NCBI RefSeq assembly: GCF_014651675.1
Contig: NZ_BMXI01000002.1
Coordinates: 153,695-217,694, forward strand
Length of the DNA stretch: 64,000 nucleotides
Source of the DNA: Roseibacillus persicicus
GTDB lineage: Bacteria; Verrucomicrobiota; Verrucomicrobiia; Verrucomicrobiales; Akkermansiaceae
Reading direction: 5' to 3'
Shown here: positions 1 to 64,000 of the stretch, piece after piece
Layout of the letters: each line of letters begins with the position of its first letter
Numbering within the stretch: the stretch's first letter is position 1
Made by a program: the position numbers and the translations under genes
The notes under the pieces: model-generated
Databases searched by the model: none
Told to the model about the DNA's origin: nothing
What the model saw: the letters and a program-made list of their open reading frames with translations, nothing else

Positions 1-639
1 CTCCTCTTGGTTGCTTGCGCTGGCGCCTACGAGATTCCTCAAGGGGTCATGAGTATCAGCGAGTTGGAAAAAGCGCAGCAGAAGGCCAAGGAATCCAACA
101 AGCCGGTGGTCCTGGTCGTGGCCATCAAAACCCAGCCCGAGACCTGAGTGACTTGCCCAGGCACCATCAGTTCGTTGGTGAGCAAAGAAGTTCTCGGTTG
201 GTCGCAAGCGGTGGCCGTTGATCCCTCGGAAGTCCTCGCCTTGCCGGCATCGGTCCGTGCGGTGGTGAAGGGTAAGGCGGGCGTGACCCCCAAGGTCTTT
301 GTGATGAATCCGTCTTTGAGCGAAAGCTTTGGCGCCTATAATCATGAAGAGCTATTGGGAAAAAACTGGAGCGCCATTTTCAAGGATGCGAAGGCCGGAG
401 TGCGATCGGCCATGAGTGAGGGGACTTTCATTCAGGCAGGAAAGGTGGTGAAGATCGCGGATGCCAAAATTGAGAAATGGCAAAGCGCGGCAGGCTCCGC
501 CATCGAGGCCAAGTTGGTTGCCATTGAGGATGACGCGACCTTTGTTTTCGAGACTGCGGCAGGCAAAACCATCCGGACAACCGCCGACAAGTTGAGCGAG
601 GAATCCGTAACCCGGGCCAAAGCGCTGGCGACTGAATAG
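1..639 (+). CDS. Secreted thioredoxin-like protein with in-frame TGA (candidate selenoprotein), SHD1 tail; 5' partial
   Basis: Frame 1 is open from the window edge to codon 48, meets TGA at 145-147, and stays open in the same frame to TAG at 637-639 (212 codons seen). The first residues (LLLVACAGAYE) look like the end of a signal peptide. The segment PVVLVVAIKTQPET just before the TGA is a thioredoxin-type beta strand. The TGA would give U-V-T-C, a UxxC version of the CxxC redox motif, and GVTPKVFVMNP at about residues 94-104 matches the cis-proline strand of the fold. Residues about 158-212 (IEKWQ...AAGKTIRTTADKLSEE) resemble an SHD1 domain, common in this phylum. The fold spans the TGA, so I read it as selenocysteine. 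A caller would instead start a false 163-residue gene at the GTG of 148. A nonsense mutation is the alternative. The hydrolase gene starts 2 bases downstream, suggesting an operon. Confidence 0.72.
145..187 (+). promoter_or_regulatory. Candidate Sec codon (TGA 145-147) plus bSECIS-like hairpin
   Basis: Downstream of the TGA, CTTGC (152-156) can pair with GCAA plus G187 (182-187, one bulge), and CACCA (162-166) pairs exactly with TGGTG (176-180). This leaves an internal loop (157-161 against A181) and a nine-base apical loop (167-175). The apical loop begins about 20 bases after the TGA, inside the range known for bacterial SECIS elements. The loop does not start with G as the E. coli type does, so the structural match is only fair. 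The hairpin is within coding sequence, as expected for bacteria. Confidence 0.45.
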
Positions 640-640
640 G

Positions 641-1444
641 ATGTTTAAGAAAGGCAGCTGTCAGTATCGGGTCTACCGCGTTCTCAGATTGCTGGCGGTC
701 GGTTATGGAACCTTGATGCTCTTTGCCTGCACAATGGCGGATCGGATGATCTTCATGCCGCCACCCGCGAGCTACTCCCTGACCGACGAGGGGGTGGTGC
801 AGTTTGGGGTGGCTAAGGAATTCAGTGGGATTTATCGGCCGGCCTCCGAAGCTGGAGCCCCGACCTTGTTGTGGGCTCACGGCAACGCGGAGGACGCGGG
901 TTCGGTGGGCGAAGTTGCTTCGTTGTTCTCGCGACAGGGATTTGGAGTGATGGTCTACGATTATCCGGGATATGGGCATTCGAAGGGAAAACCGAATGAA
1001 CAGGGAGCCTATCGCTCGGCGGATGCGGCCTATGACTTTCTCACCAAGGAACAAGGGGTCCCGCCTGAAATGATTGTGTTGGTGGGGCAATCGGTGGGAG
1101 GTGGTTCAGCTTCCTATCTGGCAGAAGAAGGGAAGGGGGCGGGGCTGGTTTTGATTTCGCCTTTCAAGTCCGCCTTCCGGGTCATCACCAAGGTCAAGGT
1201 TCTGCCCTGGGACCGATTTGATAATCTCAAGCGGATGGGCAAGATCGAGATGCCTCTGTTGGTCATCCATGGCGATGCCGATGAGGTGATCCCCCATGAG
1301 CACGGGATCGCTCTCTACGAAAAGCACTCCGGGCCGAAAGAAATGCTGGGTTTGAAGGGCGTTGGTCACAATGACCTCTGGGCCCTCGCCAATCAGGCGG
1401 TTGTGGAGGCGATTGAGGAATTCTGGAGCCGGATCGAGCGTTAG
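641..1444 (+). CDS. Alpha/beta hydrolase, membrane-anchored or lipoprotein-like
   Basis: This 267-residue protein has a hydrophobic N-terminus (LLAVGYGTLMLFAC, residues about 17-30) that could be an anchor or a lipoprotein signal. It is followed by an alpha/beta hydrolase core: oxyanion strand LLWAHGNAED, nucleophile elbow GQSVGGG (serine in G-x-S-x-G), acid HGDADEVIP and catalytic histidine VGHND. The layout matches the small serine hydrolases annotated as ABHD17/YfhR-like. Substrate cannot be predicted. It begins 2 bases after the upstream thioredoxin-like gene and lies 87 bases before yidD. Confidence 0.85.
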   Translation: MFKKGSCQYRVYRVLRLLAVGYGTLMLFACTMADRMIFMPPPASYSLTDEGVVQFGVAKEFSGIYRPASEAGAPTLLWAHGNAEDAGSVGEVASLFSRQGFGVMVYDYPGYGHSKGKPNEQGAYRSADAAYDFLTKEQGVPPEMIVLVGQSVGGGSASYLAEEGKGAGLVLISPFKSAFRVITKVKVLPWDRFDNLKRMGKIEMPLLVIHGDADEVIPHEHGIALYEKHSGPKEMLGLKGVGHNDLWALANQAVVEAIEEFWSRIER

Positions 1445-1531
1445 AGAAGTGCGATTCCGGGCGGGGGAGAGGATTGGGCTGTAAGCTTTGTCCGTGACCT
1501 CGGGCGGAATGCAGTTCAAAGAAGGGCTCAG

Positions 1532-1810
1532 GTGAAATTCGTTCTCAAGGGTCTCGTTCACGGTTACCGGCTTTTCCTTCGGCCATTTCTACATTGGGCG
1601 AGTGGTGGCAAGGGGACCTGTCGCTACGATCCGTCTTGTTCGGCGTATTTTTTGGAAGCAATTGACAAGCATGGCAGCGGAAAAGGGGCCTGGATCGGGA
1701 TAAAACGGATTTTGCGCTGTCATCCATGGGGTGGGTTTGGTTATGACCCCGTCCCGCCGCCGAAGGGCTCCGCTACCGGAGAATCTTCACCAAACGGCAC
1801 ACCGGATTGA
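1532..1810 (+). CDS. yidD: Membrane protein insertion efficiency factor YidD
   Basis: This 92-residue protein has the YidD signature: an amphipathic N-terminal helix ([14 protein letters not shown]), then [19 protein letters not shown], and the C-terminal [14 protein letters not shown]. YidD helps the YidC insertase at the inner membrane. The family is about 70-100 residues, so this is full length. The yidC ATG follows 4 bases after its stop, so the pair is translationally linked as in most bacteria. rpmH and rnpA, often just upstream, are absent here. Confidence 0.95.
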
Positions 1811-1814
1811 TATT

Positions 1815-3764
1815 ATGGATCGCAAGGGAATTTTTGGCCTGCTGATTTGCGGAATTTTATTCGCAGCTCACCTCTATTATAGTGGCATCGAACGAAAGGA
1901 GTTTCTGGAGGAGCAAGCTGCTAAGAAGGAACTCGCCCTCCAGAAAGAGAAGGAGGAAGCCGAACGCCGCGCCTTGGAAGGCGACGATGTGGAGGACGGA
2001 GACATTGGGGAAGCTGGCGCTGAGTCCGCTGGCACCCCGGCAGCGACCGCCAAGTTGCCGGAGCAGGAGATTCGCCTCGAGACCGACAAGGTCGCATTTG
2101 TGCTCACCAACAAGGGCGGCGGCATCAAGTATGCCGAGTTTAAGGACCAGAAGGCCGTAGTGGTCGCCGGCGAGCGCAAGAAGCTCAGTGAAGAGGAGAT
2201 CGCCAACCCGAAATTGGTTCATCTGAATCGTTACGGTGACTCCGCCATCGGAGCTCTGGTCGACGGGGGAGTGGACGGTGCGCTGGGGCTGGACTACATC
2301 GTTGTCAGTCAGGACGACAAAAGCGTGACCTACGGGGCCACGACGCCCGGGGGCCTGACCATTGCCAAGACCTGGACGCTGGTGGAAAAGACCAACGAGG
2401 CGAGTGAATACCTCATCGACCTGACCGTTAAGCTCAAGAACAGCAACGAAGCCGGCAACATTTCGCTCAAGCGATATGGCATTCACGCCGGTTCTGCCGG
2501 ACCGCTCTTCAAGGGAGAAGATTTGCGCGGAACGGGATTCTTTTCCTATAGCAAGAAGCTGAAGTTCAAGGGCACCAATTGGTTTGGAAAAGGGTTCCTG
2601 CGTGGGCCGCGCGATCGCTACGAGGAGCTTGAGTCCGACGTTCTCTATGCCGGGGTTTCCAACCAGTTCTTTGCCACTTTGGTCAGTAAAAAGAAGCCGG
2701 CCGACGCGACCATCTGGGCCAAGGCACCGGAGATGAGTCTGGAAAAGACCGGTGGAGGCGGGAAGAAGCGCTTCATCAGCATGGCGTGGTCACTTCCCGA
2801 CGAAGTCCTGGAGCCCGGCGACCGGGAGTCTCTCCAGTATGAGATTTTCATGGGGCCCAAGGACAATAAGGTGGTTCGCCAACTCGGCGAGGGTCGCGGT
2901 GACGTGATGCACTATGGCTGGTTCTCTCTGATTAGCCGCCCTCTCAACTGGTTGCTCAACTTTTACCACGATAGCATTTTCTCCAAGTTCGCCGACAAGT
3001 GGGCCTGGGGATTCGCCATCATCCTCGTGACCTTCACCATTCGTATCATCATCTGGCCGCTGCACAACGCCTCGACCAAGACCATGAAGCGGATGTCCAA
3101 GCTGCAGCCGATGATGGCTGAGATGAAGGAAAAGTATCCCGACGATCCGCAGAAAGTGCAGACCGAGACGATGAAGCTCTACAAGGAGTATGATATCAAC
3201 CCGGTGGGCGGCTGTTTGCCGATGTTTGCGCAGATTCCCATCTTCTTCGGATTCTACTCCATGCTGCGCTCGGCGGTGGAACTTCGTGGGGCCCAGTTCC
3301 TGTGGGTCGATGACCTCGCCCTGCCCGACACTGTTTATGAACTGCCCTTCGGCCTGCCCTTCCTCGGTGACCCTGTGCCAGTGAACCTTTTGCCCCTGCT
3401 AATGATGGTGACCATGTTCATCCAAATGCAGCTCACCCCCAAGACCGGGGACCCCATGCAGCGCCGCATCTTCATGTTGATGCCCTTCATGTTCTTCTTC
3501 TTCTGTTACAACTTCGCGTCCGCTCTGGCCCTTTACTGGACCGCGCAGAACATCTTCTCCATTGGTCAAACCTGGTGGATGCAGCGTCAGCCCGAAGTTG
3601 ACCTCAAGAAGCGCAAACCCGGCAAAAAGACCCTCATGGAGAAATTTGCGGAAAAGGCTGAAGAAGCCCAGCGCCTCCAGAAGCAGGGGAAAAAGCCCGG
3701 CCAAGGCAGCCAGCCCGCCACCAAGAAGCCCAAGAAACCACGCGGTCCGAAATTGGGCGGTTGA
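1815..3764 (+). CDS. yidC: Membrane protein insertase YidC
   Basis: I chose the ATG at 1815 (MDRKGIFGLLICG), which starts right at the first membrane helix; upstream in-frame codons overlap yidD. The 649-residue product has an N-terminal membrane helix (about 5-20), a charged linker rich in E and K, a large periplasmic beta-sandwich domain (about 80-370), and the conserved C-terminal five-helix core with NPVGGCLPMFAQIPIFFGFY and FALYWT-like segments (SALALYWTAQNIFS). The C-terminal tail is lysine-rich, which is typical of ribosome-binding tails. It inserts inner-membrane proteins alone or with SecYEG. Confidence 0.97.
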   Translation: MDRKGIFGLLICGILFAAHLYYSGIERKEFLEEQAAKKELALQKEKEEAERRALEGDDVEDGDIGEAGAESAGTPAATAKLPEQEIRLETDKVAFVLTNKGGGIKYAEFKDQKAVVVAGERKKLSEEEIANPKLVHLNRYGDSAIGALVDGGVDGALGLDYIVVSQDDKSVTYGATTPGGLTIAKTWTLVEKTNEASEYLIDLTVKLKNSNEAGNISLKRYGIHAGSAGPLFKGEDLRGTGFFSYSKKLKFKGTNWFGKGFLRGPRDRYEELESDVLYAGVSNQFFATLVSKKKPADATIWAKAPEMSLEKTGGGGKKRFISMAWSLPDEVLEPGDRESLQYEIFMGPKDNKVVRQLGEGRGDVMHYGWFSLISRPLNWLLNFYHDSIFSKFADKWAWGFAIILVTFTIRIIIWPLHNASTKTMKRMSKLQPMMAEMKEKYPDDPQKVQTETMKLYKEYDINPVGGCLPMFAQIPIFFGFYSMLRSAVELRGAQFLWVDDLALPDTVYELPFGLPFLGDPVPVNLLPLLMMVTMFIQMQLTPKTGDPMQRRIFMLMPFMFFFFCYNFASALALYWTAQNIFSIGQTWWMQRQPEVDLKKRKPGKKTLMEKFAEKAEEAQRLQKQGKKPGQGSQPATKKPKKPRGPKLGG

Positions 3765-3831
3765 TCTCCAGCCAAGCGGAAGCTCATTCTCCTCTCGCGG
3801 GCCTGAAGGGTAAGCGGGGGGAATCACCGTA

Positions 3832-3862
3832 AAAAGACTTGGGAGGCGACCCAAGCTTTGTT
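3832..3862 (+). terminator. Likely rho-independent terminator after yidC
   Basis: AAAG-A-CTTGGG (3833-3843) pairs with CCCAAG-CTTT (3850-3859) around a six-base loop, with one bulged A, about 70 bases after the yidC stop. The T tract is short and broken (CTTTGTT), so it may be weak. Confidence 0.5.
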
Positions 3863-3875
3863 CCCTAAAGGGTGG

Positions 3876-4130
3876 ATGAGGTGGGACACTCAATTCAATC
3901 TCGATATACTTGAGGAAAAGGGGAGGAAGCCCATCGTCTCCGAATTCTTCACGACCGAAGAGGGAACCTCTTTTCTGGCACCGAGCATGATTCGAGATTT
4001 CTTTTCATTGCCAATACCTTACGACCTGAATGCTCGGGCATTCCTCGAGAGCACGGCAAGGTGCCGGAAAGTGAAGGGAAACTGGACGGCGTTCATGGGC
4101 GGGCTGACCCCGGTTCCGCCAGCGCTTTGA
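3876..4130 (+). CDS. Doubtful small ORF in the yidC-amidase intergenic region
   Basis: An open frame of 84 codons begins at ATG 3876, preceded by GGGTGG. I recognise no family, signal or motif. It sits directly after the probable yidC terminator and converges on the amidase gene. It may be chance; the rest of 3765-4153 holds nothing else I can name. Confidence 0.2.
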   Translation: MRWDTQFNLDILEEKGRKPIVSEFFTTEEGTSFLAPSMIRDFFSLPIPYDLNARAFLESTARCRKVKGNWTAFMGGLTPVPPAL

Positions 4131-4153
4131 GAACTTTTGCAAAAACTACCCTA

Positions 4154-4987
4154 TCATGAGCCCGGAGGATCGGTGGGGCGGGATGGGGGTTGCCATAGGG
4201 GCTTCGGTCTGGGACCGGTGCCTTGATCGCCGAGCCGGGCTTGCGTCTTCACGGCGTCTGCGACGGTCTGGGCCAACCGTTCCCTATAGGTGGGAGAAGC
4301 GCAGAGCTTGGCTTCGGCCGCGTTGGAAAGGTAGCCAAACTCGATGAGCACACTGGGAACATCGGGATTGCGGGTGAGACGGAGCCGCCGACGACGGAGC
4401 CCCAAATTTCCTCGCTTGGATGGCACCGTTGCTTCCAAATTGTCCTGAATGCGGGTGGCGAGTCCGTGGGAGTCGACGCGCCAGTAGTAGGTTTCTGGCC
4501 CGCGGGTGGAACCAGTTCCGCTTCCGGTGGAGTTGTAGTGGAGACTGAGTAGGATGGCGCCATCACGTTGGCTGGCCAGGCGAACTCGTTCGTCGAGATC
4601 GATGAAGCGGTCGCCTTCCCGAAGCATAATCACCTCGAAGTCTTTGCTTAATTTTGAGCGAAGCCTTTTGGCTGTATCCAGAGCGAGGTCTTTTTCTCGA
4701 TCTCCCGTAGAGCGAGAAACGGCTCCGCTATCCTGTCCGCCGTGGCCGGCATCAATGATGACGGTTCGGAAGCCCTTGGGTCCGGGCCGATGCCCCCATT
4801 CATCCCGAGTGAGGGATTCACCATCGCTGGCAGGGATTCCCACGCTTCCGGAAGGGCCGCACGAATTGGCGAGAAGGGCAAACGCGAGCAGGGAAAGAGG
4901 TAGGGAAGCCACTCGAAAAGCTCTCGAGAAGCGCAGTCCAAGTGGGGTATGGTGTCGAGTATGGAAGCGCCTCTGTCGTTTCATCAT
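4154..4987 (-). CDS. N-acetylmuramoyl-L-alanine amidase, lipoprotein
   Basis: The frame is open from 5077, but the ATG at 4987 (MMKRQRRF) places an Arg-rich start before a hydrophobic segment and a lipobox (LLANSC), so I take that start; 277 residues. The Amidase_3 fold is clear: IIDAGHGGQDSGA (first zinc histidine), REKDLALD (zinc glutamate), LLSLHYNS (second zinc histidine) and the catalytic glutamate in VLIEFGYLSN. It cleaves the peptide stem from muramic acid in peptidoglycan during cell separation. It probably sits in the outer membrane facing the periplasm. Its proline-rich tail has no recognisable binding domain. Confidence 0.9.
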   Translation of the reverse strand: MMKRQRRFHTRHHTPLGLRFSRAFRVASLPLSLLAFALLANSCGPSGSVGIPASDGESLTRDEWGHRPGPKGFRTVIIDAGHGGQDSGAVSRSTGDREKDLALDTAKRLRSKLSKDFEVIMLREGDRFIDLDERVRLASQRDGAILLSLHYNSTGSGTGSTRGPETYYWRVDSHGLATRIQDNLEATVPSKRGNLGLRRRRLRLTRNPDVPSVLIEFGYLSNAAEAKLCASPTYRERLAQTVADAVKTQARLGDQGTGPRPKPLWQPPSRPTDPPGS

Positions 4988-5220
4988 CGGGACATTTCCA
5001 GAAGAGAGAGAGAAGCGAAAGCGAAATTGTTGGGTGATGCTGTTGTCGGTGCAACGGCACGGGCGATTCAGTGCCATTTGCTTCTAATGAGGACCGGGAG
5101 AAGAGGGCGAGGTTGAAAATGAAGCCTCCATCTGACGCACTCAATTTATTCGGTTAGACATTCACGCCAAACACCCTTCATTTCGAACTATTCGGGGGGT
5201 GGGAAAGGGAAGGACGGTTT

Positions 5221-8200
5221 CTAAGGGGTGAGAGGAGTCGGCTGACCTCCATTGTAAAGCAGGGTTACTTCGGCTGGACTTAAGACACGATTCCAGACCG
5301 CTATTTCGTCAATAGCGCCATGAAACCATCGTCCAGTGGCATTTCGGTAAGTTCCAATGTTCAACCCGGAAAAGTCCGCAATTTCGCCGTTGTTCTGTGC
5401 TTCGCCGATTTCGACCCCGTTGATGTAAGCGGCAATCTTGCCAGTTGAGGCGTCGAAGGTGAGGAGGCTGTGGAAGAGTCGACCAGCGAGGGTGTTGTCA
5501 GCAACGGGGTAGTTGATGATTTTGTCAGCGTCACTGCTCTGGGTGAAGAACTGGATCTGAGTATCCTCGCTGTTGCTTCCCTCGCGGAGCCCAAGAGAGA
5601 TGGCGTAGCTCGGGGTCGTCTCGTAGACCATCATTCGGGTGCTTCCTTCCGGGACGACGCTGGGATTGAACCAAGCAGAGATCGAGTAACTGCCGTCGGG
5701 GGCGTCTTCGACGATCTCCCCAGACACGCTGACATAATCGCCGTTACCGTCGAAGAACGCCGCTTCGCCGAGAATCCCGGATTCAACAAACGAGGTGTCG
5801 CCCAAGGCAACACCATTCAGCCTCTCTCCGGCTGCCACGTCGCCGTGTGCATAGAGTGAATTGGTGGCGTCGCCCTCGAAATTCCAATAGGCGCGGAGTC
5901 CATTGATGAACGTGGAATATTGAGCGACGCGTAGGAAAACACGCTGTTGGGAAAGAGGCAGACGCCAGATAGCGACATCCGGTTCGGACCCCAAGAAGTG
6001 AGTCTGTGCGTTTGGGTCAGGCTCAAAGACTTGCAAATCTTCGCTGAACTCAACCAAGCAAACTGGTCCGGGAGGAATCCACGCGGCGAGATCGTAGTAA
6101 GGATTTGCGGGATCAAATTCGGGCTCTTTGTCGAATGCCAGTATGCTCAAGGGTCGATGCTCTGTCGCTCCGATGTCGGCCCCGCCATGGCGGGCGAATC
6201 CGTTCTGATCGTGGGTGGGAATGGAACTTCCGGTCGCTCCGTTGATGGCCAAAGAATTCGTTTCCGGCGGCATCGAAGGGGTGCTGCCTCCGTAAAAGCC
6301 AAGGGGCGCCAAAAGGGCATCAACGTCTATGAGGTTGGCTCCTTCGTAGGTCTCGGTTCCTGAGTGGTGGAAGTTATCCGCATTGCCGAAGTCGGCATGA
6401 TTGCCGGCAATGATGGTGTTGCGGATCGTGACGTTGCCGCCCGAACTTAGCCCTCCACCGTCCGTACCCGCCCTGTTCGCACTGAAGGTGCAGTTCTCGA
6501 AAAGTCCTTCCGAGGTGCCTATCAAGCGGACTGCTCCTCCGAAGGTGGTAGCCTGATTGTGGGCAAAGGTCGTATTGCGGATCGTCAGGTTGCTTGTGCC
6601 CATTGCATAGATTGCTCCGCCCTCGCTTGCTTGATTTCCATAGAAGGCTGCATTTTCAATAGTGAGGTTTCCCCCGAACATCCAAATGGCACCTCCTGAG
6701 AAAAACTCAGGCAGGTTTGCCCCAGTGACGTTCACTCCATTGAGGGAGAGACTTGATTCGGAATCGAGTTCGAAGAGGCGGGCGGATTCGTTCGCTTGCA
6801 AAGTCAGCCCCTCGGAGAGCATTGAGGCATCAATGGTAATTTGCCGGTGGCCGATCGCGATTTGCCCGCTCTCAAAGCGCAGCACTCCGCCGGAAAGGCT
6901 GGGGTCGAAGGTGATGGGTTCACCTTCAGGTAAAGTTGAAATCACTTCGCGGAGGGAGCCCTCACCGCTATCGGCCAAGCTGGTCACCTGCGTAGGTGGC
7001 AGGTCTATTGCCGTTACGAACTGCACCTCGCCAATCTGCATCGCGCTGAGGCGAGGGTCCTTAATGTTGGTGATAAGGAGCTTGTAGGACGAATAGGGAG
7101 TGCTGTTTTCGAAAATGTTCAAGCTGCCAACTGTTGCGCGCGCGGAAGGCAGGGTGGTGGTGCTGGTGCTGATCAAGCTCCAGCGTTCTTCCAAGCCTTC
7201 GCTGTGTGCCGTGCTAGTGATGAGGTCATTGGTGCCGAATAGCTCCCAGCCGACAGGATCGAACCCTTCCTCATCGATTGCGGTTGCCATGACCAAGCCC
7301 CGCACGACCGCTGGTTGGGCCCTTGGCGTCACAATGAAGCCGGAGTATTCGCGACCAAAGTTCAAGTATTTGGTGTCGAGCCGGCGGTCGATCGCCTTTT
7401 CGGCATCATTTTGCCCATCTTCCGGTGAACTGCTGCTTCGACCGTCAAACAACCCGATGGGTATAATGGCATCGCCGGGCGAAAGCACGGGCTGCGCGAA
7501 GGCGAAGGGCAGGCCTCCCGGATGGAAGTTGGAGTGGAGCAAATAGTCGCCGGTGTGGGTTCCGGCTGAATTCACCATGAGATAGTAGGAGCCAGGCGTC
7601 AGCTCTTGAACCAGACGGAAATTGCGATCTTGCGAGCCATTGATGTCGTCATGTGTTGCCAGGATCTCGTTCGTGCTGCCATCGTAAAGGGTGCCCTTGC
7701 TGTCGAGGTTACCTGTGGTCCAAACTTCCAAAGTGCCACTTTCTGCTACAGAAATTTCAAACCAGTCCTGGTCGTTTCCCTCTTCGATTTTCCCATGGCG
7801 CAACACCCCGATGTCGGGGAGCAATAGACTGGCGAAAGTGCTGTCGTTGCCGTGATCGTCCCCTGCGATTGGTCCGGGACTCACGGTGAGGTCACTGTTG
7901 TCGCCCAAAATGGTCGCCTCGCGGGCGCCCTTGAGGTCTGGGAGGCTTCCATTTGCCGCGATGGTGTCCATACGCCAGTAGGACTCCAGCCCCGGGGTGT
8001 GAGCACTGATTGAGCGGCGCAGGGTGGAGGCAATTTGCTCTCCGGTGCGCGTGACATCCCAAATCCGCAGCTCGTCTATCAGGCCAACGAAATTTTCTCC
8101 AAACATCCCATCTCTCCCAATGCTTACCGGGTGATTGGGGTCGGTGAGCACGGCTGGTCCACTCAGGGGCCCGCTCGCTGCCAGAGAGCCATTGAGATAG

Positions 8201-8538
8201 ATCGAGTAGTCGCTCGGCGAGACCGCATAGGCCACGTGGATCCATTCCCCTGCGCGATAAGTCTGCGTGACGCTGGCCCCGGACTCCTTCCATTCGACGG
8301 CGTCCCCGAGGTGGCCAATGAATTCAGTCCCATCACGCACCTTCAAGGTCGTGCCATAGTTCGAAGTCATGGTGCGGGTGCTGAAGAAAGTCTTGCTCCC
8401 AGAGATGTCATCCGGCCGGATCCAAGCCTCGACCGTAAAGTTTCCCGAAATGGTGGCTCCGGGCAGAGCAGTAGCGTGACCGTCGCCTTGCAGCTCTAGG
8501 GCAGAGGCTGAATTGAGCGAGGCCTCGGGTTGACCCAT
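5221..8538 (-). CDS. C-terminal part of giant secreted adhesin/protease: LamG, PPC, beta-helix, LamG
   Basis: This 1105-residue frame is probably not a separate gene. The same frame is open without stop for a further 86 codons upstream (to 8796), where it completes a PA14 domain of the upstream gene after one TAG at 8797-8799. From its N-terminus it holds a LamG/concanavalin-like domain (ELQGDG...SYWRMD, about 10-200), a pre-peptidase C-terminal domain (EEGNDQDWFEISV...GSYYLMVNSAG, about 250-345), a discoidin-like segment, a right-handed beta-helix of the choice-of-anchor Q type (SLADSGEGSLREV then many GGAIW/GGAIY turns), and a final LamG domain (GLRAYWNFEGDATN). No signal peptide exists at the internal ATG, supporting the view that it is the tail of the protease. 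Confidence 0.75.
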   Translation of the reverse strand: MGQPEASLNSASALELQGDGHATALPGATISGNFTVEAWIRPDDISGSKTFFSTRTMTSNYGTTLKVRDGTEFIGHLGDAVEWKESGASVTQTYRAGEWIHVAYAVSPSDYSIYLNGSLAASGPLSGPAVLTDPNHPVSIGRDGMFGENFVGLIDELRIWDVTRTGEQIASTLRRSISAHTPGLESYWRMDTIAANGSLPDLKGAREATILGDNSDLTVSPGPIAGDDHGNDSTFASLLLPDIGVLRHGKIEEGNDQDWFEISVAESGTLEVWTTGNLDSKGTLYDGSTNEILATHDDINGSQDRNFRLVQELTPGSYYLMVNSAGTHTGDYLLHSNFHPGGLPFAFAQPVLSPGDAIIPIGLFDGRSSSSPEDGQNDAEKAIDRRLDTKYLNFGREYSGFIVTPRAQPAVVRGLVMATAIDEEGFDPVGWELFGTNDLITSTAHSEGLEERWSLISTSTTTLPSARATVGSLNIFENSTPYSSYKLLITNIKDPRLSAMQIGEVQFVTAIDLPPTQVTSLADSGEGSLREVISTLPEGEPITFDPSLSGGVLRFESGQIAIGHRQITIDASMLSEGLTLQANESARLFELDSESSLSLNGVNVTGANLPEFFSGGAIWMFGGNLTIENAAFYGNQASEGGAIYAMGTSNLTIRNTTFAHNQATTFGGAVRLIGTSEGLFENCTFSANRAGTDGGGLSSGGNVTIRNTIIAGNHADFGNADNFHHSGTETYEGANLIDVDALLAPLGFYGGSTPSMPPETNSLAINGATGSSIPTHDQNGFARHGGADIGATEHRPLSILAFDKEPEFDPANPYYDLAAWIPPGPVCLVEFSEDLQVFEPDPNAQTHFLGSEPDVAIWRLPLSQQRVFLRVAQYSTFINGLRAYWNFEGDATNSLYAHGDVAAGERLNGVALGDTSFVESGILGEAAFFDGNGDYVSVSGEIVEDAPDGSYSISAWFNPSVVPEGSTRMMVYETTPSYAISLGLREGSNSEDTQIQFFTQSSDADKIINYPVADNTLAGRLFHSLLTFDASTGKIAAYINGVEIGEAQNNGEIADFSGLNIGTYRNATGRWFHGAIDEIAVWNRVLSPAEVTLLYNGGQPTPLTP

Positions 8539-8796
8539 GAAGGCCCAGCGATTCCCGCTGTCACTATCTTGTTCGCGCTGAATGCGGAGGCGGTAGACGC
8601 CCGGATCGATCCAATCGCTGAACGGACTATAACGCGCTTTCCCATTTTCCCCCCAATTGCCAGAGTGATACTCGGGAGCAGTGGAGGCAAAGGATCCGTC
8701 ATTGTTGCTATCGATCCAGAAGCGTGTTCCGTCTGCCCCGTAGGTCAGAAAGCGCGTTCGGCGTAGAACTTTGATCCACCCGTCGTATTGGACCGA

Positions 8797-8799
8797 CTA
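8797..8799 (-). other. In-frame TAG interrupting the giant PA14 gene
   Basis: On the minus strand the frame reads YSHWIN, TAG, SVQYDGW. The first PA14 domain of the same protein reads WSHFSVQWDGY at the equivalent place. The 86 codons between this TAG and the next ATG have no stop and encode the rest of a PA14 domain (ADGTRFWIDSNNDG, PGVYRLRIQ). So one amber codon separates two halves of one ancestral gene. Confidence 0.85.
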
Positions 8800-11421
8800 G
8801 TTGATCCAATGCGAATAGCTATTGCTCGAGATGCCCATTGAGGAAGCCGTGCCCATAGTATTGTCCCAATAAAGGGGCATGGCTTCGGTGCGAGTGCCCG
8901 AGATCGTCTGGCTAGTGCGCCAATCGCTTTGGGAAGTGTTGTTACGTAGGCTACTGTTAACGAAGCTGGCGGTGAGCCCGCGATTCTCCAAGGTCGCTTC
9001 TTGATAGAGTTCGAAGTCTCCAGATCCTTTGCTGCCTTGGTCGCCAAACTCGAGGACACAGTAGTTCCTTCCTGCGGCCTCTTCGTATTGCAAACGCATC
9101 TTGTAGGAACCTGCGGGAATCGGAACAGTATAGGATGAAAGGCCGAAAGAGTTGTCGATCACCAGCTCGTCTGCAGTTGATCCAAGCGTGCCATCGGAAT
9201 CCAGATCGATCCAAAGCTTCGTCCCATCGTCACTGAACAACCTCAAGGTCTGCTCGGTCCCGTGTGGGACATGAAGGTAGCCGTCCCATTGCACGGAGAA
9301 ATGACTCCAATCTGTATCGTTCCCGCCAGTGATGCCCAGGGCGGCGCGGTCACCGAAGTCATTTTCCCGAAAGGTAATACTGGGGTCGACCCGAGTCCCG
9401 CTAGGAGTGCTAGTTGTGTTCCAGTCCAAGGAGTTTGTCGCCCGTAGACGTTCGTTGAAGTAGCTTCCGGTCAGACCGGGACTTTCTCCGTTTGGATCCG
9501 TGGAGAGTGTGACGTGGTTTGCGTTCGCTTTTAGAAATTCAACGCGAAGGTCGAGATATTCATTGGGCGATATCCCACCAAGTCCGGTGTTGGTGACACG
9601 CACCGAACCATCGGGGCTGGTCCATGAGGCTCCCTCCGCGAGTGCCGAGTCATCGCGATCAAAGTCGGCGTGGTCGTAGTTGTCCTCCAGGATGCCATCA
9701 ATCTGGGAAAAAGGCGTGCAGTCGATCTGGCGATGATTCCGATCACTGTGCTGCCACACCATGTAGGCACCGGTACTGAGAGTGTGGTTGCTGGGGAAGT
9801 TCCGCCGCAACCCCGCCCAGATGCGTTTGCCTTGTCCAGTCAGGAATGTCAGTCCGACCTTCTGGTTGGGATTGGTGTCAGGATGATCGAATCGATAGAT
9901 GCGATAGGTGCTCGTTTTGGTGACCTCCTCGACCCGACTGTCCTCGATCCACCCGAGAATTTTCTTGCTGCTCATCGCAAAGTGGCCGTTGGGCCACACA
10001 TTCTCGATCCCCGGGCGCTGGCGATAATGGACTGCCATCAGGTCAAAGACATCTCCGTATTCGTCGTTCCCTGCGGCCCCGAGACTTGTGTTTACTCCTC
10101 TCACTTCATTCCAATCCCCGCCAGCCTGATTGCGCACCCAGAAGTTGGCATGCCCGAGACCGTAGTTGTGTCCGAACTCATGCATGTAGGTGTTTTCGCT
10201 CGCTACCCCTTCCCACTGATCACGACCGCCAATGCTAGCGAATCCTGCCCCAATGTTTGAGTTGGTCCGATATGCGTAGACCACGAAATCAAAGTCGTTC
10301 ACGGCATATCCGGCCGCGAGGGCGGCACCTCGAGCATCGGTCGCCAGCGTTCCGCTTTTTGAGTTTCCAAGAGCAGCGTATTCGGCCGTTGTTTTTGGTA
10401 GCCGAATGACTTCGGAGGTAACCGTGCGATTGATCAGGCTGCTCTTGCCGTAGGAGTTGTCAGCCACCCAGTCCGAACAAATTTCCAGATAATCCGAAGC
10501 CGTGGCTGCCGACAGAGCTTCGCCCGAAAGGTCGGAAAAATCACAGCGGATGACGATCACCCGCTTGGGGGTGGCGCTCCAATCAAGAGAGGCCTGAGAG
10601 GCCGCCCCGATGACCCCTCCTCCGTTGCTTGCGCCGCTGCTGAACGCCACCGCAAGCCCGGCATTCACCGTATGTGGGCCAATCATACCGAGTGCCTGCT
10701 CAAGGTCTGCGGCAACCTCCTTGATTTTTGTCTCATTGGCCGCGAGCAATTCGCCACCCAAGAGAGCAACCGGCACCCCACCTTCATCCCGCAGGGGAAA
10801 GTGTTCCATCACCGCTTCGCGATCAGTTTCACTTAGGATCTGAATTGGTCCTGGAAAGAAGGTGGCCACCTCGCCCACTCGGATCCCTTGCACGGGCAGG
10901 TCGTGCTTGGTGATGACATCTCTCCATGAGGCGGTCGGAAAGACACGTAGAGCTTCTTCGCCCGACTGGAACCAATGGCGGTGGCGTCCTTCGTTGTCCC
11001 CACAACCGGAGTAGACCGCATACTCCCCGCGAAGACTAAATGGTTGCTCGACCAGCGCCTGCAATTCTTCCGGGAGGGATAACCATTCTTGCCAGGAAAG
11101 CGCTGCTTTCAACGCTGCCGCTGGCTCGCGTTGAATGAGTTCCGCCATAGCCGCTCCCCGTGCTTCTGCGAGCGGTCGTGCCTCGGTCAAGTCGATATCC
11201 TGCACCGGCTTAGCCAATTGAGACTGCATCCACTCGTCGAATCGGATCATCGCAAGAGAATCCGCAGGCCGGGCGGTTCCGTGGGAAATGCGGTGAGAGA
11301 AGCTCCCGGATTGCTTAGTGGCCTGAGGTGGCTGAGGGTGATCTTTCTTGGGAAAGAATACAAAGATGAGGCCGAGTATCAGCACCAAGAGACTGGCAGA
11401 TAGGGATTTGAAAGTATTCAT
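8797..11421 (-). CDS. Secreted metzincin-type metalloprotease with PA14 domains, ended by in-frame TAG
   Basis: This 874-residue product starts at MNTFKSLSAS with a clear signal peptide or anchor (LLVLILGLIFVFF). The zinc motif HEFGHNYGLGH (about residue 430) is the metzincin HExxHxxGxxH, and the flanking NEYGDVFDLM holds the family's methionine turn. The surroundings resemble M11-gametolysin/M6-like peptidases. After it come a first PA14 domain (about 660-790) and the front half of a second one, where the TAG at 8797 stops it. Read through, the protein would be about 2066 residues. It is likely exported for degradation or binding of polymer or protein matter. The cut could be a real mutation, programmed read-through or a sequencing error. 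Confidence 0.82.
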   Translation of the reverse strand: MNTFKSLSASLLVLILGLIFVFFPKKDHPQPPQATKQSGSFSHRISHGTARPADSLAMIRFDEWMQSQLAKPVQDIDLTEARPLAEARGAAMAELIQREPAAALKAALSWQEWLSLPEELQALVEQPFSLRGEYAVYSGCGDNEGRHRHWFQSGEEALRVFPTASWRDVITKHDLPVQGIRVGEVATFFPGPIQILSETDREAVMEHFPLRDEGGVPVALLGGELLAANETKIKEVAADLEQALGMIGPHTVNAGLAVAFSSGASNGGGVIGAASQASLDWSATPKRVIVIRCDFSDLSGEALSAATASDYLEICSDWVADNSYGKSSLINRTVTSEVIRLPKTTAEYAALGNSKSGTLATDARGAALAAGYAVNDFDFVVYAYRTNSNIGAGFASIGGRDQWEGVASENTYMHEFGHNYGLGHANFWVRNQAGGDWNEVRGVNTSLGAAGNDEYGDVFDLMAVHYRQRPGIENVWPNGHFAMSSKKILGWIEDSRVEEVTKTSTYRIYRFDHPDTNPNQKVGLTFLTGQGKRIWAGLRRNFPSNHTLSTGAYMVWQHSDRNHRQIDCTPFSQIDGILEDNYDHADFDRDDSALAEGASWTSPDGSVRVTNTGLGGISPNEYLDLRVEFLKANANHVTLSTDPNGESPGLTGSYFNERLRATNSLDWNTTSTPSGTRVDPSITFRENDFGDRAALGITGGNDTDWSHFSVQWDGYLHVPHGTEQTLRLFSDDGTKLWIDLDSDGTLGSTADELVIDNSFGLSSYTVPIPAGSYKMRLQYEEAAGRNYCVLEFGDQGSKGSGDFELYQEATLENRGLTASFVNSSLRNNTSQSDWRTSQTISGTRTEAMPLYWDNTMGTASSMGISSNSYSHWIN

Positions 11422-11680
11422 TTATTCTTGGAGTTTCGAAGGTTGGAAAAACGACTCAGCGCAAAGAGGCAGAGAGAGACTTGTTAAAATGGCAGGCAGG
11501 AGGTTTCTTATTTGGCTCATTTGATTGGGAATCAGTTTTGGTCCAAAACGACGAACCCTTCTCAGCTGGAGATGGGGTCTTCAACGCGGCGTGAATGGCG
11601 GCTTCGATCCTACTATCTCCAAAAGGAAGAGATTGTTTCCGCCTTTTTCGCTCTTTCTTTCGCCTTGAAGCGAAATAGAA

Positions 11681-11710
11681 AACGGCAGTCCCCGTGAGAG
11701 AACTGCCGTT
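11681..11710 (-). terminator. Rho-independent terminator on the minus strand
   Basis: AACGGCAGT (11681-11689) and ACTGCCGTT (11702-11710) form a perfect nine-pair stem with a 12-base loop. On the minus strand the stem is followed by TTTTC. It would end a minus-strand transcript coming from the gene remnant just to its right. Confidence 0.65.
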
Positions 11711-11734
11711 GGATGCATGAAGGGTTCGTTACTG

Positions 11735-11960
11735 CTAACGTCTGCGACGAAGAAGGGTGAGCATACTCGGAGAGTCAGTCTTGCCTGAGCAAAGCTGCGT
11801 CGTCCTAATCCATCGTGTTGATCCCGTGGCCCAGCACCTTGTGATGAGACAGTTCCCGCCAGTTCGTCGGGCGCGTTGTGAGGTTTGAAGGGGCTACCCC
11901 AAGGGGGTGTTTATCTTCTAGGGAGAGCCACGCTTTCTGAGCTTCGGTTTTCTTTGTTTC
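11735..11960 (-). pseudogene. Possible remnant of a PEP-CTERM protein gene
   Basis: Just upstream of a minus-strand terminator, one frame ends with SPSMLTLLRRRR and a TAG at 11735-11737, the type of ending seen in Verrucomicrobia PEP-CTERM proteins (compare ALGSMMTLRRRRTL at 30 kb). A second frame, shifted by one base, is open for about 55 codons and ends at a TAG (11805-11807). No start with a signal peptide can be found. The 648 bases from 11422 to 12069 otherwise hold nothing I can name. I read this as a decayed gene end; chance is possible. Confidence 0.3.
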
Positions 11961-12069
11961 TTAAATTTCCAAACTAAGAGTGTTCAAGATACCTCTTATT
12001 GGGTAAACTCGCAGCGGCGGTTGCGTGTCGGGTGAAGGCTCGGAGGCGGCCCCTTACCGATCCCCCTTG

Positions 12070-13275
12070 ATGAAAATTCTTGTTCACGATTACGCCGGAC
12101 ACCCTTTTCAGGTGCAACTTAGCCGCGAGCTCGCCAGTCGCGGTCACCATGTCCGCCATGCTTATGCCGGTGGCTTGCAAACTCCCCGCGGTGAGCTGCA
12201 AAAGCGCGAGAGCGATCCCGATAGCTTCGATTCCTTCGAGGTGCCGATGAGCCCTGACTATGCGAAGTTTAAGTATTCCTTCATCAAGCGCCGGGCGATG
12301 GAGATTGAGTATGGGCAGTCTGCGGCGAAGATGATCCGCGAGTGGAAACCCGAGCTCGTTATTTCCGCCAATACTCCCACCGAATCTCAAACGGGAGTGC
12401 TGGCGGGCAGCCAGGCAGTGGGGGCCAAGTTTGTTTATTGGTGTCAGGACTTTTACAGCATCGCGGTCGATAAACTCGTTCGCAAAAAGATTCCCGTCTT
12501 GGGAGGATTGATTGGCAATTACTACAAAGGCTTGGATCGCAAGCATCTCCAAGCCTCGGACCACGTGGTGGCCATCACCGAGGATTTCAAGCCCATCATG
12601 GTGGATGAGTTTGGAGTAGCCGCAGACAAGGTTACCGTGATTCCCAACTGGGCGCCCTTGGAAAATCTTCCGGTCGATCCCAAGGACAATGCTTGGGCTG
12701 CGGAGCAAAACCTCACCGGCAAGTTCGTGGTGCTTTACACTGGAACGCTGGGGATGAAGCACAATCCCAACCTTTTGTTAGGGGTGGCGGAGCGATTCAA
12801 AGACAACGACGAAGTGCGGGTCGTCGTAATATCCGAAGGCATGGGATCGGATTGGCTCAAGGAGCAAAAGGAGGCCAAGGGACTCTCGAACTTGATTCTG
12901 TTAGGCTATCAACCTTTTGACAAACTTCCCCAAGTCTTGGCCAGTGGTGATGTTCTCACCGGCGTGCTGGAGGAAGATGCCGGGGTCTTTTCCGTGCCAA
13001 GCAAAGTGCTCACCTACCTTTGCGCGAAGAAGCCCATTCTTCTGGCGGTGCCGGAGGTGAATCTGGCAGCTCGCATCATCCGGGAGGAAGAAGCGGGGCT
13101 GACCGTGGGACCAGCTGATGAGGCCGGATTCTGGGATGCAGCCGAGAAGCTTTACAACGACAGACCAATGGCTGATGCAATGGCGGAACGGGCGCGGTCC
13201 TATGCGGAAAAGACATTTGATGTGAAGTTGATTGGCAACCGCTTCGAGGACCTGATGAAGCAACTCGAGAAGTAA
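12070..13275 (+). CDS. Glycosyltransferase family 4, WcaI-like
   Basis: The ATG at 12070 (MKILVHDYAGHPFQ) starts exactly at the first Rossmann strand; the upstream in-frame extension has no domain. The 401-residue product has the two-domain GT-B fold, with WCQDFYSIAVDKL in the N-terminal half, the linker VIPNWAPLENLP, and the donor-binding half with VLYTGTLGMKHNP and AGVFSVPSKVLTYLCAKKPIL. This is the pattern of WcaI/colanic-acid-type transferases, which add a sugar to a lipid-linked repeat unit at the cytoplasmic face. The next glycosyltransferase starts 14 bases downstream, so the two are one operon inside the exopolysaccharide locus. Confidence 0.88.
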   Translation: MKILVHDYAGHPFQVQLSRELASRGHHVRHAYAGGLQTPRGELQKRESDPDSFDSFEVPMSPDYAKFKYSFIKRRAMEIEYGQSAAKMIREWKPELVISANTPTESQTGVLAGSQAVGAKFVYWCQDFYSIAVDKLVRKKIPVLGGLIGNYYKGLDRKHLQASDHVVAITEDFKPIMVDEFGVAADKVTVIPNWAPLENLPVDPKDNAWAAEQNLTGKFVVLYTGTLGMKHNPNLLLGVAERFKDNDEVRVVVISEGMGSDWLKEQKEAKGLSNLILLGYQPFDKLPQVLASGDVLTGVLEEDAGVFSVPSKVLTYLCAKKPILLAVPEVNLAARIIREEEAGLTVGPADEAGFWDAAEKLYNDRPMADAMAERARSYAEKTFDVKLIGNRFEDLMKQLEK

Positions 13276-13289
13276 AACACTCTCCGAAC

Positions 13290-14564
13290 ATGAATGCAAA
13301 CGACCCTACCCCCAAGACTGTCGTGCTTGCGGATCCGCGTTGGGATGGCCACCACCCGACCTACTTTTTTGAGTTCACCGCCTCCCTCTTGCGCCTGGGT
13401 CACCGGGTGATGGGGCTCTGCCGTGAGCCCGGCGAATTCGAAAGCGAGGTCCGGCAGATTTGCAAAAGGATGGACCTCGATTTCGATACTCGAGTGATTG
13501 TCGGTCAGCTCGATGACCCCGACAAAGCCTACTTCCGTCCTGGGCAAGACCATGATCCGGTTAGCACGGTGGTGCGGTGGAATTGTCTAAAGAAAGCCAT
13601 CGATACGGCGAGCAAAGCGAGTGGCGCGAAAGTGGATTTCGTTTTCTTGCCCTGGTTGGACTCCTATCTCCGCTTCCAACCATCCACCAAATTGGCCAAT
13701 AAGCTGGGTGTACCTTGGTCGGGCCTTTATTTTCGCAATCATCACTTCGGTGGGACCCTCAGCTCGGTGCGCAAGGCCGCGAAAGGGGATCGCAGTCTTC
13801 GCAATCCGAACTGCGTTGCGGTGGGAATCCTCGATGAGCGTTTTAGCGAAGCGATGGCCCATGAAACTGGGAAGAAGATCATCGCCTTTCCGGATATCAC
13901 GAATGAGAACCCGCCAGAAGTCCCCAGTCCATTCGCCCTGGAGGTGATCAAGCAAGCCGCTGGACGCAAGATTATCGGGATGGTGAGCCTTGAGAAAAGG
14001 AAGGGATTTCTCACCATGCTGAAAATAGCGGAAGCGGTTGCGGGTCGCGAGGACTGGTTCTTTGTCGCTGCTGGCAAGTATGCCAAGGAGACTTGCAGCG
14101 AAGAAGAGCAAGCCTACTGCACGGCGATACAGGCCAAAGTTGATTCGGGAGAACTCAATAATCTCTACCTCCAGCTGCCCGGTGAGCGGGTGAATGATGG
14201 CGCGGATTTCAACTCATTGATCAAAGTCTTCGACGTTATCTATGCCGCCTACGAGGACTTCGAGGGCAGCAGCAATGCCTTGACCAAAGGAGCGATATTC
14301 GAGCGTCCCCTGATCGCTACGAAGGGGGAATGTGTGGGTGGTCGCGTGGAGGAATTCGGGATGGGCTTGACCATTGAACAGGGAAGTGTGGCCGAAGGCG
14401 AGCAAGCGATTCGAAAGGTTCTCGCCGGAGAAGACTGGGAGGGCAAGGAACTCAAGAAGCGCTATGCGGACTACCACGCGCTGCATGATCGGAAACGACT
14501 CGATGAAGTCTTCGCCGAGTTGCTGGAGCTCGGAGCGAAAAAGTCAGTAGCAGTCGGCGAGTAG
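13290..14564 (+). CDS. Glycosyltransferase-like protein (GT-B) of the exopolysaccharide locus
   Basis: This 424-residue protein has an N-terminal segment VVLADPRWDGHHPTYFFEF typical of glycosyltransferases that bind a long acceptor, and a C-terminal half with KIIGMVSLEKRKGFLTML and YAAYEDFEGSSNALTKGA, equivalent to the nucleotide-sugar site of GT-B enzymes. It lacks a textbook GT4 EX7E motif that I can place with certainty, so the family is tentative. It is downstream of a WcaI-like transferase and convergent with the next transferase. Confidence 0.7.
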   Translation: MNANDPTPKTVVLADPRWDGHHPTYFFEFTASLLRLGHRVMGLCREPGEFESEVRQICKRMDLDFDTRVIVGQLDDPDKAYFRPGQDHDPVSTVVRWNCLKKAIDTASKASGAKVDFVFLPWLDSYLRFQPSTKLANKLGVPWSGLYFRNHHFGGTLSSVRKAAKGDRSLRNPNCVAVGILDERFSEAMAHETGKKIIAFPDITNENPPEVPSPFALEVIKQAAGRKIIGMVSLEKRKGFLTMLKIAEAVAGREDWFFVAAGKYAKETCSEEEQAYCTAIQAKVDSGELNNLYLQLPGERVNDGADFNSLIKVFDVIYAAYEDFEGSSNALTKGAIFERPLIATKGECVGGRVEEFGMGLTIEQGSVAEGEQAIRKVLAGEDWEGKELKKRYADYHALHDRKRLDEVFAELLELGAKKSVAVGE

Positions 14565-14576
14565 AGTGCGGCTTGG

Positions 14577-15818
14577 TCAGGCCAAGTGCTTCTCGTAGAC
14601 CTCACGGTGTTTTTTCACGACTTGAGGAAGGCTGAAAGTAGAAACTACCTTTTCGCGGGCATTCTCGCAGAGGGTCTCGTAGCGGGCGGTATCGGCCAGG
14701 ACGAAGCGAATTCCTTCCGCGAGGTCGCTAGGCTCAAAGGGCTCTGCGAGGTAACCGTTCTGCTCGTGGTCGACGATGTCCTTGAGACCTGAAGTGTCGA
14801 AAGCGACCACTGGGGTGCCGCAGGAGAGGGCTTCCGATGCAGTTTGACCGAAGGACTCTTGGAGTGAGGGCACCACCATCACATCGGCCGCGGAGTAGAG
14901 GGCTGCAAGGGTGAATTGATCACGCAGGACTCCCATCCAGTGGGCGGGATAGGGGAGGGGGGATTCTCCTTCGGCGGGAGCGGACATCCCGAAAACGGCG
15001 AGCTCGATTTCGTCTTTAGATAAATTGAGTTGTTCGAGAGCCTCCCGCAGTTGGTGGTAGCCTTTGTTCTTATCCGAGCCGGCATACATGGCTCCGAAGA
15101 GAATGAGTTTCTTATCAGCCGGGAGATTGAGCAGGTCGCGCGCGGCGGCCTTTTGCAGGGGCTTGAAGATTTGGGTGTCCAGCCCGATTGGGATTACGGT
15201 CAACGGGCGGTCCCGCCAAAGGCTGGACTTGCGGACTTGCTCCGCCATCCAGTGGCTGGGAACGATGGCCTCGATGTTATGCTCTTTATACGCTTTTTCC
15301 TTCCGGAGCGCTACGCGGCGATCGAGATCCAAACCACGCCGGGACCTCGGACGATTTGCCGCAGTATAGCCTTCGTGATAGCGGAGATCGTTCTGATACT
15401 CATGGTGCAAGGCCCCGCAAACGGGCCAAAGATCGTGGAAGGTCCACACCAGCGGAGCCGTCAGCTTATCTAGCAGGGAGAGTGGCATGAAGCCGTTTTG
15501 AGTCCAGTGGAGATGAATCAGATCGGGATTGCGGGCGGCGATGGCTCGCTCGAGTTTCTTGTTCGGCAACCAGGCGAGAGAGCGGTAGCTAATTGATTCG
15601 GGAGCCTGGTCCAGCTTGAGCGGAGCGAGATCGAGATTGCGCCGGAGAGAAAAAGTCAGGTTGTTATCGAGCCCGATGGTGTCGGGATCTCCTCCCATCT
15701 TTTCGCCCACGATCAGGGTGGAATCCATTCCGTCGGCCTTGAGTCCCAGATGGAGACGAGTGGCGGCCACGGCGGCCCCTCCTGAGAGATCGGATGCGGA
15801 AAGGGAAAGGAGCTTCAT
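14577..15818 (-). CDS. Glycosyltransferase family 4
   Basis: This 413-residue GT-B protein begins MKLLSLSASDLSGGAAVAA, followed by LIHLHWTQNGFMP and VWTFHDLWPVCGALHH, which are typical of WcaC-like and related exopolysaccharide transferases. The donor site contains VMVVPSLQESFGQTASEAL, which fits the EX7E-type motif (E-S-F-G...E), then GTPVVAFDTSGLKDIVDH. It is the last gene of a minus-strand operon with a flippase, a methyltransferase and a deacetylase. A short hairpin (CTTGG/CCAAG, 14572-14586) at its stop could help end both convergent transcripts. Confidence 0.92.
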   Translation of the reverse strand: MKLLSLSASDLSGGAAVAATRLHLGLKADGMDSTLIVGEKMGGDPDTIGLDNNLTFSLRRNLDLAPLKLDQAPESISYRSLAWLPNKKLERAIAARNPDLIHLHWTQNGFMPLSLLDKLTAPLVWTFHDLWPVCGALHHEYQNDLRYHEGYTAANRPRSRRGLDLDRRVALRKEKAYKEHNIEAIVPSHWMAEQVRKSSLWRDRPLTVIPIGLDTQIFKPLQKAAARDLLNLPADKKLILFGAMYAGSDKNKGYHQLREALEQLNLSKDEIELAVFGMSAPAEGESPLPYPAHWMGVLRDQFTLAALYSAADVMVVPSLQESFGQTASEALSCGTPVVAFDTSGLKDIVDHEQNGYLAEPFEPSDLAEGIRFVLADTARYETLCENAREKVVSTFSLPQVVKKHREVYEKHLA

Positions 15819-15836
15819 GGATGGAGGGGGAGGAAA

Positions 15837-16595
15837 CTATCGCTTGCGGTAGTTTTCGGTAGTGGTGAGTTTGATGAAGTCCTCCAGAGTGCCGTTGGCA
15901 AATCGTTGGAAAACGTCCTTTTGAGAGAAATGACAGCTCAGTGAGCGAAGACGCCTTTCCTGATAGGCCGAGCCATCCAATGACAAGTTGGAGACGTCGT
16001 CTTGATTGAGAACCGCGGGCAACGGATGCTGGGGAGACCAGGCATTGAAAGTCCAGAGTTGCAGGTTGGCCAGGCGGCGGGTGAGAAGCCTGGCATGCCG
16101 ATGGAGGCAAAGATGAGCCGGGTGCCAGTACTCGCCGCTGGAACCGTGGGTCACCAGATCCTCCGCGTTCTTACTCGCGAGCAATTGCGAGAGTTCCGCC
16201 AGTAGCTCGGAGCTGTCGTGTTCGGGCTCCGACAGTTCTCCTGTCTCACTGATGGGGTCGAGGTAATCCAGGAAGGTGAGGCTGGTGACCTCCAGCGCTT
16301 CTGCTGCGCAATCAAGTTCCCGCTCCCTCACGCTGGCGAGTTTGGCGTCATCCGCGATTTCACCCCGTTCTCCACCTTCGCCACGGGTCATGGATACGAG
16401 GTGGACCTCTTTTCCCATGGAAAGGAGCTCGCAGATTAAACCGGAGCAGAAGACCTCATCGTCAGGGTGGGCGATGAGCACCATGACCGAACTGCCGAAG
16501 TCATCCGGCGAGCAGCAGGGGGATGAACTCTGCAGCACCCGCCGGATAGGCCGGACGAGTTTGCGGGCAGCTCGGTAATAGCGATGGCTCTTCAT
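15837..16595 (-). CDS. PIG-L/LmbE family N-acetylglucosamine deacetylase
   Basis: This 252-residue protein has the LmbE zinc motif VLIAHPDDEVFCSG (AHPDDE), followed by HLVSMTRGEGGERGE and the conserved ACAEALEV-type region, and a later H-x-x-H-like stretch (HPAHLCLHRHA). The family removes acetyl groups from N-acetyl sugars. In this locus it probably modifies a sugar of the exopolysaccharide or its lipid-linked precursor. Its start codon overlaps the stop of the methyltransferase gene by 4 bases (ATGA), so translation is coupled. Confidence 0.9.
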   Translation of the reverse strand: MKSHRYYRAARKLVRPIRRVLQSSSPCCSPDDFGSSVMVLIAHPDDEVFCSGLICELLSMGKEVHLVSMTRGEGGERGEIADDAKLASVRERELDCAAEALEVTSLTFLDYLDPISETGELSEPEHDSSELLAELSQLLASKNAEDLVTHGSSGEYWHPAHLCLHRHARLLTRRLANLQLWTFNAWSPQHPLPAVLNQDDVSNLSLDGSAYQERRLRSLSCHFSQKDVFQRFANGTLEDFIKLTTTENYRKR

Positions 16596-17434
16596 TCAGG
16601 TTTGGTTGCTTCCAGATAGAGTGATTCCGGTTTTCGTTCAATGCCTTGTTCGTCGCTGTCGAAGCAGTAGCTCTTGAAGTTGGGAATACGGCTCTCATCG
16701 TGGTGAACCTTTCGAATATCGAAAAACCCAATCGCGAGAAGGTCGCGGGTGAGGGAGTATTGGTCGTAGATGCGCCATTGCACCTCGCCGGAGAAGCGAC
16801 GGAAGCACCCTTCGCGGAAGGCGAGAGCGGCTTCCTTACCCGCGAGGATTCTCACCACTCCGCGGGTCAGTTTCAGGCGGGCCTTTTGGAAGTAGTGGCC
16901 AAGATGATCGAGTTGGGGGCGGGTCTGAATGATGGACTCGTCCACCCGCCCTTCGATGAGATCGCGACCTTCTTCTCCGATTCGGGAGATGACGTAGTCG
17001 GGATTGGGCACGGGATCCTGCGCGAGAAATTTTGCGAGCTTTCCGCCGTATTCGGAGCGCCCGATCTGGTCGTGAAGCTCGATGAGGTTCCATTCGTAAT
17101 CAGCGGCGCGTTCATAATCGCCTTCGCAGAGGGGCCCGATCAGTTCGCGGTATTGTTGCACGACCTGCTGGAGGTCGGGGACCGCGAAGCGGGCGATGCC
17201 GCCTGGTCGCAGAACCCGGAATTGCTCTTTAAGGAAGGTTTCCACGACATCGTCGCGAAAGTGGCCGAGGACATGTGCTGTATGGCAGCACTCGACGCCG
17301 TAGGTGGAGTAGGGGAGGGGAGTGGTGAGGTCGTGGACGATGACGCCTTCAATCCGCGGGACAAAATCTAAGTTGTCCCAGTCGGGGTGGAAGCGTCGGC
17401 CACAACCCAAATTGAGTTTGGGGAGTTCGGACAT
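16592..17434 (-). CDS. Class I SAM-dependent methyltransferase
   Basis: This 280-residue protein has the SAM motif LNLGCGRRFHPDWDN at its N-terminus and EQFRVLRPGGIARFAVPDL, the post-motif region of UbiE/Methyltransf_11-type enzymes. Its place between flippase and deacetylase genes suggests it methylates a sugar or terminates a polysaccharide chain. Substrate is inferred only from context. It overlaps the next gene by 4 bases and starts 13 bases after the flippase stop. Confidence 0.87.
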   Translation of the reverse strand: MSELPKLNLGCGRRFHPDWDNLDFVPRIEGVIVHDLTTPLPYSTYGVECCHTAHVLGHFRDDVVETFLKEQFRVLRPGGIARFAVPDLQQVVQQYRELIGPLCEGDYERAADYEWNLIELHDQIGRSEYGGKLAKFLAQDPVPNPDYVISRIGEEGRDLIEGRVDESIIQTRPQLDHLGHYFQKARLKLTRGVVRILAGKEAALAFREGCFRRFSGEVQWRIYDQYSLTRDLLAIGFFDIRKVHHDESRIPNFKSYCFDSDEQGIERKPESLYLEATKPE

Positions 17435-17447
17435 GGTTCAGGGGATT

Positions 17448-18806
17448 TCAAACAATAGCTGGGGTGAGGGATTCGGTTCGGATGCGATTGATGAGCATCA
17501 GGGGGAAGATCCAGCCAGTAATGGCAATCATTGCGAGGGCCATTCCAACAAAGAGTCCGGAAAGGCCAAAGAAGCAAATGCCGATAGCGGCAGGGATGAG
17601 GATGATGCTGGTCTCGGCAAGGGAATAGACTGCGGCCTTTTTCACCAGTCCCACTCCGATGAGGAGGGCGTTGTTGGTGTGACCCCAGGACGAAGTGGCG
17701 AAATAGAGTCCAAAGGCAAAGAGAAGAGCGGGAGTGACTTGAAACTCTTTTCCAAAAATCAGTGGCAGGATGAAAGTGCCCACCAGGGGGAGACCAATCA
17801 GGGCTGCTCCGCAGTATCCGCCCACCAGTAGCCAGAGCCGCTTGGTTACCCGCTTGACCCAATCAAAGTCCCGTCGGGTAAAGGCATCCACGATGGCGGG
17901 CCAAGTCGGGGTGGTGAACATGATGATCATTCCCAACATCAGACCGGAGAGCTGCATGAGGATTTGAAACTGGCCCACGGCAACCGGCCCCCCGAAGCGC
18001 GCCACCAGAAGGCCGCAGCCGTTGATCTCGATGATGCCGGTGAGGGATTGCGAGACGGTGAAGGCGAAGCCGTCGGACAGCATCTCGCGGGAAAGTGGCT
18101 TCTCGAAATACTGAAGTTTGGGAGCGAGGTCGGGACGTTGCAGAAAGAGATGAATGGTGTTCGCAATGCGAGCCAGCGCCCGAGTCCCGAAGATGGCAAT
18201 GATGAGAAACTCGATGGTTTGGAAATAGTGGATCCCGATCGCAATGGTGATTGCGCCCAGAATATTGCCGGCTGCCCCGAAGGTGTTGTTGATGTGGACC
18301 TGTAGAAAACCTTCCCGGGCCCGTTCGGTGTGACTGAGAATAATCTCCAAGAGAACAATTCCCAAAGCCAGCCACAGCCCGGGCAGAAGCTTGGGTTCGA
18401 GACCGGCATAATGCTCCCCGAAGAAAAAGGTGAGGGGAACGAAGGTGAGCACCAGCCCCGCGACCAGTCCTCCTATTAAAGTGAGGATGAGGAGGAGAAA
18501 CCAGGAAGTGGAGAAGTATTGTTTCTCCAAGAGGTCGTCCTTGGCAGTGAGGGCGCGGGAGATGCCGTGGGTCAATGCGGGCCCGATACCGATCTGGAAA
18601 AGAATGACGGTGCCAATGGAGACCGCGATGGTTGCGTAGAGACCAAAGGTCTCCTCCCCCAGAGTCCGGTAGGCGATCGGAATCGAGACGAATTGGAGAA
18701 CGACAGTCCCGATTTTTGACGCCAGAGAGGTCGCGATGGCACTGGTGATCGCGCGATTGCGCCGCTGACTACCGGCCTCGTTTTGCTCTGGGTTTGTCTC
18801 GTTCAT
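17448..18806 (-). CDS. Polysaccharide flippase (Wzx/MATE-like)
   Basis: This 452-residue protein has about 12-14 hydrophobic helices, beginning ASKIGTVVLQFVSIPIAYRTLGEETFGLY, the usual opening of O-antigen and exopolysaccharide flippases. It would move lipid-linked repeat units across the inner membrane. It heads the minus-strand operon flippase-methyltransferase-deacetylase-glycosyltransferase. No Wzy polymerase is visible in the window, so the polymerase must lie elsewhere or be an unrecognised gene. Confidence 0.9.
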   Translation of the reverse strand: MNETNPEQNEAGSQRRNRAITSAIATSLASKIGTVVLQFVSIPIAYRTLGEETFGLYATIAVSIGTVILFQIGIGPALTHGISRALTAKDDLLEKQYFSTSWFLLLILTLIGGLVAGLVLTFVPLTFFFGEHYAGLEPKLLPGLWLALGIVLLEIILSHTERAREGFLQVHINNTFGAAGNILGAITIAIGIHYFQTIEFLIIAIFGTRALARIANTIHLFLQRPDLAPKLQYFEKPLSREMLSDGFAFTVSQSLTGIIEINGCGLLVARFGGPVAVGQFQILMQLSGLMLGMIIMFTTPTWPAIVDAFTRRDFDWVKRVTKRLWLLVGGYCGAALIGLPLVGTFILPLIFGKEFQVTPALLFAFGLYFATSSWGHTNNALLIGVGLVKKAAVYSLAETSIILIPAAIGICFFGLSGLFVGMALAMIAITGWIFPLMLINRIRTESLTPAIV

Positions 18807-18866
18807 GGAGGGGGCGATTCTCTTCCAGAACCGACTTCGAGACCTTTCCTTAACATCTTTTGACGA

Positions 18867-20270
18867 TTAGTAAAAGCTTGATGAGTCGCCTTGTCCTGAT
18901 TTTTCCGGAGGTTTGGGAGCCCAGGTGGTGGCTATGATTTTTTCCAGCCGAAGGGTTGGGTTGCTGGCTCCGTTGCGGGAGATTTCGATAATGAGGGGGA
19001 TTCCATCTTCCTCCATCGCTTCTTCGAATCTTGCGCGATCCCCTTGCAGATAGGATTGAAAGATCTCGGCCAGATTCTTTCGGGCGGGCGAATCCGTGGC
19101 GGAGGTGATGGGGTAGATCTCAGGATTTTGGTTGGTTGTGATTAAACAATGCGCCGGACTTAAAGGAGAGGTCTCCCCGGGAGCTGGTTTAAGTAGCACG
19201 CGGAAGACTCCCTTCATGGCTCCATCCATTCCTCCGGCGAAGGCCCGCAACCGATCGTGATAGAAGTCCGCAAACCCTTCCCAGTCCACGAGCCAGTGTC
19301 CGTCGACCTTGATGAGGATGACGCTGAATTCGGCGGGGAGCTGGGGGGCCTTGAGCTGAAAGACCTTCATGTCGGGCTCGTCCATCTCCAAGCGGATGGA
19401 ATCGACCTGATAGGGGCCATCCCCGTGAACCTCGGCGCTGGCCTCCATGTGGGGCAGGATTTGGTCTGGAAAAAGAACGAAGGCGCTTCGCGTGGTCCAC
19501 GTTCCCGCCGCGAGAAAGGCCTCCAGACTGGCGCGCGCGGTCGCGACTTCCGCTTGGTTGGGGTTGGTCTCTGGTTCTTTCTTTTCGGGGAGTGAAGGGG
19601 ACAGGTCGGTATTGGCGGCGAAGTTTCCTGCCGGTGAAGGATTGTCCGCCAGTTCGTCTCCGCCTTCCTGCTGGGCTTTCGAAGCGTCCAGGATTTCCTG
19701 CCAGCTGACGGCTCCCGTCTTGCCGAGAAAGAACCCGAGGATGAAGAAGGCCACCGATGAGAAGAAGCATAGGAGGAAGGCTTGCAAAAGAGAGAGGGAT
19801 GCCTTGCTGCGAGTGTTGGTAGAATTTGCTTTTGCCGGATGCGCTTCGGACTCGTCGAATAGGGGCGCGTCGGAAGGGCGAGGTTCCGGTTCGGGAAGGC
19901 GTTCGGGGAGCGGAGCGGGCTCCACTTGTTGAGGGGCACGGTCAGCTGGAGTGGGTTGGACCGGAGCGGATTTGGCGAAAGCAGTTGGGGTGGGGGCGGG
20001 TTCTTCTGGCGACGGATTCTCTGGGGCTGGCTGTGCCGGTGGAGGATTCTGTGCTTGGGGTGCGGGCGCTCCAAAGTCTTCGATGGGAAGAGTGAAATCC
20101 TGCTCTTCCGGCACGGGTGGGTTGAGCGGCTGGGGTTGCGGGGGAGAGTAAAAGTTGGGGCCTTGAATGAAGCTGTGGCAATTCGGGCAGGGGCCGGACA
20201 TGCCCGAAGCTTCCGGAGGAACAACAAGGAGGTGGTTGCAAGAGGGGCAATGAAATCGGATGTAATCCAC
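18867..20270 (-). CDS. Zinc-ribbon, proline-rich, single-pass membrane protein
   Basis: This 467-residue protein opens with a double zinc knuckle (FHCPSCNHLLVVPP, GPCPNCHSFIQ), then a long Pro/Ala/Glu-rich linker (about 45-150), one membrane helix (LLQAFLLCFFSSVAFFILGFFLG, about 163-185) and an extracytoplasmic domain of about 250 residues with no family I know. The zinc ribbon resembles the small protein at 48475-48738. Such Zn-ribbon/TM proteins are frequent in Verrucomicrobia, with no known function. It is divergent from the outer-membrane barrel gene, which may mean it belongs to the exopolysaccharide locus. Confidence 0.8.
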   Translation of the reverse strand: MDYIRFHCPSCNHLLVVPPEASGMSGPCPNCHSFIQGPNFYSPPQPQPLNPPVPEEQDFTLPIEDFGAPAPQAQNPPPAQPAPENPSPEEPAPTPTAFAKSAPVQPTPADRAPQQVEPAPLPERLPEPEPRPSDAPLFDESEAHPAKANSTNTRSKASLSLLQAFLLCFFSSVAFFILGFFLGKTGAVSWQEILDASKAQQEGGDELADNPSPAGNFAANTDLSPSLPEKKEPETNPNQAEVATARASLEAFLAAGTWTTRSAFVLFPDQILPHMEASAEVHGDGPYQVDSIRLEMDEPDMKVFQLKAPQLPAEFSVILIKVDGHWLVDWEGFADFYHDRLRAFAGGMDGAMKGVFRVLLKPAPGETSPLSPAHCLITTNQNPEIYPITSATDSPARKNLAEIFQSYLQGDRARFEEAMEEDGIPLIIEISRNGASNPTLRLEKIIATTWAPKPPEKSGQGDSSSFY

Positions 20271-20582
20271 AGCGGTTCATAAGTGCCAGAGCGGCCTTCT
20301 GGGGTAAAGCGAAACGGAAGCTGATTTTGCTCGCGGAATGACGCGGTTTCGGTCGGAGACGGCTAAATTCAACCGGGAACAGGTGGGTGGGGTGCTTTTG
20401 GGGAACGCAATTAATGGTTGAGTGGCTTTCTGAAAATTGCTTATCGCTGGGCGTTTTTGGTGAGGTTCTTCTGTTGGGTTGTATGGTCCTAGTTATGAGT
20501 GGTTTGCGAATTCGGAGAACGGTGTTTTTTCTGGAGCTTGGGATTCTCAGATCAGAAAATTAGTCAAGAGGTGTGAAATGAT

Positions 20583-20609
20583 TTGTTAAATGGAATAAAA
20601 TTTTATAAC
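20583..20609 (+). promoter_or_regulatory. Possible sigma-70-like promoter upstream of the barrel gene
   Basis: TTGTTA (20583-20588) and TATAAC (20604-20609), 15 bases apart, lie in an A/T-rich tract about 30 bases before the ATG at 20641. The spacing is shorter than ideal. The 370 bases between 20271 and 20640 hold no coding frame that I can support. Confidence 0.35.
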
Positions 20610-20640
20610 TTTGGACTGCCTTGTGACGAAATTTCAAAAA

Positions 20641-21837
20641 ATGATTTCTGTGCTTGCCCGCCCATTGTTTACTTTCCTTGTCATAGGAGGGGTTTCGCTG
20701 GGGCACGGACAGGATCTTTCAAGTCAAAGGCTGGACAGCAAATTGGATCGTCGGGCGGTGCAGAGTGCGGGAACTCGTTCGGCAAGCACGAAAGAGGGCC
20801 TCGATATCTCGCTCGTGACCTCGCTGGCCTACGACAACAACATTTTCCAAACCCCGGACAATGAGACCGCGAGCGCGGTTGCGCAGATTGAGCCGACCAT
20901 CGGCTGGACCGTGGGTGAGCGGGACAAGGCTTGGTTGCGCCTCGCCTACGAAGGCGCGGTGGTTCTCTACCTTTCCCGCCAGGAAGACAGCCGCATCGAC
21001 AACCGCGTCACGATGGAAGGCGGCATCAAGGGGAAAAGTGTGGCTTTGGCCTACTCCGCCCGCTGGGCAAAGCTGGGGAGCCCCAGTGCCGATATCGGCG
21101 GAGCCTCCGACCGATATGAGTGGGGTGGGGGCATTGAAGCTGTCTATAGCCCGAAGGGGAAGGTGTCCTACATCGTCTCCGCCGACCGCTCCGTAATTGA
21201 TTTGGTGGAGCCGGGCTTCTTCGATTTCTACCAATCCTCTTTCGGCATCGCCGCTGCCTATCGCTATTCGCCGAAGACCGAAGTTGAGCTGGCCTATCGA
21301 ATCGGCAAGATCGAAGTCGATGGTGCGGGCTCACAGACATATCAGCGTTTCGGAACGCAAGTGAACTGGGCTCCCCGTTCCAAGCTTCGCTTCTCGCTGG
21401 CGGGTGGTTTGGAGCATCGCAATTATGAATCTGGCTCGGGTTCGGAACCTTATCTTGCCGCCCGCGTGGATTGGACTCCACGGGCTAAGACCGCTTTTTT
21501 CCTAGAGGCCTATCGTCGCGAGGAGACTTCCTCCGCTTTGGAAGGGGAGAACTACAAGCTGGTCGGAATTCGGGCTGGGGTGAATCAGCGTTTGCGGGAT
21601 GGATGGAGTGTGGCGCTGGAGGCTGGTCGCGAATCGGCGGATTATTTCAATGTCGTTGGAGGTGACTCTTCGGGGCGGGAAGACACCATCACCTATATTC
21701 GCCCCAGTGTGAGATATGCTCTCAGTGAGGATGCTGAGATCGCATTCCTCTATCAGTGGTCGAAGAACGATTCCTCTGATCCCGGGTTCGGTTATAGCAA
21801 TCAGCAATTGGGGCTTTCCATGAACTATCGATTCTAA
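20641..21837 (+). CDS. Outer-membrane beta-barrel protein of the exopolysaccharide locus
   Basis: The ATG at 20641 gives a signal peptide (MISVLARPLFTFLVIGGVSLGHGQ); an upstream TTG frame adds nothing. The 398-residue product has a short linker and then repeated amphipathic strands with aromatic girdles, ending QLGLSMNYRF with the C-terminal phenylalanine of outer-membrane barrels. It resembles the barrel proteins found next to Wza and Wzc homologues in Verrucomicrobia and PEP-CTERM organisms. A role in polysaccharide export across the outer membrane is inferred from its position 3 bases before the Wza-like gene. Confidence 0.82.
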   Translation: MISVLARPLFTFLVIGGVSLGHGQDLSSQRLDSKLDRRAVQSAGTRSASTKEGLDISLVTSLAYDNNIFQTPDNETASAVAQIEPTIGWTVGERDKAWLRLAYEGAVVLYLSRQEDSRIDNRVTMEGGIKGKSVALAYSARWAKLGSPSADIGGASDRYEWGGGIEAVYSPKGKVSYIVSADRSVIDLVEPGFFDFYQSSFGIAAAYRYSPKTEVELAYRIGKIEVDGAGSQTYQRFGTQVNWAPRSKLRFSLAGGLEHRNYESGSGSEPYLAARVDWTPRAKTAFFLEAYRREETSSALEGENYKLVGIRAGVNQRLRDGWSVALEAGRESADYFNVVGGDSSGREDTITYIRPSVRYALSEDAEIAFLYQWSKNDSSDPGFGYSNQQLGLSMNYRF

Positions 21838-21840
21838 CAG

Positions 21841-22407
21841 ATGATGAAAACGCTTCTCTCTCTTTTAATTCTCATCCTTTTCTCCCCCTTTACCAGTGCG
21901 CAGAATGGGCAGGCGATGAGCGGTCTCATCAGCTCGACCGATACGGTGAGGATCTCGGTTCATCGCGAGCCGGATCTCGATACCGCTGGCCAGTTGGCTT
22001 CGGATGGCACCCTCTCCATGCCTTTGATTGGAGCGGTCAAGTTGTCGGGCCGCACCACAACTTCCGCCGAGTCGCTCATTGAGGCGAAGTTGAAGGATGG
22101 CTACCTCGTCCGGCCGCAGGTGACCGTGCGCATCACCCAGCGCCAAGTGCAAACGGTCTCGGTCGGGGGCGAAGTTGCCAGCCCGGGAATCTTTACCCTA
22201 CCCCACAACCAGCCCGTCACCCTTTCCCAAGTAATCAATATGGCAGGCGGGGCAACTGATATTGCCAATATCAAAAAAGTGACCTTGCGCCGGGCCTCCA
22301 GCGGGAAGGTCTATACCATCAATTTGAAAGAAATTATCCAAGGCGCCAAGAAAGACATCGTTCTAGTGAAAGGCGATTCCATCAATGTCCCTGAAGGCCT
22401 CTTCTAG
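21841..22407 (+). CDS. Wza-like polysaccharide export protein (Poly_export and SLBB domains)
   Basis: This 188-residue protein has a signal peptide (LLSLLILILFSPFTSAQ), a Poly_export domain with DTVRISVHREPDLDTAGQL and DGTLSMPLIGAVKL, and one SLBB repeat with VSVGGEVASPGIFTLP and VTLSQVINMAGG. It lacks a lipobox and the long C-terminal helix of E. coli Wza, so it is a short version. It probably forms part of the periplasmic gate of the export channel, with the upstream barrel possibly supplying the outer-membrane pore. It is tightly linked to the barrel and Wzc-like genes. Confidence 0.92.
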   Translation: MMKTLLSLLILILFSPFTSAQNGQAMSGLISSTDTVRISVHREPDLDTAGQLASDGTLSMPLIGAVKLSGRTTTSAESLIEAKLKDGYLVRPQVTVRITQRQVQTVSVGGEVASPGIFTLPHNQPVTLSQVINMAGGATDIANIKKVTLRRASSGKVYTINLKEIIQGAKKDIVLVKGDSINVPEGLF

Positions 22408-22437
22408 TTGTCTGCCGACTGCGTTCCCCATTATTCC

Positions 22438-24645
22438 GTGAGTTCACTAATCCCACAGTCCAATCAATCGCTTTCCTCCCAGGTTGGAAAGGAAGCGGCA
22501 TCAGCTCCTGCCGGGGGCGGATTACAGATGCCCAAGATCGACCCCAAGGAGATATGGCACGCCGTCCTGCGATGGTCTTGGGTGCCTCTTCTTTGTCTCT
22601 TGATCGGGGCAGTGGGCATGTATGCATTCATCCGGACCCTGCCAGTCTACTATACGTCCACGGGAAGCCTTTATATCAAGACCAAGGCTCCCGAAGTGTT
22701 CGACGGAGTGGGGCTGGGTCAGGAGGAATCCAACGATCTGGAACAGATGAAGACGGTCGAGCAAGGAATGATTTCTTCGACTGTGCTCTTGAAAGTCGCG
22801 GAAAAACACAATCTTGCGAACGACCCACTTTTTCAGGAAGTGGGAACTAGCCAGCAAGCCGTCTTCGAGACTCTCCGCGATCGGGTCTCGGTTGAGCTTC
22901 GCAAAGGCACCCGCTTGATTGATATCCAGGTCAAGGACACCGACCCGGCCCGGGCTGCCAAGATCGTGGAAGACATTGTCACGGAATATGAGATTTGGCG
23001 GGACGGTGGACGCAACGACTTGATTGCCAAGACCACGGTCGGGCTGGCCTCGGAAGAGGAGCGCTTTCGAAAGAAGATGGAGGAATCCGAACTGCGCTTG
23101 CAGGAATTCCGCGCCGAGAATTCAGTGCTCGGTCTAACAGGTGAGCAAGATCCTTTGCAGTCCGGTGAGCTGGAGATGCTCAGCCGCGAGCTCTCCAATG
23201 CCACAGCAGAGCGGTTGAAAGTGGAAGCTGAATTTCGAGCAATGGCGGCTGCGCCCAAGGAGAATGCGGCACCCATGCTGGCTGCCCGAGGAGCTCGGGG
23301 TCAGCTGGCATTGACATTGGAGAGTCAGATTGCAGCCAAGAAGGCGGAGTTCGCCATGCTGAAGGAGCGCTATCTTCACAAGCATCCCAAATATATCGAT
23401 GCGGCAAGCGAATTGGCGCGACTGGAGGAAAGTCTCGCTCAAGTGATGACCGATGCCAAGGAGTCGGTGGCGGAGGATTTGGAAGTTGCACGCTCGCGCG
23501 AACAAGAGCTGGAGAAGTTGGTTGAGGAGGCAAAGGTGAATGCCATTGGTGATGAAACCCTCCGCGAAAAATTTGCGCAACTCACCCGGGCGGCCGAGAT
23601 CGACCGCAGTCTTTACTCTCAGGTCGCGACCCGATTGCAGGAGACCCAGATTGGCGCAGCGCTCAGTTCGTCCTTCTTGCGTTGGGACGAGAAGCCACTG
23701 ATTGCGGAATGGCCCAGCTCGCCGAATAAGCTGGGACTGATGCTTGTGGGCTGTTTCTTGGGTGGTTTGTTAGGGGTGACTCTCGCTCTGATTTTCACTC
23801 TGGCGGATCCGAAGGTTCGGGAGCCTAGCGCGGTCGAGCGCAAGCTGCGTCTTCCGCTTTTGGCGCGCCTCCCCGTCTACTCCCGGCATGTCGTTGATGA
23901 CCTCAGTATTGCTGGCGATGGCTTGGCGACTCTCAACCGGCCGGCTCATTTGGCACGCTATACCTTCACGCCGCGCGAGGAGTCCGAGAAGATGCAGACC
24001 CTACTCTTTGCGAGCCCCTTCGATGGTGATGGTAAGAGTCTTTGCGTGATGAAGTGCGCGCGCACCATGGTCAAACAGGGTTACCGCACTCTCGTCATTG
24101 ACGCTGACTTCCGTATTGATGGCCTGAGCCGCGAGTATAGCAGCCAGCGACAGGAACGTCATGGATTGGCCGCCTATCTGATGGGCGAGGCCGAAGCCGC
24201 AGAAGTGCTTTTCGAGACCGGCCTTCCCGGTCTTTGGTTCTTGCCCACTGGCGCGCTTGCAAGCGACACGGGTGACCTTTTGGCAGGCCCAGGATTGCGC
24301 CGCTTGTTGGAAGCCATTGAGCCCATGTTTGAGCGGGTGATCTTTGATATGTCTTCGGTCCTCGAGAGTGATGACGTGCAGGCCGTCGCCCGTCATTTGG
24401 GAGCGACCTACCTTGTTGCGCAAAAGGGGAAAGGGAAGTATCGCGACCTTCGGGAGACGACCGAAGTCCTCAATTCATGCGGAGCACAAGTGGCCGGATT
24501 CATCTGGAACGAGGGCGGCAGCCGTCGTCGACGGGATGCGCAAGGTCCCGTGATCGAGCCGGTGACCTATCCAGCGGAGGTGCGGGAAGTGACCGCGCCT
24601 GCGGACCTGGCAGAGAAGGTTCGCGCCCGGAAGGAAGTTGGCTAG
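22438..24645 (+). CDS. Wzc-like chain-length determinant/BY-kinase-type ATPase
   Basis: The GTG at 22438 is chosen as start; ATG 22528 (MPKIDPKEI) is an alternative. The 735-residue product has a first membrane helix (WSWVPLLCLLIGAVGMYAF), a Wzz domain, long coiled coil, a second helix (LMLVGCFLGGLLGVTLALIF) and a cytoplasmic ATPase domain with Walker A ASPFDGDGKSL and Walker A' TLVIDADFRI. The C-terminal tail (PADLAEKVRARKEVG) has no tyrosine cluster, unlike E. coli Wzc, so control may differ from classic autophosphorylation. It is the last gene of the barrel-Wza-Wzc operon and converges with the VIT/vWA gene 10 bases away. Confidence 0.92.
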   Translation: MSSLIPQSNQSLSSQVGKEAASAPAGGGLQMPKIDPKEIWHAVLRWSWVPLLCLLIGAVGMYAFIRTLPVYYTSTGSLYIKTKAPEVFDGVGLGQEESNDLEQMKTVEQGMISSTVLLKVAEKHNLANDPLFQEVGTSQQAVFETLRDRVSVELRKGTRLIDIQVKDTDPARAAKIVEDIVTEYEIWRDGGRNDLIAKTTVGLASEEERFRKKMEESELRLQEFRAENSVLGLTGEQDPLQSGELEMLSRELSNATAERLKVEAEFRAMAAAPKENAAPMLAARGARGQLALTLESQIAAKKAEFAMLKERYLHKHPKYIDAASELARLEESLAQVMTDAKESVAEDLEVARSREQELEKLVEEAKVNAIGDETLREKFAQLTRAAEIDRSLYSQVATRLQETQIGAALSSSFLRWDEKPLIAEWPSSPNKLGLMLVGCFLGGLLGVTLALIFTLADPKVREPSAVERKLRLPLLARLPVYSRHVVDDLSIAGDGLATLNRPAHLARYTFTPREESEKMQTLLFASPFDGDGKSLCVMKCARTMVKQGYRTLVIDADFRIDGLSREYSSQRQERHGLAAYLMGEAEAAEVLFETGLPGLWFLPTGALASDTGDLLAGPGLRRLLEAIEPMFERVIFDMSSVLESDDVQAVARHLGATYLVAQKGKGKYRDLRETTEVLNSCGAQVAGFIWNEGGSRRRRDAQGPVIEPVTYPAEVREVTAPADLAEKVRARKEVG

Positions 24646-24654
24646 CAACGAACT

Positions 24655-27600
24655 CTAGTCGAAGGAGACAGCCTTCAACAACTGTCCGTCTCCGCCGCCT
24701 TGGAGGAGGACAACCTCATGGCTGGCCTTTTGCTGGGAACTACTAAATTTCTCGTAGGTGGAGATCACCAGCAGTTGATCTCGGTCACAGCGACCCTCCA
24801 ATTGATACTCACCCGCAACCACCTCGCGATCGGTGATCTCGTGCAGGCCAACTGTGCTGATATTCACTACTCCGGTCGGCGAGATTTCCCCATGCCCGGT
24901 GCGGAAGGAGGTGGGATCTTGAATCGTGAGTTGAAAGCTGGGGTCGGGTTGCAGATTGGTAACCACGATTCGTAGGTCTTTCGGCAACTTGCTTTCCATC
25001 ACCGTCGAGGGCCCGCCTGTCAGGAGGGCATTGCGGTCCGTCAGAAGAATCGTCTGAGCCAGGAACTCGTCGCGTCCCCAAGCGGAATTCAAAATCCGCC
25101 GATAAATCTGCCTCGCTTTTTCGACGCTGTCCTTACCCTTATGGAGTGCGATGGTGGCGATTAGATTGGCGGCGAGGTAGTCTGTCCCGTTGATTTCCAG
25201 GGCTTCTTTCAGGGTGGTTTCTGCCTTGAGAAGCTCACCCATTTGCCAATGGCAGAGAGCTTCAAGCCGGAGCGCTGAGCTCCGATGGGGAAAAAGCTCG
25301 CGGATGTTGGAAAGGTGCCGCTCCGCTGCGGCCTCCTCGCCTTTGCGAAACAGGTCCAAAGCTTGCGCCGCAATTGGCACGGGATCGAAATGGCTCTCGG
25401 TGGCTTCCTGACTGGTTTCGGCTTCGACTCCGAAGGCATTGAGGTCACGGGTGAAAATGGATTCGGGAATCTCTTGCGCGGGGAGATTGCCTGCCGACGG
25501 GTTCTCCACAACCGCAGGTTGCCCTTCGAATTCTGCTGCCCGATCAACGGGTTCCTCGGAAGAGAAAGGATCGGAATTCGCAAAAGGATCGGCATCCGCG
25601 AAGGAGGAGGAGCGATTCAGTCCTTCGACGACGACCATGTCACCCGGCAAGAGCGGAAAATCGCGGAAGGCCTTGGAAAGGGTGTTGTAGGTTTTTTTGG
25701 TTCCTGAGCGATAAAGTGACACCCGGCTCAAGTCCTCGCGTTTTGAGGCTCCGGCTTCAACCAAGGCTTGTTTCAAAGTGGTTGGACCCTGAAATTCAAT
25801 GGTGCCAGGTTTTCTAACAAGTCCACGGATGGAAACGGCGAGGGGGCTGCGGGCTGCCGGGACTTTTTGCGTTAACTCTTGAGAGGCGATACGCAGTCGG
25901 AGCAACTCTTGCTTCCATGGAGCTATCTTCGCTTGTTTCGAGGCTTCTTTTCGGGTTGCCAAGAGCTGCATAGCTTCTCTTTCCCAGTCGAGAAAAGCCT
26001 TCCTGACGGAGGGATCGAGCTGTTCGGCTTGGAAGGCATATCGCTGTGCTTCATTGAATTTCTGGATTTTGCTGAGTTCGTTATAGATCAGAACCTCGAT
26101 GCCCGGTGCCTTCATCCGGTGGCGCTGAAGGACTTCCGACCAAACATAGGTGAGGCGTTCCTCGGATTGCTGACGTCGCTCTTTGAGCTTCGCGTAGTAT
26201 TTTTCTCTGAGATCGGCTTCTGGTGGGGGGATTTCGAACTCTATGTGGTCGGCGAAGTTTTCCAAGACGATGAGCGAGGTGAGGTCGGAAGCGAGGGTGT
26301 ATTCTTCACAATGATCGATGATTTGTGAGGGGCTGGCATCACTGGACTCCAATCTCTGAAGTTCGGTGACCCCGTAAAGATGGGAGAGCCAGCGGGGAGG
26401 CAGGGTCTCGGTGGTGACCTTCATTTCATCGAGCGCGAGTTTCAATTTCCTCTTGTTGCCAAACCGTTCTTTTAAAAGAAACCGGTGAACGAAGGGCGCT
26501 CGAGAAGGGAGGGGGTAGACTCTGATGTTGGAGCTTTGAAGAGGGAGCCGGAAGGCGCGTTGTCGGGTGAGGGCGATGGCCTGAGCGACTTCCATATTTT
26601 GGAGGTCGAGAACTCTTCCTCCGGTTTGGTAGGTGAGGGAGGACAAGGGGTGGAGAGCAGAGATGGGGCGAGTGGCGAGGGCAAGGTAAGGTGTGTTTGC
26701 CTTGAAGAACGAAGTGTGAGGTGGCAATTGCGTGGCCAGTCCGTCGGTCACCAGGAGGTTGAGGTCGCAGTTGTTTGTTTGCAGGTTCGAGTAGTTACTG
26801 GATCCATCGTAGGTCACCCCGGCGATGGCTTTACGGAGCTCCTGCCATTCCCCGCCCCGGACCTGGAATTCCCCGCCCTTCTCCCGAACATTGCGGAGTA
26901 AACTGAGTGAGACGGTGAGGTTGGGATGGGTTTGGAAAAAGGCGTCCAAGTAACCTAAAACCTTCTCAAAGTTGGTTTCGCTCATTGAGCGGGAAGCATC
27001 CCAGAGAAGGGCGACTCTCTTGAGAGCAGGGTGCGGGACCGGAGCTTGTTCGTCCTCGTTGAATTGTCCATTGAGAGTGAGGTAGGCGAGTCCGCCTGCT
27101 CGGTCTGCGGTAGCGGCAACGGAGTGATGGGGGTCGGTTGCCTCTATGGTGAGTTTGCCGTTCAGCGTCTTGTTCTGGAGAATCGCCTCCAGGTGGCCAT
27201 GGGAGTTCTTCAGAAATTCGAGGGACGGATGAGTGACTAAGTCCTCGCCGGGATTCTTGACTAAGACCGAGATGTTGTCGACTTCACTCGTGAGATTGAA
27301 GGCCAGATTGTAGGTTGGGCGAAAGGGGAAGGGTCCAGTGATGGGGAGGTATTCCAGATAGGAAATGCGCACGCTCTTGGTGCTGCGTCCCAGGATGGGA
27401 TAGATGCGAGTGCGGTAGATTCCGTCTGCTTCTTTCTCCACGATTCCGGGATCAACCCGCCGGGCTTTGATAGTCTCGTAAGCTAGGCGGGCCCTTTTCT
27501 TTTCCACTGCCACCGCTTCGCGAAAGGCGCCGTTCACCTCCAGGGCATAGCCGGAAATGGTGGCGTGCTCCGGCAATGGCAGGAGGAGTTCTCCTTCCAG

Positions 27601-27813
27601 CGAACGGTAGGTCTCATTGTTGAAGGTGAGGGTCAGAGTCGTTTCCACCAAGTCTTGATGGCGTTCGATCTCGACCGCGTATCGTTGGAGGTCGAGGGGA
27701 AAGGGGTTGTTGCGGGCATCGCGGCAGACAATCTGCGGAGCACGAATCTCAGCGCCGGAGATAGGAAAGAGGAGAACAAGGTGAAGGAGGCAAAGGGTGA
27801 GGCGGGAGATCAT
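24655..27813 (-). CDS. VIT and vWA domain protein with SLBB and TPR-like parts
   Basis: This 1052-residue secreted protein (signal LCLLHLVLLFPISGA) has a VIT domain (about 40-160: ATISGYALEVNGAFREAV, YPILGRSTKSVRISY), a vWA domain beginning KRVALLWDASRSMSE (about 265-420, DxSxS metal site), a helical middle, an SLBB-like segment (SIRGLVRKPGTIEFQGPTTL, about 660-735) and tetratricopeptide-like repeats (about 830-930). VIT plus vWA is known from inter-alpha-trypsin-inhibitor-like bacterial proteins. An SLBB element is unusual in such a protein. It is the third gene of a minus-strand operon and overlaps the preceding gene by 4 bases (ATGA). Confidence 0.85.
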   Translation of the reverse strand: MISRLTLCLLHLVLLFPISGAEIRAPQIVCRDARNNPFPLDLQRYAVEIERHQDLVETTLTLTFNNETYRSLEGELLLPLPEHATISGYALEVNGAFREAVAVEKKRARLAYETIKARRVDPGIVEKEADGIYRTRIYPILGRSTKSVRISYLEYLPITGPFPFRPTYNLAFNLTSEVDNISVLVKNPGEDLVTHPSLEFLKNSHGHLEAILQNKTLNGKLTIEATDPHHSVAATADRAGGLAYLTLNGQFNEDEQAPVPHPALKRVALLWDASRSMSETNFEKVLGYLDAFFQTHPNLTVSLSLLRNVREKGGEFQVRGGEWQELRKAIAGVTYDGSSNYSNLQTNNCDLNLLVTDGLATQLPPHTSFFKANTPYLALATRPISALHPLSSLTYQTGGRVLDLQNMEVAQAIALTRQRAFRLPLQSSNIRVYPLPSRAPFVHRFLLKERFGNKRKLKLALDEMKVTTETLPPRWLSHLYGVTELQRLESSDASPSQIIDHCEEYTLASDLTSLIVLENFADHIEFEIPPPEADLREKYYAKLKERRQQSEERLTYVWSEVLQRHRMKAPGIEVLIYNELSKIQKFNEAQRYAFQAEQLDPSVRKAFLDWEREAMQLLATRKEASKQAKIAPWKQELLRLRIASQELTQKVPAARSPLAVSIRGLVRKPGTIEFQGPTTLKQALVEAGASKREDLSRVSLYRSGTKKTYNTLSKAFRDFPLLPGDMVVVEGLNRSSSFADADPFANSDPFSSEEPVDRAAEFEGQPAVVENPSAGNLPAQEIPESIFTRDLNAFGVEAETSQEATESHFDPVPIAAQALDLFRKGEEAAAERHLSNIRELFPHRSSALRLEALCHWQMGELLKAETTLKEALEINGTDYLAANLIATIALHKGKDSVEKARQIYRRILNSAWGRDEFLAQTILLTDRNALLTGGPSTVMESKLPKDLRIVVTNLQPDPSFQLTIQDPTSFRTGHGEISPTGVVNISTVGLHEITDREVVAGEYQLEGRCDRDQLLVISTYEKFSSSQQKASHEVVLLQGGGDGQLLKAVSFD

Positions 27814-28490
27814 GATGGTGAGCGAACTTCGAGTAGTGAGGCGGTGAGAAAGAGAAGGATGCGGCGGACCGGATCCGCCGAGCCGTCATCCCGGCGTGGG
27901 GAGTAGATGGCAAAGAGTTGCGGCCGATTGGCCAAGAAAGTGAGACCGAGGTTTTGGCGATGGCTTTCGAAGACGGGCATCTTGAGGTCGGCGTTTCCGT
28001 AGTGATCTTTGTGCGGTATGACGACCTCTATTCGTTGGAGACTGACTTCGTCGGCAGCGAGCCTGAGGTCGATAAAATTGTTCGTTGTGATGCCGGGCTG
28101 GATTTCGAGAGTGAAGCCGGTGTTTCTCGTTTCGAACATTGTGGGCGTGGGAGGGCGATAGAACAGCCGCGTAAAGTCGGGTCGGTTTTGTCTGAGGTAG
28201 TCCCGCCAGCGTTCCGAACCCGGAGGGTCGTAGTCGCTTCGATAGATCATCTCCACGATGGACTCAGTCGTTGCGGTTTCGCCGGAGCGGGCCATGAGGA
28301 GTTCTGTGTTGTAGCGGCTGGCGCGCTTTTGCTCGATTTCCTTTAGGAGAAAGGAATAGGGCGTTCGGTGTTCGGTGACGCGGGGAAGGTTCCCGGCGGT
28401 GGTTTCAATAAAATCCAACTGCACCCGCACCATCTCGGCAGCCCACAGGGGACCAGCGAGTAGAAGGAAAAGACCAGTGAGCAAATGCAT
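27810..28490 (-). CDS. Secretin-gate-like secreted protein, paralogue 1
   Basis: This 226-residue secreted protein (signal MHLLTGLFLLLAGPLWAAE) shares blocks with the next gene: MARSGETATTESIVEMIY and PPTPTMFETRNTGFTLEIQP. The block FETRNTG...LEIQPGI, followed by FIDLRL, matches the start of the secretin C-terminal gate domain of type II secretion and type IV pilus secretins of this phylum. The pore-forming remainder and N0/N1 domains are absent. Function is unknown. Coupling to the VIT/vWA gene by ATGA suggests a joint complex. Confidence 0.75.
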   Translation of the reverse strand: MHLLTGLFLLLAGPLWAAEMVRVQLDFIETTAGNLPRVTEHRTPYSFLLKEIEQKRASRYNTELLMARSGETATTESIVEMIYRSDYDPPGSERWRDYLRQNRPDFTRLFYRPPTPTMFETRNTGFTLEIQPGITTNNFIDLRLAADEVSLQRIEVVIPHKDHYGNADLKMPVFESHRQNLGLTFLANRPQLFAIYSPRRDDGSADPVRRILLFLTASLLEVRSPS

Positions 28491-28501
28491 GGTCGGGAGG
28501 A

Positions 28502-29257
28502 CTAAAGTCCGGCTGTTAGAATATCAGCTCGGACAGAGAAGAGCAGTTTGCGTTGGTGGTCCGGTTTCCCGTCTTCGCCCTTCATCGAGGTCGTCCCGGC
28601 AAGGCAATATTGACCGTTGATGAGGGTGAGTCCGGTGTTGATGCGAGCGCTGGAAAAGAGCGGCATTTGAATGGGCGCTTTCCCGTGAACCCCATTCCAC
28701 TCCGACCAAATCTCGTTGCGAATGTGTTCAACCAATTCCGGGGCGAGACGAAGATCGATTGTTTTGTCGTCGGCTCCGATGGTGGGCTGAATCTCGAGAG
28801 TGGATCCCGTGTTCCGAGTCTCGAATGCGGTGGGAGTAGGGGGCGTGGCGACCATCTTGGCTATCTCCATCGCTTGTCCGGTATCCTGATTGGAGCTGAT
28901 TTCGTTGGGCACCTCGGACGGCTCGTACTCTTTCGGATAGATGTATTCCAAGATTCCCTCCGTGGTCGCGGTTTCGCCGGAGCGGGCGATGATGAACTGG
29001 GTTTCCTGGTGCTTGGCCGTGCCTGCTTCCACCAGCTTGCCAACTGTTTCGCGCAGGTCACCATCGTTGGCCGACTTGCGGGGTTCGGCGAGGAGTTTGG
29101 TCAACTCGGGCAGGGGGACTTCGATATACTCCACCATAACGCGAATCTGTTTCGGCAAGTTCAAGTGCTCTCCCAAGGGGTCGAAGTCTTCAGCATTTTG
29201 AGCAAGGGAAGAGGTGGCTAAAGTGAGAGAACAGAGAGCGAGCAAAGTGTGTTTCAT
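28502..29257 (-). CDS. Secretin-gate-like secreted protein, paralogue 2
   Basis: This 251-residue protein (signal MKHTLLALCSLTLATSSLAQ) starts like a secretin N-domain (IRVMVEYIEVPLPELTKLL), carries IARSGETATTEGILEYIY, then PPTPTAFETRNTGSTLEIQP, KTIDLRLAPELVEH, MPLFSSARINTGLTL and a glycine-rich end. These blocks follow the order in secretin C-domains but there is no room for a barrel lip. I read it as a free-standing relative of a secretin. It is the first gene of the operon, 11 bases before paralogue 1. No pilus or secretion genes lie next to it. Confidence 0.75.
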   Translation of the reverse strand: MKHTLLALCSLTLATSSLAQNAEDFDPLGEHLNLPKQIRVMVEYIEVPLPELTKLLAEPRKSANDGDLRETVGKLVEAGTAKHQETQFIIARSGETATTEGILEYIYPKEYEPSEVPNEISSNQDTGQAMEIAKMVATPPTPTAFETRNTGSTLEIQPTIGADDKTIDLRLAPELVEHIRNEIWSEWNGVHGKAPIQMPLFSSARINTGLTLINGQYCLAGTTSMKGEDGKPDHQRKLLFSVRADILTAGL

Positions 29258-29316
29258 GCCCTATCACTGCAAGCGATCCTGTTAGCCTAGACAAGCTCAA
29301 ACCTTTGCTCGGCTTG

Positions 29317-29877
29317 CTATGGGAAAGGCCGGCTGAGGTGGGGGCTGTCCGCCAGGCCGTAGCGCCAGGGGAGTTCGGTGGCCTTGGAGATGCCGATGCG
29401 GGGACCGGTTAGGATCTCGGGAGCACTGGAGCGAGGACTGAGTGTGAAGGGCTTGCCGCGAAAGTCTTGTTCGTGATGTTCGGGACCGATTCCGAGGGCG
29501 ATGGAGAGTTTGCCCGGGCCCGAGCAGAGGTCGGTGAGCTTGCTCTTTTTGCGCCGCTCTTTCATCAGTTCGATCCCGGTGAGAGGTTCGAGCGCGCGGA
29601 TGAGCACAAAGCCGCGTTCCCCGTCGGGGGCTTGCACCAGTATATTAGCCAGCCAGTAGACTCCATAGTTCAGATAGATATAGGCGGTGCCGGGCGCATG
29701 CTTTTCCACAAACTCCCGCGCGTGTCGGCGGATAAAGGTGTGGCAGGCTTCGTCATTGATCTCGGAGTAGGCTTCGGTTTCCACAATGAGCCCCGAGGTG
29801 GTCCCATGGGTGAGTGTCGCGCCAATGAGCAGCCTTGCGATCTCGGTTGGGCGAGCGCGAAAGAAGTCCTCGTTCAT
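29317..29877 (-). CDS. DNA-3-methyladenine glycosylase (AAG/MPG family)
   Basis: This 186-residue enzyme has the MPG core: LIVETEAYSEINDEACH with the catalytic glutamate, GTAYIYLNYGVYWLANIL, GFVLIRALEPL and DLCSGPGKLSIALGI. It removes alkylated purines such as 3-methyladenine from DNA to begin base excision repair. Length fits the bacterial family. It stands alone between the secretin-like operon and the PEP-CTERM gene. Confidence 0.94.
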   Translation of the reverse strand: MNEDFFRARPTEIARLLIGATLTHGTTSGLIVETEAYSEINDEACHTFIRRHAREFVEKHAPGTAYIYLNYGVYWLANILVQAPDGERGFVLIRALEPLTGIELMKERRKKSKLTDLCSGPGKLSIALGIGPEHHEQDFRGKPFTLSPRSSAPEILTGPRIGISKATELPWRYGLADSPHLSRPFP

Positions 29878-29949
29878 ATTCTGATGAAAACACTCATGCG
29901 CTCGCCTGAGGAATAGGCAAATGGCTTTTCACCCGTCCAGCTATCGCAA

Positions 29950-29985
29950 AAAAAACTCCAACCGCACAGGCGGTTGGAGTGATGA
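29950..29985 (-). terminator. Strong rho-independent terminator after the PEP-CTERM gene
   Basis: ACTCCAACCGC (29955-29965) pairs perfectly with GCGGTTGGAGT (29970-29980) around a four-base loop. On the minus strand the stem is followed by a run of eight T, ideal for the gene at 30014-30823. Confidence 0.9.
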
Positions 29986-30013
29986 AATGGGAGGGGTTGC
30001 TTTCGGGAATCGC

Positions 30014-30823
30014 CTACAGCGTTCTCCGACGGCGAAGAGTCATCATCGAACCCAGGGCGAGGAGCGCCATGCTGCTGGGCTCGGGGATGACGGTGTAGTC
30101 GACCACCAGGTTGGGCGCAAACTCTTGGGAAGCCTGGGTGTTGATGGTCGCGAAGCGGGTTTGGGCAGCGCTCGCGTCGCCAGCACTGCTATCCCAAGTG
30201 ACGAGCAGGTTGGGGGCCGCGGAGGGATCGGATAGCCAGTCGTTCAGTTCGCTTCCGCTCAAAGGGACGGTGAATTTGGTGTCACCGATCGCGCTGCCTC
30301 CTCCCACGGTGTAGGAGGATGTGAGCGAGCCAAAAACTTGTTGGCCAGCGGTTCCGACATTGTTGTTGCCGGCTCCCGTGGAAGCAGCCCAATCGGCTCC
30401 GGTGCTTTCGATTTTGTCGCTCCAAGAGCTGACCCCGTTTCCGCCGTTGTCAGGTCCATTCAAGGTCGCCCAATCGGTATTGCCGGCAGCAAGTCGGGAG
30501 AAAAGCAGGGTGGTCGAATTCCAGTTGTTCGTGGTGTTCCAGAGTTCGAGGGTGACGCTGTTGACGATGACGGTGCCGTTCGTGATTCCTGACTGGATCG
30601 CGGGATCCAAGGCTGCGAATTGGACCAGCCCGTTTCGTCTTTGACCGATGCCGCCATCAGCAGTGCCCCACAGGGTGTCTGCCCGACCGTATTGGCCCAC
30701 CGCATTGCCAGAATTTCTCACCAGACCCGAGTGATCTGCGGTGGCGTCCAAGGTGACGACCACGGCTTCAGCCGAGGTTGCCGCAGCAAGGAGAGTTAGT
30801 AATGAATAATTGCGAAGTTTCAT
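30014..30823 (-). CDS. PEP-CTERM sorting-domain secreted protein (DNRLRE-like)
   Basis: This 269-residue protein has a signal peptide (SLLTLLAAATSAEA) and ends with a PEP-CTERM tripartite tail: VIPEPSSMALLALGSM then TLRRRR. The body (VTLDATADHSGLVRN...GQYGRADTLWG, and FSRLAAGNTDW) resembles DNRLRE/surface-display domains of this phylum. The tail directs recognition by an exosortase, which is not encoded in this window. Proteins of this type are often exported with an exopolysaccharide matrix, which agrees with the locus at 12-24 kb. Confidence 0.9.
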   Translation of the reverse strand: MKLRNYSLLTLLAAATSAEAVVVTLDATADHSGLVRNSGNAVGQYGRADTLWGTADGGIGQRRNGLVQFAALDPAIQSGITNGTVIVNSVTLELWNTTNNWNSTTLLFSRLAAGNTDWATLNGPDNGGNGVSSWSDKIESTGADWAASTGAGNNNVGTAGQQVFGSLTSSYTVGGGSAIGDTKFTVPLSGSELNDWLSDPSAAPNLLVTWDSSAGDASAAQTRFATINTQASQEFAPNLVVDYTVIPEPSSMALLALGSMMTLRRRRTL

Positions 30824-31077
30824 TGGTTTGGTTCTTAGGATTGTTTAGGTTCGTGGTCTTTGCTGGCCGGATCGATCGATACAAGCCACAGAGACTCTAG
30901 GGTTAACTGCTCCTCCTTGAAAAAATTGGAACGAAAACGTCAATTTTTTGTATAAAACGGGAGACGTGTGAGGAGCGTTGGGGCCGGCGCCTTATCTCTC
31001 GCGGATAAGAGTCGGGGCGCGGCTCAGACCGACGCGGTTGAGCATCCCGCCGTCGACGAACTCCCTTTTGTAGAGGC

Positions 31078-32295
31078 TCAGCTGCTCAAGACATCGTCCC
31101 CTCGGCCGTATCGCAAAATGCTTTCGGCTAGAGCGGGATTGGCGGAGGCCCAGAGGTCGTCGAAGAAGATCCAATGCTTCACCGTTTCCGTCTTCAGGGG
31201 GGAAGGAGGTCGGCCGGAGGCAATTTCGGTGAAGAGGACTTGTTTGAGATGGGGAGTCGTTTGAAAGATGCTTTCGCCGGAGGAATAGGTCCAAAAGGAA
31301 TGCGGGCTCGTCTCCCCGGCCTTGCAGGCAATCTGCCGAATCTTATCCAATTGGGTGCGGACGGTTTCGGTGTCGGTGGTGAGCGCTTCGGGCTTCTTGG
31401 AGCGCTCTCTGATCGTTTGAAAAGTCCGCGGAAACCAACCGGCGAGTTCGCTGTTAACCTCGTCGAATTTGGCGAGGGCTTGGTCGAAAGAGTGTTCTTC
31501 GGCGAAGATGGCAAAGGCCCGGAGAAGGATGAGATTGTCCGACCAGGCTGACTCGATGATCTCGTAGCCGTCGTAGCCGTCGTAGCCGTCGTAGCCGTCG
31601 TAGCCGTCGTAGCCGAACTGCACCGCATGCTCCGCCAACCAGGGTCCTAGGTTCGGCAGCCGAGTGGGCACCCGGAAGCAGCCGTCGATATCCGTGATGG
31701 TCATGCCATCCGAGCTGGAGAAAAAGCAGCAGTAGGTGGCCCCGTCGGTCTTGTCTTCACTCGGGACGATACTTTGGACGGGGAAGGGTTGCGCCCAGTC
31801 CGGGGATCCGACCTCGGAGGGAAGTTCCACCGGCTTGTGGATGAGAAAGCTCGTTCGCTCGGGATACTTGTTAGAAAAGTCGTCATCGAATAGATACCAG
31901 GCCAGATCGATCTCGTCGTCATTGGTATCGGCTTGGATCGCGGACTCGAACATTGCGATCGACCCTTCAGAGAATTGGCCTTCGAAGGAGGAGATGAACT
32001 CTTCCACGTCCCTCAGGCTTTCGGGACGGTCCCGATCCAGCATTGCGAAAAGGAATTGCAAGAAGTCATAGAAGTTGCCTCCAAAGACCTCTGCCCGTTG
32101 CCGCACGATCTCATCGCACCATTCCCAATCATCCTCTGGATCGGCTTGGGCGAGTTTGGGTTCCGCCGCGATGAGCTCTTCGCGGGTGAGCCAATATTTC
32201 TGGAACCACGCGAGCAAGTTTTCGCAATCAGGGAACTCGACGATGCGCTTTCCGTGAGGCTTCTCGTATTCGCTTCGGCAGACAAAGTAGACCAT
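31078..32295 (-). CDS. Hypothetical cytoplasmic protein with in-frame YDG tandem repeat
   Basis: I choose ATG 32295 (MVYFVCRSEYEKPHGK); the longer frame to 32319 is less likely. The 405-residue product is acidic with no signal or membrane helix. I do not recognise a family. Its middle carries GYDGYDGYDGYDGYDGY, encoded by five copies and one partial copy of a nine-base unit, so copy-number changes would lengthen the protein without shifting frame. Between 30824 and 31077 I see only a short minus-strand continuation with no start. Confidence 0.7.
   Translation of the reverse strand: MVYFVCRSEYEKPHGKRIVEFPDCENLLAWFQKYWLTREELIAAEPKLAQADPEDDWEWCDEIVRQRAEVFGGNFYDFLQFLFAMLDRDRPESLRDVEEFISSFEGQFSEGSIAMFESAIQADTNDDEIDLAWYLFDDDFSNKYPERTSFLIHKPVELPSEVGSPDWAQPFPVQSIVPSEDKTDGATYCCFFSSSDGMTITDIDGCFRVPTRLPNLGPWLAEHAVQFGYDGYDGYDGYDGYDGYEIIESAWSDNLILLRAFAIFAEEHSFDQALAKFDEVNSELAGWFPRTFQTIRERSKKPEALTTDTETVRTQLDKIRQIACKAGETSPHSFWTYSSGESIFQTTPHLKQVLFTEIASGRPPSPLKTETVKHWIFFDDLWASANPALAESILRYGRGDDVLSS
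31564..31615 (-). repeat. Nine-base tandem repeat inside the hypothetical gene
   Basis: The unit gtagccgtc repeats five times with a partial sixth copy (seven bases). It encodes (YDG)n in the minus-strand gene. Perfect copies suggest a recent slippage expansion. Confidence 0.95.
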
Positions 32296-32355
32296 GATTC
32301 CAGAGCAAAGCCTTGGCAAAAACCAAGGCTTGTCAAGGTCCGGTCTCCTGGGGGG

Positions 32356-33993
32356 CTAGGCGTATGCGTGGTCGCGGAAGACGAGGTGCTCGTTGCGCTC
32401 GTGGAGGCTCTTGACGAGGTATTTGGCCGGTAGCAGCACCACCCATTGACCGTCTTGGTCACGGGCCACGACGCTGCCGGAGGGGAGCAGCACTTGCGGT
32501 GGGTCGCGGTCGCTGCGTCCCTTTTGCGGCTCCTTCTCCTCGAACCATTGCACCACGGTCCAGGAGGGGGGCTCTTGGCGGGTTTCCACTTGGTATTCGG
32601 AGAGGAGGCGGGCTTGCAGGACCTCGAACTGCAGGGGGCCCACAGCTCCTAACAGTGGAACGGCCTGCGCACTGTTGTGGACCTGATAGGCTTGCGCCAC
32701 CCCTTCCTTCATCAACTGCTCCATGCCGGCGCGGTAGCGTTTGATGTTGGAGGTGTCGTTGTTGAGGATGTAGGTGAAGCACTCGGGGGTGAAGCGCGGC
32801 ATCTCGTTGTAGGTGACCTTGGGGTCGCTGGTGAGGGTGTCGCCGATGAGGAAATCGTAGTTGCCGACGAGGGCGAGAATGTCTCCCGCATAGGCGGTGT
32901 CGAGGGTTTCGCGATCCTGTCCAAAGAGCTTTTGCGCACTGGCGAGGCGCACCTTTTTCCCAGTCCGCTGGTCGACGACTTGCATGTCGCGCTCGAAGAT
33001 GCCGGAGACGATGCGAACGAAGACCGCGCGGTCGCGATGGCGGGGATTCATGTTGGCCTGAATCTTAAAGACGAAGCCCGAAAAGCTGTCGGTGTTCGGG
33101 GCAATCATCTCCTCATTGCTCACCCGACCCGCAGGAGGAGGCGCCATCTCGAGAAAGCTCTCGAGCATGTTTTGCACCCCGAAGTTGTTCATCGCACTAC
33201 CGAAGTAGATGGGCATTTGCTCGCCAGCCAACACGCGCTCGAGGTCGAGAGGTTCGGTCAGCTCGTCGAGCATCTCCACCTCCTGCACCACGGTCTCGTG
33301 GAGCTCGTCGCTGAGGGCCTCGCGCACTTTGTCGTCCTCGATGCCGGCCACTTCGAGCGGAGCTTTGAAGGCTCCATGCGAGGTGCGCTCGAAGAGATTT
33401 ACTTCGCCCTTTTGCCGGTCGAAGACGCCCTTGAAGCGCGGCCCATCACCGAGGGGCCAGTTGACGGGGGCGGGGGCGAGCTTGAGCACGTCTTCCAGCT
33501 CGTCCATCAGCTCCAGGGGAGGACGGGAAGGGCGGTCCATCTTGTTGATAAAGACAAAAATGGGCACGCCGCGACGACGGCAGACCTCGAAGAGTTTGAG
33601 GGTCTGGGCCTCGATACCTTTACCCGCATCGATGACCATCACCGCCGCATCGACGGCGGAAAGCACGCGGTAGGTGTCCTCGGAAAAGTCGTGGTGACCC
33701 GGGGTGTCGAGGAGATTGACGCAGTGACCGTTGTATTCGAACTGCAGCACGGTGGACGATACCGAGATGCCCCGCTCCTTCTCCATCGCCATCCAGTCAC
33801 TGGAGGTCGAGCGCTGTTCTTTCTTGGAGGTCACGCTACCGGCCAAGCCAATGGCACCCCCGTAGAGCAGGAGCTTTTCGGTGAGGGTGGTCTTACCGGC
33901 ATCGGGGTGGGAAATGATCGCAAAGGTGCGGCGTCGCGCGATCTCCTTCGCGGCGGCGGCGGGAACGGGGTTGGTGAGAGCTGAAGTGGTCAA
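32356..33993 (-). CDS. prfC: Peptide chain release factor 3
   Basis: The TTG at 33993 (TTSALTNPVPAA) gives 545 residues, close to the usual RF3 length; the frame reaches 34173 but that extension overlaps the divergent ilvA start and has no domain. GTPase motifs are ISHPDAGKTTLTEKL (P loop), DTPGHHDFSEDTYR (G3) and FINKMDRP (G4), with domains II and III following (GPLQFEVLQARL). RF3 recycles RF1/RF2 from the ribosome after termination. The gene is divergent from ilvA. Confidence 0.93.
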   Translation of the reverse strand: MTTSALTNPVPAAAAKEIARRRTFAIISHPDAGKTTLTEKLLLYGGAIGLAGSVTSKKEQRSTSSDWMAMEKERGISVSSTVLQFEYNGHCVNLLDTPGHHDFSEDTYRVLSAVDAAVMVIDAGKGIEAQTLKLFEVCRRRGVPIFVFINKMDRPSRPPLELMDELEDVLKLAPAPVNWPLGDGPRFKGVFDRQKGEVNLFERTSHGAFKAPLEVAGIEDDKVREALSDELHETVVQEVEMLDELTEPLDLERVLAGEQMPIYFGSAMNNFGVQNMLESFLEMAPPPAGRVSNEEMIAPNTDSFSGFVFKIQANMNPRHRDRAVFVRIVSGIFERDMQVVDQRTGKKVRLASAQKLFGQDRETLDTAYAGDILALVGNYDFLIGDTLTSDPKVTYNEMPRFTPECFTYILNNDTSNIKRYRAGMEQLMKEGVAQAYQVHNSAQAVPLLGAVGPLQFEVLQARLLSEYQVETRQEPPSWTVVQWFEEKEPQKGRSDRDPPQVLLPSGSVVARDQDGQWVVLLPAKYLVKSLHERNEHLVFRDHAYA

Positions 33994-34171
33994 GGGCAGG
34001 GCTCTGGTAGCGGGAACTGGCGCGATTGGCAACCTAGAGGTCTTTCCTTTGTGGAGGTCGGTTGGGTTGTCTTGGCAAAAGAACCGTGAATCCTTGGGCC
34101 GGGCAACACGCGCCGTTGGAAGATTCCAAATCCCCCTTGCACCCGAGACGAGTCGGGGTTCATCTTGCGCC

Positions 34172-35716
34172 ATGCCGAATGAGGAGCTGCCGATGGAGAG
34201 GCAATTGCGTCAGGAAATCCTTTTTGCGCGCGAGCGGGTCTATCGATTCGGGGTGGCAACGCCGCTGGAGCGTCTGATTTTGCCCGGGAAGGGCCCGGAG
34301 ATTTGGGTCAAACGGGAGGACCTTTCGGCGGTGAAATCCTACAAGTGGCGCGGCGCTTGCAATCGCATGGCCACTCTTTCTCCTGAGGAAAAGGCGCGGG
34401 GCGTGGTGACGGCTTCGGCGGGTAATCACGCCCAAGGCGTTGCCTTGGCATCGCGAATTCTGGGTGTGCAGGCGCGCGTCTACATGCCGCGCTCCACCCC
34501 CAAGGTGAAGCAAAACGCGGTGCGGCATCACGGGGGCGAATTCGTCGAGATTCAGCTCGCGGGCGATAGCTACGACGAGGCGGTTTCCGCCGCGCGGGCG
34601 GATGAGGCCGAGAGCGGAGCGGTCTATGTGCACGCCTATGACGACCTCAAGGTGATGGCAGGGCAGGGGACGCTGGCGGATGAAGTGGTGCTGTCGGGGC
34701 AAGGGCCTTTCGATGCGGCCTACTTGCAGATTGGGGGCGGGGGTATGGCGGCCGGGGTGTCCACTTGGCTGAAAACCTATTGGCCCGAGATCGAGATCGT
34801 GGGGGTGGAAGGCGAAGGACAGGCCTCGATGACGGCGGCGCTGACTGCGGGGGAGACGCAGACTTTGGAAAAAGTGGATCTGTTCTGCGACGGCACCGCG
34901 GTGAGAGAGGCGGGCGCGTTGCCGTTCGAGATTTGCCGCGAGTCCCTCGCACGCATGGAGACGGTGAGCAACACGGAGGTGGGCCAGGCAATTCGAACTC
35001 TTTGGGACGGGCTGCGGGCCATCTCGGAGCCTTCGGGAGCGATGGGTCTGGCGGCGGTGTTGAAGAATCGCGAGGCCTTGGTGGGCAAGAAGGTTCTCGT
35101 GGTGCTGTGTGGAGCCAATGTCGATTTTTTACAGTTGGGTCATATCGCGCAATCGATGGGCGCGGGGGCGAAAAGCAGCCGCACCTTGCGAGTCAATATT
35201 CCCGAGCGACCCGGGACGATGTTGAAGCTGCTGGATACCTGCTTCGAAGGGCTCGATATCGCGGACTTTCAGTATGGAAAAACTTCTGCGGACCAAGCTT
35301 GGCCGGCCTTTACCATCTCCGCCGATGACCAGAAGGTGTTGGAGGAGTTGCCTGAGAAAATGGAGGCGAACGGTTTCGCGTGGGAGGACCTCACGGGGGC
35401 GAGTGATATTTCTTTTAGGGCCATCGCCTTGCGCGAAGACTTGCTGTCTTTCCCAGCCTTTCTCAAACTGCATTTCTACGAGCGGGCGGGGGCGCTGCAT
35501 GACTTCTTGGATCGGCATATTCGAGGGAGCGCGAGCATGTGTTACTTCAACTATCGCCAAACTGGGGAGCGCATTGGACGGGCTTTGATCGGATTGGATT
35601 TTTCCTCGGCGGAAGAGCGTGAGCGTTTCCTTGCCACCATTCCCTCGCATGGGGATGGCTATCGACTTTGCGAACCGGTGGACGAAGCGACGCACCGTCG
35701 GTTGTTAGGCATCTAA
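34172..35716 (+). CDS. ilvA: Threonine dehydratase, biosynthetic type
   Basis: ATG 34172 (MPNEELPMERQ) is the likely start; ATG 34193 is possible. The 514-residue product is a fold-type II PLP enzyme with SAVKSYKWRGACN (PLP lysine), TASAGNHAQGVALAS and QIGGGGMAAGVSTW (the phosphate-binding glycine loop), then two ACT-like regulatory segments (about 330-515: VNIPERPGTMLKLLD, LHFYERAGALHDFLD). It deaminates threonine to 2-oxobutyrate in isoleucine synthesis and should be inhibited by isoleucine. It begins within the upstream frame of prfC on the opposite strand. Confidence 0.95.
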   Translation: MPNEELPMERQLRQEILFARERVYRFGVATPLERLILPGKGPEIWVKREDLSAVKSYKWRGACNRMATLSPEEKARGVVTASAGNHAQGVALASRILGVQARVYMPRSTPKVKQNAVRHHGGEFVEIQLAGDSYDEAVSAARADEAESGAVYVHAYDDLKVMAGQGTLADEVVLSGQGPFDAAYLQIGGGGMAAGVSTWLKTYWPEIEIVGVEGEGQASMTAALTAGETQTLEKVDLFCDGTAVREAGALPFEICRESLARMETVSNTEVGQAIRTLWDGLRAISEPSGAMGLAAVLKNREALVGKKVLVVLCGANVDFLQLGHIAQSMGAGAKSSRTLRVNIPERPGTMLKLLDTCFEGLDIADFQYGKTSADQAWPAFTISADDQKVLEELPEKMEANGFAWEDLTGASDISFRAIALREDLLSFPAFLKLHFYERAGALHDFLDRHIRGSASMCYFNYRQTGERIGRALIGLDFSSAEERERFLATIPSHGDGYRLCEPVDEATHRRLLGI

Positions 35717-35729
35717 CAGCGAGTGGGCG

Positions 35730-36011
35730 CTAGGCCTCGGGCTCGAGGGACTTCGCGACTTCTTCTTCTTTGCCTGCGAGGGTGCGGATGTAGATTTCCT
35801 GCAGGCCTTTCTCGGATTGCATTACGGCCTTCAGGCCCCCGCTGACCGTGCGTTGAATCCGCAGTGAGCCGGTGGCGCTTCCTTTTCCCAGAGATTTTCC
35901 GCCATAGGAACGGCCGATGATGACCCCGACCACGCCTTCGAGAGCCTCGATTCTCTTGAGGAGAATCCGGCACTCTTTGGAGGTGGATTGGTGGCGTCCG
36001 CGGGATGGCAT
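35730..36011 (-). CDS. Small DUF2103-like protein
   Basis: From ATG 36011 (MPSRGRHQSTSK; the frame continues to 36050) this is a 93-residue basic protein. The core CRILLKRIEALEGVV, GSLRIQRTVSGGLKAVMQ and GLQEIYIRT follows the order seen in DUF2103 proteins (GLIPVL..., RGGFK..., QEVFVVT). No function is established for that family. The assignment rests on pattern memory only. It converges with ilvA 13 bases away. Confidence 0.6.
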   Translation of the reverse strand: MPSRGRHQSTSKECRILLKRIEALEGVVGVIIGRSYGGKSLGKGSATGSLRIQRTVSGGLKAVMQSEKGLQEIYIRTLAGKEEEVAKSLEPEA

Positions 36012-36148
36012 CGGTGTGGGAGGGTTAGGGGGTGAGGACCGTTCTGGCAAGCGGGACCATAGGAAATCTGGGCGTCAGGCCGCGTTTGGGCGGTCACTTT
36101 TGGAAAGCAGGCTAGCCACGGGAGCGAAAGTTCTCTAACTTCGCGCTC

Positions 36149-36673
36149 ATGAAAAAACAATGGATCTGGACGCTCGCTCTTTTGCTTCTCTTGCCGACTT
36201 CGCTGTTGGCTGGTTCCCGGGGAGTGAGTCTGGCTTTTCTGGATGCCACTACTGGCTCGCGTTCGAAGGCAAGTCTACGGCTGGCGGAGCTTCTCGAGAA
36301 GGACATGCGCTCTCTCTATGTGAATCCCGAGCTGGCGACCGCCTTTCCCTGGAGCGAGCAGGACTTGGAGCTTAAGGTTCTCAAGCCCGCGGATGCCGGC
36401 ATCTCATTCGACCGCCTTCTCAACACCAAGGATGGGGCCAAAATTGAGTCTCTCTTCAAAAAGATCGACTATCCCGACGGGCTCATTGTCTTTTTCCACG
36501 ATCCCGAAGGCGGTTACGCCCGATTGAAACTCTATAGCTGGGACGGCACCGAAGCTTTGCTTCTTCGTCTGCCTTTGGAAGGCAAGGAGTCGGCGATGTC
36601 GGATTCCCTCATGAAAGGTCACCGTCAAGGTGCCCTCATTGCTTTGGGTGCAGCGGTTCGCTGGAGCCCGTAG
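36149..36673 (+). CDS. Hypothetical secreted protein
   Basis: This 174-residue protein has a clear signal peptide (WIWTLALLLLLPTSLLAGS). The mature part (ASLRLAELLEKDMRSLY, ISFDRLLNTKDGAKIE, YPDGLIVFFHDPEGGYARL) is of mixed character and I recognise no family. It is a single gene between the DUF2103-like protein and uvrB. Confidence 0.75.
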   Translation: MKKQWIWTLALLLLLPTSLLAGSRGVSLAFLDATTGSRSKASLRLAELLEKDMRSLYVNPELATAFPWSEQDLELKVLKPADAGISFDRLLNTKDGAKIESLFKKIDYPDGLIVFFHDPEGGYARLKLYSWDGTEALLLRLPLEGKESAMSDSLMKGHRQGALIALGAAVRWSP

Positions 36674-36705
36674 TGGACTCGTTCGTCACGGTTCGGAGAG
36701 GGTGA

Positions 36706-38895
36706 CTATTTGCCCTTCTTTCGGGCCTGATAGGTGACCTTCTTCTTAGGGATAGCGGGCTTGTCGGTGAGGCCGGCTTTTTCCTTGAGCTGTTTGATTT
36801 GGTCGCGCAGGTGGGCGGCGCGCTCGAACTCGAGCTTGCTGGCCGCTTCCTGCATCTCGCCCTCGAGCTCGCGGAGGACTTCGGTGGCGTTGAAGACCAT
36901 GTCGTCTTCCGCCACCAGGCCCATGTTCACCTTGCGGCCCTTGCTATTATTTTCATCGTAGGTGTGGAGACTTTCCTGCACTTTGCGAATTACGCTTTGG
37001 GGCGTGATGTTGTGTTTCTCGTTGTATTCCTGCTGCTTCTGGCGGCGGTATTCGGTGACGTCGATGAGGCGTTGGATGGAGTCCGTGATTTTGTCGCAGA
37101 AAAGGACGCACTCGCCATTGAGGTGGCGGGCGGCACGTCCGGCGGTCTGGATGAGTGAGGTCTCGTTGCGGAGAAAGCCTTCCTTGTCTGCGTCGAGGAT
37201 GCAGACCAGCGAGACCTCGGGAAGGTCAAGACCCTCCCGGAGAAGGTTGATGCCGACGAGGATGTCGAATTCGGCCGCGCGGAGGGCGCGTAGGATTTCG
37301 ACGCGTTCCACCGCGTCGATGTCGGAGTGCAGGTAGCGCACCTTGAGGTCGACGCCGACGAGATATTCGGTAAGGTCTTCGGCGGTTTTTTTGGTGAGGG
37401 TGGTGACGAGGACGCGCTCGTTCTTCTCCACCCGCTGGCGGCAAAGCTCGATGGTCTCGTCGATCTGGCCTTTCAAAGGCTTGAGATGCAGGATGGGATC
37501 GAGAAGGCCGGTGGGGCGAATGATTTGTTCCACCACGAGAGGCTTGCCCCGTTTGGTGGGGTCGAAGTCTTCCACCGACTCGTCGCTGCCGCTGGTCTTG
37601 ACCTTCATTTTTTTCAAGGTCAGGAAGTCGAGTCCGCGGGCTTCGGCATCGCGCTTGATGTCGATGTAGCTGCGGTTGTCGGGACGCGAGTTGGCGAGCT
37701 CGAAGACGCTCGGAGTGGCCGAAACATATAGCCGCTGCATGGTCTGCTCCATGAACTCGGGGAACTTGAGCGGGCGGTTGTCCAGCGCGCTGGGCAGGCG
37801 GAAGCCGTGGTCGACGAGGACGGTCTTGCGGCTGCGGTCGCCTTCATACATGCCTCCGATTTGCGGGATGGAGACGTGGCTCTCGTCCACCATTAGCATG
37901 AAGTCCCGCTCCGCGAAAAAGTCTAACAAGGTGTAGGGGCGGGCTCCCGGTGGGCGGCCGGTGAGGTGGCGGGAGTAGTTCTCGATGCCCTGGCAGAAGC
38001 CCATCTCCTCCATCATCTCGAGGTCGTAGTCGGTGCGCATCTTCAGGCGCTGAGCCTCGATGAGTTTGCCTGCTTTTTCGAAGGCAGCGACTTGTTCAGC
38101 GCACTCCTTCTTGATGGCGTGCATGGCATCCTTCATCTTGGTGCGGTCGGTGACGAATTGTTTGGCAGGGAAAAAGGTGTGGGACTCGATGCGGTCAATG
38201 ACGGTGCCACGCAGGGAGTCGATGGTCGAGATGCGCTCGATCTCGTCGCCAAAGAATTCCACCCGAATCGCGGTCTCGTCGAGGTAGGCGGGATGGACCT
38301 CGACGACGTCGCCACGCACCCGGAACTTACCGCGTCCAAAGGCGATGTCGTTGCGTTCGAAGAGAAGGTTCACGAGTTCTTTGAGGAACTCGTCGCGTCC
38401 GATTTCTTTCCCCACCCAGACGGGGAGCATCGCGCTTTCATAGTCATCCGGTGAACCTAAACCGTAGATGCACGAGACCGAGGCCACCACGATGACGTCT
38501 TGGCGAGTGAGCACCGAGCCCATGGTGGAAAGGCGCATGCGCTCGATCTCGTCGTTGATCGAGGAGTCTTTCTCAATGTAGGTGTCGGTGCGCGGGATGT
38601 AGGCCTCGGGCTGGTAGTAGTCGAAGTAGGAGACGAAATATTCGACTGCGTTGTGGGGGAAGAAATTCTTGAACTCGGAATAGAGCTGCGCCGCGAGAGT
38701 CTTGTTGTGCGACATGATCAGGGTCGGCTTCCCGATGTTCTGAATCACGTTCGCCATCGTGAAGGTTTTGCCCGATCCGGTCACCCCCAGCAGGGTCTGG
38801 TGCGCGTTCCCGGCCTTGATGGACTTGGTGAGCTTGGCAATAGCCTGCGCCTGGTCCCCGGCGGGCTGGTAGTCACTGGCAAGTTGAAAGGGCAT
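36706..38895 (-). CDS. uvrB: Excinuclease ABC subunit UvrB
   Basis: The ATG at 38895 (MPFQLASDYQPAGDQ) gives 729 residues; the upstream frame has no domain. Motifs include Walker A TLLGVTGSGKTFTMANV, the damage-sensing beta hairpin YYQPEAYIPRTDTYIEKD, helicase motif VGINLLREGLDLPEVSL, QTAGRAARHLNGE and a C-terminal UVR motif (ASKLEFERAAHLRDQIKQL). It is slightly longer than the typical 670 residues because of an insertion near residues 460-480 (MKVKTSGSDESVEDFDPTKR). It loads onto damaged DNA with UvrA and guides UvrC. Confidence 0.97.
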   Translation of the reverse strand: MPFQLASDYQPAGDQAQAIAKLTKSIKAGNAHQTLLGVTGSGKTFTMANVIQNIGKPTLIMSHNKTLAAQLYSEFKNFFPHNAVEYFVSYFDYYQPEAYIPRTDTYIEKDSSINDEIERMRLSTMGSVLTRQDVIVVASVSCIYGLGSPDDYESAMLPVWVGKEIGRDEFLKELVNLLFERNDIAFGRGKFRVRGDVVEVHPAYLDETAIRVEFFGDEIERISTIDSLRGTVIDRIESHTFFPAKQFVTDRTKMKDAMHAIKKECAEQVAAFEKAGKLIEAQRLKMRTDYDLEMMEEMGFCQGIENYSRHLTGRPPGARPYTLLDFFAERDFMLMVDESHVSIPQIGGMYEGDRSRKTVLVDHGFRLPSALDNRPLKFPEFMEQTMQRLYVSATPSVFELANSRPDNRSYIDIKRDAEARGLDFLTLKKMKVKTSGSDESVEDFDPTKRGKPLVVEQIIRPTGLLDPILHLKPLKGQIDETIELCRQRVEKNERVLVTTLTKKTAEDLTEYLVGVDLKVRYLHSDIDAVERVEILRALRAAEFDILVGINLLREGLDLPEVSLVCILDADKEGFLRNETSLIQTAGRAARHLNGECVLFCDKITDSIQRLIDVTEYRRQKQQEYNEKHNITPQSVIRKVQESLHTYDENNSKGRKVNMGLVAEDDMVFNATEVLRELEGEMQEAASKLEFERAAHLRDQIKQLKEKAGLTDKPAIPKKKVTYQARKKGK

Positions 38896-38950
38896 GGGGA
38901 GAACGTTCAACATCGAACGCGAAACGTCCAATGCTGAAGTGAAAAACATT
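38896..38950. repeat. AACGTTCAAC-type short repeats upstream of uvrB
   Basis: Near-copies of AACRTYSAAC and its inverse (AACGTTCAAC, AACATCGAAC, AACGTCCAATG) occur within about 45 bases just before the uvrB start. Such GAACGTTGAAC-like intergenic repeats occur in other Verrucomicrobia. Role unknown. Confidence 0.35.
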
Positions 38951-38966
38951 CCGCGGCGAGCGTTCG

Positions 38967-39710
38967 CTACTGCCGGTTGAGAACGTAGACCGCCGCCCCC
39001 AGTCGGTTTCTTTGATATTCAGTCACTTGTCCGCCGCGAATGAGGCTTTGCAAATTGGCATTGGGATTGGCGGTGGGGTCGAATTTTCCAGCGCCTTGGA
39101 TGAGGTAGGGGATGAGCTTGGGGGCGTCTTCGATATCGGGGACGGGACAACCAGTGGTGCAGGGGACGCGACCGATGAGGCGCTGGGCGCGGCGCTGGCG
39201 GAGCATTTCGCTGGCTTCAGGATTGTAAGAGTGAATGACCACGCCATTGGGCACCATGCCGCGGAGCGTGGGGTCAGGATGGCTGGGTGGGTAGAGCATC
39301 TCGGCGTAGATTCCGCTGACGCCTTTTTTGGAATCACCGGTTTGTATGGCTGTGTTGCCATTCTTCGCGATGCGCACCCCGCCCATGGTGAAAAATCCGG
39401 GAGGGGTCTGTGAGTCCTCGATGCCGAGACCGCCTTTTCCAGTGCCGCAGCGGAAGGTCTCCTTCACTTGGCCGGACTTGCGATCGATGATGTGCATGCG
39501 TTGCGCGGCAGGATCGACCACGAAGAGCCAAGTGGGATCGTAGTCGGGATAGCCCGCTTGTCGTTGGGCGGCGATGGCAGACTCGATGTTGCTCCACTCC
39601 ACACCGACCAATCGGGCCGCAGGCGAACTGCTCGAACTAGACGGACTGGTGGGGGAGCAGGATGGGAGCAGGGGAAGGAGCAATAGGAGGGCAAGAACTC
39701 GGAGATTCAT
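38967..39710 (-). CDS. L,D-transpeptidase family lipoprotein
   Basis: The ATG at 39710 (MNLRVLALLLLLPLLPSC) gives a classical lipobox (LLPSC). The 247-residue product carries YPDYDPTWLFVVDP, CGTGKGGLGIEDSQTPPGFFTMGGV, VVIHSYNPEASE and VPCTTGCPVPDIED, which match the YkuD-like order H...S-x-G-C, so the cysteine of TTGC is the probable nucleophile. It would crosslink or anchor peptidoglycan in the periplasm. The family call is moderate because the block spacing is looser than in classical YkuD. Confidence 0.7.
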   Translation of the reverse strand: MNLRVLALLLLLPLLPSCSPTSPSSSSSSPAARLVGVEWSNIESAIAAQRQAGYPDYDPTWLFVVDPAAQRMHIIDRKSGQVKETFRCGTGKGGLGIEDSQTPPGFFTMGGVRIAKNGNTAIQTGDSKKGVSGIYAEMLYPPSHPDPTLRGMVPNGVVIHSYNPEASEMLRQRRAQRLIGRVPCTTGCPVPDIEDAPKLIPYLIQGAGKFDPTANPNANLQSLIRGGQVTEYQRNRLGAAVYVLNRQ

Positions 39711-39825
39711 GCGGGAAAGATGGGGCCTTCCGGGGCGGTCGTCCAATGCAGAATGCGGTCACCCGCAAGGTGGGCGGCGGCGGAGTTTTCTTGAGAAAGA
39801 AGTCCCTTGGGTTAGAACTAGTAGG

Positions 39826-41013
39826 ATGATGAAGTCTCTATGTGCGCTTTTGGTGTTTCTGGTCGCTGCTGCCGAGGGTCAGGGTTTGAAGGGGCAGTGG
39901 GAGGTCCCCACCGTTTCCGCGAAGAACTTGGACCAATGGCAGGAGTTCATCTTTCCCAGTGGTCAGGAACTCGCTTGGCGCAACATCCGCTGGCATCGGG
40001 AATTGGAGTTCGCGGCGGATGAGGCCAAGGAGCTGGGGCGTCCCGTGTTGCTGTGGACCATGAATGGTCATCCTGCGGGCGAAACCTGAAACAATGGCGT
40101 CAAAGGACGCTGGGAGGTCTGGTCAGACCCCGAGGTGCAGGCGTTGGCGAAGGAGTTCGTTTGTGTGGCGGATGAGTGCTGGGATCTTTCCCCGCCGGAT
40201 TGGTTCAATCGCGAGTGGCTGAAGACCCCGCGCAGCACCCGGCTTTTCGAAAGCTATCTCAAGAAGGCTCCCGAGGGTCTGATTCCGCAGGGCACTTCGA
40301 CCTTTCAGGGCTCTTACTGCATGACCGCGGAGGGCGACTATCTGGGTGGGGCCTTTGCCTGGGTGGACCGGGACCGCACGGTGCAGTTGCTGAAAAGCTC
40401 CTTGGAAAATTTCCGGAAAAAGTCGGATGGCGAGATGAAGCCGGTGCCGGAAAATGAGTTGCCCCTCTACGTGGGCCCCGCGCCCGCGAAGGGTGGCTTG
40501 AAGATTCAACTGGCCTACCGCGATTTGCCCCGGGGCAGCAATCGTTACCCCCAGACCGACCGAATCGAGCGTCCCGTCAATCTGGGCTTCTTGGACCTGA
40601 AGCCGGAGGAGGTGCGCGAGTTTTTACCCGAGGGAAAGGAGGCCAAGACTCTTTCCCAAGCATTGGTGAAGAAGATCTCGCAGGATTGCCTCAAGGATTG
40701 CGCGCGCGGACAATGCAATGTGGATAAAAAGGCCTTCCGAAGCGGCGAGTGGACGGTGAAGGAGTCGGGGCGGCAAGGAAACCTGCGGACTATCGAGTTG
40801 CGCGGAACTTCGAGCCTGGATGGCGGGGGAGTGCGCTTCGAGCCGACGATCTACGGTCAGCTGGAATATGATGAGGGGGAGGGAAAGTTCGTGCACTTCG
40901 ACCTTGTTGCGGTTGGTCAACGCAGTGGGGCCAGTGAGTTCAACTTTCGTCGGGGAGACGAGGATGCGGCCCCGCTGGGAGTGGCATTCCGGCTCTTTGC
41001 GCAGAAAAAATGA
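39826..41013 (+). CDS. Secreted thioredoxin-like protein with in-frame TGA (candidate selenoprotein)
   Basis: From ATG 39826 the frame has a signal peptide (MMKSLCALLVFLVAAAEG), runs to TGA at 40087-40089 (codon 88), then continues in the same frame to the TGA at 41011-41013 (395 codons with the Sec). Just before the codon is PVLLWTMNGHPAGET, a thioredoxin beta strand ending Glu-Thr as in the gene at 1-639; just after come NNGVKGRWEVW, DPEVQALAKEFVCVADECW and TSTFQGSYCMTAEGDYLGG, which complete the fold. The halves make sense only together. Automatic calling would give a short N-terminal ORF and a false start at 40135. A hairpin with a GGUC loop follows the TGA at the right distance. A frameless pseudogene would also explain one TGA, but there is no other damage. 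Confidence 0.8.
40087..40131 (+). promoter_or_regulatory. Candidate Sec codon (TGA 40087-40089) and bSECIS hairpin
   Basis: GGTCT (40116-40120) pairs with AGACC (40125-40129), extended by G113/G114 with C130/C131 around a bulged A115, with the loop GGTC at 40121-40124. The loop begins with G, as in bacterial SECIS elements, and lies 31 bases after the TGA, inside the known range of about 16-37. A second, nearer hairpin (GCGTC 40097-40101 with GACGC 40106-40110) lies 7 bases after the TGA. Both are in coding sequence. Confidence 0.6.
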
Positions 41014-41014
41014 A

Positions 41015-41212
41015 AAAGATTCAGAATCTTTGAACGTCAGGCGGGGTTGAGGGTCTTAACCTTTGAACAGCGAGTTGAACGCCGCTGTTCGTCTTCATAA
41101 ACAAGGGTAATAGCACGTCAGTTTCATCCTTCCGCGAGTGCGGATTTCGGATTGTTTTGACAAGCCGCCAGCTCCGCAAGGACCTGGCGGCTGCTTTGTT
41201 TTAAGAGGGAGG
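41015..41212 (+). ncRNA. Putative structured ncRNA, tandem copy 1
   Basis: This nearly 200-base unit is repeated about 270 bases downstream with small changes. It holds an A/T-rich palindrome (AAAGATTC/GAATCTTT, 41015-41031) right after the upstream stop, an 8-pair hairpin (GAACAGCG 41064-41071 with CGCTGTTC 41083-41090), a small hairpin TCCGC-GAGT-GCGGA, and ends with a strong terminator hairpin (AGCCGCCAG with CTGGCGGCT, then a T-rich run). The conserved core AACAAGGGTAATAGCACGTC has no ORF. I do not recognise an Rfam family, so this is an unnamed small RNA candidate. The palindrome may instead belong to the end of the upstream gene. Confidence 0.55.
41163..41204 (+). terminator. Terminator-like hairpin of ncRNA copy 1
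   Basis: AGCCGCCAG (41163-41171) and CTGGCGGCT (41184-41192) form a nine-pair stem around TCCGCAAGGAC-type loop bases, followed by GCTTTGTTTT. The same element ends copy 2 at about 41433-41472. Confidence 0.7.
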
Positions 41213-41285
41213 GTTATCGCCTCCGATTGGATCTTGCTCGGGGCCCTCTGATGAGAATTTTGGTGTAAAAAGGGAAAAAGATAAA

Positions 41286-41482
41286 AAAGATCCGGAATCT
41301 TTGAACATCAGGTTGAGTTGAGGGTCTTAACCTCTGAACAGCGAGTTGAACGCCGCTGTTCGTCTTCATAAACAAGGGTAATAGCACGTCAGTTTTTCCT
41401 TCCGCGAGTGCGGAATTCGGAATGTTTTGACAAGCCGCCAGCTCCGCAAGGATCTGGCGGCTGCTTTGTTTGGAGCGGGAGG
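41286..41482 (+). ncRNA. Putative structured ncRNA, tandem copy 2
   Basis: This is the second copy of the unit, offset by 270-271 bases. Stem and terminator sequences are kept, while loops and flanks differ; the terminator loop has GGATC where copy 1 has GGACC. One single-base length change lies before the TCCGCGAGTGCGGA hairpin. Its end lies about 160 bases before the sulfatase start. The 70 bases between the copies are not shared, so each unit is discrete. Selection on structure would explain the pattern better than chance repetition of a spacer. Confidence 0.55.
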
Positions 41483-41645
41483 GTTGGAAAGGCCTCCATG
41501 ATTTTACCCTGTGAGACTCGCGGTGCTGAGGAAACAGGGCTATGGGAGAAATTCCAAGGGCGGGTATAGATTGGTCGACTCCGGAGTGTTGATTCCGGTA
41601 GTCCGAGTGATCGAATGGTCCGGACTTTTTCAAATCCTCCTTCTA

Positions 41646-44600
41646 ATGCGCATTTTTTTCCTCCTTTTCGGCCTGGTCTCAGCTCTCCAGTCGGCCCCCA
41701 ATGTGATTTTCATTCTTTGCGACGATTTGGGCTATGGAGATGTCTATAATCTGCATCAGCACACCCGTGACAATGGGGCGGGCGGCGGGATCGCGGGGGA
41801 TGGTCTCATCAATGGGAGCGAAGAAGCCTTTATCTACACTCCTCACCTCGACCGGATGGCGGCAGAGGGGGCGAGGTTGATCCAGCACTACACAAGCGCC
41901 CCTGTCTGCGCTCCGGCGAGGGGGTCGATCTTGCAAGGCCGCGATCAGGGGCATGCGAACATCCGCAACAACTCCTTCGACAAGGTGATCGAAGACAATC
42001 ACACCCTCGGAACGGTGATGAAGGAGGCTGGCTACTACACAGCCTGCATTGGCAAGTGGGGGGTTGGAGGGGGGACCGCTCCCTACGCCGGGCATCCCAA
42101 TCGACGAGGATTCGACTACTTTTACGGCTACATGAAGCATGGGCAGGGTCACGAGCATTACCCGGGCAATGGTGGGACGGTCTTGGACCAAGAAGAGCCC
42201 GTCACAAGTGGTCTCGATCATGCCTACACCACGGACTTGTGGACTGCTCGTTCGAAGAAATTGATTCAAGAACATCATGCCAACGACCCGGAAACGCCCT
42301 TTTTCCTCTATCTCGCCTACGATGCGCCTCACGCCAAGTTGCAGGTCCCGACCCAAGCCTATCCAGCGGGAATGGGGGCGAGTGGAGGGCTGTCCTGGCC
42401 ACTGAACACGAACTCGGGAACCAACGATTCGTGGATCCATCCCGATTATTCCAGCCTCTCGGATTCACCCGCGCGCCATGCGACCATGGTGCGGCGACTG
42501 GATGACTGCGTGGGGGATCTCTTGCAAACCCTTCGCGACCTGGGGATCGATGATGAGACCCTGGTGGTCTTTTCCTCCGACAATGGAACTCACAATGAGG
42601 CGGGAGGGGGCGGGACGGTGAAGCATGATCCCCAGAACTTCGACTCCTACGGCATTTTGGAGGGAATCAAGCGCGACCAATGGGAGGGGGGCATTCGAAT
42701 GCCGACCTTCGCATGGTGGCCGGGTCAGATTGGGGACAACGATGCCACGACTCCCGCGATGGACTCCACCAGGCCCTCCGCCTTTTGGGACTGGATGCCG
42801 ACATTTGCCGAGGCGGCAGGGCTGACTCCTCCCGCTTGGAGCAACGGTGTTTCTTTGCTGCCTGAGCTGACGGGGAGCGGAAGCCAGCAGGACAAGGGCT
42901 ATCTTTACTTTGAGTATTATAATAACGGGTCCACGCCGAATTATGCGGATTTCCCAGTCCACCGGCAGACCCGGCGCAATCAGATGCAGGCCATCTTTCT
43001 CGATGATAGCGACGGGAAGCGCTACAAAGGCATTCGTTACAACGTGGGGGATCATGAGGGTGATGATTTTCTGATTTACGACGTCTCCACCGACCCAAGT
43101 GAGTCCACCGACCTCGCGGCATCGAAGATCGCTTTGCAGCAAAGGATGAAGGACGAGGTCTTGCGCGTGCGGGTGGATGGCGATTATAACCGGAGTTATT
43201 TGACCTCGGAATTTGCTCCGCCGGTCACCTTGCCAAGTATCGTCAATGGCCTGAACTACCGGGCTTACGAGGGCAGCTGGCCTTGGGTGCCCGAAACGGA
43301 CTATCTCACGGCAGTTTCCCGTGGAGAAAGTAGTGGGCTGGACCTGAGCAAGCGTCCGCGTGATGCGCAGTTTGCCCTTGAGTTCACGGGATATCTCCTC
43401 GTGCCTTTGGAAGGAGAATACACTTTCGAGATGACTGCCGATGCGGCGGTCGGCACCGATGCTTCGGGGGCGATGCTTTGGATTCACGATGCCAACGTGA
43501 TCGCGGACGACTTCAATCGTGATGGAAGCGCGCGCACAGGTAGCATGCGTCTGCAGGCTGGCTTGCACCCGATTCGAGTGGCTTATAAACATGAGACGGG
43601 AGCGCGAAGCCTGTCTCTCCAGTATTCTGGCCCGGGGGTGCCTTTGCAGGAAATTCCCGCGGAGTCGTTTTTCATCGAGGGCGATGCAGGGCCCGAGCCC
43701 GTGGCGAGACCAGACCAAGCGGTCACGACGGAATCCGCTTCCGTATTGATTCCGGTGCTTTTCAATGACACCGATGATGGTGCCCCGGCGGAATTATCAA
43801 TCTCCGAGATCGGCGAAGCCTCTCTGGGAACGGCAAGCATCAGCGGCAATCGCATCCTTTACGATCCCGTGCCGGGAAAGTTTGGAGTGGACCAGTTCAC
43901 CTATACGATTACGGATGGGGAGAATCCGGTTCAGTCGCTGGTCACAGTGACGATTGAAGGAAAGGGATCGGTCTTGTCGTCAGACTTCAATGGTCATGGT
44001 TCGGTGGATGGGTCGGGTCAATTCACAGGAATTATCTGGCAGACTGATGGCGTCAGCACCCCATCCAGCACGCTGACTCTCAGTGCGGATGCAGAGGTTC
44101 AGACTGATGGGGCGAGTGCGAATGTGAACCGGATAGCGGTGGATCGGAATATTGATAAACAGGGGCCCTGGAGTGTGGATATCGGATTCACCGCTTCGCA
44201 AAATCTAACCCTTTCCGATCTCACCTTTGATTATGAGTTCATCAGTGGAGCGGGGAATCTCCAGGGGAATGCGCATCCGGGGAGCGGAATCGTCACGGTT
44301 TCGCTATTGGACGGGAGTGCGAGCACGACCCTGACGACCGTGACCCTGCCGGCCCTGGGGGCGGAGACTGCCGCCAATAATTCTGGGACGGGGATTGTGG
44401 CGGACTTTCCAGACTACAATCTAACGACAGGAAGCTCCTATGTTTTGCGTTTTCACGTCACCAGTTCAGTGACCCTGGGAAATAATTTTTCCTTCGATAA
44501 TTTGTCGCTGAACAAGAGCGTTGCCACACCCAGTGTTTTCAATTTCTCCGCGTCCCCGCAGGCGATCGCCGGGACGGGGGATGTCAGCCTGAATTGGTCC

Positions 44601-45059
44601 ACCAGTTCTGCGGGACAATTGGTGCTCAGCGATGGCAGCAACGAACTGGTCTCCTATCGGAGTGGTGTGAATGGACAAGAGATCCTGGATTCCGGCTCAT
44701 ATACGCTCACGGGAGTGGACCGGGATACGACTTTCATCTTGCGGGTGGCGAGTGGTGAGGATGGCTCAGGAGGTTGTGCTGTTGTGCTGGCAAAGGTGGT
44801 GGTGGGACCCGAGCTCTCGCCCTTGTCAGTGGAAGTGTGCGGCATCGATTCTGAGACGGGTGAGCCCTTTATCCAAGTCACCGGATTGGAGTCAGGGGAG
44901 GAGTATCAACTCTTTCGCTCCAGCGATTTGGTGACCTTTGAACCTGCTGGCAGCCCGATGAGTGCTGATGAAGCGGGGTCTTTGGTGTTTTCTGATTCCC
45001 TGCCCCTGGAGGTGAGCGTGCATCCCCGTCTTTTCTATCAGGTGCGCCGGAGAGACTGA
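41646..45059 (+). CDS. Secreted sulfatase with PA14 and adhesin-type tail
   Basis: The ATG at 41646 (MRIFFLLFGLVSALQSAPN) supplies a signal peptide; an earlier in-frame GTG at 41511 has none. The 1137-residue protein has a sulfatase domain: NVIFILCDDLGYGDV (metal-binding aspartates), CAPARGSILQGR (formylglycine motif C-x-P-x-R), SDNGTH (metal site), ending near residue 520. It continues with a PA14 domain (GYLLVPLEGEYTFEMTAD), a cadherin/Big-like domain (PVARPDQAVTT...FGVDQFTYTITDG), a jelly-roll segment and a C-terminal domain. It probably removes sulfate from marine or plant polysaccharides outside the cell. A maturation enzyme must be encoded elsewhere. Confidence 0.93.
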   Translation: MRIFFLLFGLVSALQSAPNVIFILCDDLGYGDVYNLHQHTRDNGAGGGIAGDGLINGSEEAFIYTPHLDRMAAEGARLIQHYTSAPVCAPARGSILQGRDQGHANIRNNSFDKVIEDNHTLGTVMKEAGYYTACIGKWGVGGGTAPYAGHPNRRGFDYFYGYMKHGQGHEHYPGNGGTVLDQEEPVTSGLDHAYTTDLWTARSKKLIQEHHANDPETPFFLYLAYDAPHAKLQVPTQAYPAGMGASGGLSWPLNTNSGTNDSWIHPDYSSLSDSPARHATMVRRLDDCVGDLLQTLRDLGIDDETLVVFSSDNGTHNEAGGGGTVKHDPQNFDSYGILEGIKRDQWEGGIRMPTFAWWPGQIGDNDATTPAMDSTRPSAFWDWMPTFAEAAGLTPPAWSNGVSLLPELTGSGSQQDKGYLYFEYYNNGSTPNYADFPVHRQTRRNQMQAIFLDDSDGKRYKGIRYNVGDHEGDDFLIYDVSTDPSESTDLAASKIALQQRMKDEVLRVRVDGDYNRSYLTSEFAPPVTLPSIVNGLNYRAYEGSWPWVPETDYLTAVSRGESSGLDLSKRPRDAQFALEFTGYLLVPLEGEYTFEMTADAAVGTDASGAMLWIHDANVIADDFNRDGSARTGSMRLQAGLHPIRVAYKHETGARSLSLQYSGPGVPLQEIPAESFFIEGDAGPEPVARPDQAVTTESASVLIPVLFNDTDDGAPAELSISEIGEASLGTASISGNRILYDPVPGKFGVDQFTYTITDGENPVQSLVTVTIEGKGSVLSSDFNGHGSVDGSGQFTGIIWQTDGVSTPSSTLTLSADAEVQTDGASANVNRIAVDRNIDKQGPWSVDIGFTASQNLTLSDLTFDYEFISGAGNLQGNAHPGSGIVTVSLLDGSASTTLTTVTLPALGAETAANNSGTGIVADFPDYNLTTGSSYVLRFHVTSSVTLGNNFSFDNLSLNKSVATPSVFNFSASPQAIAGTGDVSLNWSTSSAGQLVLSDGSNELVSYRSGVNGQEILDSGSYTLTGVDRDTTFILRVASGEDGSGGCAVVLAKVVVGPELSPLSVEVCGIDSETGEPFIQVTGLESGEEYQLFRSSDLVTFEPAGSPMSADEAGSLVFSDSLPLEVSVHPRLFYQVRRRD

Positions 45060-45131
45060 TTCTTCGTGGATATCAGGGAAAAGTTCTGAGGACAATCCAG
45101 CCTCAGACTGGGCGTAGTCCCTAGATACACA

Positions 45132-45157
45132 AAAACCGCTGACGTATCAGCGGTTTA
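45132..45157 (-). terminator. Terminator for tRNA-Pro
   Basis: AAACCGCTGA (45133-45142) pairs perfectly with TCAGCGGTTT (45147-45156) around CGTA. On the minus strand it is followed by TTTTTG and comes just after the tRNA end, so it is a fitting terminator. Confidence 0.85.
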
Positions 45158-45160
45158 GAG

Positions 45161-45237
<77 letters not shown>

Positions 45238-45448
45238 AGTCCCTCGCGGGCGCGGACTTTCTCTTTAGTCGCTTGGAAAAGCAAGCCACAAAAACGATCC
45301 TTGGGGCACTTTTTTGTCTTTCTCGGGTGTTGGGGTCAACAATACGCAAATTCTTACGGATTTGCGGTCGGTTTTCGGGCCGGACGCCGGCGAAATGTTG
45401 TGAAGACCGACTCCATGCTCACTTCGTCCGGGCCGCTGGGATATTCGG

Positions 45449-45799
45449 CTACTTGCGCTCGAAAGCTTTGAGCAAATAGAAGAGGGGGATGGCCACGATG
45501 GCAATCAGAACGGAGCCGCCTAGACTCCCGCCTCGACTGCAATGCCGGGCCCATTGCTCAGCTGCTTTCTTATCTCCCAATACGCCAATGGCGAAAATTC
45601 CCAAGCCCACCAGCGCAAGAACTGTGAGCAGGATGACGGTCCACAGTGGCCATCCCTCTATTTCCTTTCCCTGCCATGCCAGAGCGAAACCAGGGACGGC
45701 AAGGAAGATGGCCCCGATGGTGATGAGAAAACACCTCGGCAAACTCAGCCACTCGCGTGTCGCAATGCGAGCAATCCGAATTCTCCAAGGCGTACTCAT
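45449..45799 (-). CDS. Small inner-membrane protein of unknown function
   Basis: This 116-residue protein has three hydrophobic stretches (FLITIGAIFLAVPGFALAW, WTVILLTVLALVGLGIFAIGVL and SVLIAIVAIPLFYLL). I recognise no family. It stands between the tRNA and topB and its product is predicted to sit in the inner membrane. Confidence 0.65.
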   Translation of the reverse strand: MSTPWRIRIARIATREWLSLPRCFLITIGAIFLAVPGFALAWQGKEIEGWPLWTVILLTVLALVGLGIFAIGVLGDKKAAEQWARHCSRGGSLGGSVLIAIVAIPLFYLLKAFERK

Positions 45800-45819
45800 T
45801 ACCCTGTCAGCCGAGCGGA

Positions 45820-48405
45820 CTATTCGGCGTCCTTGGTCTCTTCCTTCTTCTCAGCAGTCTTCTTGGCGCCTTTTTTGCCGAACTTCCGGGGTGGGAATTC
45901 GAAGGTGGGGCGCTCTTCCTTGAAGTCATAGAGCAGGAAGGCGGCGAACTTGCGCTTCGTTCTGTTAGAGACAAAGTCGTCGATCTTGGCCGTCTTTTCG
46001 CCCTTGAGAATGGTGAGGGCTTCCTCGCGGGTGATCTCGTGCGACAAGAGGCGACGGGAGACCCGAATGCCGTCGGGATTCTTGTCGGTCTTGTAGGTCG
46101 GGAGGATGTAAGCCTTCTCGGTTTCGTAGATTTTGTGGGTGTCGCCTTCGTGCTCGATGGTGCCGACCACTTGATCGTCGGTGAGGTCCTCGATGTTGAT
46201 TTCCTCGTCGCCGGGGAAGACAAAGCCGGTCTTCCATTTGCCGAGCTTGCCGGTCTTGGAGACATCTTGCTTCAGTTCGAGGGCTGCGGAGAAGGGCTTG
46301 TTAAAGCGCGACATGAAGCCGTCCTGCTCCTCGAGGAATTTCGAGGTGAAAAGGGTCTTGGCCTGATCGGGGGTGAGCTCTTTGCCAGCAATGTATTTGC
46401 TGATTTTGAACTTACACTCGGGGTTGCGGCACTCGTAGGTGGCATCGGTGGTGCGAAGGGATTCCGCTCCGCAGTTGGGGCAAGTGCAATCGAGGTCGGG
46501 GAAGGACCGGTTGACCATGGCGTCCATGTGCTTGCGGGCGCGACCGACGACGTCTTCGGTGAAGTCGACAATCTCCTTCATGAAGACATCGCGCGAGAGT
46601 TGGCCTTGTTCCATCTGGCGCAGTTTGGCTTCCCAGTCACCGGTCATGGAAGGCGAGATGAGGGGATCGATCTTCATCTCTTCCAAGAGGTCGATGAGGC
46701 GGAGGCCTTTGCCGGAGGCGTAAAGTTCGCGGGCCTCGCGGGCGACATACTTCTGGCGGATGAGGCCTTCGATGATGTTCGCGCGGGTGGCGGGGGTGCC
46801 GAGACCACGCTCGGACATCGCTTCGCGCAGCTCATCGTCGTCGAGCAATTTGCCCGCTCCTTCCATCGCGGAAAGGAGGGTGGCCTCACTGTATCGGGCG
46901 GGAGGGTTGGTTTGTTTGTCCTCGCGATGAATCTCGGAGACTTTAGCAGCTTCGTCTTGTTCGACGGGGACGAGTTCGTCTTTGCCGGCGGCCACGCCCA
47001 GTGAGCGTCCATAGACTGCCAGCCAGCCGAGTTCGACGAGGACTTTACCATCGGTGCGGAAGGTGTCGGTCGCTCCGGGGGTGGTGATGGTGGTGAGGCG
47101 TTTGGTGACCTCGAAGACGGCGTGGGGGTAGAAGACGGCGAGGAAGCGCTTGGTGACGAGGTCGTAGAGCTTGGCCTCTTCGTCCGAGAGCTTGACCACA
47201 CGTCCGGTCGGGATGATGGCAAAGTGATCGGAGACCTTGGCGTTGTTAAAGACGCGCTTGTCGAAGCGGATGAGATTTTTCTTCAGGGCGTCGTCGGCCC
47301 ATTGGGAAAGCGGGTGGGATGACTTCTTGATGTCCTCGACGGTGGTCTGGACGTTGGGAAGGTAGTCCTCCGGCAGGTAGCGCGAGTCCGTCCGGGGATA
47401 GGTGAGCATTTTGTGGCGCTCATAGAGGGCCTGCGCCAGTTGCAGGGTGCGGCGGGCGGAGAAGCCGAAGCGGCTGGAGGCCTCACGCTGCAGGGTGGTG
47501 AGGTCATAGAGCTGGGGAGCGATTTGCTTCTGTGGTTTGGTCTCCTCGCTGACGGAACCGGTCTGGCCGGTACAGCGGGCGATGATGGCGTCGGCGTCTT
47601 CTTGCTTCCAAATGCGCTCGGCGCGTCCGTGGGGCTGACTCTCGCTTTTTTGGAAATTCAGGTCGATCCACTTGCCGTCATATTGACCAGCCTTCACGTC
47701 GAAGGTGGCGTGCACTTCGTTGTAGGGCTCGCTGACGAAAGCTTGAATCTCGCGCTCGCGCTTGGCGAGGATGGCGAGGGTGGGGGTCTGCACGCGGCCG
47801 GCGGCGGTGATATTGAATCCACCGTGGCGGGAGCGGAAGCAGGTGAGTGCGCGGGTCGAGTTCAGCCCGACCAGCCAGTCGGACTCGGAGCGGCATTTCG
47901 CGGCATCGCGCAAGTTCTCCATTTCTTTGCCGTCACGCAGCTTGTCCCAGGCCTCTTGAATGGACTTGGTGGTCATGGACTGCATCCAAAGGCGTTTGAC
48001 GGGTTTGTCGATTTTGCCGATGTCCATGATGTATTGGAAGATGAGCTCACCTTCGCGGCCGGCATCGCAGGCGTTGATGATGAGGTCGTATTCCTTTTTC
48101 TTGGCGAGACCGAGAATGTGTTTAAGGCGGGCTTCGGACTGTTCGATGGGTTGCAGTTCGAAGGTACTGGGGATGGCCGGGAGGACGTCGAACTTCCAAG
48201 GGAGGTTCTTGCCGTTGGGGCCAGTTGGCATCTTCAGCTCGACCAAGTGACCGACCGCCGAGGTGATGGCGGCGTGCTCGTTGACAAAGTACTGGGAGTC
48301 TCTGGTTTTTCCCTTCTTCTCAAACTTTCCGAGCTTGGGTGCCAGGGCGCGGGAGAGGTCGGTTGCGACCGAGGGTTTCTCGGCAATGATTAACGTTTTG
48401 GCCAT
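45820..48405 (-). CDS. topB: DNA topoisomerase III
   Basis: This 861-residue type IA topoisomerase begins with a Toprim domain ([30 protein letters not shown]) and contains the active-site tyrosine in [15 protein letters not shown]. It ends with a C-terminal zinc-finger region ([22 protein letters not shown]) and lysine-rich tail, as in TopB rather than TopA. It relaxes and decatenates DNA, mostly during replication. No operon partner is obvious. Confidence 0.95.
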
Positions 48406-48474
48406 CTGAAGGCGCGACTAACGGACGAATCGGGCCGTTTGCCAAGGTTTTTTCCTAGCAAAGGCCGCGAAACT

Positions 48475-48738
48475 CTAGCAATCGGACAGACGGCGATGGG
48501 CCGGAGTGCCGGTTTTGGTTGCGTGGGTGGCGGGACGGAAGCGTCTCCGCTCGAAGGTGTTTTTGACGGATTGCTCTTCTTGGGTCGCCAAGTCGGGTTC
48601 CCGGATTCCGGCTTTCAGTTCCACTTGAATGGGAATGTGGCAGTGCGGGCAGGGGCCGTCTGCCATGGTCTGCAGAATCGTCAGTCGAATTCCACATGCG
48701 GGGCATGGGAATGATATTTCGATAGGGTTGACTTGCAC
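48475..48738 (-). CDS. Small double zinc-ribbon protein
   Basis: This 87-residue protein has two CPxC knuckles (FPCPACGIRLTI and GPCPHCHIPIQVEL) like the N-terminus of the membrane protein at 18867-20270 and a basic C-terminus. Such modules are widespread in this phylum. The role is unknown. It lies just before dprA on the same strand. Confidence 0.65.
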   Translation of the reverse strand: MQVNPIEISFPCPACGIRLTILQTMADGPCPHCHIPIQVELKAGIREPDLATQEEQSVKNTFERRRFRPATHATKTGTPAHRRLSDC

Positions 48739-48747
48739 GATTTCCCA

Positions 48748-49887
48748 TTAATTAAAGGTTCTGACGTATCTTTGGCCAGCCATTTGTTTGACAAGGCCTT
48801 TCATCTCGAGGCCGAGAAGGGTGGCTGAGACGAGATGGATGGGGCTACCGGACCGGTCGGCAATCTGGTCCATGGTGAGTTCTTCAGAGGTGATCTGAGA
48901 GTAGATGGTGCTCTCGACCTCGTTGAGGGCGGGGGCGGGGTTCTCCTTTTTGGCGGGGGATTCTTTCTTGGCGCTCTTGGAATTTGTCTGGAAAAGGGGG
49001 AGTTCCTGTAGGTCGCGGAGGATTTGGTTGGGCTCGAAGACAAGGCTGGCCCCTTCCCGAATGAGGTCGTGGCAACCCTCGGATTGTGGGCGGTCGATGG
49101 GACCGGGGATGGCGTAGACGGGGCGTCCGGCATCTGAGGCCATCCCTGCGGTGATGAGCGAGCCTGAGCGGCGGGGGCTCTCGGTCACGAGCAAGGCGGT
49201 CGACCAATTGGCGACGATGCGGTTGCGTTGGGGGAAGGTCTGTTTGTCGGGCGGGCAGCGCAGGGGGAATTCCGAGACGACTGCGCCATGCCCATCGGCG
49301 ATGCGCTCTGCGAGGTCGCGGTTTTCGGAAGGATAGAGGTTGAGCAATCCAGAGCCCAATACCGCGATGGTTCGTCCGCCGGCGTCGAGTGCGGCTTGGT
49401 GGGCTTCAGTATCGATGCCGCGGGCAAGACCGGAGATGATGGTGTAGCCCGAGCGGGCGAGACCACTGGCAAAGTTTCGGGTGGTGGCACGCCCGTAATG
49501 AGTGCACCGGCGGGAGCCGACCACGCCGATGGCGTGTTGATCGGCTTCGGTCACCTCGCCCTTCACATAGAGAAGAAGGGGGGCATCGGGGCTTTCCGCC
49601 AGCTGGCGGGGCCAGTGCAAGGACTTGGGGGTCAGGATGGTGATGCCGTGGCGTTCGCAGAGCGCCAGTTCGGCATCGGCGTCGGTAAGAGTTTGCCAGT
49701 CGCAGATGATGGAGGCCACTTCGGGACCGATACCAGAGACGGACTGCAGGGATGTGGAGGACTGGGCCAGAATGGTTTCGGGATTTCCAAATTGTCGGAG
49801 CAGTCGACGCAGTCGGATGGGCCCGACTTTGGGCAAAGCGTTGAGAGTGAGGAGGGCCGAGAGCATGGGGGGAGGATTTTCTACCAT
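48748..49887 (-). CDS. dprA: DNA-processing protein DprA
   Basis: The start is ATG 49887, overlapping the upstream gene by 7 bases; ATG 49866 is a close alternative. The 379-residue product has an HhH-like N-terminal region (ALPKVGPIRLRRLLRQ), the Rossmann core IGVVGSRRCTHYGRA, IISGLARGIDTEAHQAAL, NLYPSENRDLAERI and PRRSGSLITAGMASDAGR, and a winged-helix C-terminus. DprA delivers incoming single-stranded DNA to RecA in natural transformation. Its presence does not prove competence. Confidence 0.95.
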   Translation of the reverse strand: MVENPPPMLSALLTLNALPKVGPIRLRRLLRQFGNPETILAQSSTSLQSVSGIGPEVASIICDWQTLTDADAELALCERHGITILTPKSLHWPRQLAESPDAPLLLYVKGEVTEADQHAIGVVGSRRCTHYGRATTRNFASGLARSGYTIISGLARGIDTEAHQAALDAGGRTIAVLGSGLLNLYPSENRDLAERIADGHGAVVSEFPLRCPPDKQTFPQRNRIVANWSTALLVTESPRRSGSLITAGMASDAGRPVYAIPGPIDRPQSEGCHDLIREGASLVFEPNQILRDLQELPLFQTNSKSAKKESPAKKENPAPALNEVESTIYSQITSEELTMDQIADRSGSPIHLVSATLLGLEMKGLVKQMAGQRYVRTFN

Positions 49888-51269
49888 GTGAGGAGTTGTT
49901 CGGGGAAGGGGCATTGCTGGCAGTCGGAGTGGTCCTTCAGGCAAAAATCCTGATAGACTTGGAGGAGGGCCTGGTGATGCCAGGCTTTTTTGAGGAAGGA
50001 GTCTTTGACCGTGCGGTCGCCAAAGAGCCGATAGGCGGCGCGTTGCACTCGTTCGGAGGGGCTGCCTCCCGGGAGCTTGGCGTAGGCAGGCCAGTGGAGA
50101 TCGGGACTTTCTTCCAGCCGCAAGGGGTGCAGGACGTTGGCCAGAAAGTCTTGGGCCCGCTGGCGTCCGAAGAGGGTGATGGCTTTCGTGGTTGACCTGG
50201 AGGTGAGGGTGTAGTGGTGGTCCCAGTAGGGATCGTTGGCATCCTGGAGTTTTTTGGCGAAATCGGGGAGGGATTGGCGGGAAAGCTTTTCCACCGTGGG
50301 CCAACTGGCGAGCAGGGTGGTGAGGGCGGCAACTCTCCGCTGGGGGTGGTTGGTGGGTCGAATGCCGGCGAACTTCCAGGGAAGGGGTCTGGGGTCGGGA
50401 TGGGGGCGGATCTTCCACCAGTTGGTCCACAGCTCGCGCAGCCACTGGTGGGACTCGGGTGGAGCGTGGTCCGGGAGCTCGGGAGAAAGAAATCCAGCGA
50501 GGCCGAAGAGGTAGGCCGTGCGCTCGAGAGGGGGAAGGTTGCGCATCTTTGCCAATGGAGCTCTTTGGGAGAGGAGAGTCATCGCGAGCTGGTTCTGGTG
50601 ATAACCCAAGGCATTGGCGAGGGCTTGCCAAAGAGCCTGGGGGTAGCCGTGGACCTCTTTGACACAGAGGAAGCGCTTCGCCTTCAGATGGGCACGATGG
50701 AGTGCTGCTTCTCTGAGCAAATCTTCCACCCGTCCCAGACTCATGCTGGCGAGGGGATGGTAACAGCGCCCCAAGGTCACCGGGGCTTGCCAGCGAGGTG
50801 GAGGCAAGACCCCTTCCATGCGCTCGGGAGGGATGAGGACTTGGGGGATTTCGCGATGATCGGTGGTGCGGATAAAGGTCTCCCGACCAGAGGGTTCCAC
50901 CGAGAGATGGAGAACTACGGAATCGAATTCGGGGTTGGTGGAGTGTCCGTGGGCTTCCCAATCGCTCGGCCGCGTGTCGAGCTCGATGGGGCCCTGTCGG
51001 ACGACCCCGTCGATGAGAACCGCGCAGTTCAGAAAGTCCGGCCCGGGTCCGTGGTTCCACTCGCCGAATTGCCGGATCTCCACCTCACGTCCGTCCAAAG
51101 AGGAGAATGAGCGGCCAAAGTGACCGGCGAAAAAAGAGGATTGGAGCTCGATTTCACTTGGGAGAGCGCGAGGCTCCTCCGCCAGCCAACCCGAACGAAG
51201 GGAATCAACGAATCTGGAATAAGAGCCGGCCATCCGGGGAATGGTTTTTCCAAATTCCAAATTGAGCAA
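49881..51269 (-). CDS. DUF2851 family protein
   Basis: This 462-residue cytoplasmic protein begins with WNHGPGPDFLNCAVLIDG and GPIELDTRPSDWEAHGH and ends with LKDHSDCQQCPFPEQL, the conserved pattern of DUF2851 (with a cysteine cluster near the end). The function is unknown. ATG 51233 (MAGSYSRF) is an alternative start. Its end overlaps the start of dprA, so the two are co-translated. That link to DprA is worth noting but is not proof of a shared role. Confidence 0.85.
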   Translation of the reverse strand: MLNLEFGKTIPRMAGSYSRFVDSLRSGWLAEEPRALPSEIELQSSFFAGHFGRSFSSLDGREVEIRQFGEWNHGPGPDFLNCAVLIDGVVRQGPIELDTRPSDWEAHGHSTNPEFDSVVLHLSVEPSGRETFIRTTDHREIPQVLIPPERMEGVLPPPRWQAPVTLGRCYHPLASMSLGRVEDLLREAALHRAHLKAKRFLCVKEVHGYPQALWQALANALGYHQNQLAMTLLSQRAPLAKMRNLPPLERTAYLFGLAGFLSPELPDHAPPESHQWLRELWTNWWKIRPHPDPRPLPWKFAGIRPTNHPQRRVAALTTLLASWPTVEKLSRQSLPDFAKKLQDANDPYWDHHYTLTSRSTTKAITLFGRQRAQDFLANVLHPLRLEESPDLHWPAYAKLPGGSPSERVQRAAYRLFGDRTVKDSFLKKAWHHQALLQVYQDFCLKDHSDCQQCPFPEQLLTW

Positions 51270-51294
51270 GAGAAAAGTGTTCTTCTGAACTTGT

Positions 51295-51555
51295 TCAGGC
51301 GGGTGGTAGTTGGATTTCGCGGGGGATGCGCAATCGCTTGAAACGCGAGGTTTCCCCTTTGTGAAGTTGAATATTGCTCTTCGCGGTTTTCAACTCTTTG
51401 GCCAAAAAGGCGATCAGGGCCATGTTCGCTTTTCCGTCGACGGGTGGCGCGGCCAGTTGGATGCGCAGATGGGTCCCATGATCCGGGTGGTCGGCCCAGC
51501 CGAGGATCTGGCTCTGTCGGGCATTGGGGCTCACCTTGACGACGAGAGTTCTCAT
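51295..51555 (-). CDS. DUF167 (YggU-like) protein
   Basis: This 86-residue protein has VKVSPNARQSQILG, LRIQLAAPPVDGKANMALIAFLA and LHKGETSRFKRLRI, the hallmarks of DUF167. The function is not firmly known. Its start overlaps the folP stop by 4 bases (ATGA). Confidence 0.93.
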   Translation of the reverse strand: MRTLVVKVSPNARQSQILGWADHPDHGTHLRIQLAAPPVDGKANMALIAFLAKELKTAKSNIQLHKGETSRFKRLRIPREIQLPPA

Positions 51556-52415
51556 TGCTCCAGTCCTTGCAAGACTTTGAGAAGTTCAAAGCTGCCCTTG
51601 ACCTCGTGAACCCGATAAATGGCGGCTCCCCGACTGTGCCCGGCGGATACGCAACCTAAGGTGGCAGCATCGCGATCGGCTGGTTCCTTGATTTCAAGAG
51701 TTTCTCCAATAAAGCCCTTGCGACCGACCGGGAGAAGGAGAGGGCGGTCAAATCGGGTGAGGCGAGCGAGGTCGCGCAGGACCACGAGGTCGTCCTGAGC
51801 GGATTTGGCAAAGCCGAAACCCGGGTCGAGGATCACCTGTTCGCGGGAGAGGCCGGCCTCGTCGCATTGTGCCAATTTTTCCGCAAAGAAATCCTCCATC
51901 GAGCTCATCACATCCGGCCAGCGCACGTGCGAGTGATCGACCTTGGGCTCTCCCACGGAGTGCATCACCAAGAGGGCTGCTCCAGACTTGGCACAGGCCA
52001 GAGCATTCTGATTATCAGGCAGTCCGCTCATGTCGTTGATGAGTTCCACCCCCATCTCCAACACGGCAGCCACGACTTCGGGGCGCCAGGTATTGGCCGA
52101 GAGGACAGGGGGCCAGACCTGTTGGTTGTCGCGTGGCTTGGCTTGGGCCACGACCTTTTCCCATTGCTTGCAAAAGCCGAGGAATCGTTCGATTTCCTCC
52201 GCCGGTGAGATGGCCTTGCGATTGGTTCGGGCACTCTCGGCACCCACATCGACGATGTCGGCACCCTCTTCGATCATCTCCATTGCCCGATGGGCGGCCC
52301 AGGTGAAGTCGACCTTGCCGTCGCCGGAGAAAGAGTCGTCATTGATATTGAGGATGCCCATCACGCAACCCCGACGGGGCCAGGAGAGGGTGCGGTCGCG
52401 CAGCCGGAGAAGCAT
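51552..52415 (-). CDS. folP: Dihydropteroate synthase
   Basis: This 287-residue TIM-barrel enzyme holds MGILNINDDSFSGDG (close to the usual NVTPDSFSDGG), GADIVDVGAESAR, NDMSGLPDN, DPGFGFAKSAQDD and LPVGRKGFIGE with IYRVHEVKGS. It joins pterin and p-aminobenzoate in folate synthesis and is the sulfonamide target. The first loop motif and the SRKSF motif are altered (GRKGF), but the barrel order is intact. It is first of the row folP, DUF167, DUF2851, dprA. Confidence 0.92.
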   Translation of the reverse strand: MLLRLRDRTLSWPRRGCVMGILNINDDSFSGDGKVDFTWAAHRAMEMIEEGADIVDVGAESARTNRKAISPAEEIERFLGFCKQWEKVVAQAKPRDNQQVWPPVLSANTWRPEVVAAVLEMGVELINDMSGLPDNQNALACAKSGAALLVMHSVGEPKVDHSHVRWPDVMSSMEDFFAEKLAQCDEAGLSREQVILDPGFGFAKSAQDDLVVLRDLARLTRFDRPLLLPVGRKGFIGETLEIKEPADRDAATLGCVSAGHSRGAAIYRVHEVKGSFELLKVLQGLEQ

Positions 52416-52586
52416 GAGGGAGCATGGTGCTGTTATTCGGGTTTTTCCAAACAGTTTTCATCACAAAAGCCGGAAGTTTGCTAAAATAGGTCTAGAAACT
52501 GCGGTTGAAATCTCGTTACGGAAGCGCCCCTAGTTTCCCCTTGATGTATTGCAATCGTAAATTCATCAATTAGAATATCGGAGCAG

Positions 52587-55500
52587 TTGAAGTTAAAGAT
52601 CCAGTCATTGGGCAGTCCTCGCCAGAAGAAGGATTCGTCTCGGGGATTCGCGATGATGGTGACCGTGCTCATCATGATCCTTCTTTCGCTGATCGCGACG
52701 GGTCTCTTGACCTTGTCGACGGTGGAGATGCGGGCGGCGAATATCAGCCGCGAGCAGCAGATTGCCCGCTCGAACGCCAAGCTCGCTCTCACTATCGCGG
52801 TAGGTGAGCTGCAGACTTATCTGGGGCCTGACAAAAGAGTGTCGGCGCCGAGTTCGATCCTGGAGAATAATGGCTCAGTCAATCACCCTCATTGGACTGG
52901 GGTCTGGAGCACGCGGCAGGAAAACGGGGACTCTTTCTGGAGGCGTGATGACAATGAGGGAGGGCTCCACGATGTGCGATATGAGAAGGGATGGGATGCG
53001 CGCGATGAAGTGCTGTCCTATTTGGTCAGTGGTAATGAGGGAGGTCGTGGAGCCAGTGAAGGAGGTTTACTGGATCCTTTCGGCCCTGCGGAAGATGATG
53101 CCTCGTGGGTCAAGCTGGTGGGGGAAGGATCGCTGGGATTCAACCCGAACCCTCTTGACGAAGTTGTGGTGCCCAAGGTCAAGGTCGAGTCCTTCGATGG
53201 TCAGGTCGGAAGTTACGGTTTTTGGGTGGGAGATTTGGGAGTGCGGGCCAACGTGGCGACGCCCAACGTATGGAATCGCGATGGCCGGATGCTGAGTAGG
53301 GAAGAGGAGCTTTTCCCTCTGCTGGCCAGCCAAGAGTCGGATGCCACCATAATGGTCACGCCAGATGGGCAGAAGCTTGATTCGTTGACTCGGGTTGAAA
53401 AGGGCCGCCTGGCGACCGATGGTCAACTGCCATTGCTCTCGAATGAAAAGTGGGCGCCGGGTCTGTGGCATGACCTGACCACTTGGTCCCAAGGAGTCTT
53501 GGCCGATACCCGCGACGGCGGGCTGCGAAAGAATCTAACAGCCTATCTGCAATCCTCCTATTCCCCGGAGCTTGATGTCCTGAGTGATGGTGACAATCTG
53601 GTGGGACCTCGGAATCCTGAACATGCGGCCAAGTTGGGGCAATCGTGGTCCGCAGGCCGTTATCGGATGAGCGCGCCCACCTTCGGAATGTTGCGGGATT
53701 GGGTGCAGAACTCGGTGGGATTGAATCCCGGGGTCGCGCTGCAGAGAAACTCTGAAACTGCCTACTTGGATAGTACGGCGGCGGGATCTCGCTCGGCCTT
53801 TGCCAATGATGAGACCGTCAAGTTGGTTGGACGGACCCGCTCCGATCTGAAGCCAGTCGTAGTCGAGGGATCAATGTATTCGACCTTCTCCTACCACCTC
53901 AATCCGGAAGGCTTCGCAAAGAAATACAATATCCGCTTCCATCAATGGCCCCGGGTGGTGCTCTGGAATCCCTACAATGTGGAAATCTCCGTTCCACAAT
54001 CGGTGATGATGCTGCAGCTGAATTCACGCAACGACTTTCGGACGAGCATCCGGACCGGCGGCTTTGTCGGGACGGTGCAGTGGATCAGTTGGGGAGGGGG
54101 CACACGCACTCCACCACCTCGCTCGGGCGAGTCGATTACAGAGAGCGCGAATTATAACGACCCTTATTCGGGCATGCGGTATTTCTCGCTGCCCGCCCAG
54201 GTCATCGGACCGGGTGAGTGTCTGGTCTTTTCTCCTGAACAAGCCGCTGAATATAATTCCAGAAATGTTCTCGCCAACCGGTTGTCGGCGAGCGTAGCGC
54301 CCGATCCTTCGCGCAACTTTTACATCTCTTCCAGTGAGTTTGATGACGATGATACCGGATCAGGGTTCAACTTTGAGATACTGAGATACTTCTACTACCC
54401 CGCGCAGGGACTCGACAATCAGGCCGATGATGCGCGGATGATTTGGAAGGATGCTTCCGGCCTGTTGAATCTGGACATCTACAGTTTTGACCGCTTGCCC
54501 CAGTTGTCCTCGGTCTCTTGCTCGTTGCAATATGGAGCAGGAAAAGAACCGAGGCTGGCGATTAATGAAATCAATCAGATCGATGTCGAGTTCACCGATT
54601 TGAAGAATCCAGTGATTGCCAATCGGCCGGATGTGCGGAGTCGTGAGGGTTTCCGGCTGCGGTGGTTGGAGGAGCATCTTTCCAATGTGTCGGTGGGGAA
54701 CAATCCGGCTGGCCCCTATGCCTTCGAGACCGCTCCCCTCGCCAATTGGAATATGCGCGCGAGCTATGCTTTGCGCTCTCCATGGTCGAACATTGCCGGT
54801 GATCAGGGAGATGGCATCGCCAGTGGTCCCTGGTTCTTCGGGGCCTACACCCGCGACCTTTACGATCAGGCGGTGTCTTGGGATGAGCAGTTGCCGTTTT
54901 TTCACGACGGACTCTACCGGGGGAATCCTTTTGGTCCTCCGCAGGAAGGCCGGGTTCGCAATGTCCTCTTTGAGTTGCCGCGGGAACAGGTAGGGATTGT
55001 TTCGATCGCGCAATTGCAGCACGCGAAGCTCAGCGAGTTCATCTGGCATCCCACTTATGCGATTGGCAATTCTTTGGTTGATCCCCGGCTGGAGCTACGA
55101 GGGATGGCGGGGACTTCGCCGTCGCTTTTGTCTGAAAGCGACGGGGGCTGGAACGCGGATGCCATCGGGTGGTCCAATGATGTGGAACGATCCGAGGAGC
55201 GGGATGAATGGGCCCGCTTCGCGCGCTTTATTGTTCAGGAACTCCCCCAGGATGAGAACCTGGTTTATGACCTGAGCTACGAGGTCAACCACGCCTTGTT
55301 TGATGAGTTTTTCTTGTCCTCCGGGGATGAGGATCAGCGCCGGGAATTCGTGGAAGAGGGCGAGCCTCTTCCGAACGGGAGAATGCGTCTTGTTGAGGGT
55401 GGGACGGTTGACGACCTGAACAGTATCACGCGCGCAGCCTCCAAGCTGATGGTCGATGGAGCTTTCAACGTGAATTCCACAAGCGTGGAAGCGTGGAAAG

Positions 55501-56222
55501 CGCTTCTAGCCTCCACCCGCCAGTCGGGTCTTTCCTCCAAGGAGAGCAGCCCTTTCCCGCGTGCTCCCCAGGCGCAATCAGGCGAGTATCTTTCCGGGTC
55601 GGGTTTCCCGGAAGACGATGAAGCCTGGTCGGGCTTCCGGAGTTTGAGTGATGCGGAAATCGAGGCCTTGGCCACCGAGATTGTGGAGCAGGTGAGGTTG
55701 CGTGGCCCTTTCCTTTCGCTCTCGGATTTCGTCAATCGGGGACTGGTCGGTTATGGGCAAGGGGAGATCGGGACGATGGGGCCCTTGCAGGCCGCAATTG
55801 AGGCGGCGGGGCTGAACCGCGAGTTCATCGATCGCTGGGAGTTGTTCAAGCAGGGCGAACTGCCTGATTACAGCCACCCCGACAACATCAGCGACAGCAC
55901 TCGCATCAGTCAGACGCTCAAGCCCGACTCGAAAGCTTGGGGCGCGCCAGGCTATTTGACCCAAGCCGACCTTCTTCAGGTCATCGGACCGGTCCTAAGT
56001 GCTCGCTCGGACACCTTCGTGGTTCGCTGTTATGGTGATGCCAAGGACTCGTCGGGACGAATTACCGCAAAGGCCTGGTGCGAGGCGGTGGTGCAGCGGA
56101 CTCCGCAGCCGATTGCTCCGGATCAAAGCGGGCTCAATCCCGACCCGAATCATGCCAGCGGGCGATTCGGGCGTCAGTTCGAGGTCCGATCTTTCCGCTG
56201 GCTTTCGGAAGAGGAGGTGTAA
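52587..56222 (+). CDS. Verru_Chthon cassette protein A-like, prepilin-type giant
   Basis: The frame opens at a TTG (52587) preceded by GGAG; no better ATG comes before the signal. The 1211-residue protein has a prepilin-like leader (SSRGFAMMVTVLIMILL) with the conserved G-F cleavage site, then a single N-terminal helix with a following long extracytoplasmic body, ending FEVRSFRWLSEEEV, which matches the end of Verru_Chthon A proteins. These are normally in a four-gene cassette (A-B-C-D) with other prepilins; here only A is seen. The gene is monocistronic or paired with the following small secreted gene. Confidence 0.8.
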   Translation: MKLKIQSLGSPRQKKDSSRGFAMMVTVLIMILLSLIATGLLTLSTVEMRAANISREQQIARSNAKLALTIAVGELQTYLGPDKRVSAPSSILENNGSVNHPHWTGVWSTRQENGDSFWRRDDNEGGLHDVRYEKGWDARDEVLSYLVSGNEGGRGASEGGLLDPFGPAEDDASWVKLVGEGSLGFNPNPLDEVVVPKVKVESFDGQVGSYGFWVGDLGVRANVATPNVWNRDGRMLSREEELFPLLASQESDATIMVTPDGQKLDSLTRVEKGRLATDGQLPLLSNEKWAPGLWHDLTTWSQGVLADTRDGGLRKNLTAYLQSSYSPELDVLSDGDNLVGPRNPEHAAKLGQSWSAGRYRMSAPTFGMLRDWVQNSVGLNPGVALQRNSETAYLDSTAAGSRSAFANDETVKLVGRTRSDLKPVVVEGSMYSTFSYHLNPEGFAKKYNIRFHQWPRVVLWNPYNVEISVPQSVMMLQLNSRNDFRTSIRTGGFVGTVQWISWGGGTRTPPPRSGESITESANYNDPYSGMRYFSLPAQVIGPGECLVFSPEQAAEYNSRNVLANRLSASVAPDPSRNFYISSSEFDDDDTGSGFNFEILRYFYYPAQGLDNQADDARMIWKDASGLLNLDIYSFDRLPQLSSVSCSLQYGAGKEPRLAINEINQIDVEFTDLKNPVIANRPDVRSREGFRLRWLEEHLSNVSVGNNPAGPYAFETAPLANWNMRASYALRSPWSNIAGDQGDGIASGPWFFGAYTRDLYDQAVSWDEQLPFFHDGLYRGNPFGPPQEGRVRNVLFELPREQVGIVSIAQLQHAKLSEFIWHPTYAIGNSLVDPRLELRGMAGTSPSLLSESDGGWNADAIGWSNDVERSEERDEWARFARFIVQELPQDENLVYDLSYEVNHALFDEFFLSSGDEDQRREFVEEGEPLPNGRMRLVEGGTVDDLNSITRAASKLMVDGAFNVNSTSVEAWKALLASTRQSGLSSKESSPFPRAPQAQSGEYLSGSGFPEDDEAWSGFRSLSDAEIEALATEIVEQVRLRGPFLSLSDFVNRGLVGYGQGEIGTMGPLQAAIEAAGLNREFIDRWELFKQGELPDYSHPDNISDSTRISQTLKPDSKAWGAPGYLTQADLLQVIGPVLSARSDTFVVRCYGDAKDSSGRITAKAWCEAVVQRTPQPIAPDQSGLNPDPNHASGRFGRQFEVRSFRWLSEEEV

Positions 56223-56232
56223 GGCTTTTGGC

Positions 56233-57036
56233 ATGGAGCGTTTTACTTTAGCCATAGTTCTAATCGTTCTCGGGGCCGGCTTCCTTCCTGCGCAGGAAAG
56301 AGAAGTTCCGGCTCGGACGCTTCGGATTCTGGCCGTGGGGGATTCTCCACCTTTCCGGCAGGAAATCCGCAATGGGATTCGCTACGAGTTGCCGCCTCCC
56401 GAGGGCAGCGTGCCGCCAATACGGGTGCAGGCCGCGATTCTGGATGCCGAAGGTGCCGAGCAGAAAAGCGAATACGAAATCGACAATCCCGACGAGCCCG
56501 GTCTGCGCCTGCGGCTCAACAACGTCACCTCACGGCTTACCGTGCCGGGGGCCGCCCTTTCGGTGACCCTGCTGGACGATGGAACGTCGTGGCACCAGTT
56601 CCAATTGCCGGAGGGTGGGGACTATCTACTTGTTTTGTTTCGCGATCCCCAGCTGAAGAGTTGGGGAAAAGCGCGCTCGATTCTCGTGCCTGATGGGGGC
56701 AGTTCTTTCGGCGCAGGCGACATGCGGTTTATCAATGTCGGCCCCGTGAACACGGCCTTTACCATTGGGGATCGAGAGCGTTTCGAGTTGGCTGCTGGCA
56801 AGGTTCTTTTTCAGACCCTGGGGGTGTCGCAGGGGACTCCTGCCCAAGTGATGTATCAAGATCCCAAGCGGGGTTGGCAGCGGCTTTGGTCCAGCGCCTT
56901 GGTGCAAAATCGTGGAGAGCGAAGCACAATCGTGGTTTATTTCGCCGATGGCGAAAAGCCCCGGCGCCCTCTCAAGCTCATTGCCCTGCGCGAGCGCGCG
57001 GTGGCTCTCTCCAAGGAGCGTTCTACCAACCCGTAA
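56233..57036 (+). CDS. Hypothetical secreted protein downstream of Verru_Chthon A
   Basis: The ATG at 56233 (MERFTLAIVLIVLGAGFLPAQ) gives a signal peptide and 267 residues; the first gene ends 11 bases upstream. The mature part (RILAVGDSPPFRQEIRNG, LLDDGTSWHQFQLPEGG, QTLGVSQGTPAQVMYQD) has no family I recognise. Its position and spacing suggest it is an accessory of the giant prepilin-like protein, an inference only. It overlaps the convergent gene by 14 bases. Confidence 0.75.
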   Translation: MERFTLAIVLIVLGAGFLPAQEREVPARTLRILAVGDSPPFRQEIRNGIRYELPPPEGSVPPIRVQAAILDAEGAEQKSEYEIDNPDEPGLRLRLNNVTSRLTVPGAALSVTLLDDGTSWHQFQLPEGGDYLLVLFRDPQLKSWGKARSILVPDGGSSFGAGDMRFINVGPVNTAFTIGDRERFELAAGKVLFQTLGVSQGTPAQVMYQDPKRGWQRLWSSALVQNRGERSTIVVYFADGEKPRRPLKLIALRERAVALSKERSTNP

Positions 57037-57817
57037 AGCCGCCTTGGTTGGGCGGGGGAATGGCTTCCATCTTCTCGACTTCGAAAACAGGAAAAATGCC
57101 CTCCGGTAGTTCCTCGTAGCGCAAAGTGCCACCCACTCGCACCCAAGAGCGTTCTTGGAAGACGGGCACGCTTTCTTTGAACTCCAACGGAAAGCCCAGA
57201 ACCATGGCGTCGGCCGCGCAACAGGTCATCAGGGTGCGGTAGATGCGCAGGCGTTTGCCATCCAAGTTGTTGTCGCGCTCGGCGACTACCTGGCCTTCGG
57301 TCTCAATCTTCACCCCGCTGAAGACATCCATCATTTCCTCGTCTCCCGCCGAGAAAAAGAGCTGGCTAACGGGGAGCTGGAAGCGGCCCTCGTCGTTTTT
57401 GGGAGTCGATTTCTCCAGCATTTCCTTGGTAAAGGGCGGAATGCTGTATGCAGAGCTGTCGAACTGATTGTTATAGAGGCCTTTGCGCTCCAAGACATCC
57501 AAGGAAAATCCGCTGGAAGTGTCCGTGGCGAGAGCCGCAGAGAGAGGAAGAATCATCAGCAAAAGAACGACCCATGGATTCTGGTCGTGATGGTCGTGGC
57601 CGTGATCACAATGATCGTGCCCGCAATCGGAATCTTCTTTGAGGGTGAGCAGCACGAAAAGGCCCAGCACAATCATCCCCAAACCACCGAGAAGGGTGAT
57701 GGTGTGAAACTTTGGAACGAGGAACTCGCCCATCCGGCCCGCGGCATAGAGATAAACGATGGCCGATCCCCAAAAGAGGGCGGCCAAAGCGGGCAGGGCA
57801 TTCTGAAGCAACTTCAT
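57023..57817 (-). CDS. DUF1980/TIGR03943-like membrane protein
   Basis: This 264-residue protein has two N-terminal membrane helices (ALAALFWGSAIVYLYAAG, GLGMIVLGLFVLLTL), a histidine-rich loop (DCGHDHCDHGHDHHD), a third helix and a domain with YRTLMTCCAADAMVLGFPLEF, the hallmark of the TIGR03943/DUF1980 family. These usually pair with a permease-like partner (DUF318 type), not visible next to it. The histidine-rich loop may bind metal. Function unknown. Confidence 0.65.
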   Translation of the reverse strand: MKLLQNALPALAALFWGSAIVYLYAAGRMGEFLVPKFHTITLLGGLGMIVLGLFVLLTLKEDSDCGHDHCDHGHDHHDQNPWVVLLLMILPLSAALATDTSSGFSLDVLERKGLYNNQFDSSAYSIPPFTKEMLEKSTPKNDEGRFQLPVSQLFFSAGDEEMMDVFSGVKIETEGQVVAERDNNLDGKRLRIYRTLMTCCAADAMVLGFPLEFKESVPVFQERSWVRVGGTLRYEELPEGIFPVFEVEKMEAIPPPNQGGFTGW

Positions 57818-57949
57818 CGTTGGAGAGAATCGGACGGGGGAGAGACCTTAGCAAGGAGGAATCCCGAGCACCTCGCGGAAAACCAAAGTCGCGTCCCCTT
57901 GCTCCTTCTTAGTTGCCATCCTCTGAACACTCGTCAACTTTCCCTGCAA

Positions 57950-58717
57950 ATGAGCAGCAAGCGAGAGGTCTTTGTATCGATGCGAAACGTCCACCAACGT
58001 TTCGGCGATAATCACGTCCTACGCGGGGTAGACCTCGATATCTATCGCGGCGAGACCTTGGTTCTGCTCGGTGGTTCCGGGGGAGGAAAGAGCGTGCTCA
58101 TGAAGCACATCTGCGGTTTGCTGTGTCCTATCAAGGGCAGCGTGGTCGTCGATGGGGAAACCATTTCCTGCAAGAGTGAGCGCGAGATGGCGGCCGTGCG
58201 GCGGAAGGTCTCGATGATGTTTCAGAGCGGTGCTCTTTTCGACTCTCTAACAGTCGGAGGCAATGTTGCCTTTCCGCTGCGCGAAGCTGGAGTTCGTGAC
58301 GAGACCTTGATTGCGGAACGGGTTGAGAAGGCGCTCGAGATTGTGCGCCTCCCCGGGCAAACCGACAAGATGCCTTCCGACCTCTCTGGCGGAATGCGCA
58401 AGCGGGTCGCCCTGGCCCGCGCGGTGGTGGAGATGCCCTGCATGGTGCTCTTCGACGAGCCTCATGCGGGACTGGATCCCGTGACTGCTGACTCCATCGA
58501 TCACCTGATCAAAGACCTTCAGAACGACCACCAGATGACCAACGTCGTGGTCACTCACGAGATGCGCAGCGTCTTTCGCATCGCGGACCGCGTGGTCTTC
58601 ATGAAGGAAGGCCTCATCTACTTCGAGGGCACCCCGCAGGAACTGAAGAACAGCGACGACAAGTTGCTGCAGGATTTCGTCGAAGGACGAAGTGCCCGTG
58701 GTGGCAAGTGGGAGTAG
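57950..58717 (+). CDS. MlaF-type ABC transporter ATP-binding protein
   Basis: The 255-residue protein has Walker A LGGSGGGKSVLMKH, signature LSGGMRKRVALARA, Walker B CMVLFDEPHAGLD and a C-terminal extension, closest to MlaF/Ttg2A lipid-asymmetry ATPases. It would power phospholipid movement between the membranes. The usual permease (MlaE) and substrate-binding partner (MlaD) are not adjacent; they must be elsewhere. An upstream in-frame run to 57155 is shadow. Confidence 0.85.
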   Translation: MSSKREVFVSMRNVHQRFGDNHVLRGVDLDIYRGETLVLLGGSGGGKSVLMKHICGLLCPIKGSVVVDGETISCKSEREMAAVRRKVSMMFQSGALFDSLTVGGNVAFPLREAGVRDETLIAERVEKALEIVRLPGQTDKMPSDLSGGMRKRVALARAVVEMPCMVLFDEPHAGLDPVTADSIDHLIKDLQNDHQMTNVVVTHEMRSVFRIADRVVFMKEGLIYFEGTPQELKNSDDKLLQDFVEGRSARGGKWE

Positions 58718-58724
58718 TCTGTTT

Positions 58725-59153
58725 CTAATTCGCAGGCTGGGACGTCGCTGATCCCAAGGTCTTGATATAGGCCGTGACTTTCTGGTTATAGCCAAAGATC
58801 AGGATGAGGGGGAGGCAGCTTAGGAAAGTGGCGGTGGTGATGATTCCGTAAGGAAGGGTTTCAGGGGATGTCAGAGCGAAGATTCCTCGAAACGAGAGAA
58901 AAGCTAACAAGACCGCAAAGAGCCCAACCAGAATTCGTCTATTCTCGATGCCCTTTCGCAGCGCTGCGGGAGCAGTGAAAAAGTAGACGCTGGCGGCGAG
59001 CCAGACAGCGACATTGATGAAATTCGAATACACAAAGATGATGCGAAGGGCGCACAAAACTGCGACGACAAAGCAAGCGATGAGCCCTCGTTCGAAGGAT
59101 TTCTTTGCCTCGTGGTCACCCTTCGGAGCCGAGGGTTGAGTGTCGTTTTCCAT
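58725..59153 (-). CDS. Small four-helix membrane protein
   Basis: From ATG 59153 (MENDTQPSAPKGDHE) the 142-residue protein has a polar start and four hydrophobic helices (GLIACFVVAVLCALRIIFV, INVAVWLAASVYFFTA, LVGLFAVLLAFLSF and TTATFLSCLPLILIFGY). I recognise no family. It lies 29 bases downstream of the DUF3500 gene. Confidence 0.65.
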   Translation of the reverse strand: MENDTQPSAPKGDHEAKKSFERGLIACFVVAVLCALRIIFVYSNFINVAVWLAASVYFFTAPAALRKGIENRRILVGLFAVLLAFLSFRGIFALTSPETLPYGIITTATFLSCLPLILIFGYNQKVTAYIKTLGSATSQPAN

Positions 59154-59182
59154 GATGATGTTGGGCGTGATCGCCTTCAGAA

Positions 59183-60175
59183 TCAGTGTGCATGGTCGAG
59201 GTGCTCTTTCAACACATTGCGGCCGAAGTCGCCGTCGAAGTCGCGCCACACCAGGTGGGCATGATTGGCTCCGTTTTGAATGTTGGCGTATTCGATGAGG
59301 AATTGGGGACTTTGGATTCGGAAGTAGTGAGCTTCTCCCGCATCAAACTCTCCCGCCCAGCCGAAGTAGGCTTCATTCAAGCTGTCGGTGGTGATGTTGA
59401 GGAAGTCTTTCCGTTGGGACGAGGCGATGAGCTGGGTCAAGACGAGGAACTCTTTTTTAGCTGCTTCGCCTAGTTCGGAGTAGGTGACGCCTTCGTTGTT
59501 CAACTTTTTGGCGACGCGGTCTTGGGCGCTGATGATTTCCTTGGGGGGCTCGTTGGTGAAGCGGACGTGCTTGCCTTCTTGGTGGAGCTTGCGTGCCAAG
59601 CTGCGGGCCGCGTCCTCGATCTTTCCGAGAGGGCGCATTCCCTTGTGGGGGCCTTCCCGGACCTCCGCCGGGTTGGTGCCGAAGAAGAAGGGGGTGGTCA
59701 GCACCACTTTTTCCTCCGCGATGGTGAAGTTGAGAGAGAGGTGATGTCCTTCGAAGCGCCAGCCCCACGGTTTCTCCGCGCTGGGAGTGCCGAAGATGGC
59801 GACGGTGTATTTGCCCGGATTGCGGTATTCGGATTGATTGCTTTTTTCGTAAAGCATCATCTCCTGTTGGATGACTTGCTTGGCGGTGGCATGGCCTTGG
59901 GCGGAAAGAGACTGTCCGAGCAATTCGTGGGCGGCCTTTTGCTGGGTTTCGTCCATGGCATCGAGACGCAATCCAGCGCGGTCGAGCGGGACGTAGTGCC
60001 AGTTCTCGCGCTCCTCATCGGTTAGGTCGAAAGTCGCCTTCTCCTTTTGCTCTTCGTTGAGTAGGCCCAAAAACTTCAGGGCCGAGGCCTTCACTTGAGC
60101 GCTTCCTACGGGAGTGTCCGCAAAAAGGGTCAAGGATCCCGACAACAACAAAAGACAAACAGCGCGCATCGTCAT
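59183..60175 (-). CDS. DUF3500 family secreted protein
   Basis: ATG 60175 or 60169 gives a signal peptide (MRAVCLLLLSGSLTLFAD). The 330-residue protein has LNEEQKEKATFDLTDEERENWHYVP, LSAQGHATAKQVIQQE and GWRFEGHHLSLNFTI near the start and middle, and HAHLVWRDFDGDFGRNVL at the end, which is the DUF3500 pattern. The enzyme function of the family is not known. Confidence 0.8.
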   Translation of the reverse strand: MTMRAVCLLLLSGSLTLFADTPVGSAQVKASALKFLGLLNEEQKEKATFDLTDEERENWHYVPLDRAGLRLDAMDETQQKAAHELLGQSLSAQGHATAKQVIQQEMMLYEKSNQSEYRNPGKYTVAIFGTPSAEKPWGWRFEGHHLSLNFTIAEEKVVLTTPFFFGTNPAEVREGPHKGMRPLGKIEDAARSLARKLHQEGKHVRFTNEPPKEIISAQDRVAKKLNNEGVTYSELGEAAKKEFLVLTQLIASSQRKDFLNITTDSLNEAYFGWAGEFDAGEAHYFRIQSPQFLIEYANIQNGANHAHLVWRDFDGDFGRNVLKEHLDHAH

Positions 60176-60292
60176 CCCGCCATCCAATCAGAAGCAGGGG
60201 TCGCACGACAAGGAGAATAGCGGGGCCCAATCGGGGGTGAGGGTGCTTGTTGGTTTTCTTTACTAATCGGGGGACTAATTACTGTGATTTTC

Positions 60293-60415
60293 AGCCGCAA
60301 AGAGGCGCAAAAATCGCAAAAACGAGAATGTGGAAGCTTCTGTCACTGGCGAGCGCTTTTGAATTCTTCGGTGCTCTGATTTTTGTGGCCCCTTCGCGCA
60401 TTTTTGCGGCTAAAG
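60293..60415. repeat. Imperfect inverted repeat around GCCGCAAA/TTTGCGGC
   Basis: CAGCCGCAAAGAGGCGCAAA near 60293 is matched in inverted form by TTCGCGCATTTTTGCGGCTAA near 60393-60413. The type of sequence (GCCGCAAAG...) recurs between genes in many bacteria. The 312 bases between 60176 and 60487 carry no supported gene. Confidence 0.45.
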
Positions 60416-60487
60416 AATCCCAACCTTTTTACGCTTAGGCGTCCACGTCAAAATGGGGAGGGGCTGGAGGCGATTCGGAAAGGAGAG

Positions 60488-61024
60488 CTACTCCATTCGC
60501 TTAGGATTCCAGTAGATGTCCCCGGTCGCGTAACCCAGGTCTGCGGCAATCTTCAGGAAGGGGGCAAAATCGTCTTTGGTGTCCTTGGCATTCTTCGAAA
60601 GTACCCAGAGAAAGTTCTGATTGGGCGAACCAACCAAGGCCTTCCGATAGTCGTCGGTCAGGGCGAGGACCCAGTAGTCGCCAGCGAAGAGGCTGGCGGG
60701 GAAAGGGTCGAAACGGACTTTAAGTCTTCCCGGTTGTTTGGGGTCAGGCACGGTGGCTGCTCCCTCGATGGAGGTCTTTTCGCCATCAGCTTTGAGACCG
60801 TCATTGGTCACTTTGAGACTGCCGTCTTTCTGGAGGGCGTAGGTTGCCTTGGCCGCCACGAGGTCTTTCTCGAAGCGGTTGGGCAAGCGACCGACCTCAT
60901 GCCATTCGCCGGCATACTTGGCTGGTTCCAGGCGGACGACAGTGGGCTGCTCGATACCGCTGCCACCGCAGGAGGTGAGGATGGTGGCGATGGCGAGTAA
61001 GGGGAGGATGAGGAGTGATTTCAT
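60488..61024 (-). CDS. Bacterial lipocalin (Blc-like), lipoprotein
   Basis: The ATG at 61024 (MKSLLILPLLAIATILTSC) ends in a lipobox. The 178-residue product has AGEWHEVGRLPNRFEKDL, a good match to the GxW-E-AR-PNRFE signature of Blc lipocalins, and the following beta-barrel strands DGSLKVTNDG and YWVLALTDDYRKALVG. It probably binds lysophospholipid or other lipids in the outer membrane. It lies 4 bases downstream of the cysteine desulfurase gene. Confidence 0.92.
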   Translation of the reverse strand: MKSLLILPLLAIATILTSCGGSGIEQPTVVRLEPAKYAGEWHEVGRLPNRFEKDLVAAKATYALQKDGSLKVTNDGLKADGEKTSIEGAATVPDPKQPGRLKVRFDPFPASLFAGDYWVLALTDDYRKALVGSPNQNFLWVLSKNAKDTKDDFAPFLKIAADLGYATGDIYWNPKRME

Positions 61025-61028
61025 AGTT

Positions 61029-62195
61029 TTAACGATAGACTTGAACGGGACCTGTGAGCGGAGACTGGATGGCGCGCAGCTTCTTGACCGCCTTGGCGAT
61101 TGCGTTGGCCGCGGTGTCGATTTCTTCCCGCGTCGTGAAGCGGGAGAGGGAAATGCGGAGGGATGACTTGGCGCGCTCGTCGCTGAAGCCCATCGCCTTT
61201 TGGACATGAGAGGGCTGCTGTTTGCCGGTCATGCAGGCGGAGCCGGTGCTGACTTGCACTCCGGCTTCGTCGAGCAGAATCATCAGGCCCGCACCCTCGC
61301 AGTGGTCAAAGGAGACGTGGCAAATGTTCCCCGCCCGGTGCTCGCGCGAGCCGTTGAGGTGAACGCCTTCGATCTCGGATGAAAGGCGCTTTTCCAAGTG
61401 ATCACGCAGCTCGGAAATTTGAGAGTTCCCGGAATTCATAGCGAGCTCGGCGGCTTTGCCCAAGCCCACGATGTAGGGCACGTTCTCGGTTCCGGAGCGG
61501 TGCGTGCCCTCCTGTCCGCCGCCGCGCAGCAGGGGCTCGAGGCGGAAGCCGTTGCGCAGATAGAGAGCACCCACTCCCTTGGGAGCATAGAGCTTGTGCC
61601 CGGAGATGGAGAGCATGTCGACGGGCACCGCGCGCACGTCGACGGGGACCTTGCCCACGGCCTGAATGGCGTCGGTGTGGAGCACGGCCTTCTTTTCCTT
61701 CAAAAGAGCGCAGGCCTCGGCGATGGGTTGGGTGACCCCGGTCTCGTTGTTCGACCACATCAGGGAGGCGAAGGTGGGAATGTCGGCATCGAGGTGTTCC
61801 GCCAGCTCCTCCAAGTCGAAGCGCCCGTCTTCGTGAACTCCGATAGTGCGGGTCTCGAAGCCGACCGCGGCCATGGCCTCGATGGGGCGCAGCACGGCGG
61901 AATGCTCGATGGCGGAGGTGAGGACCCGTGATTTTTTCCGCCCAATCAGGCGGGCGAGAGACTTCAGCGCCGTGTTGTTAGACTCCGTCCCACAGGAAGT
62001 GAAGATGATTTCGTCGGGACGCGCGTTGATGAGAGTCGCGACCTGTTCCCGGGCGGTGGCGAGGGCGTTTTTGACAGGCTTGGATGCTCGATAGCCGGAG
62101 GAGGGATTGTGAAAGTGGTCCGTTAGAAAGGGCATCATCGCCTCCAGGACCTCGGGGTGAACCGGAGTGGTGGCGTTGTTATCGAGGTAAATCAT
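61029..62195 (-). CDS. Cysteine desulfurase, NifS/IscS family
   Basis: This 388-residue fold-type I PLP enzyme has MIYLDNNATTPVHPEVLEA, IIFTSCGTESNNTALK, ISGHKLYAPKGVGALYLR (PLP lysine) and the active-site cysteine in VSTGSACMTGKQQPSHV. It makes persulfide sulfur from cysteine for iron-sulfur clusters or tRNA thiolation. Some NifS homologues also act on selenocysteine, but nothing in this gene proves such a role. It heads an operon with the lipocalin. Confidence 0.94.
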   Translation of the reverse strand: MIYLDNNATTPVHPEVLEAMMPFLTDHFHNPSSGYRASKPVKNALATAREQVATLINARPDEIIFTSCGTESNNTALKSLARLIGRKKSRVLTSAIEHSAVLRPIEAMAAVGFETRTIGVHEDGRFDLEELAEHLDADIPTFASLMWSNNETGVTQPIAEACALLKEKKAVLHTDAIQAVGKVPVDVRAVPVDMLSISGHKLYAPKGVGALYLRNGFRLEPLLRGGGQEGTHRSGTENVPYIVGLGKAAELAMNSGNSQISELRDHLEKRLSSEIEGVHLNGSREHRAGNICHVSFDHCEGAGLMILLDEAGVQVSTGSACMTGKQQPSHVQKAMGFSDERAKSSLRISLSRFTTREEIDTAANAIAKAVKKLRAIQSPLTGPVQVYR

Positions 62196-62298
62196 GCCGG
62201 AAGATTAACCCCGAAGATCGCGGAGAGCACGAAGGATTTTTGAGTCTTTGGCCAGAGACTGGTTGTGTCGTGGTCGGGCCTTCAGTAGCCTGATGGCG

Positions 62299-62517
62299 AT
62301 GGAATCGACATTATATCTACTCCCCGGAGTAGGGCTGGGCGTGCTCACGATCTGGAGTCTGGTCACGCGGTCTGTCTTGCTTCCGATTCCTGCCCTTTTC
62401 GACCATGGGCTTCGGGTGGAGGAGAACGAGTCGCCGAAGCTCTTTTGGTTTTTCACCACTCTTTACGGAAGCCTCGGGGTGACTTTCCTCATTCTTTTTG
62501 TGATGGGTTCTTTTTGA
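62299..62517 (+). CDS. Small membrane protein
   Basis: ATG 62299 (MESTLYLLPGVGLGVL; ATG 62293 possible) starts a 72-residue protein with two hydrophobic helices (LLPGVGLGVLTIWSLV and LFWFFTTLYGSLGVTFLILF). It has no recognisable domain. It lies between a cysteine desulfurase and an outer-membrane protein gene. Confidence 0.55.
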   Translation: MESTLYLLPGVGLGVLTIWSLVTRSVLLPIPALFDHGLRVEENESPKLFWFFTTLYGSLGVTFLILFVMGSF

Positions 62518-62531
62518 AGGTAAATACAGAA

Positions 62532-62565
62532 AACCCGTGCCCTTGGTTCACAAGAGGCACGGGCT
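62532..62565 (-). terminator. Terminator of the outer-membrane protein gene
   Basis: CCCGTGCC (62534-62541) pairs with GGCACGGG (62556-62563) around a 14-base loop; on the minus strand TTTTC follows. It suits the minus-strand gene ending at 62607. Confidence 0.75.
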
Positions 62566-62606
62566 CTGACTCAACAGTTTATCGTTCCAATGAAAACAGT
62601 ATCCCG

Positions 62607-63557
62607 TCAGAATTTGTAGACCGCATCCAGGGTGAAGCGGTCCTTGGTGATGTTGTCTTCTTCATCACTCAAAGCGAATTCGTAGCAAAAACCTAAAGAG
62701 AAGTTGTCGTTCAGCTTGCTGCGGAAGCCGACTCCGAGGGTCACGTAGTCCTCCGAACTGCCTGCGCCCCAGTTGAGTAGGTCCGCGCCTTCGGATGGCG
62801 CCACTACTGGGACCACTCCGCCCGCCTGACTGGAAAACGCCGCGTTGCCAGCGCCTTCGTCAAAGACGTAGAACCAGTTGAGTTCCACCAAGGGGATGAA
62901 CCAAGGGTGGACCTCGTAGCTGAGGTGGGCGCTCAGGAATCCTTGGGTGGAAAAGTCGTCGTCCAAGGGGATTTGAATTCCGGTGCCCGCCGCAAACTGC
63001 AGGGCGTCCCAAGCTTTGACGGTTTGGAGGGTGAGGTTGATGTTGCCATCGCCGTCTCCTTGGAAGACCTCGTCGCTTCCCCATGGGAATTCGAACATCG
63101 CACTGACGCTGGCGGCGAAGGCGTTGGCGGGGTCGTAGATGAACGCGTATTTCAGTCCGCCGCCGATGTTGGCAGAGCCTTCTTCCTCGGAAAAGACAGC
63201 GGTGTTGTCGGGATTGAAGTCCACGTAGCCGTCCTTCATCGCCACGATGGAGAGGCGTTCGGTGAGGGCGTATTCGAACTGCAAGGCGTAGAGCTGGAGG
63301 TCGCCGCCGAAGTCGATTTGTCCTCCCCCAGCGAGATTGAGCTGGTTCGGAAATTGGTGGTGCATCGCGATGAAGTGCAACTGGGTCCGGGGCACCGCGA
63401 GGTCGAACAAGGTCGGGTTCGTCATGGGACGAATCAGGCCGGAGAAGGCATCGGCGTCGCCTGTGAGGGGGGTGAGGGCGGGTGCTTCCACGAAGTCCAG
63501 AGAGCCCGCGCCTGCTACCCCGGCGAGGGCGAGGCTGAGGAGTGTTGTCGTTTTCAT
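62607..63557 (-). CDS. Outer-membrane beta-barrel protein
   Basis: ATG 63557 (MKTTTLLSLALAGVAGAGS) supplies a signal peptide; the longer frame starts before it. The 316-residue product has alternating strands (LQLYALQFEYALTERLSIVAM, SEDYVTLGVGFRSKL) and ends DRFTLDAVYKF, with a terminal phenylalanine, so it is an outer-membrane barrel of about 14-16 strands. A likely role is in uptake of hydrophobic compounds, but this is not shown by the sequence. Confidence 0.75.
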   Translation of the reverse strand: MKTTTLLSLALAGVAGAGSLDFVEAPALTPLTGDADAFSGLIRPMTNPTLFDLAVPRTQLHFIAMHHQFPNQLNLAGGGQIDFGGDLQLYALQFEYALTERLSIVAMKDGYVDFNPDNTAVFSEEEGSANIGGGLKYAFIYDPANAFAASVSAMFEFPWGSDEVFQGDGDGNINLTLQTVKAWDALQFAAGTGIQIPLDDDFSTQGFLSAHLSYEVHPWFIPLVELNWFYVFDEGAGNAAFSSQAGGVVPVVAPSEGADLLNWGAGSSEDYVTLGVGFRSKLNDNFSLGFCYEFALSDEEDNITKDRFTLDAVYKF

Positions 63558-63718
63558 AGCGTGTTTACTTGTCACGGAAAACAGCATGCCTGAGTTGACG
63601 AATTCTGGCTCGGCAGGGCTTGGGAAGGACTGCGCAAATTTTGCTTTTCATGCGTTTTTGACGATTTTGAGCACAAAATAGGCAGGAAAGTCGATTTTGC
63701 GGACGTAGTTCTGCTGAA

Positions 63719-64000
63719 GTGAAGAAAGCGACATCCTTATCCATCCTTCTGATTGCCCCCGCATTGATGGGGCAACCTAGCGATGCTGAACTGGAATTCT
63801 TTGAGCGTGAGGTGCGTCCGGTGCTGGCGAACTCTTGCTACGAGTGTCACAGCGTGGAGGCCAAGAAGGTGAAGGCCGGGTTGTGGCTCGACTCGCGCGC
63901 AGCCATTCTCGAAGGAGGCGACAATGGTCCCGCGATTGTGCCTGGTGATCCCGAGGCCAGCTTGCTGATCGAGACCATTCGCTATCAGAATGTCGAGCTC
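63719..64000 (+). CDS. PSCyt1-type cytochrome c-domain protein, 3' truncated by the window
   Basis: The GTG at 63719 starts a short signal peptide (KKATSLSILLIAPALMGQ), followed by ELEFFEREVRPVLANSCYECHS, with one CxxCH heme motif and VPGDPEASLLIETIRYQ. This is the start of PSCyt1-DUF1549/DUF1553 secreted proteins, typical of Planctomycetes and Verrucomicrobia. A DUF1501 partner often follows. Only 94 codons are visible; the gene runs off the window. Confidence 0.85.
   Translation, partial: MKKATSLSILLIAPALMGQPSDAELEFFEREVRPVLANSCYECHSVEAKKVKAGLWLDSRAAILEGGDNGPAIVPGDPEASLLIETIRYQNVEL

Follow-up and report, generated by a model that had tools for sequence, protein, structure and literature searches.

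An internal UGA codon in a gene of Roseibacillus persicicus is, on comparative evidence, highly likely to be read as selenocysteine (Sec) in an exported thioredoxin-fold protein. The gene (39826..41013, + strand) lies in the 64,000-nucleotide stretch of DNA that was analyzed, hereafter the window, and encodes 395 residues including Sec88, with its own TGA stop codon at 41011-41013 and a frame shared by its relatives. The family occurs in several bacterial phyla and is missing from the selenoprotein lists that could be compared; an earlier mention is possible.

The frame proposed by an earlier, sequence-only reading (39826-41013, TGA at 40087, stop at 41011) was confirmed when the DNA was read again. 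It translates as MMKSLCALLVFLV...RPVLLWTMNGHPAGET-U-NNGVKGRWEVWSDPEV..., with a single in-frame TGA (40087..40089, + strand) that is assigned to Sec88 from the conserved column in relatives and the Sec machinery of the genome. The N-terminus is a signal peptide predicted from the sequence (39826..39885, + strand, approximately residues 1-20, MMKSLCALLVFLVAAAEGQG), with a helix at residues 3-17 in the structural model. In the same taxonomic family, 44 of 260 genomes (own genome included) contained a match. Among the 55 matches, each of which was read individually, 53 (the window included) carried exactly one TGA, located at the motif and followed by an open frame. In a collection of contigs, 121 stretches matched and 94 encoded a relative; the best 80 were kept as named loci, and every one of the 80 has UGA in this column and an open frame after it. 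By record, these loci come from Planctomycetota (38), Verrucomicrobiota (20), Armatimonadota (11), and Kiritimatiellota (1), with 10 unassigned. The search patterns, P[IV]LLW[AT]MN and G[NH]PCGETxN, favor this motif, and neither demands TGA. No Trp was found at the Sec column among the 55 family matches and 80 named loci.

If the TGA were a true stop, the locus would be either a pseudogene or a pair of genes, the second restarting near GTG 40135. Mechanical ORF calling does start one frame at this GTG and end another at the TGA, but all 80 named loci, which span four phyla and unassigned bins, keep the codon, a stop would split one compact thioredoxin fold, the surrounding residues (T-U-NNG) are invariant in alignment A1, and similarity to the 10 nearest relatives continues beyond the UGA, at 29-40% identity over 299-306 residues. 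We consider a true stop extremely improbable.

TGA is the terminator of 13 of the 36 long stop-to-stop frames of the window (uncurated frames, not called genes), the end of the selenoprotein gene among these, so the genetic code is not changed; the relatives themselves end in TGA in 26 of 80 cases. The Sec machinery, for which the sequence-only reading had suggested looking, is complete in the source genome (97.5% completeness): selA (459 bits, contig C21), selB (324 bits, over cut-off, C3), selD (374 bits, C13), and tRNA-Sec (59.6 bits against a gathering score of 47, C16), the last also called tRNA-SeC with anticodon tca by ARAGORN. Another tRNA-Sec candidate also passes gathering, at 47.9 bits, and ARAGORN calls it tRNA-Ser(tga). 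The selD gene has an in-frame TGA in the motif CAGU (C13:136723; locus L048), and SelD is itself probably another selenoprotein.

The presence of the gene follows that of selA. In the same taxonomic family, selA was matched in 42 of the 44 genomes with a relative (own genome included) compared with 28 of the other 216; the two genomes with a relative and without selA (G200 and G243) are 70 and 72% complete. In G196 and G197, the sole relative is a short one without TGA. For 50 of the 80 named loci, the genome was tested for selA, which was over cut-off in 48; it was missing from the L098 genome (1.7 Mb) and the L121 genome (3.1 Mb). Counting against this association, three genomes of the same genus contain selA, and the selenoprotein gene was not found in them.

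In the proposed mechanism, SelB and tRNA-Sec would decode UGA 40087 as Sec, directed by a SECIS hairpin with a GGUC loop starting 31 nt downstream. The hairpin, noticed in the sequence-only reading and found again at the same place, is GGTCT-GGTC-AGACC (40116..40129, + strand), with five base pairs (40116-40120/40125-40129) and the loop at 40121-40124, 31 nt after the TGA; its assignment draws on folding, shuffles, and covariation. In the accessible text of PMC13188914, the SECIS model specifies a loop of 3-9 nt with G in the first two loop positions, an upper stem of 4-16 bp, a distance of 16-37 nt from the UGA, and MFE of at most -7.5. The window hairpin falls within these limits (4-nt GGUC loop, 5-bp stem, 31 nt, and -9.1 kcal/mol for the 24-nt hairpin alone), as judged by the model criteria. 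When synonymous codons were shuffled, with the protein and the codon usage of the gene kept, a GGT-loop hairpin as strong as this one arose in 1 of 300 shuffles; free energy under synonymous shuffling was less discriminating than the loop hairpin (z = -1.9, p = 0.03). Dinucleotide shuffles folded as well in 4 of 200 cases for the 50 nt from the TGA and in 34 of 200 for the 24-nt hairpin alone.

The family and named-locus sets overlap; taken together they comprise 131 genes, of which 119 remained once identical 63-nt stretches from the TGA were merged. A GGU-loop hairpin with a stem of at least 4 was present in 76 of these 119 genes compared with 21.7 expected with protein and codon usage fixed, and in 72 compared with 12.4 expected at a score of at least 10; 43 had no GGU-loop hairpin by the criteria used. 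Counting against a structured element, the mean free-energy z across genes was -0.49 compared with -0.17 in control stretches. The GGU lies at offset 34 in 35 genes, 22 in 20, 25-26 in 19, and elsewhere in 2, and the register changes at least twice on the tree, where it was scored for 51 of 106 rows. Of 69 genes, 34 use TCA for the Ser that follows Trp, compared with a TCA share of 7.4% among their other Ser codons. The 34 genes with TCA form set A4, in which this selection fixes the closing pair; in it, the score for covariation exceeds that of all 500 shuffles, as does the number of double-change cells (21), and four pairs show double changes, a count reached in 79 of 500 shuffles. With A4 slid by +3, there were 20 double-change cells against 21, but only 30% of the cells paired. 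In set A6 (32 Akkermansiaceae-group rows, 30 distinct, with the loop AGGUU in 20 and another loop at the same place in 12), pairing extends to 94.8% of cells, and none of 500 shuffles attains the covariation score; in set A5 (26 offset-25 rows), pairing is 82.2% and covariation is weak (34 of 500 shuffles). A smaller hairpin of uncertain role, GCGTC-AAAG-GACGC (40097..40110, + strand), lies 5' of the SECIS-type hairpin and has 81.8% of its cells paired in A4; it was rejected as a second SECIS part given its little covariation there. No Rfam family was found at E ≤ 1 over 39700-41700.

The TGA might also be read by other means, through reassignment across the genome or through simple readthrough that inserts Trp or a different residue. 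Readthrough would equally leave the frame open, but TGA closes other frames of the window as well as this gene, the gene follows selA, and a covarying SECIS-type hairpin comes after the TGA in two of the three groups tested; such a reading is hardly credible. The conserved column, the machinery, and the hairpin all point to Sec, as had been suggested, and none of the observations named beforehand as contrary (a true stop or Trp in homologs, or absence of selB and tRNA-Sec) was made. Sec decoding appears as sure as comparison allows.

AlphaFold modeling of the window protein together with 50 relatives yielded a mean pLDDT of 93.1 and pTM of 0.89. The thioredoxin fold recognized in the sequence-only reading was borne out by this predicted model: the domain (39961..40428, + strand, residues ~46-201) matched 3f9u with Z = 12.5 and rmsd 2.3 over 110 residues, and then 1sen (11.6), AGR2/AGR3 (10.5), DsbH (9.9), and DsbD-gamma (8.9). 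The C-terminal domain (40489..41001, + strand, residues ~222-392) is an antiparallel β-barrel in the AlphaFold model, without a clear structural relative. Modeled alone, it reached a pLDDT of 89.6. Foldseek gave no match at E ≤ 0.001 for either this domain or the whole model; in structural comparison, the best Z was 7.6 (OmpA), with 0 of 1000 chains at Z ≥ 8, and the best E-value in a PDB profile search was 0.55. Five polar residues of the barrel (R232, D233, N252, D291, and Q296) are invariant in A1.

The inferred Sec occupies the redox position. In HMMER alignments to 3f9u (E = 0.0024) and 3ira (E = 0.005), the Sec column falls on the first Cys of CxxC, and the position of the second Cys is Gly in the selenoprotein family (UNNG). 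The Sec column likewise falls on the first WCxxC Cys in all 12 distant TGA-less relatives of the Akkermansia type that were read; these match over the thioredoxin part alone and are without the five-residue loop insertion. In nine short relatives, with frames of 257-276 aa, a Cys lies at the Sec column or one column off, with an alignment doubt of one column. The TGA-less matches covering the motif were chosen by eye among the matches listed, and the 13, 11, and 14 regions taken in this search for Cys forms include the second gene of the own genome and some rows with TGA. Eight full-length TGA-less relatives from Planctomycetota (L212-L219) cover the motif: as judged by eye from the translations, none has Cys at the Sec column, and the site holds Asp, Ser, or altered loops. 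Thus, of the expectation that relatives would carry Cys or Sec at this position, the Sec part held; Cys was found in distant, domain-level or short relatives and not in full-length ones, where it is a usual, though not strictly defining, mark of selenoprotein families. A TGA-containing copy lies 0.6 kb from L213 and another 3.7 kb from L212; the eight proteins, without Sec or Cys at the site and two of them close to a Sec copy, are possible pseudoenzymes.

A potential partner Cys lies upstream of the Sec. Among 106 tree rows, the last Cys within the six residues before Sec is at -2 in 70, -4 in 20, -1 in 5, and -3 in 4, and it is absent from 7, among them the window copy. Here, Ala84 (40075..40077, + strand) occupies the partner Cys position of the nearest relatives (CGETU, CKETU), and all 10 other rows of A1 have Cys. 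On a quick tree built with the motif columns left out, in which L075, L067, and L066 are on long branches, the position of the partner Cys changes at least nine times, compared with 32, 35, and 34 changes in three of the shuffles. The three C-terminal Cys residues of the window protein were considered as a general stand-in for the lost partner and rejected given that the other six partner-less rows disagree, with 0-1 such Cys in five and 3 in L075. Five loci (L065, L068, L070, L071, and L073) form an apparent subfamily of the same architecture with vicinal Cys-Sec (NCUQNG).

A second Sec-type thioredoxin candidate is present in the own genome (L198 591-1808, + strand; contig C23 near 56423), with a signal peptide-like start (MKAFLPFLALALTVFAEEN) and vicinal Cys-Sec (FGNFDEEFC-U-ANG). 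The motif EE[YF]C-TGA-ANG of this candidate recurs in L235 (G217) and L236 (G267), and a Pfam search with the L198-type candidate gave no match at E ≤ 0.5.

We infer export, a role for the moving Cys, and, from the fold, a selenol oxidoreductase function. The product would be an exported oxidoreductase whose thioredoxin fold has the AGR2/ERp18/DsbD-gamma shape and carries a fused C-terminal β-barrel; in it, Sec would replace the first, attacking Cys of CxxC, and the second position is Gly. In most relatives, the Cys 1-4 residues upstream could resolve the oxidized selenium as a selenenylsulfide. The window copy appears to have lost this partner and therefore most likely works with one selenol and depends on a different thiol for resolution, for instance, and speculatively, its own Cys 288, 292, or 297 or an outside reductant. 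Judging by the fold, likely substrates are disulfides, peroxides, or related oxidized substrates outside the cytoplasm; for disulfide reduction in particular, we see the chances as even. Alternatively, Sec might serve a chemistry other than disulfide reduction here, with the protein acting as a peroxidase or in the handling of selenium or metals. Peroxidases can have one-selenol sites, and the invariant polar residues of the barrel could bind a ligand; the fold matches are disulfide exchange proteins, which argues the other way, though a shared fold shows no function. We regard this alternative as plausible and somewhat doubtful.

Beyond the own family of bacteria, 118 of 392 genomes in a Planctomycetota sample matched in the A3 search, and most strong ones among the matches listed carry one TGA, counted per match and not placed at the motif row by row. 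A contig scan with the window protein alone found no relative, whereas relatives were found with an alignment carrying X in the Sec column. In a sample of the own phylum, two of 337 genomes gave an A3 match, namely the own genome and G076, the latter over 23 residues, so the selenoprotein family is rare in that sample. An order-wide A2 search matched 242 of 386 genomes, many weakly and over the thioredoxin domain only (for example, the Akkermansia type). No conserved gene neighborhood was found among the 80 loci and the window: only two clusters reach five loci, the upstream extension of the gene itself (6 loci) and one neighbor gene, presumably ThuA-like (5 loci), and they therefore give no operon clue. 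An in-frame upstream stretch of at least 90 residues is present in 13 of the 80 loci; in seven (L077-L082, L089), it looks like a jelly roll by eye, with a signal peptide-like start in several, and the upstream part of L079 had no Pfam match at E ≤ 0.5. The protein of L106, a relative in the planctomycete Poly30, had no match in plasmids. At the end of the window gene starts a tandem duplicate of ~210 bp (41005-41215 and 41276-41485, 92-93% identical) with hairpins, for which no further copy in the genome and no Rfam family was found.

The sequence-only reading could match the product to no named selenoprotein family, and in NCBIfam and Pfam the window protein reaches the cut-off of no family. 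NCBIfam release 20 gave no family at E ≤ 10, and in Pfam, Thioredoxin_7 (PF13899) scored 16.8 bits against a curated cut-off of 27. PF13192, the domain of the small thioredoxin-like selenoproteins Sec.1 and Sec.2 in the accessible text of PMC5330540, had no match at E ≤ 10 to the 395-residue window protein. Table 1 of PMC13188914 (119 families and subfamilies, 2026), compared by name and not by sequence, has no entry with the motif and architecture of the window family. The family was likewise not found in the accessible parts of selenoprotein literature including PMC9312934, PMC12013277, PMC5330540, PMC2398784, PMC1794560, and PMC4807772, or in the titles and abstract openings of the papers listed in literature searches.

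The gene could still be a divergent member of a named Sec family, Trx7/PDZ (NF041199) or VPGUxxT (NF041382/NF041383), all thioredoxin-like by name. Single relatives among 25 in A2 match these weakly: one matches NF041383 (E = 0.00054), three match NF041382 (best 0.045), and two match NF041199 (best 0.043). The window protein itself matches none of the three at E ≤ 10, two relatives score 11.3 and 13 bits against the NF041382 cut-off of 350, and the motif is unlike those in Table 1 of PMC13188914; membership in a named family is distinctly unlikely.

For what we take to be a separate family, we entertain, with more doubt than confidence, a broader reading: a large, cross-phylum, exported family that is essentially Sec-obligate, in which Sec replaced the attacking Cys of an ancestral CxxC thioredoxin. 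The resolving Cys would have shifted upstream, where its place varies between -1 and -4 when it is not lost, and full-length members losing Sec would have become Ser/Asp pseudoenzymes, not Cys enzymes. Sec obligacy is held less likely because distant relatives, matching at the domain level, have Cys at the Sec column. If true, it would imply chemistry beyond that of a thiol in this scaffold, and search methods needing Cys homologs would miss such a family. Nearly all selenoproteins have Cys homologs, on which one class of finders relies, according to the accessible text of PMC13188914, and the authors of deep-Sep state, in that of PMC12013277, that it may miss selenoproteins without them. This family, widespread and with no full-length Cys form among the relatives read, is an example of what can escape such methods, and it offers a test of why selenium is kept, that is, of the advantage of Sec over Cys here. 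The wandering partner Cys and the three SECIS registers are natural variants for studying mechanism and SECIS movement within coding sequence.

In domain fold, the closest known proteins are AGR2/AGR3, 1sen (which we take to be the ER protein ERp18/TXNDC12), DsbH, and DsbD-gamma, which make up most of the best 18 rows (Z from 8.3 to 12.5). They differ from the window protein in sequence (10-21% identity) and have no such barrel in the matched range, and the two aligned chains, 3f9u and 3ira, are without Sec at the site. Trx7/PDZ (seleno)proteins, which are predicted only, share a Thioredoxin_7-type domain with Sec; they have a CxxU motif (PMC13188914, Table 1) and, by name, a PDZ domain, whereas the window family has UxxG, an upstream Cys, and a β-barrel. 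The VPGUxxT families are also thioredoxin-like and similar in length (349 profile positions), and a few relatives match them weakly over the thioredoxin domain, but their motif differs. FdhA, SelW-like, GrdA, and GrdB, presumably proteins unrelated to the window family, resemble it in occurring mostly or only in Sec forms. In the accessible text of PMC1794560, these four have very few or no Cys homologs in Sec-using organisms. Unlike in that comparison, the full-length TGA-less relatives of the window family that were read carry Ser, Asp, or altered loops in place of Cys.
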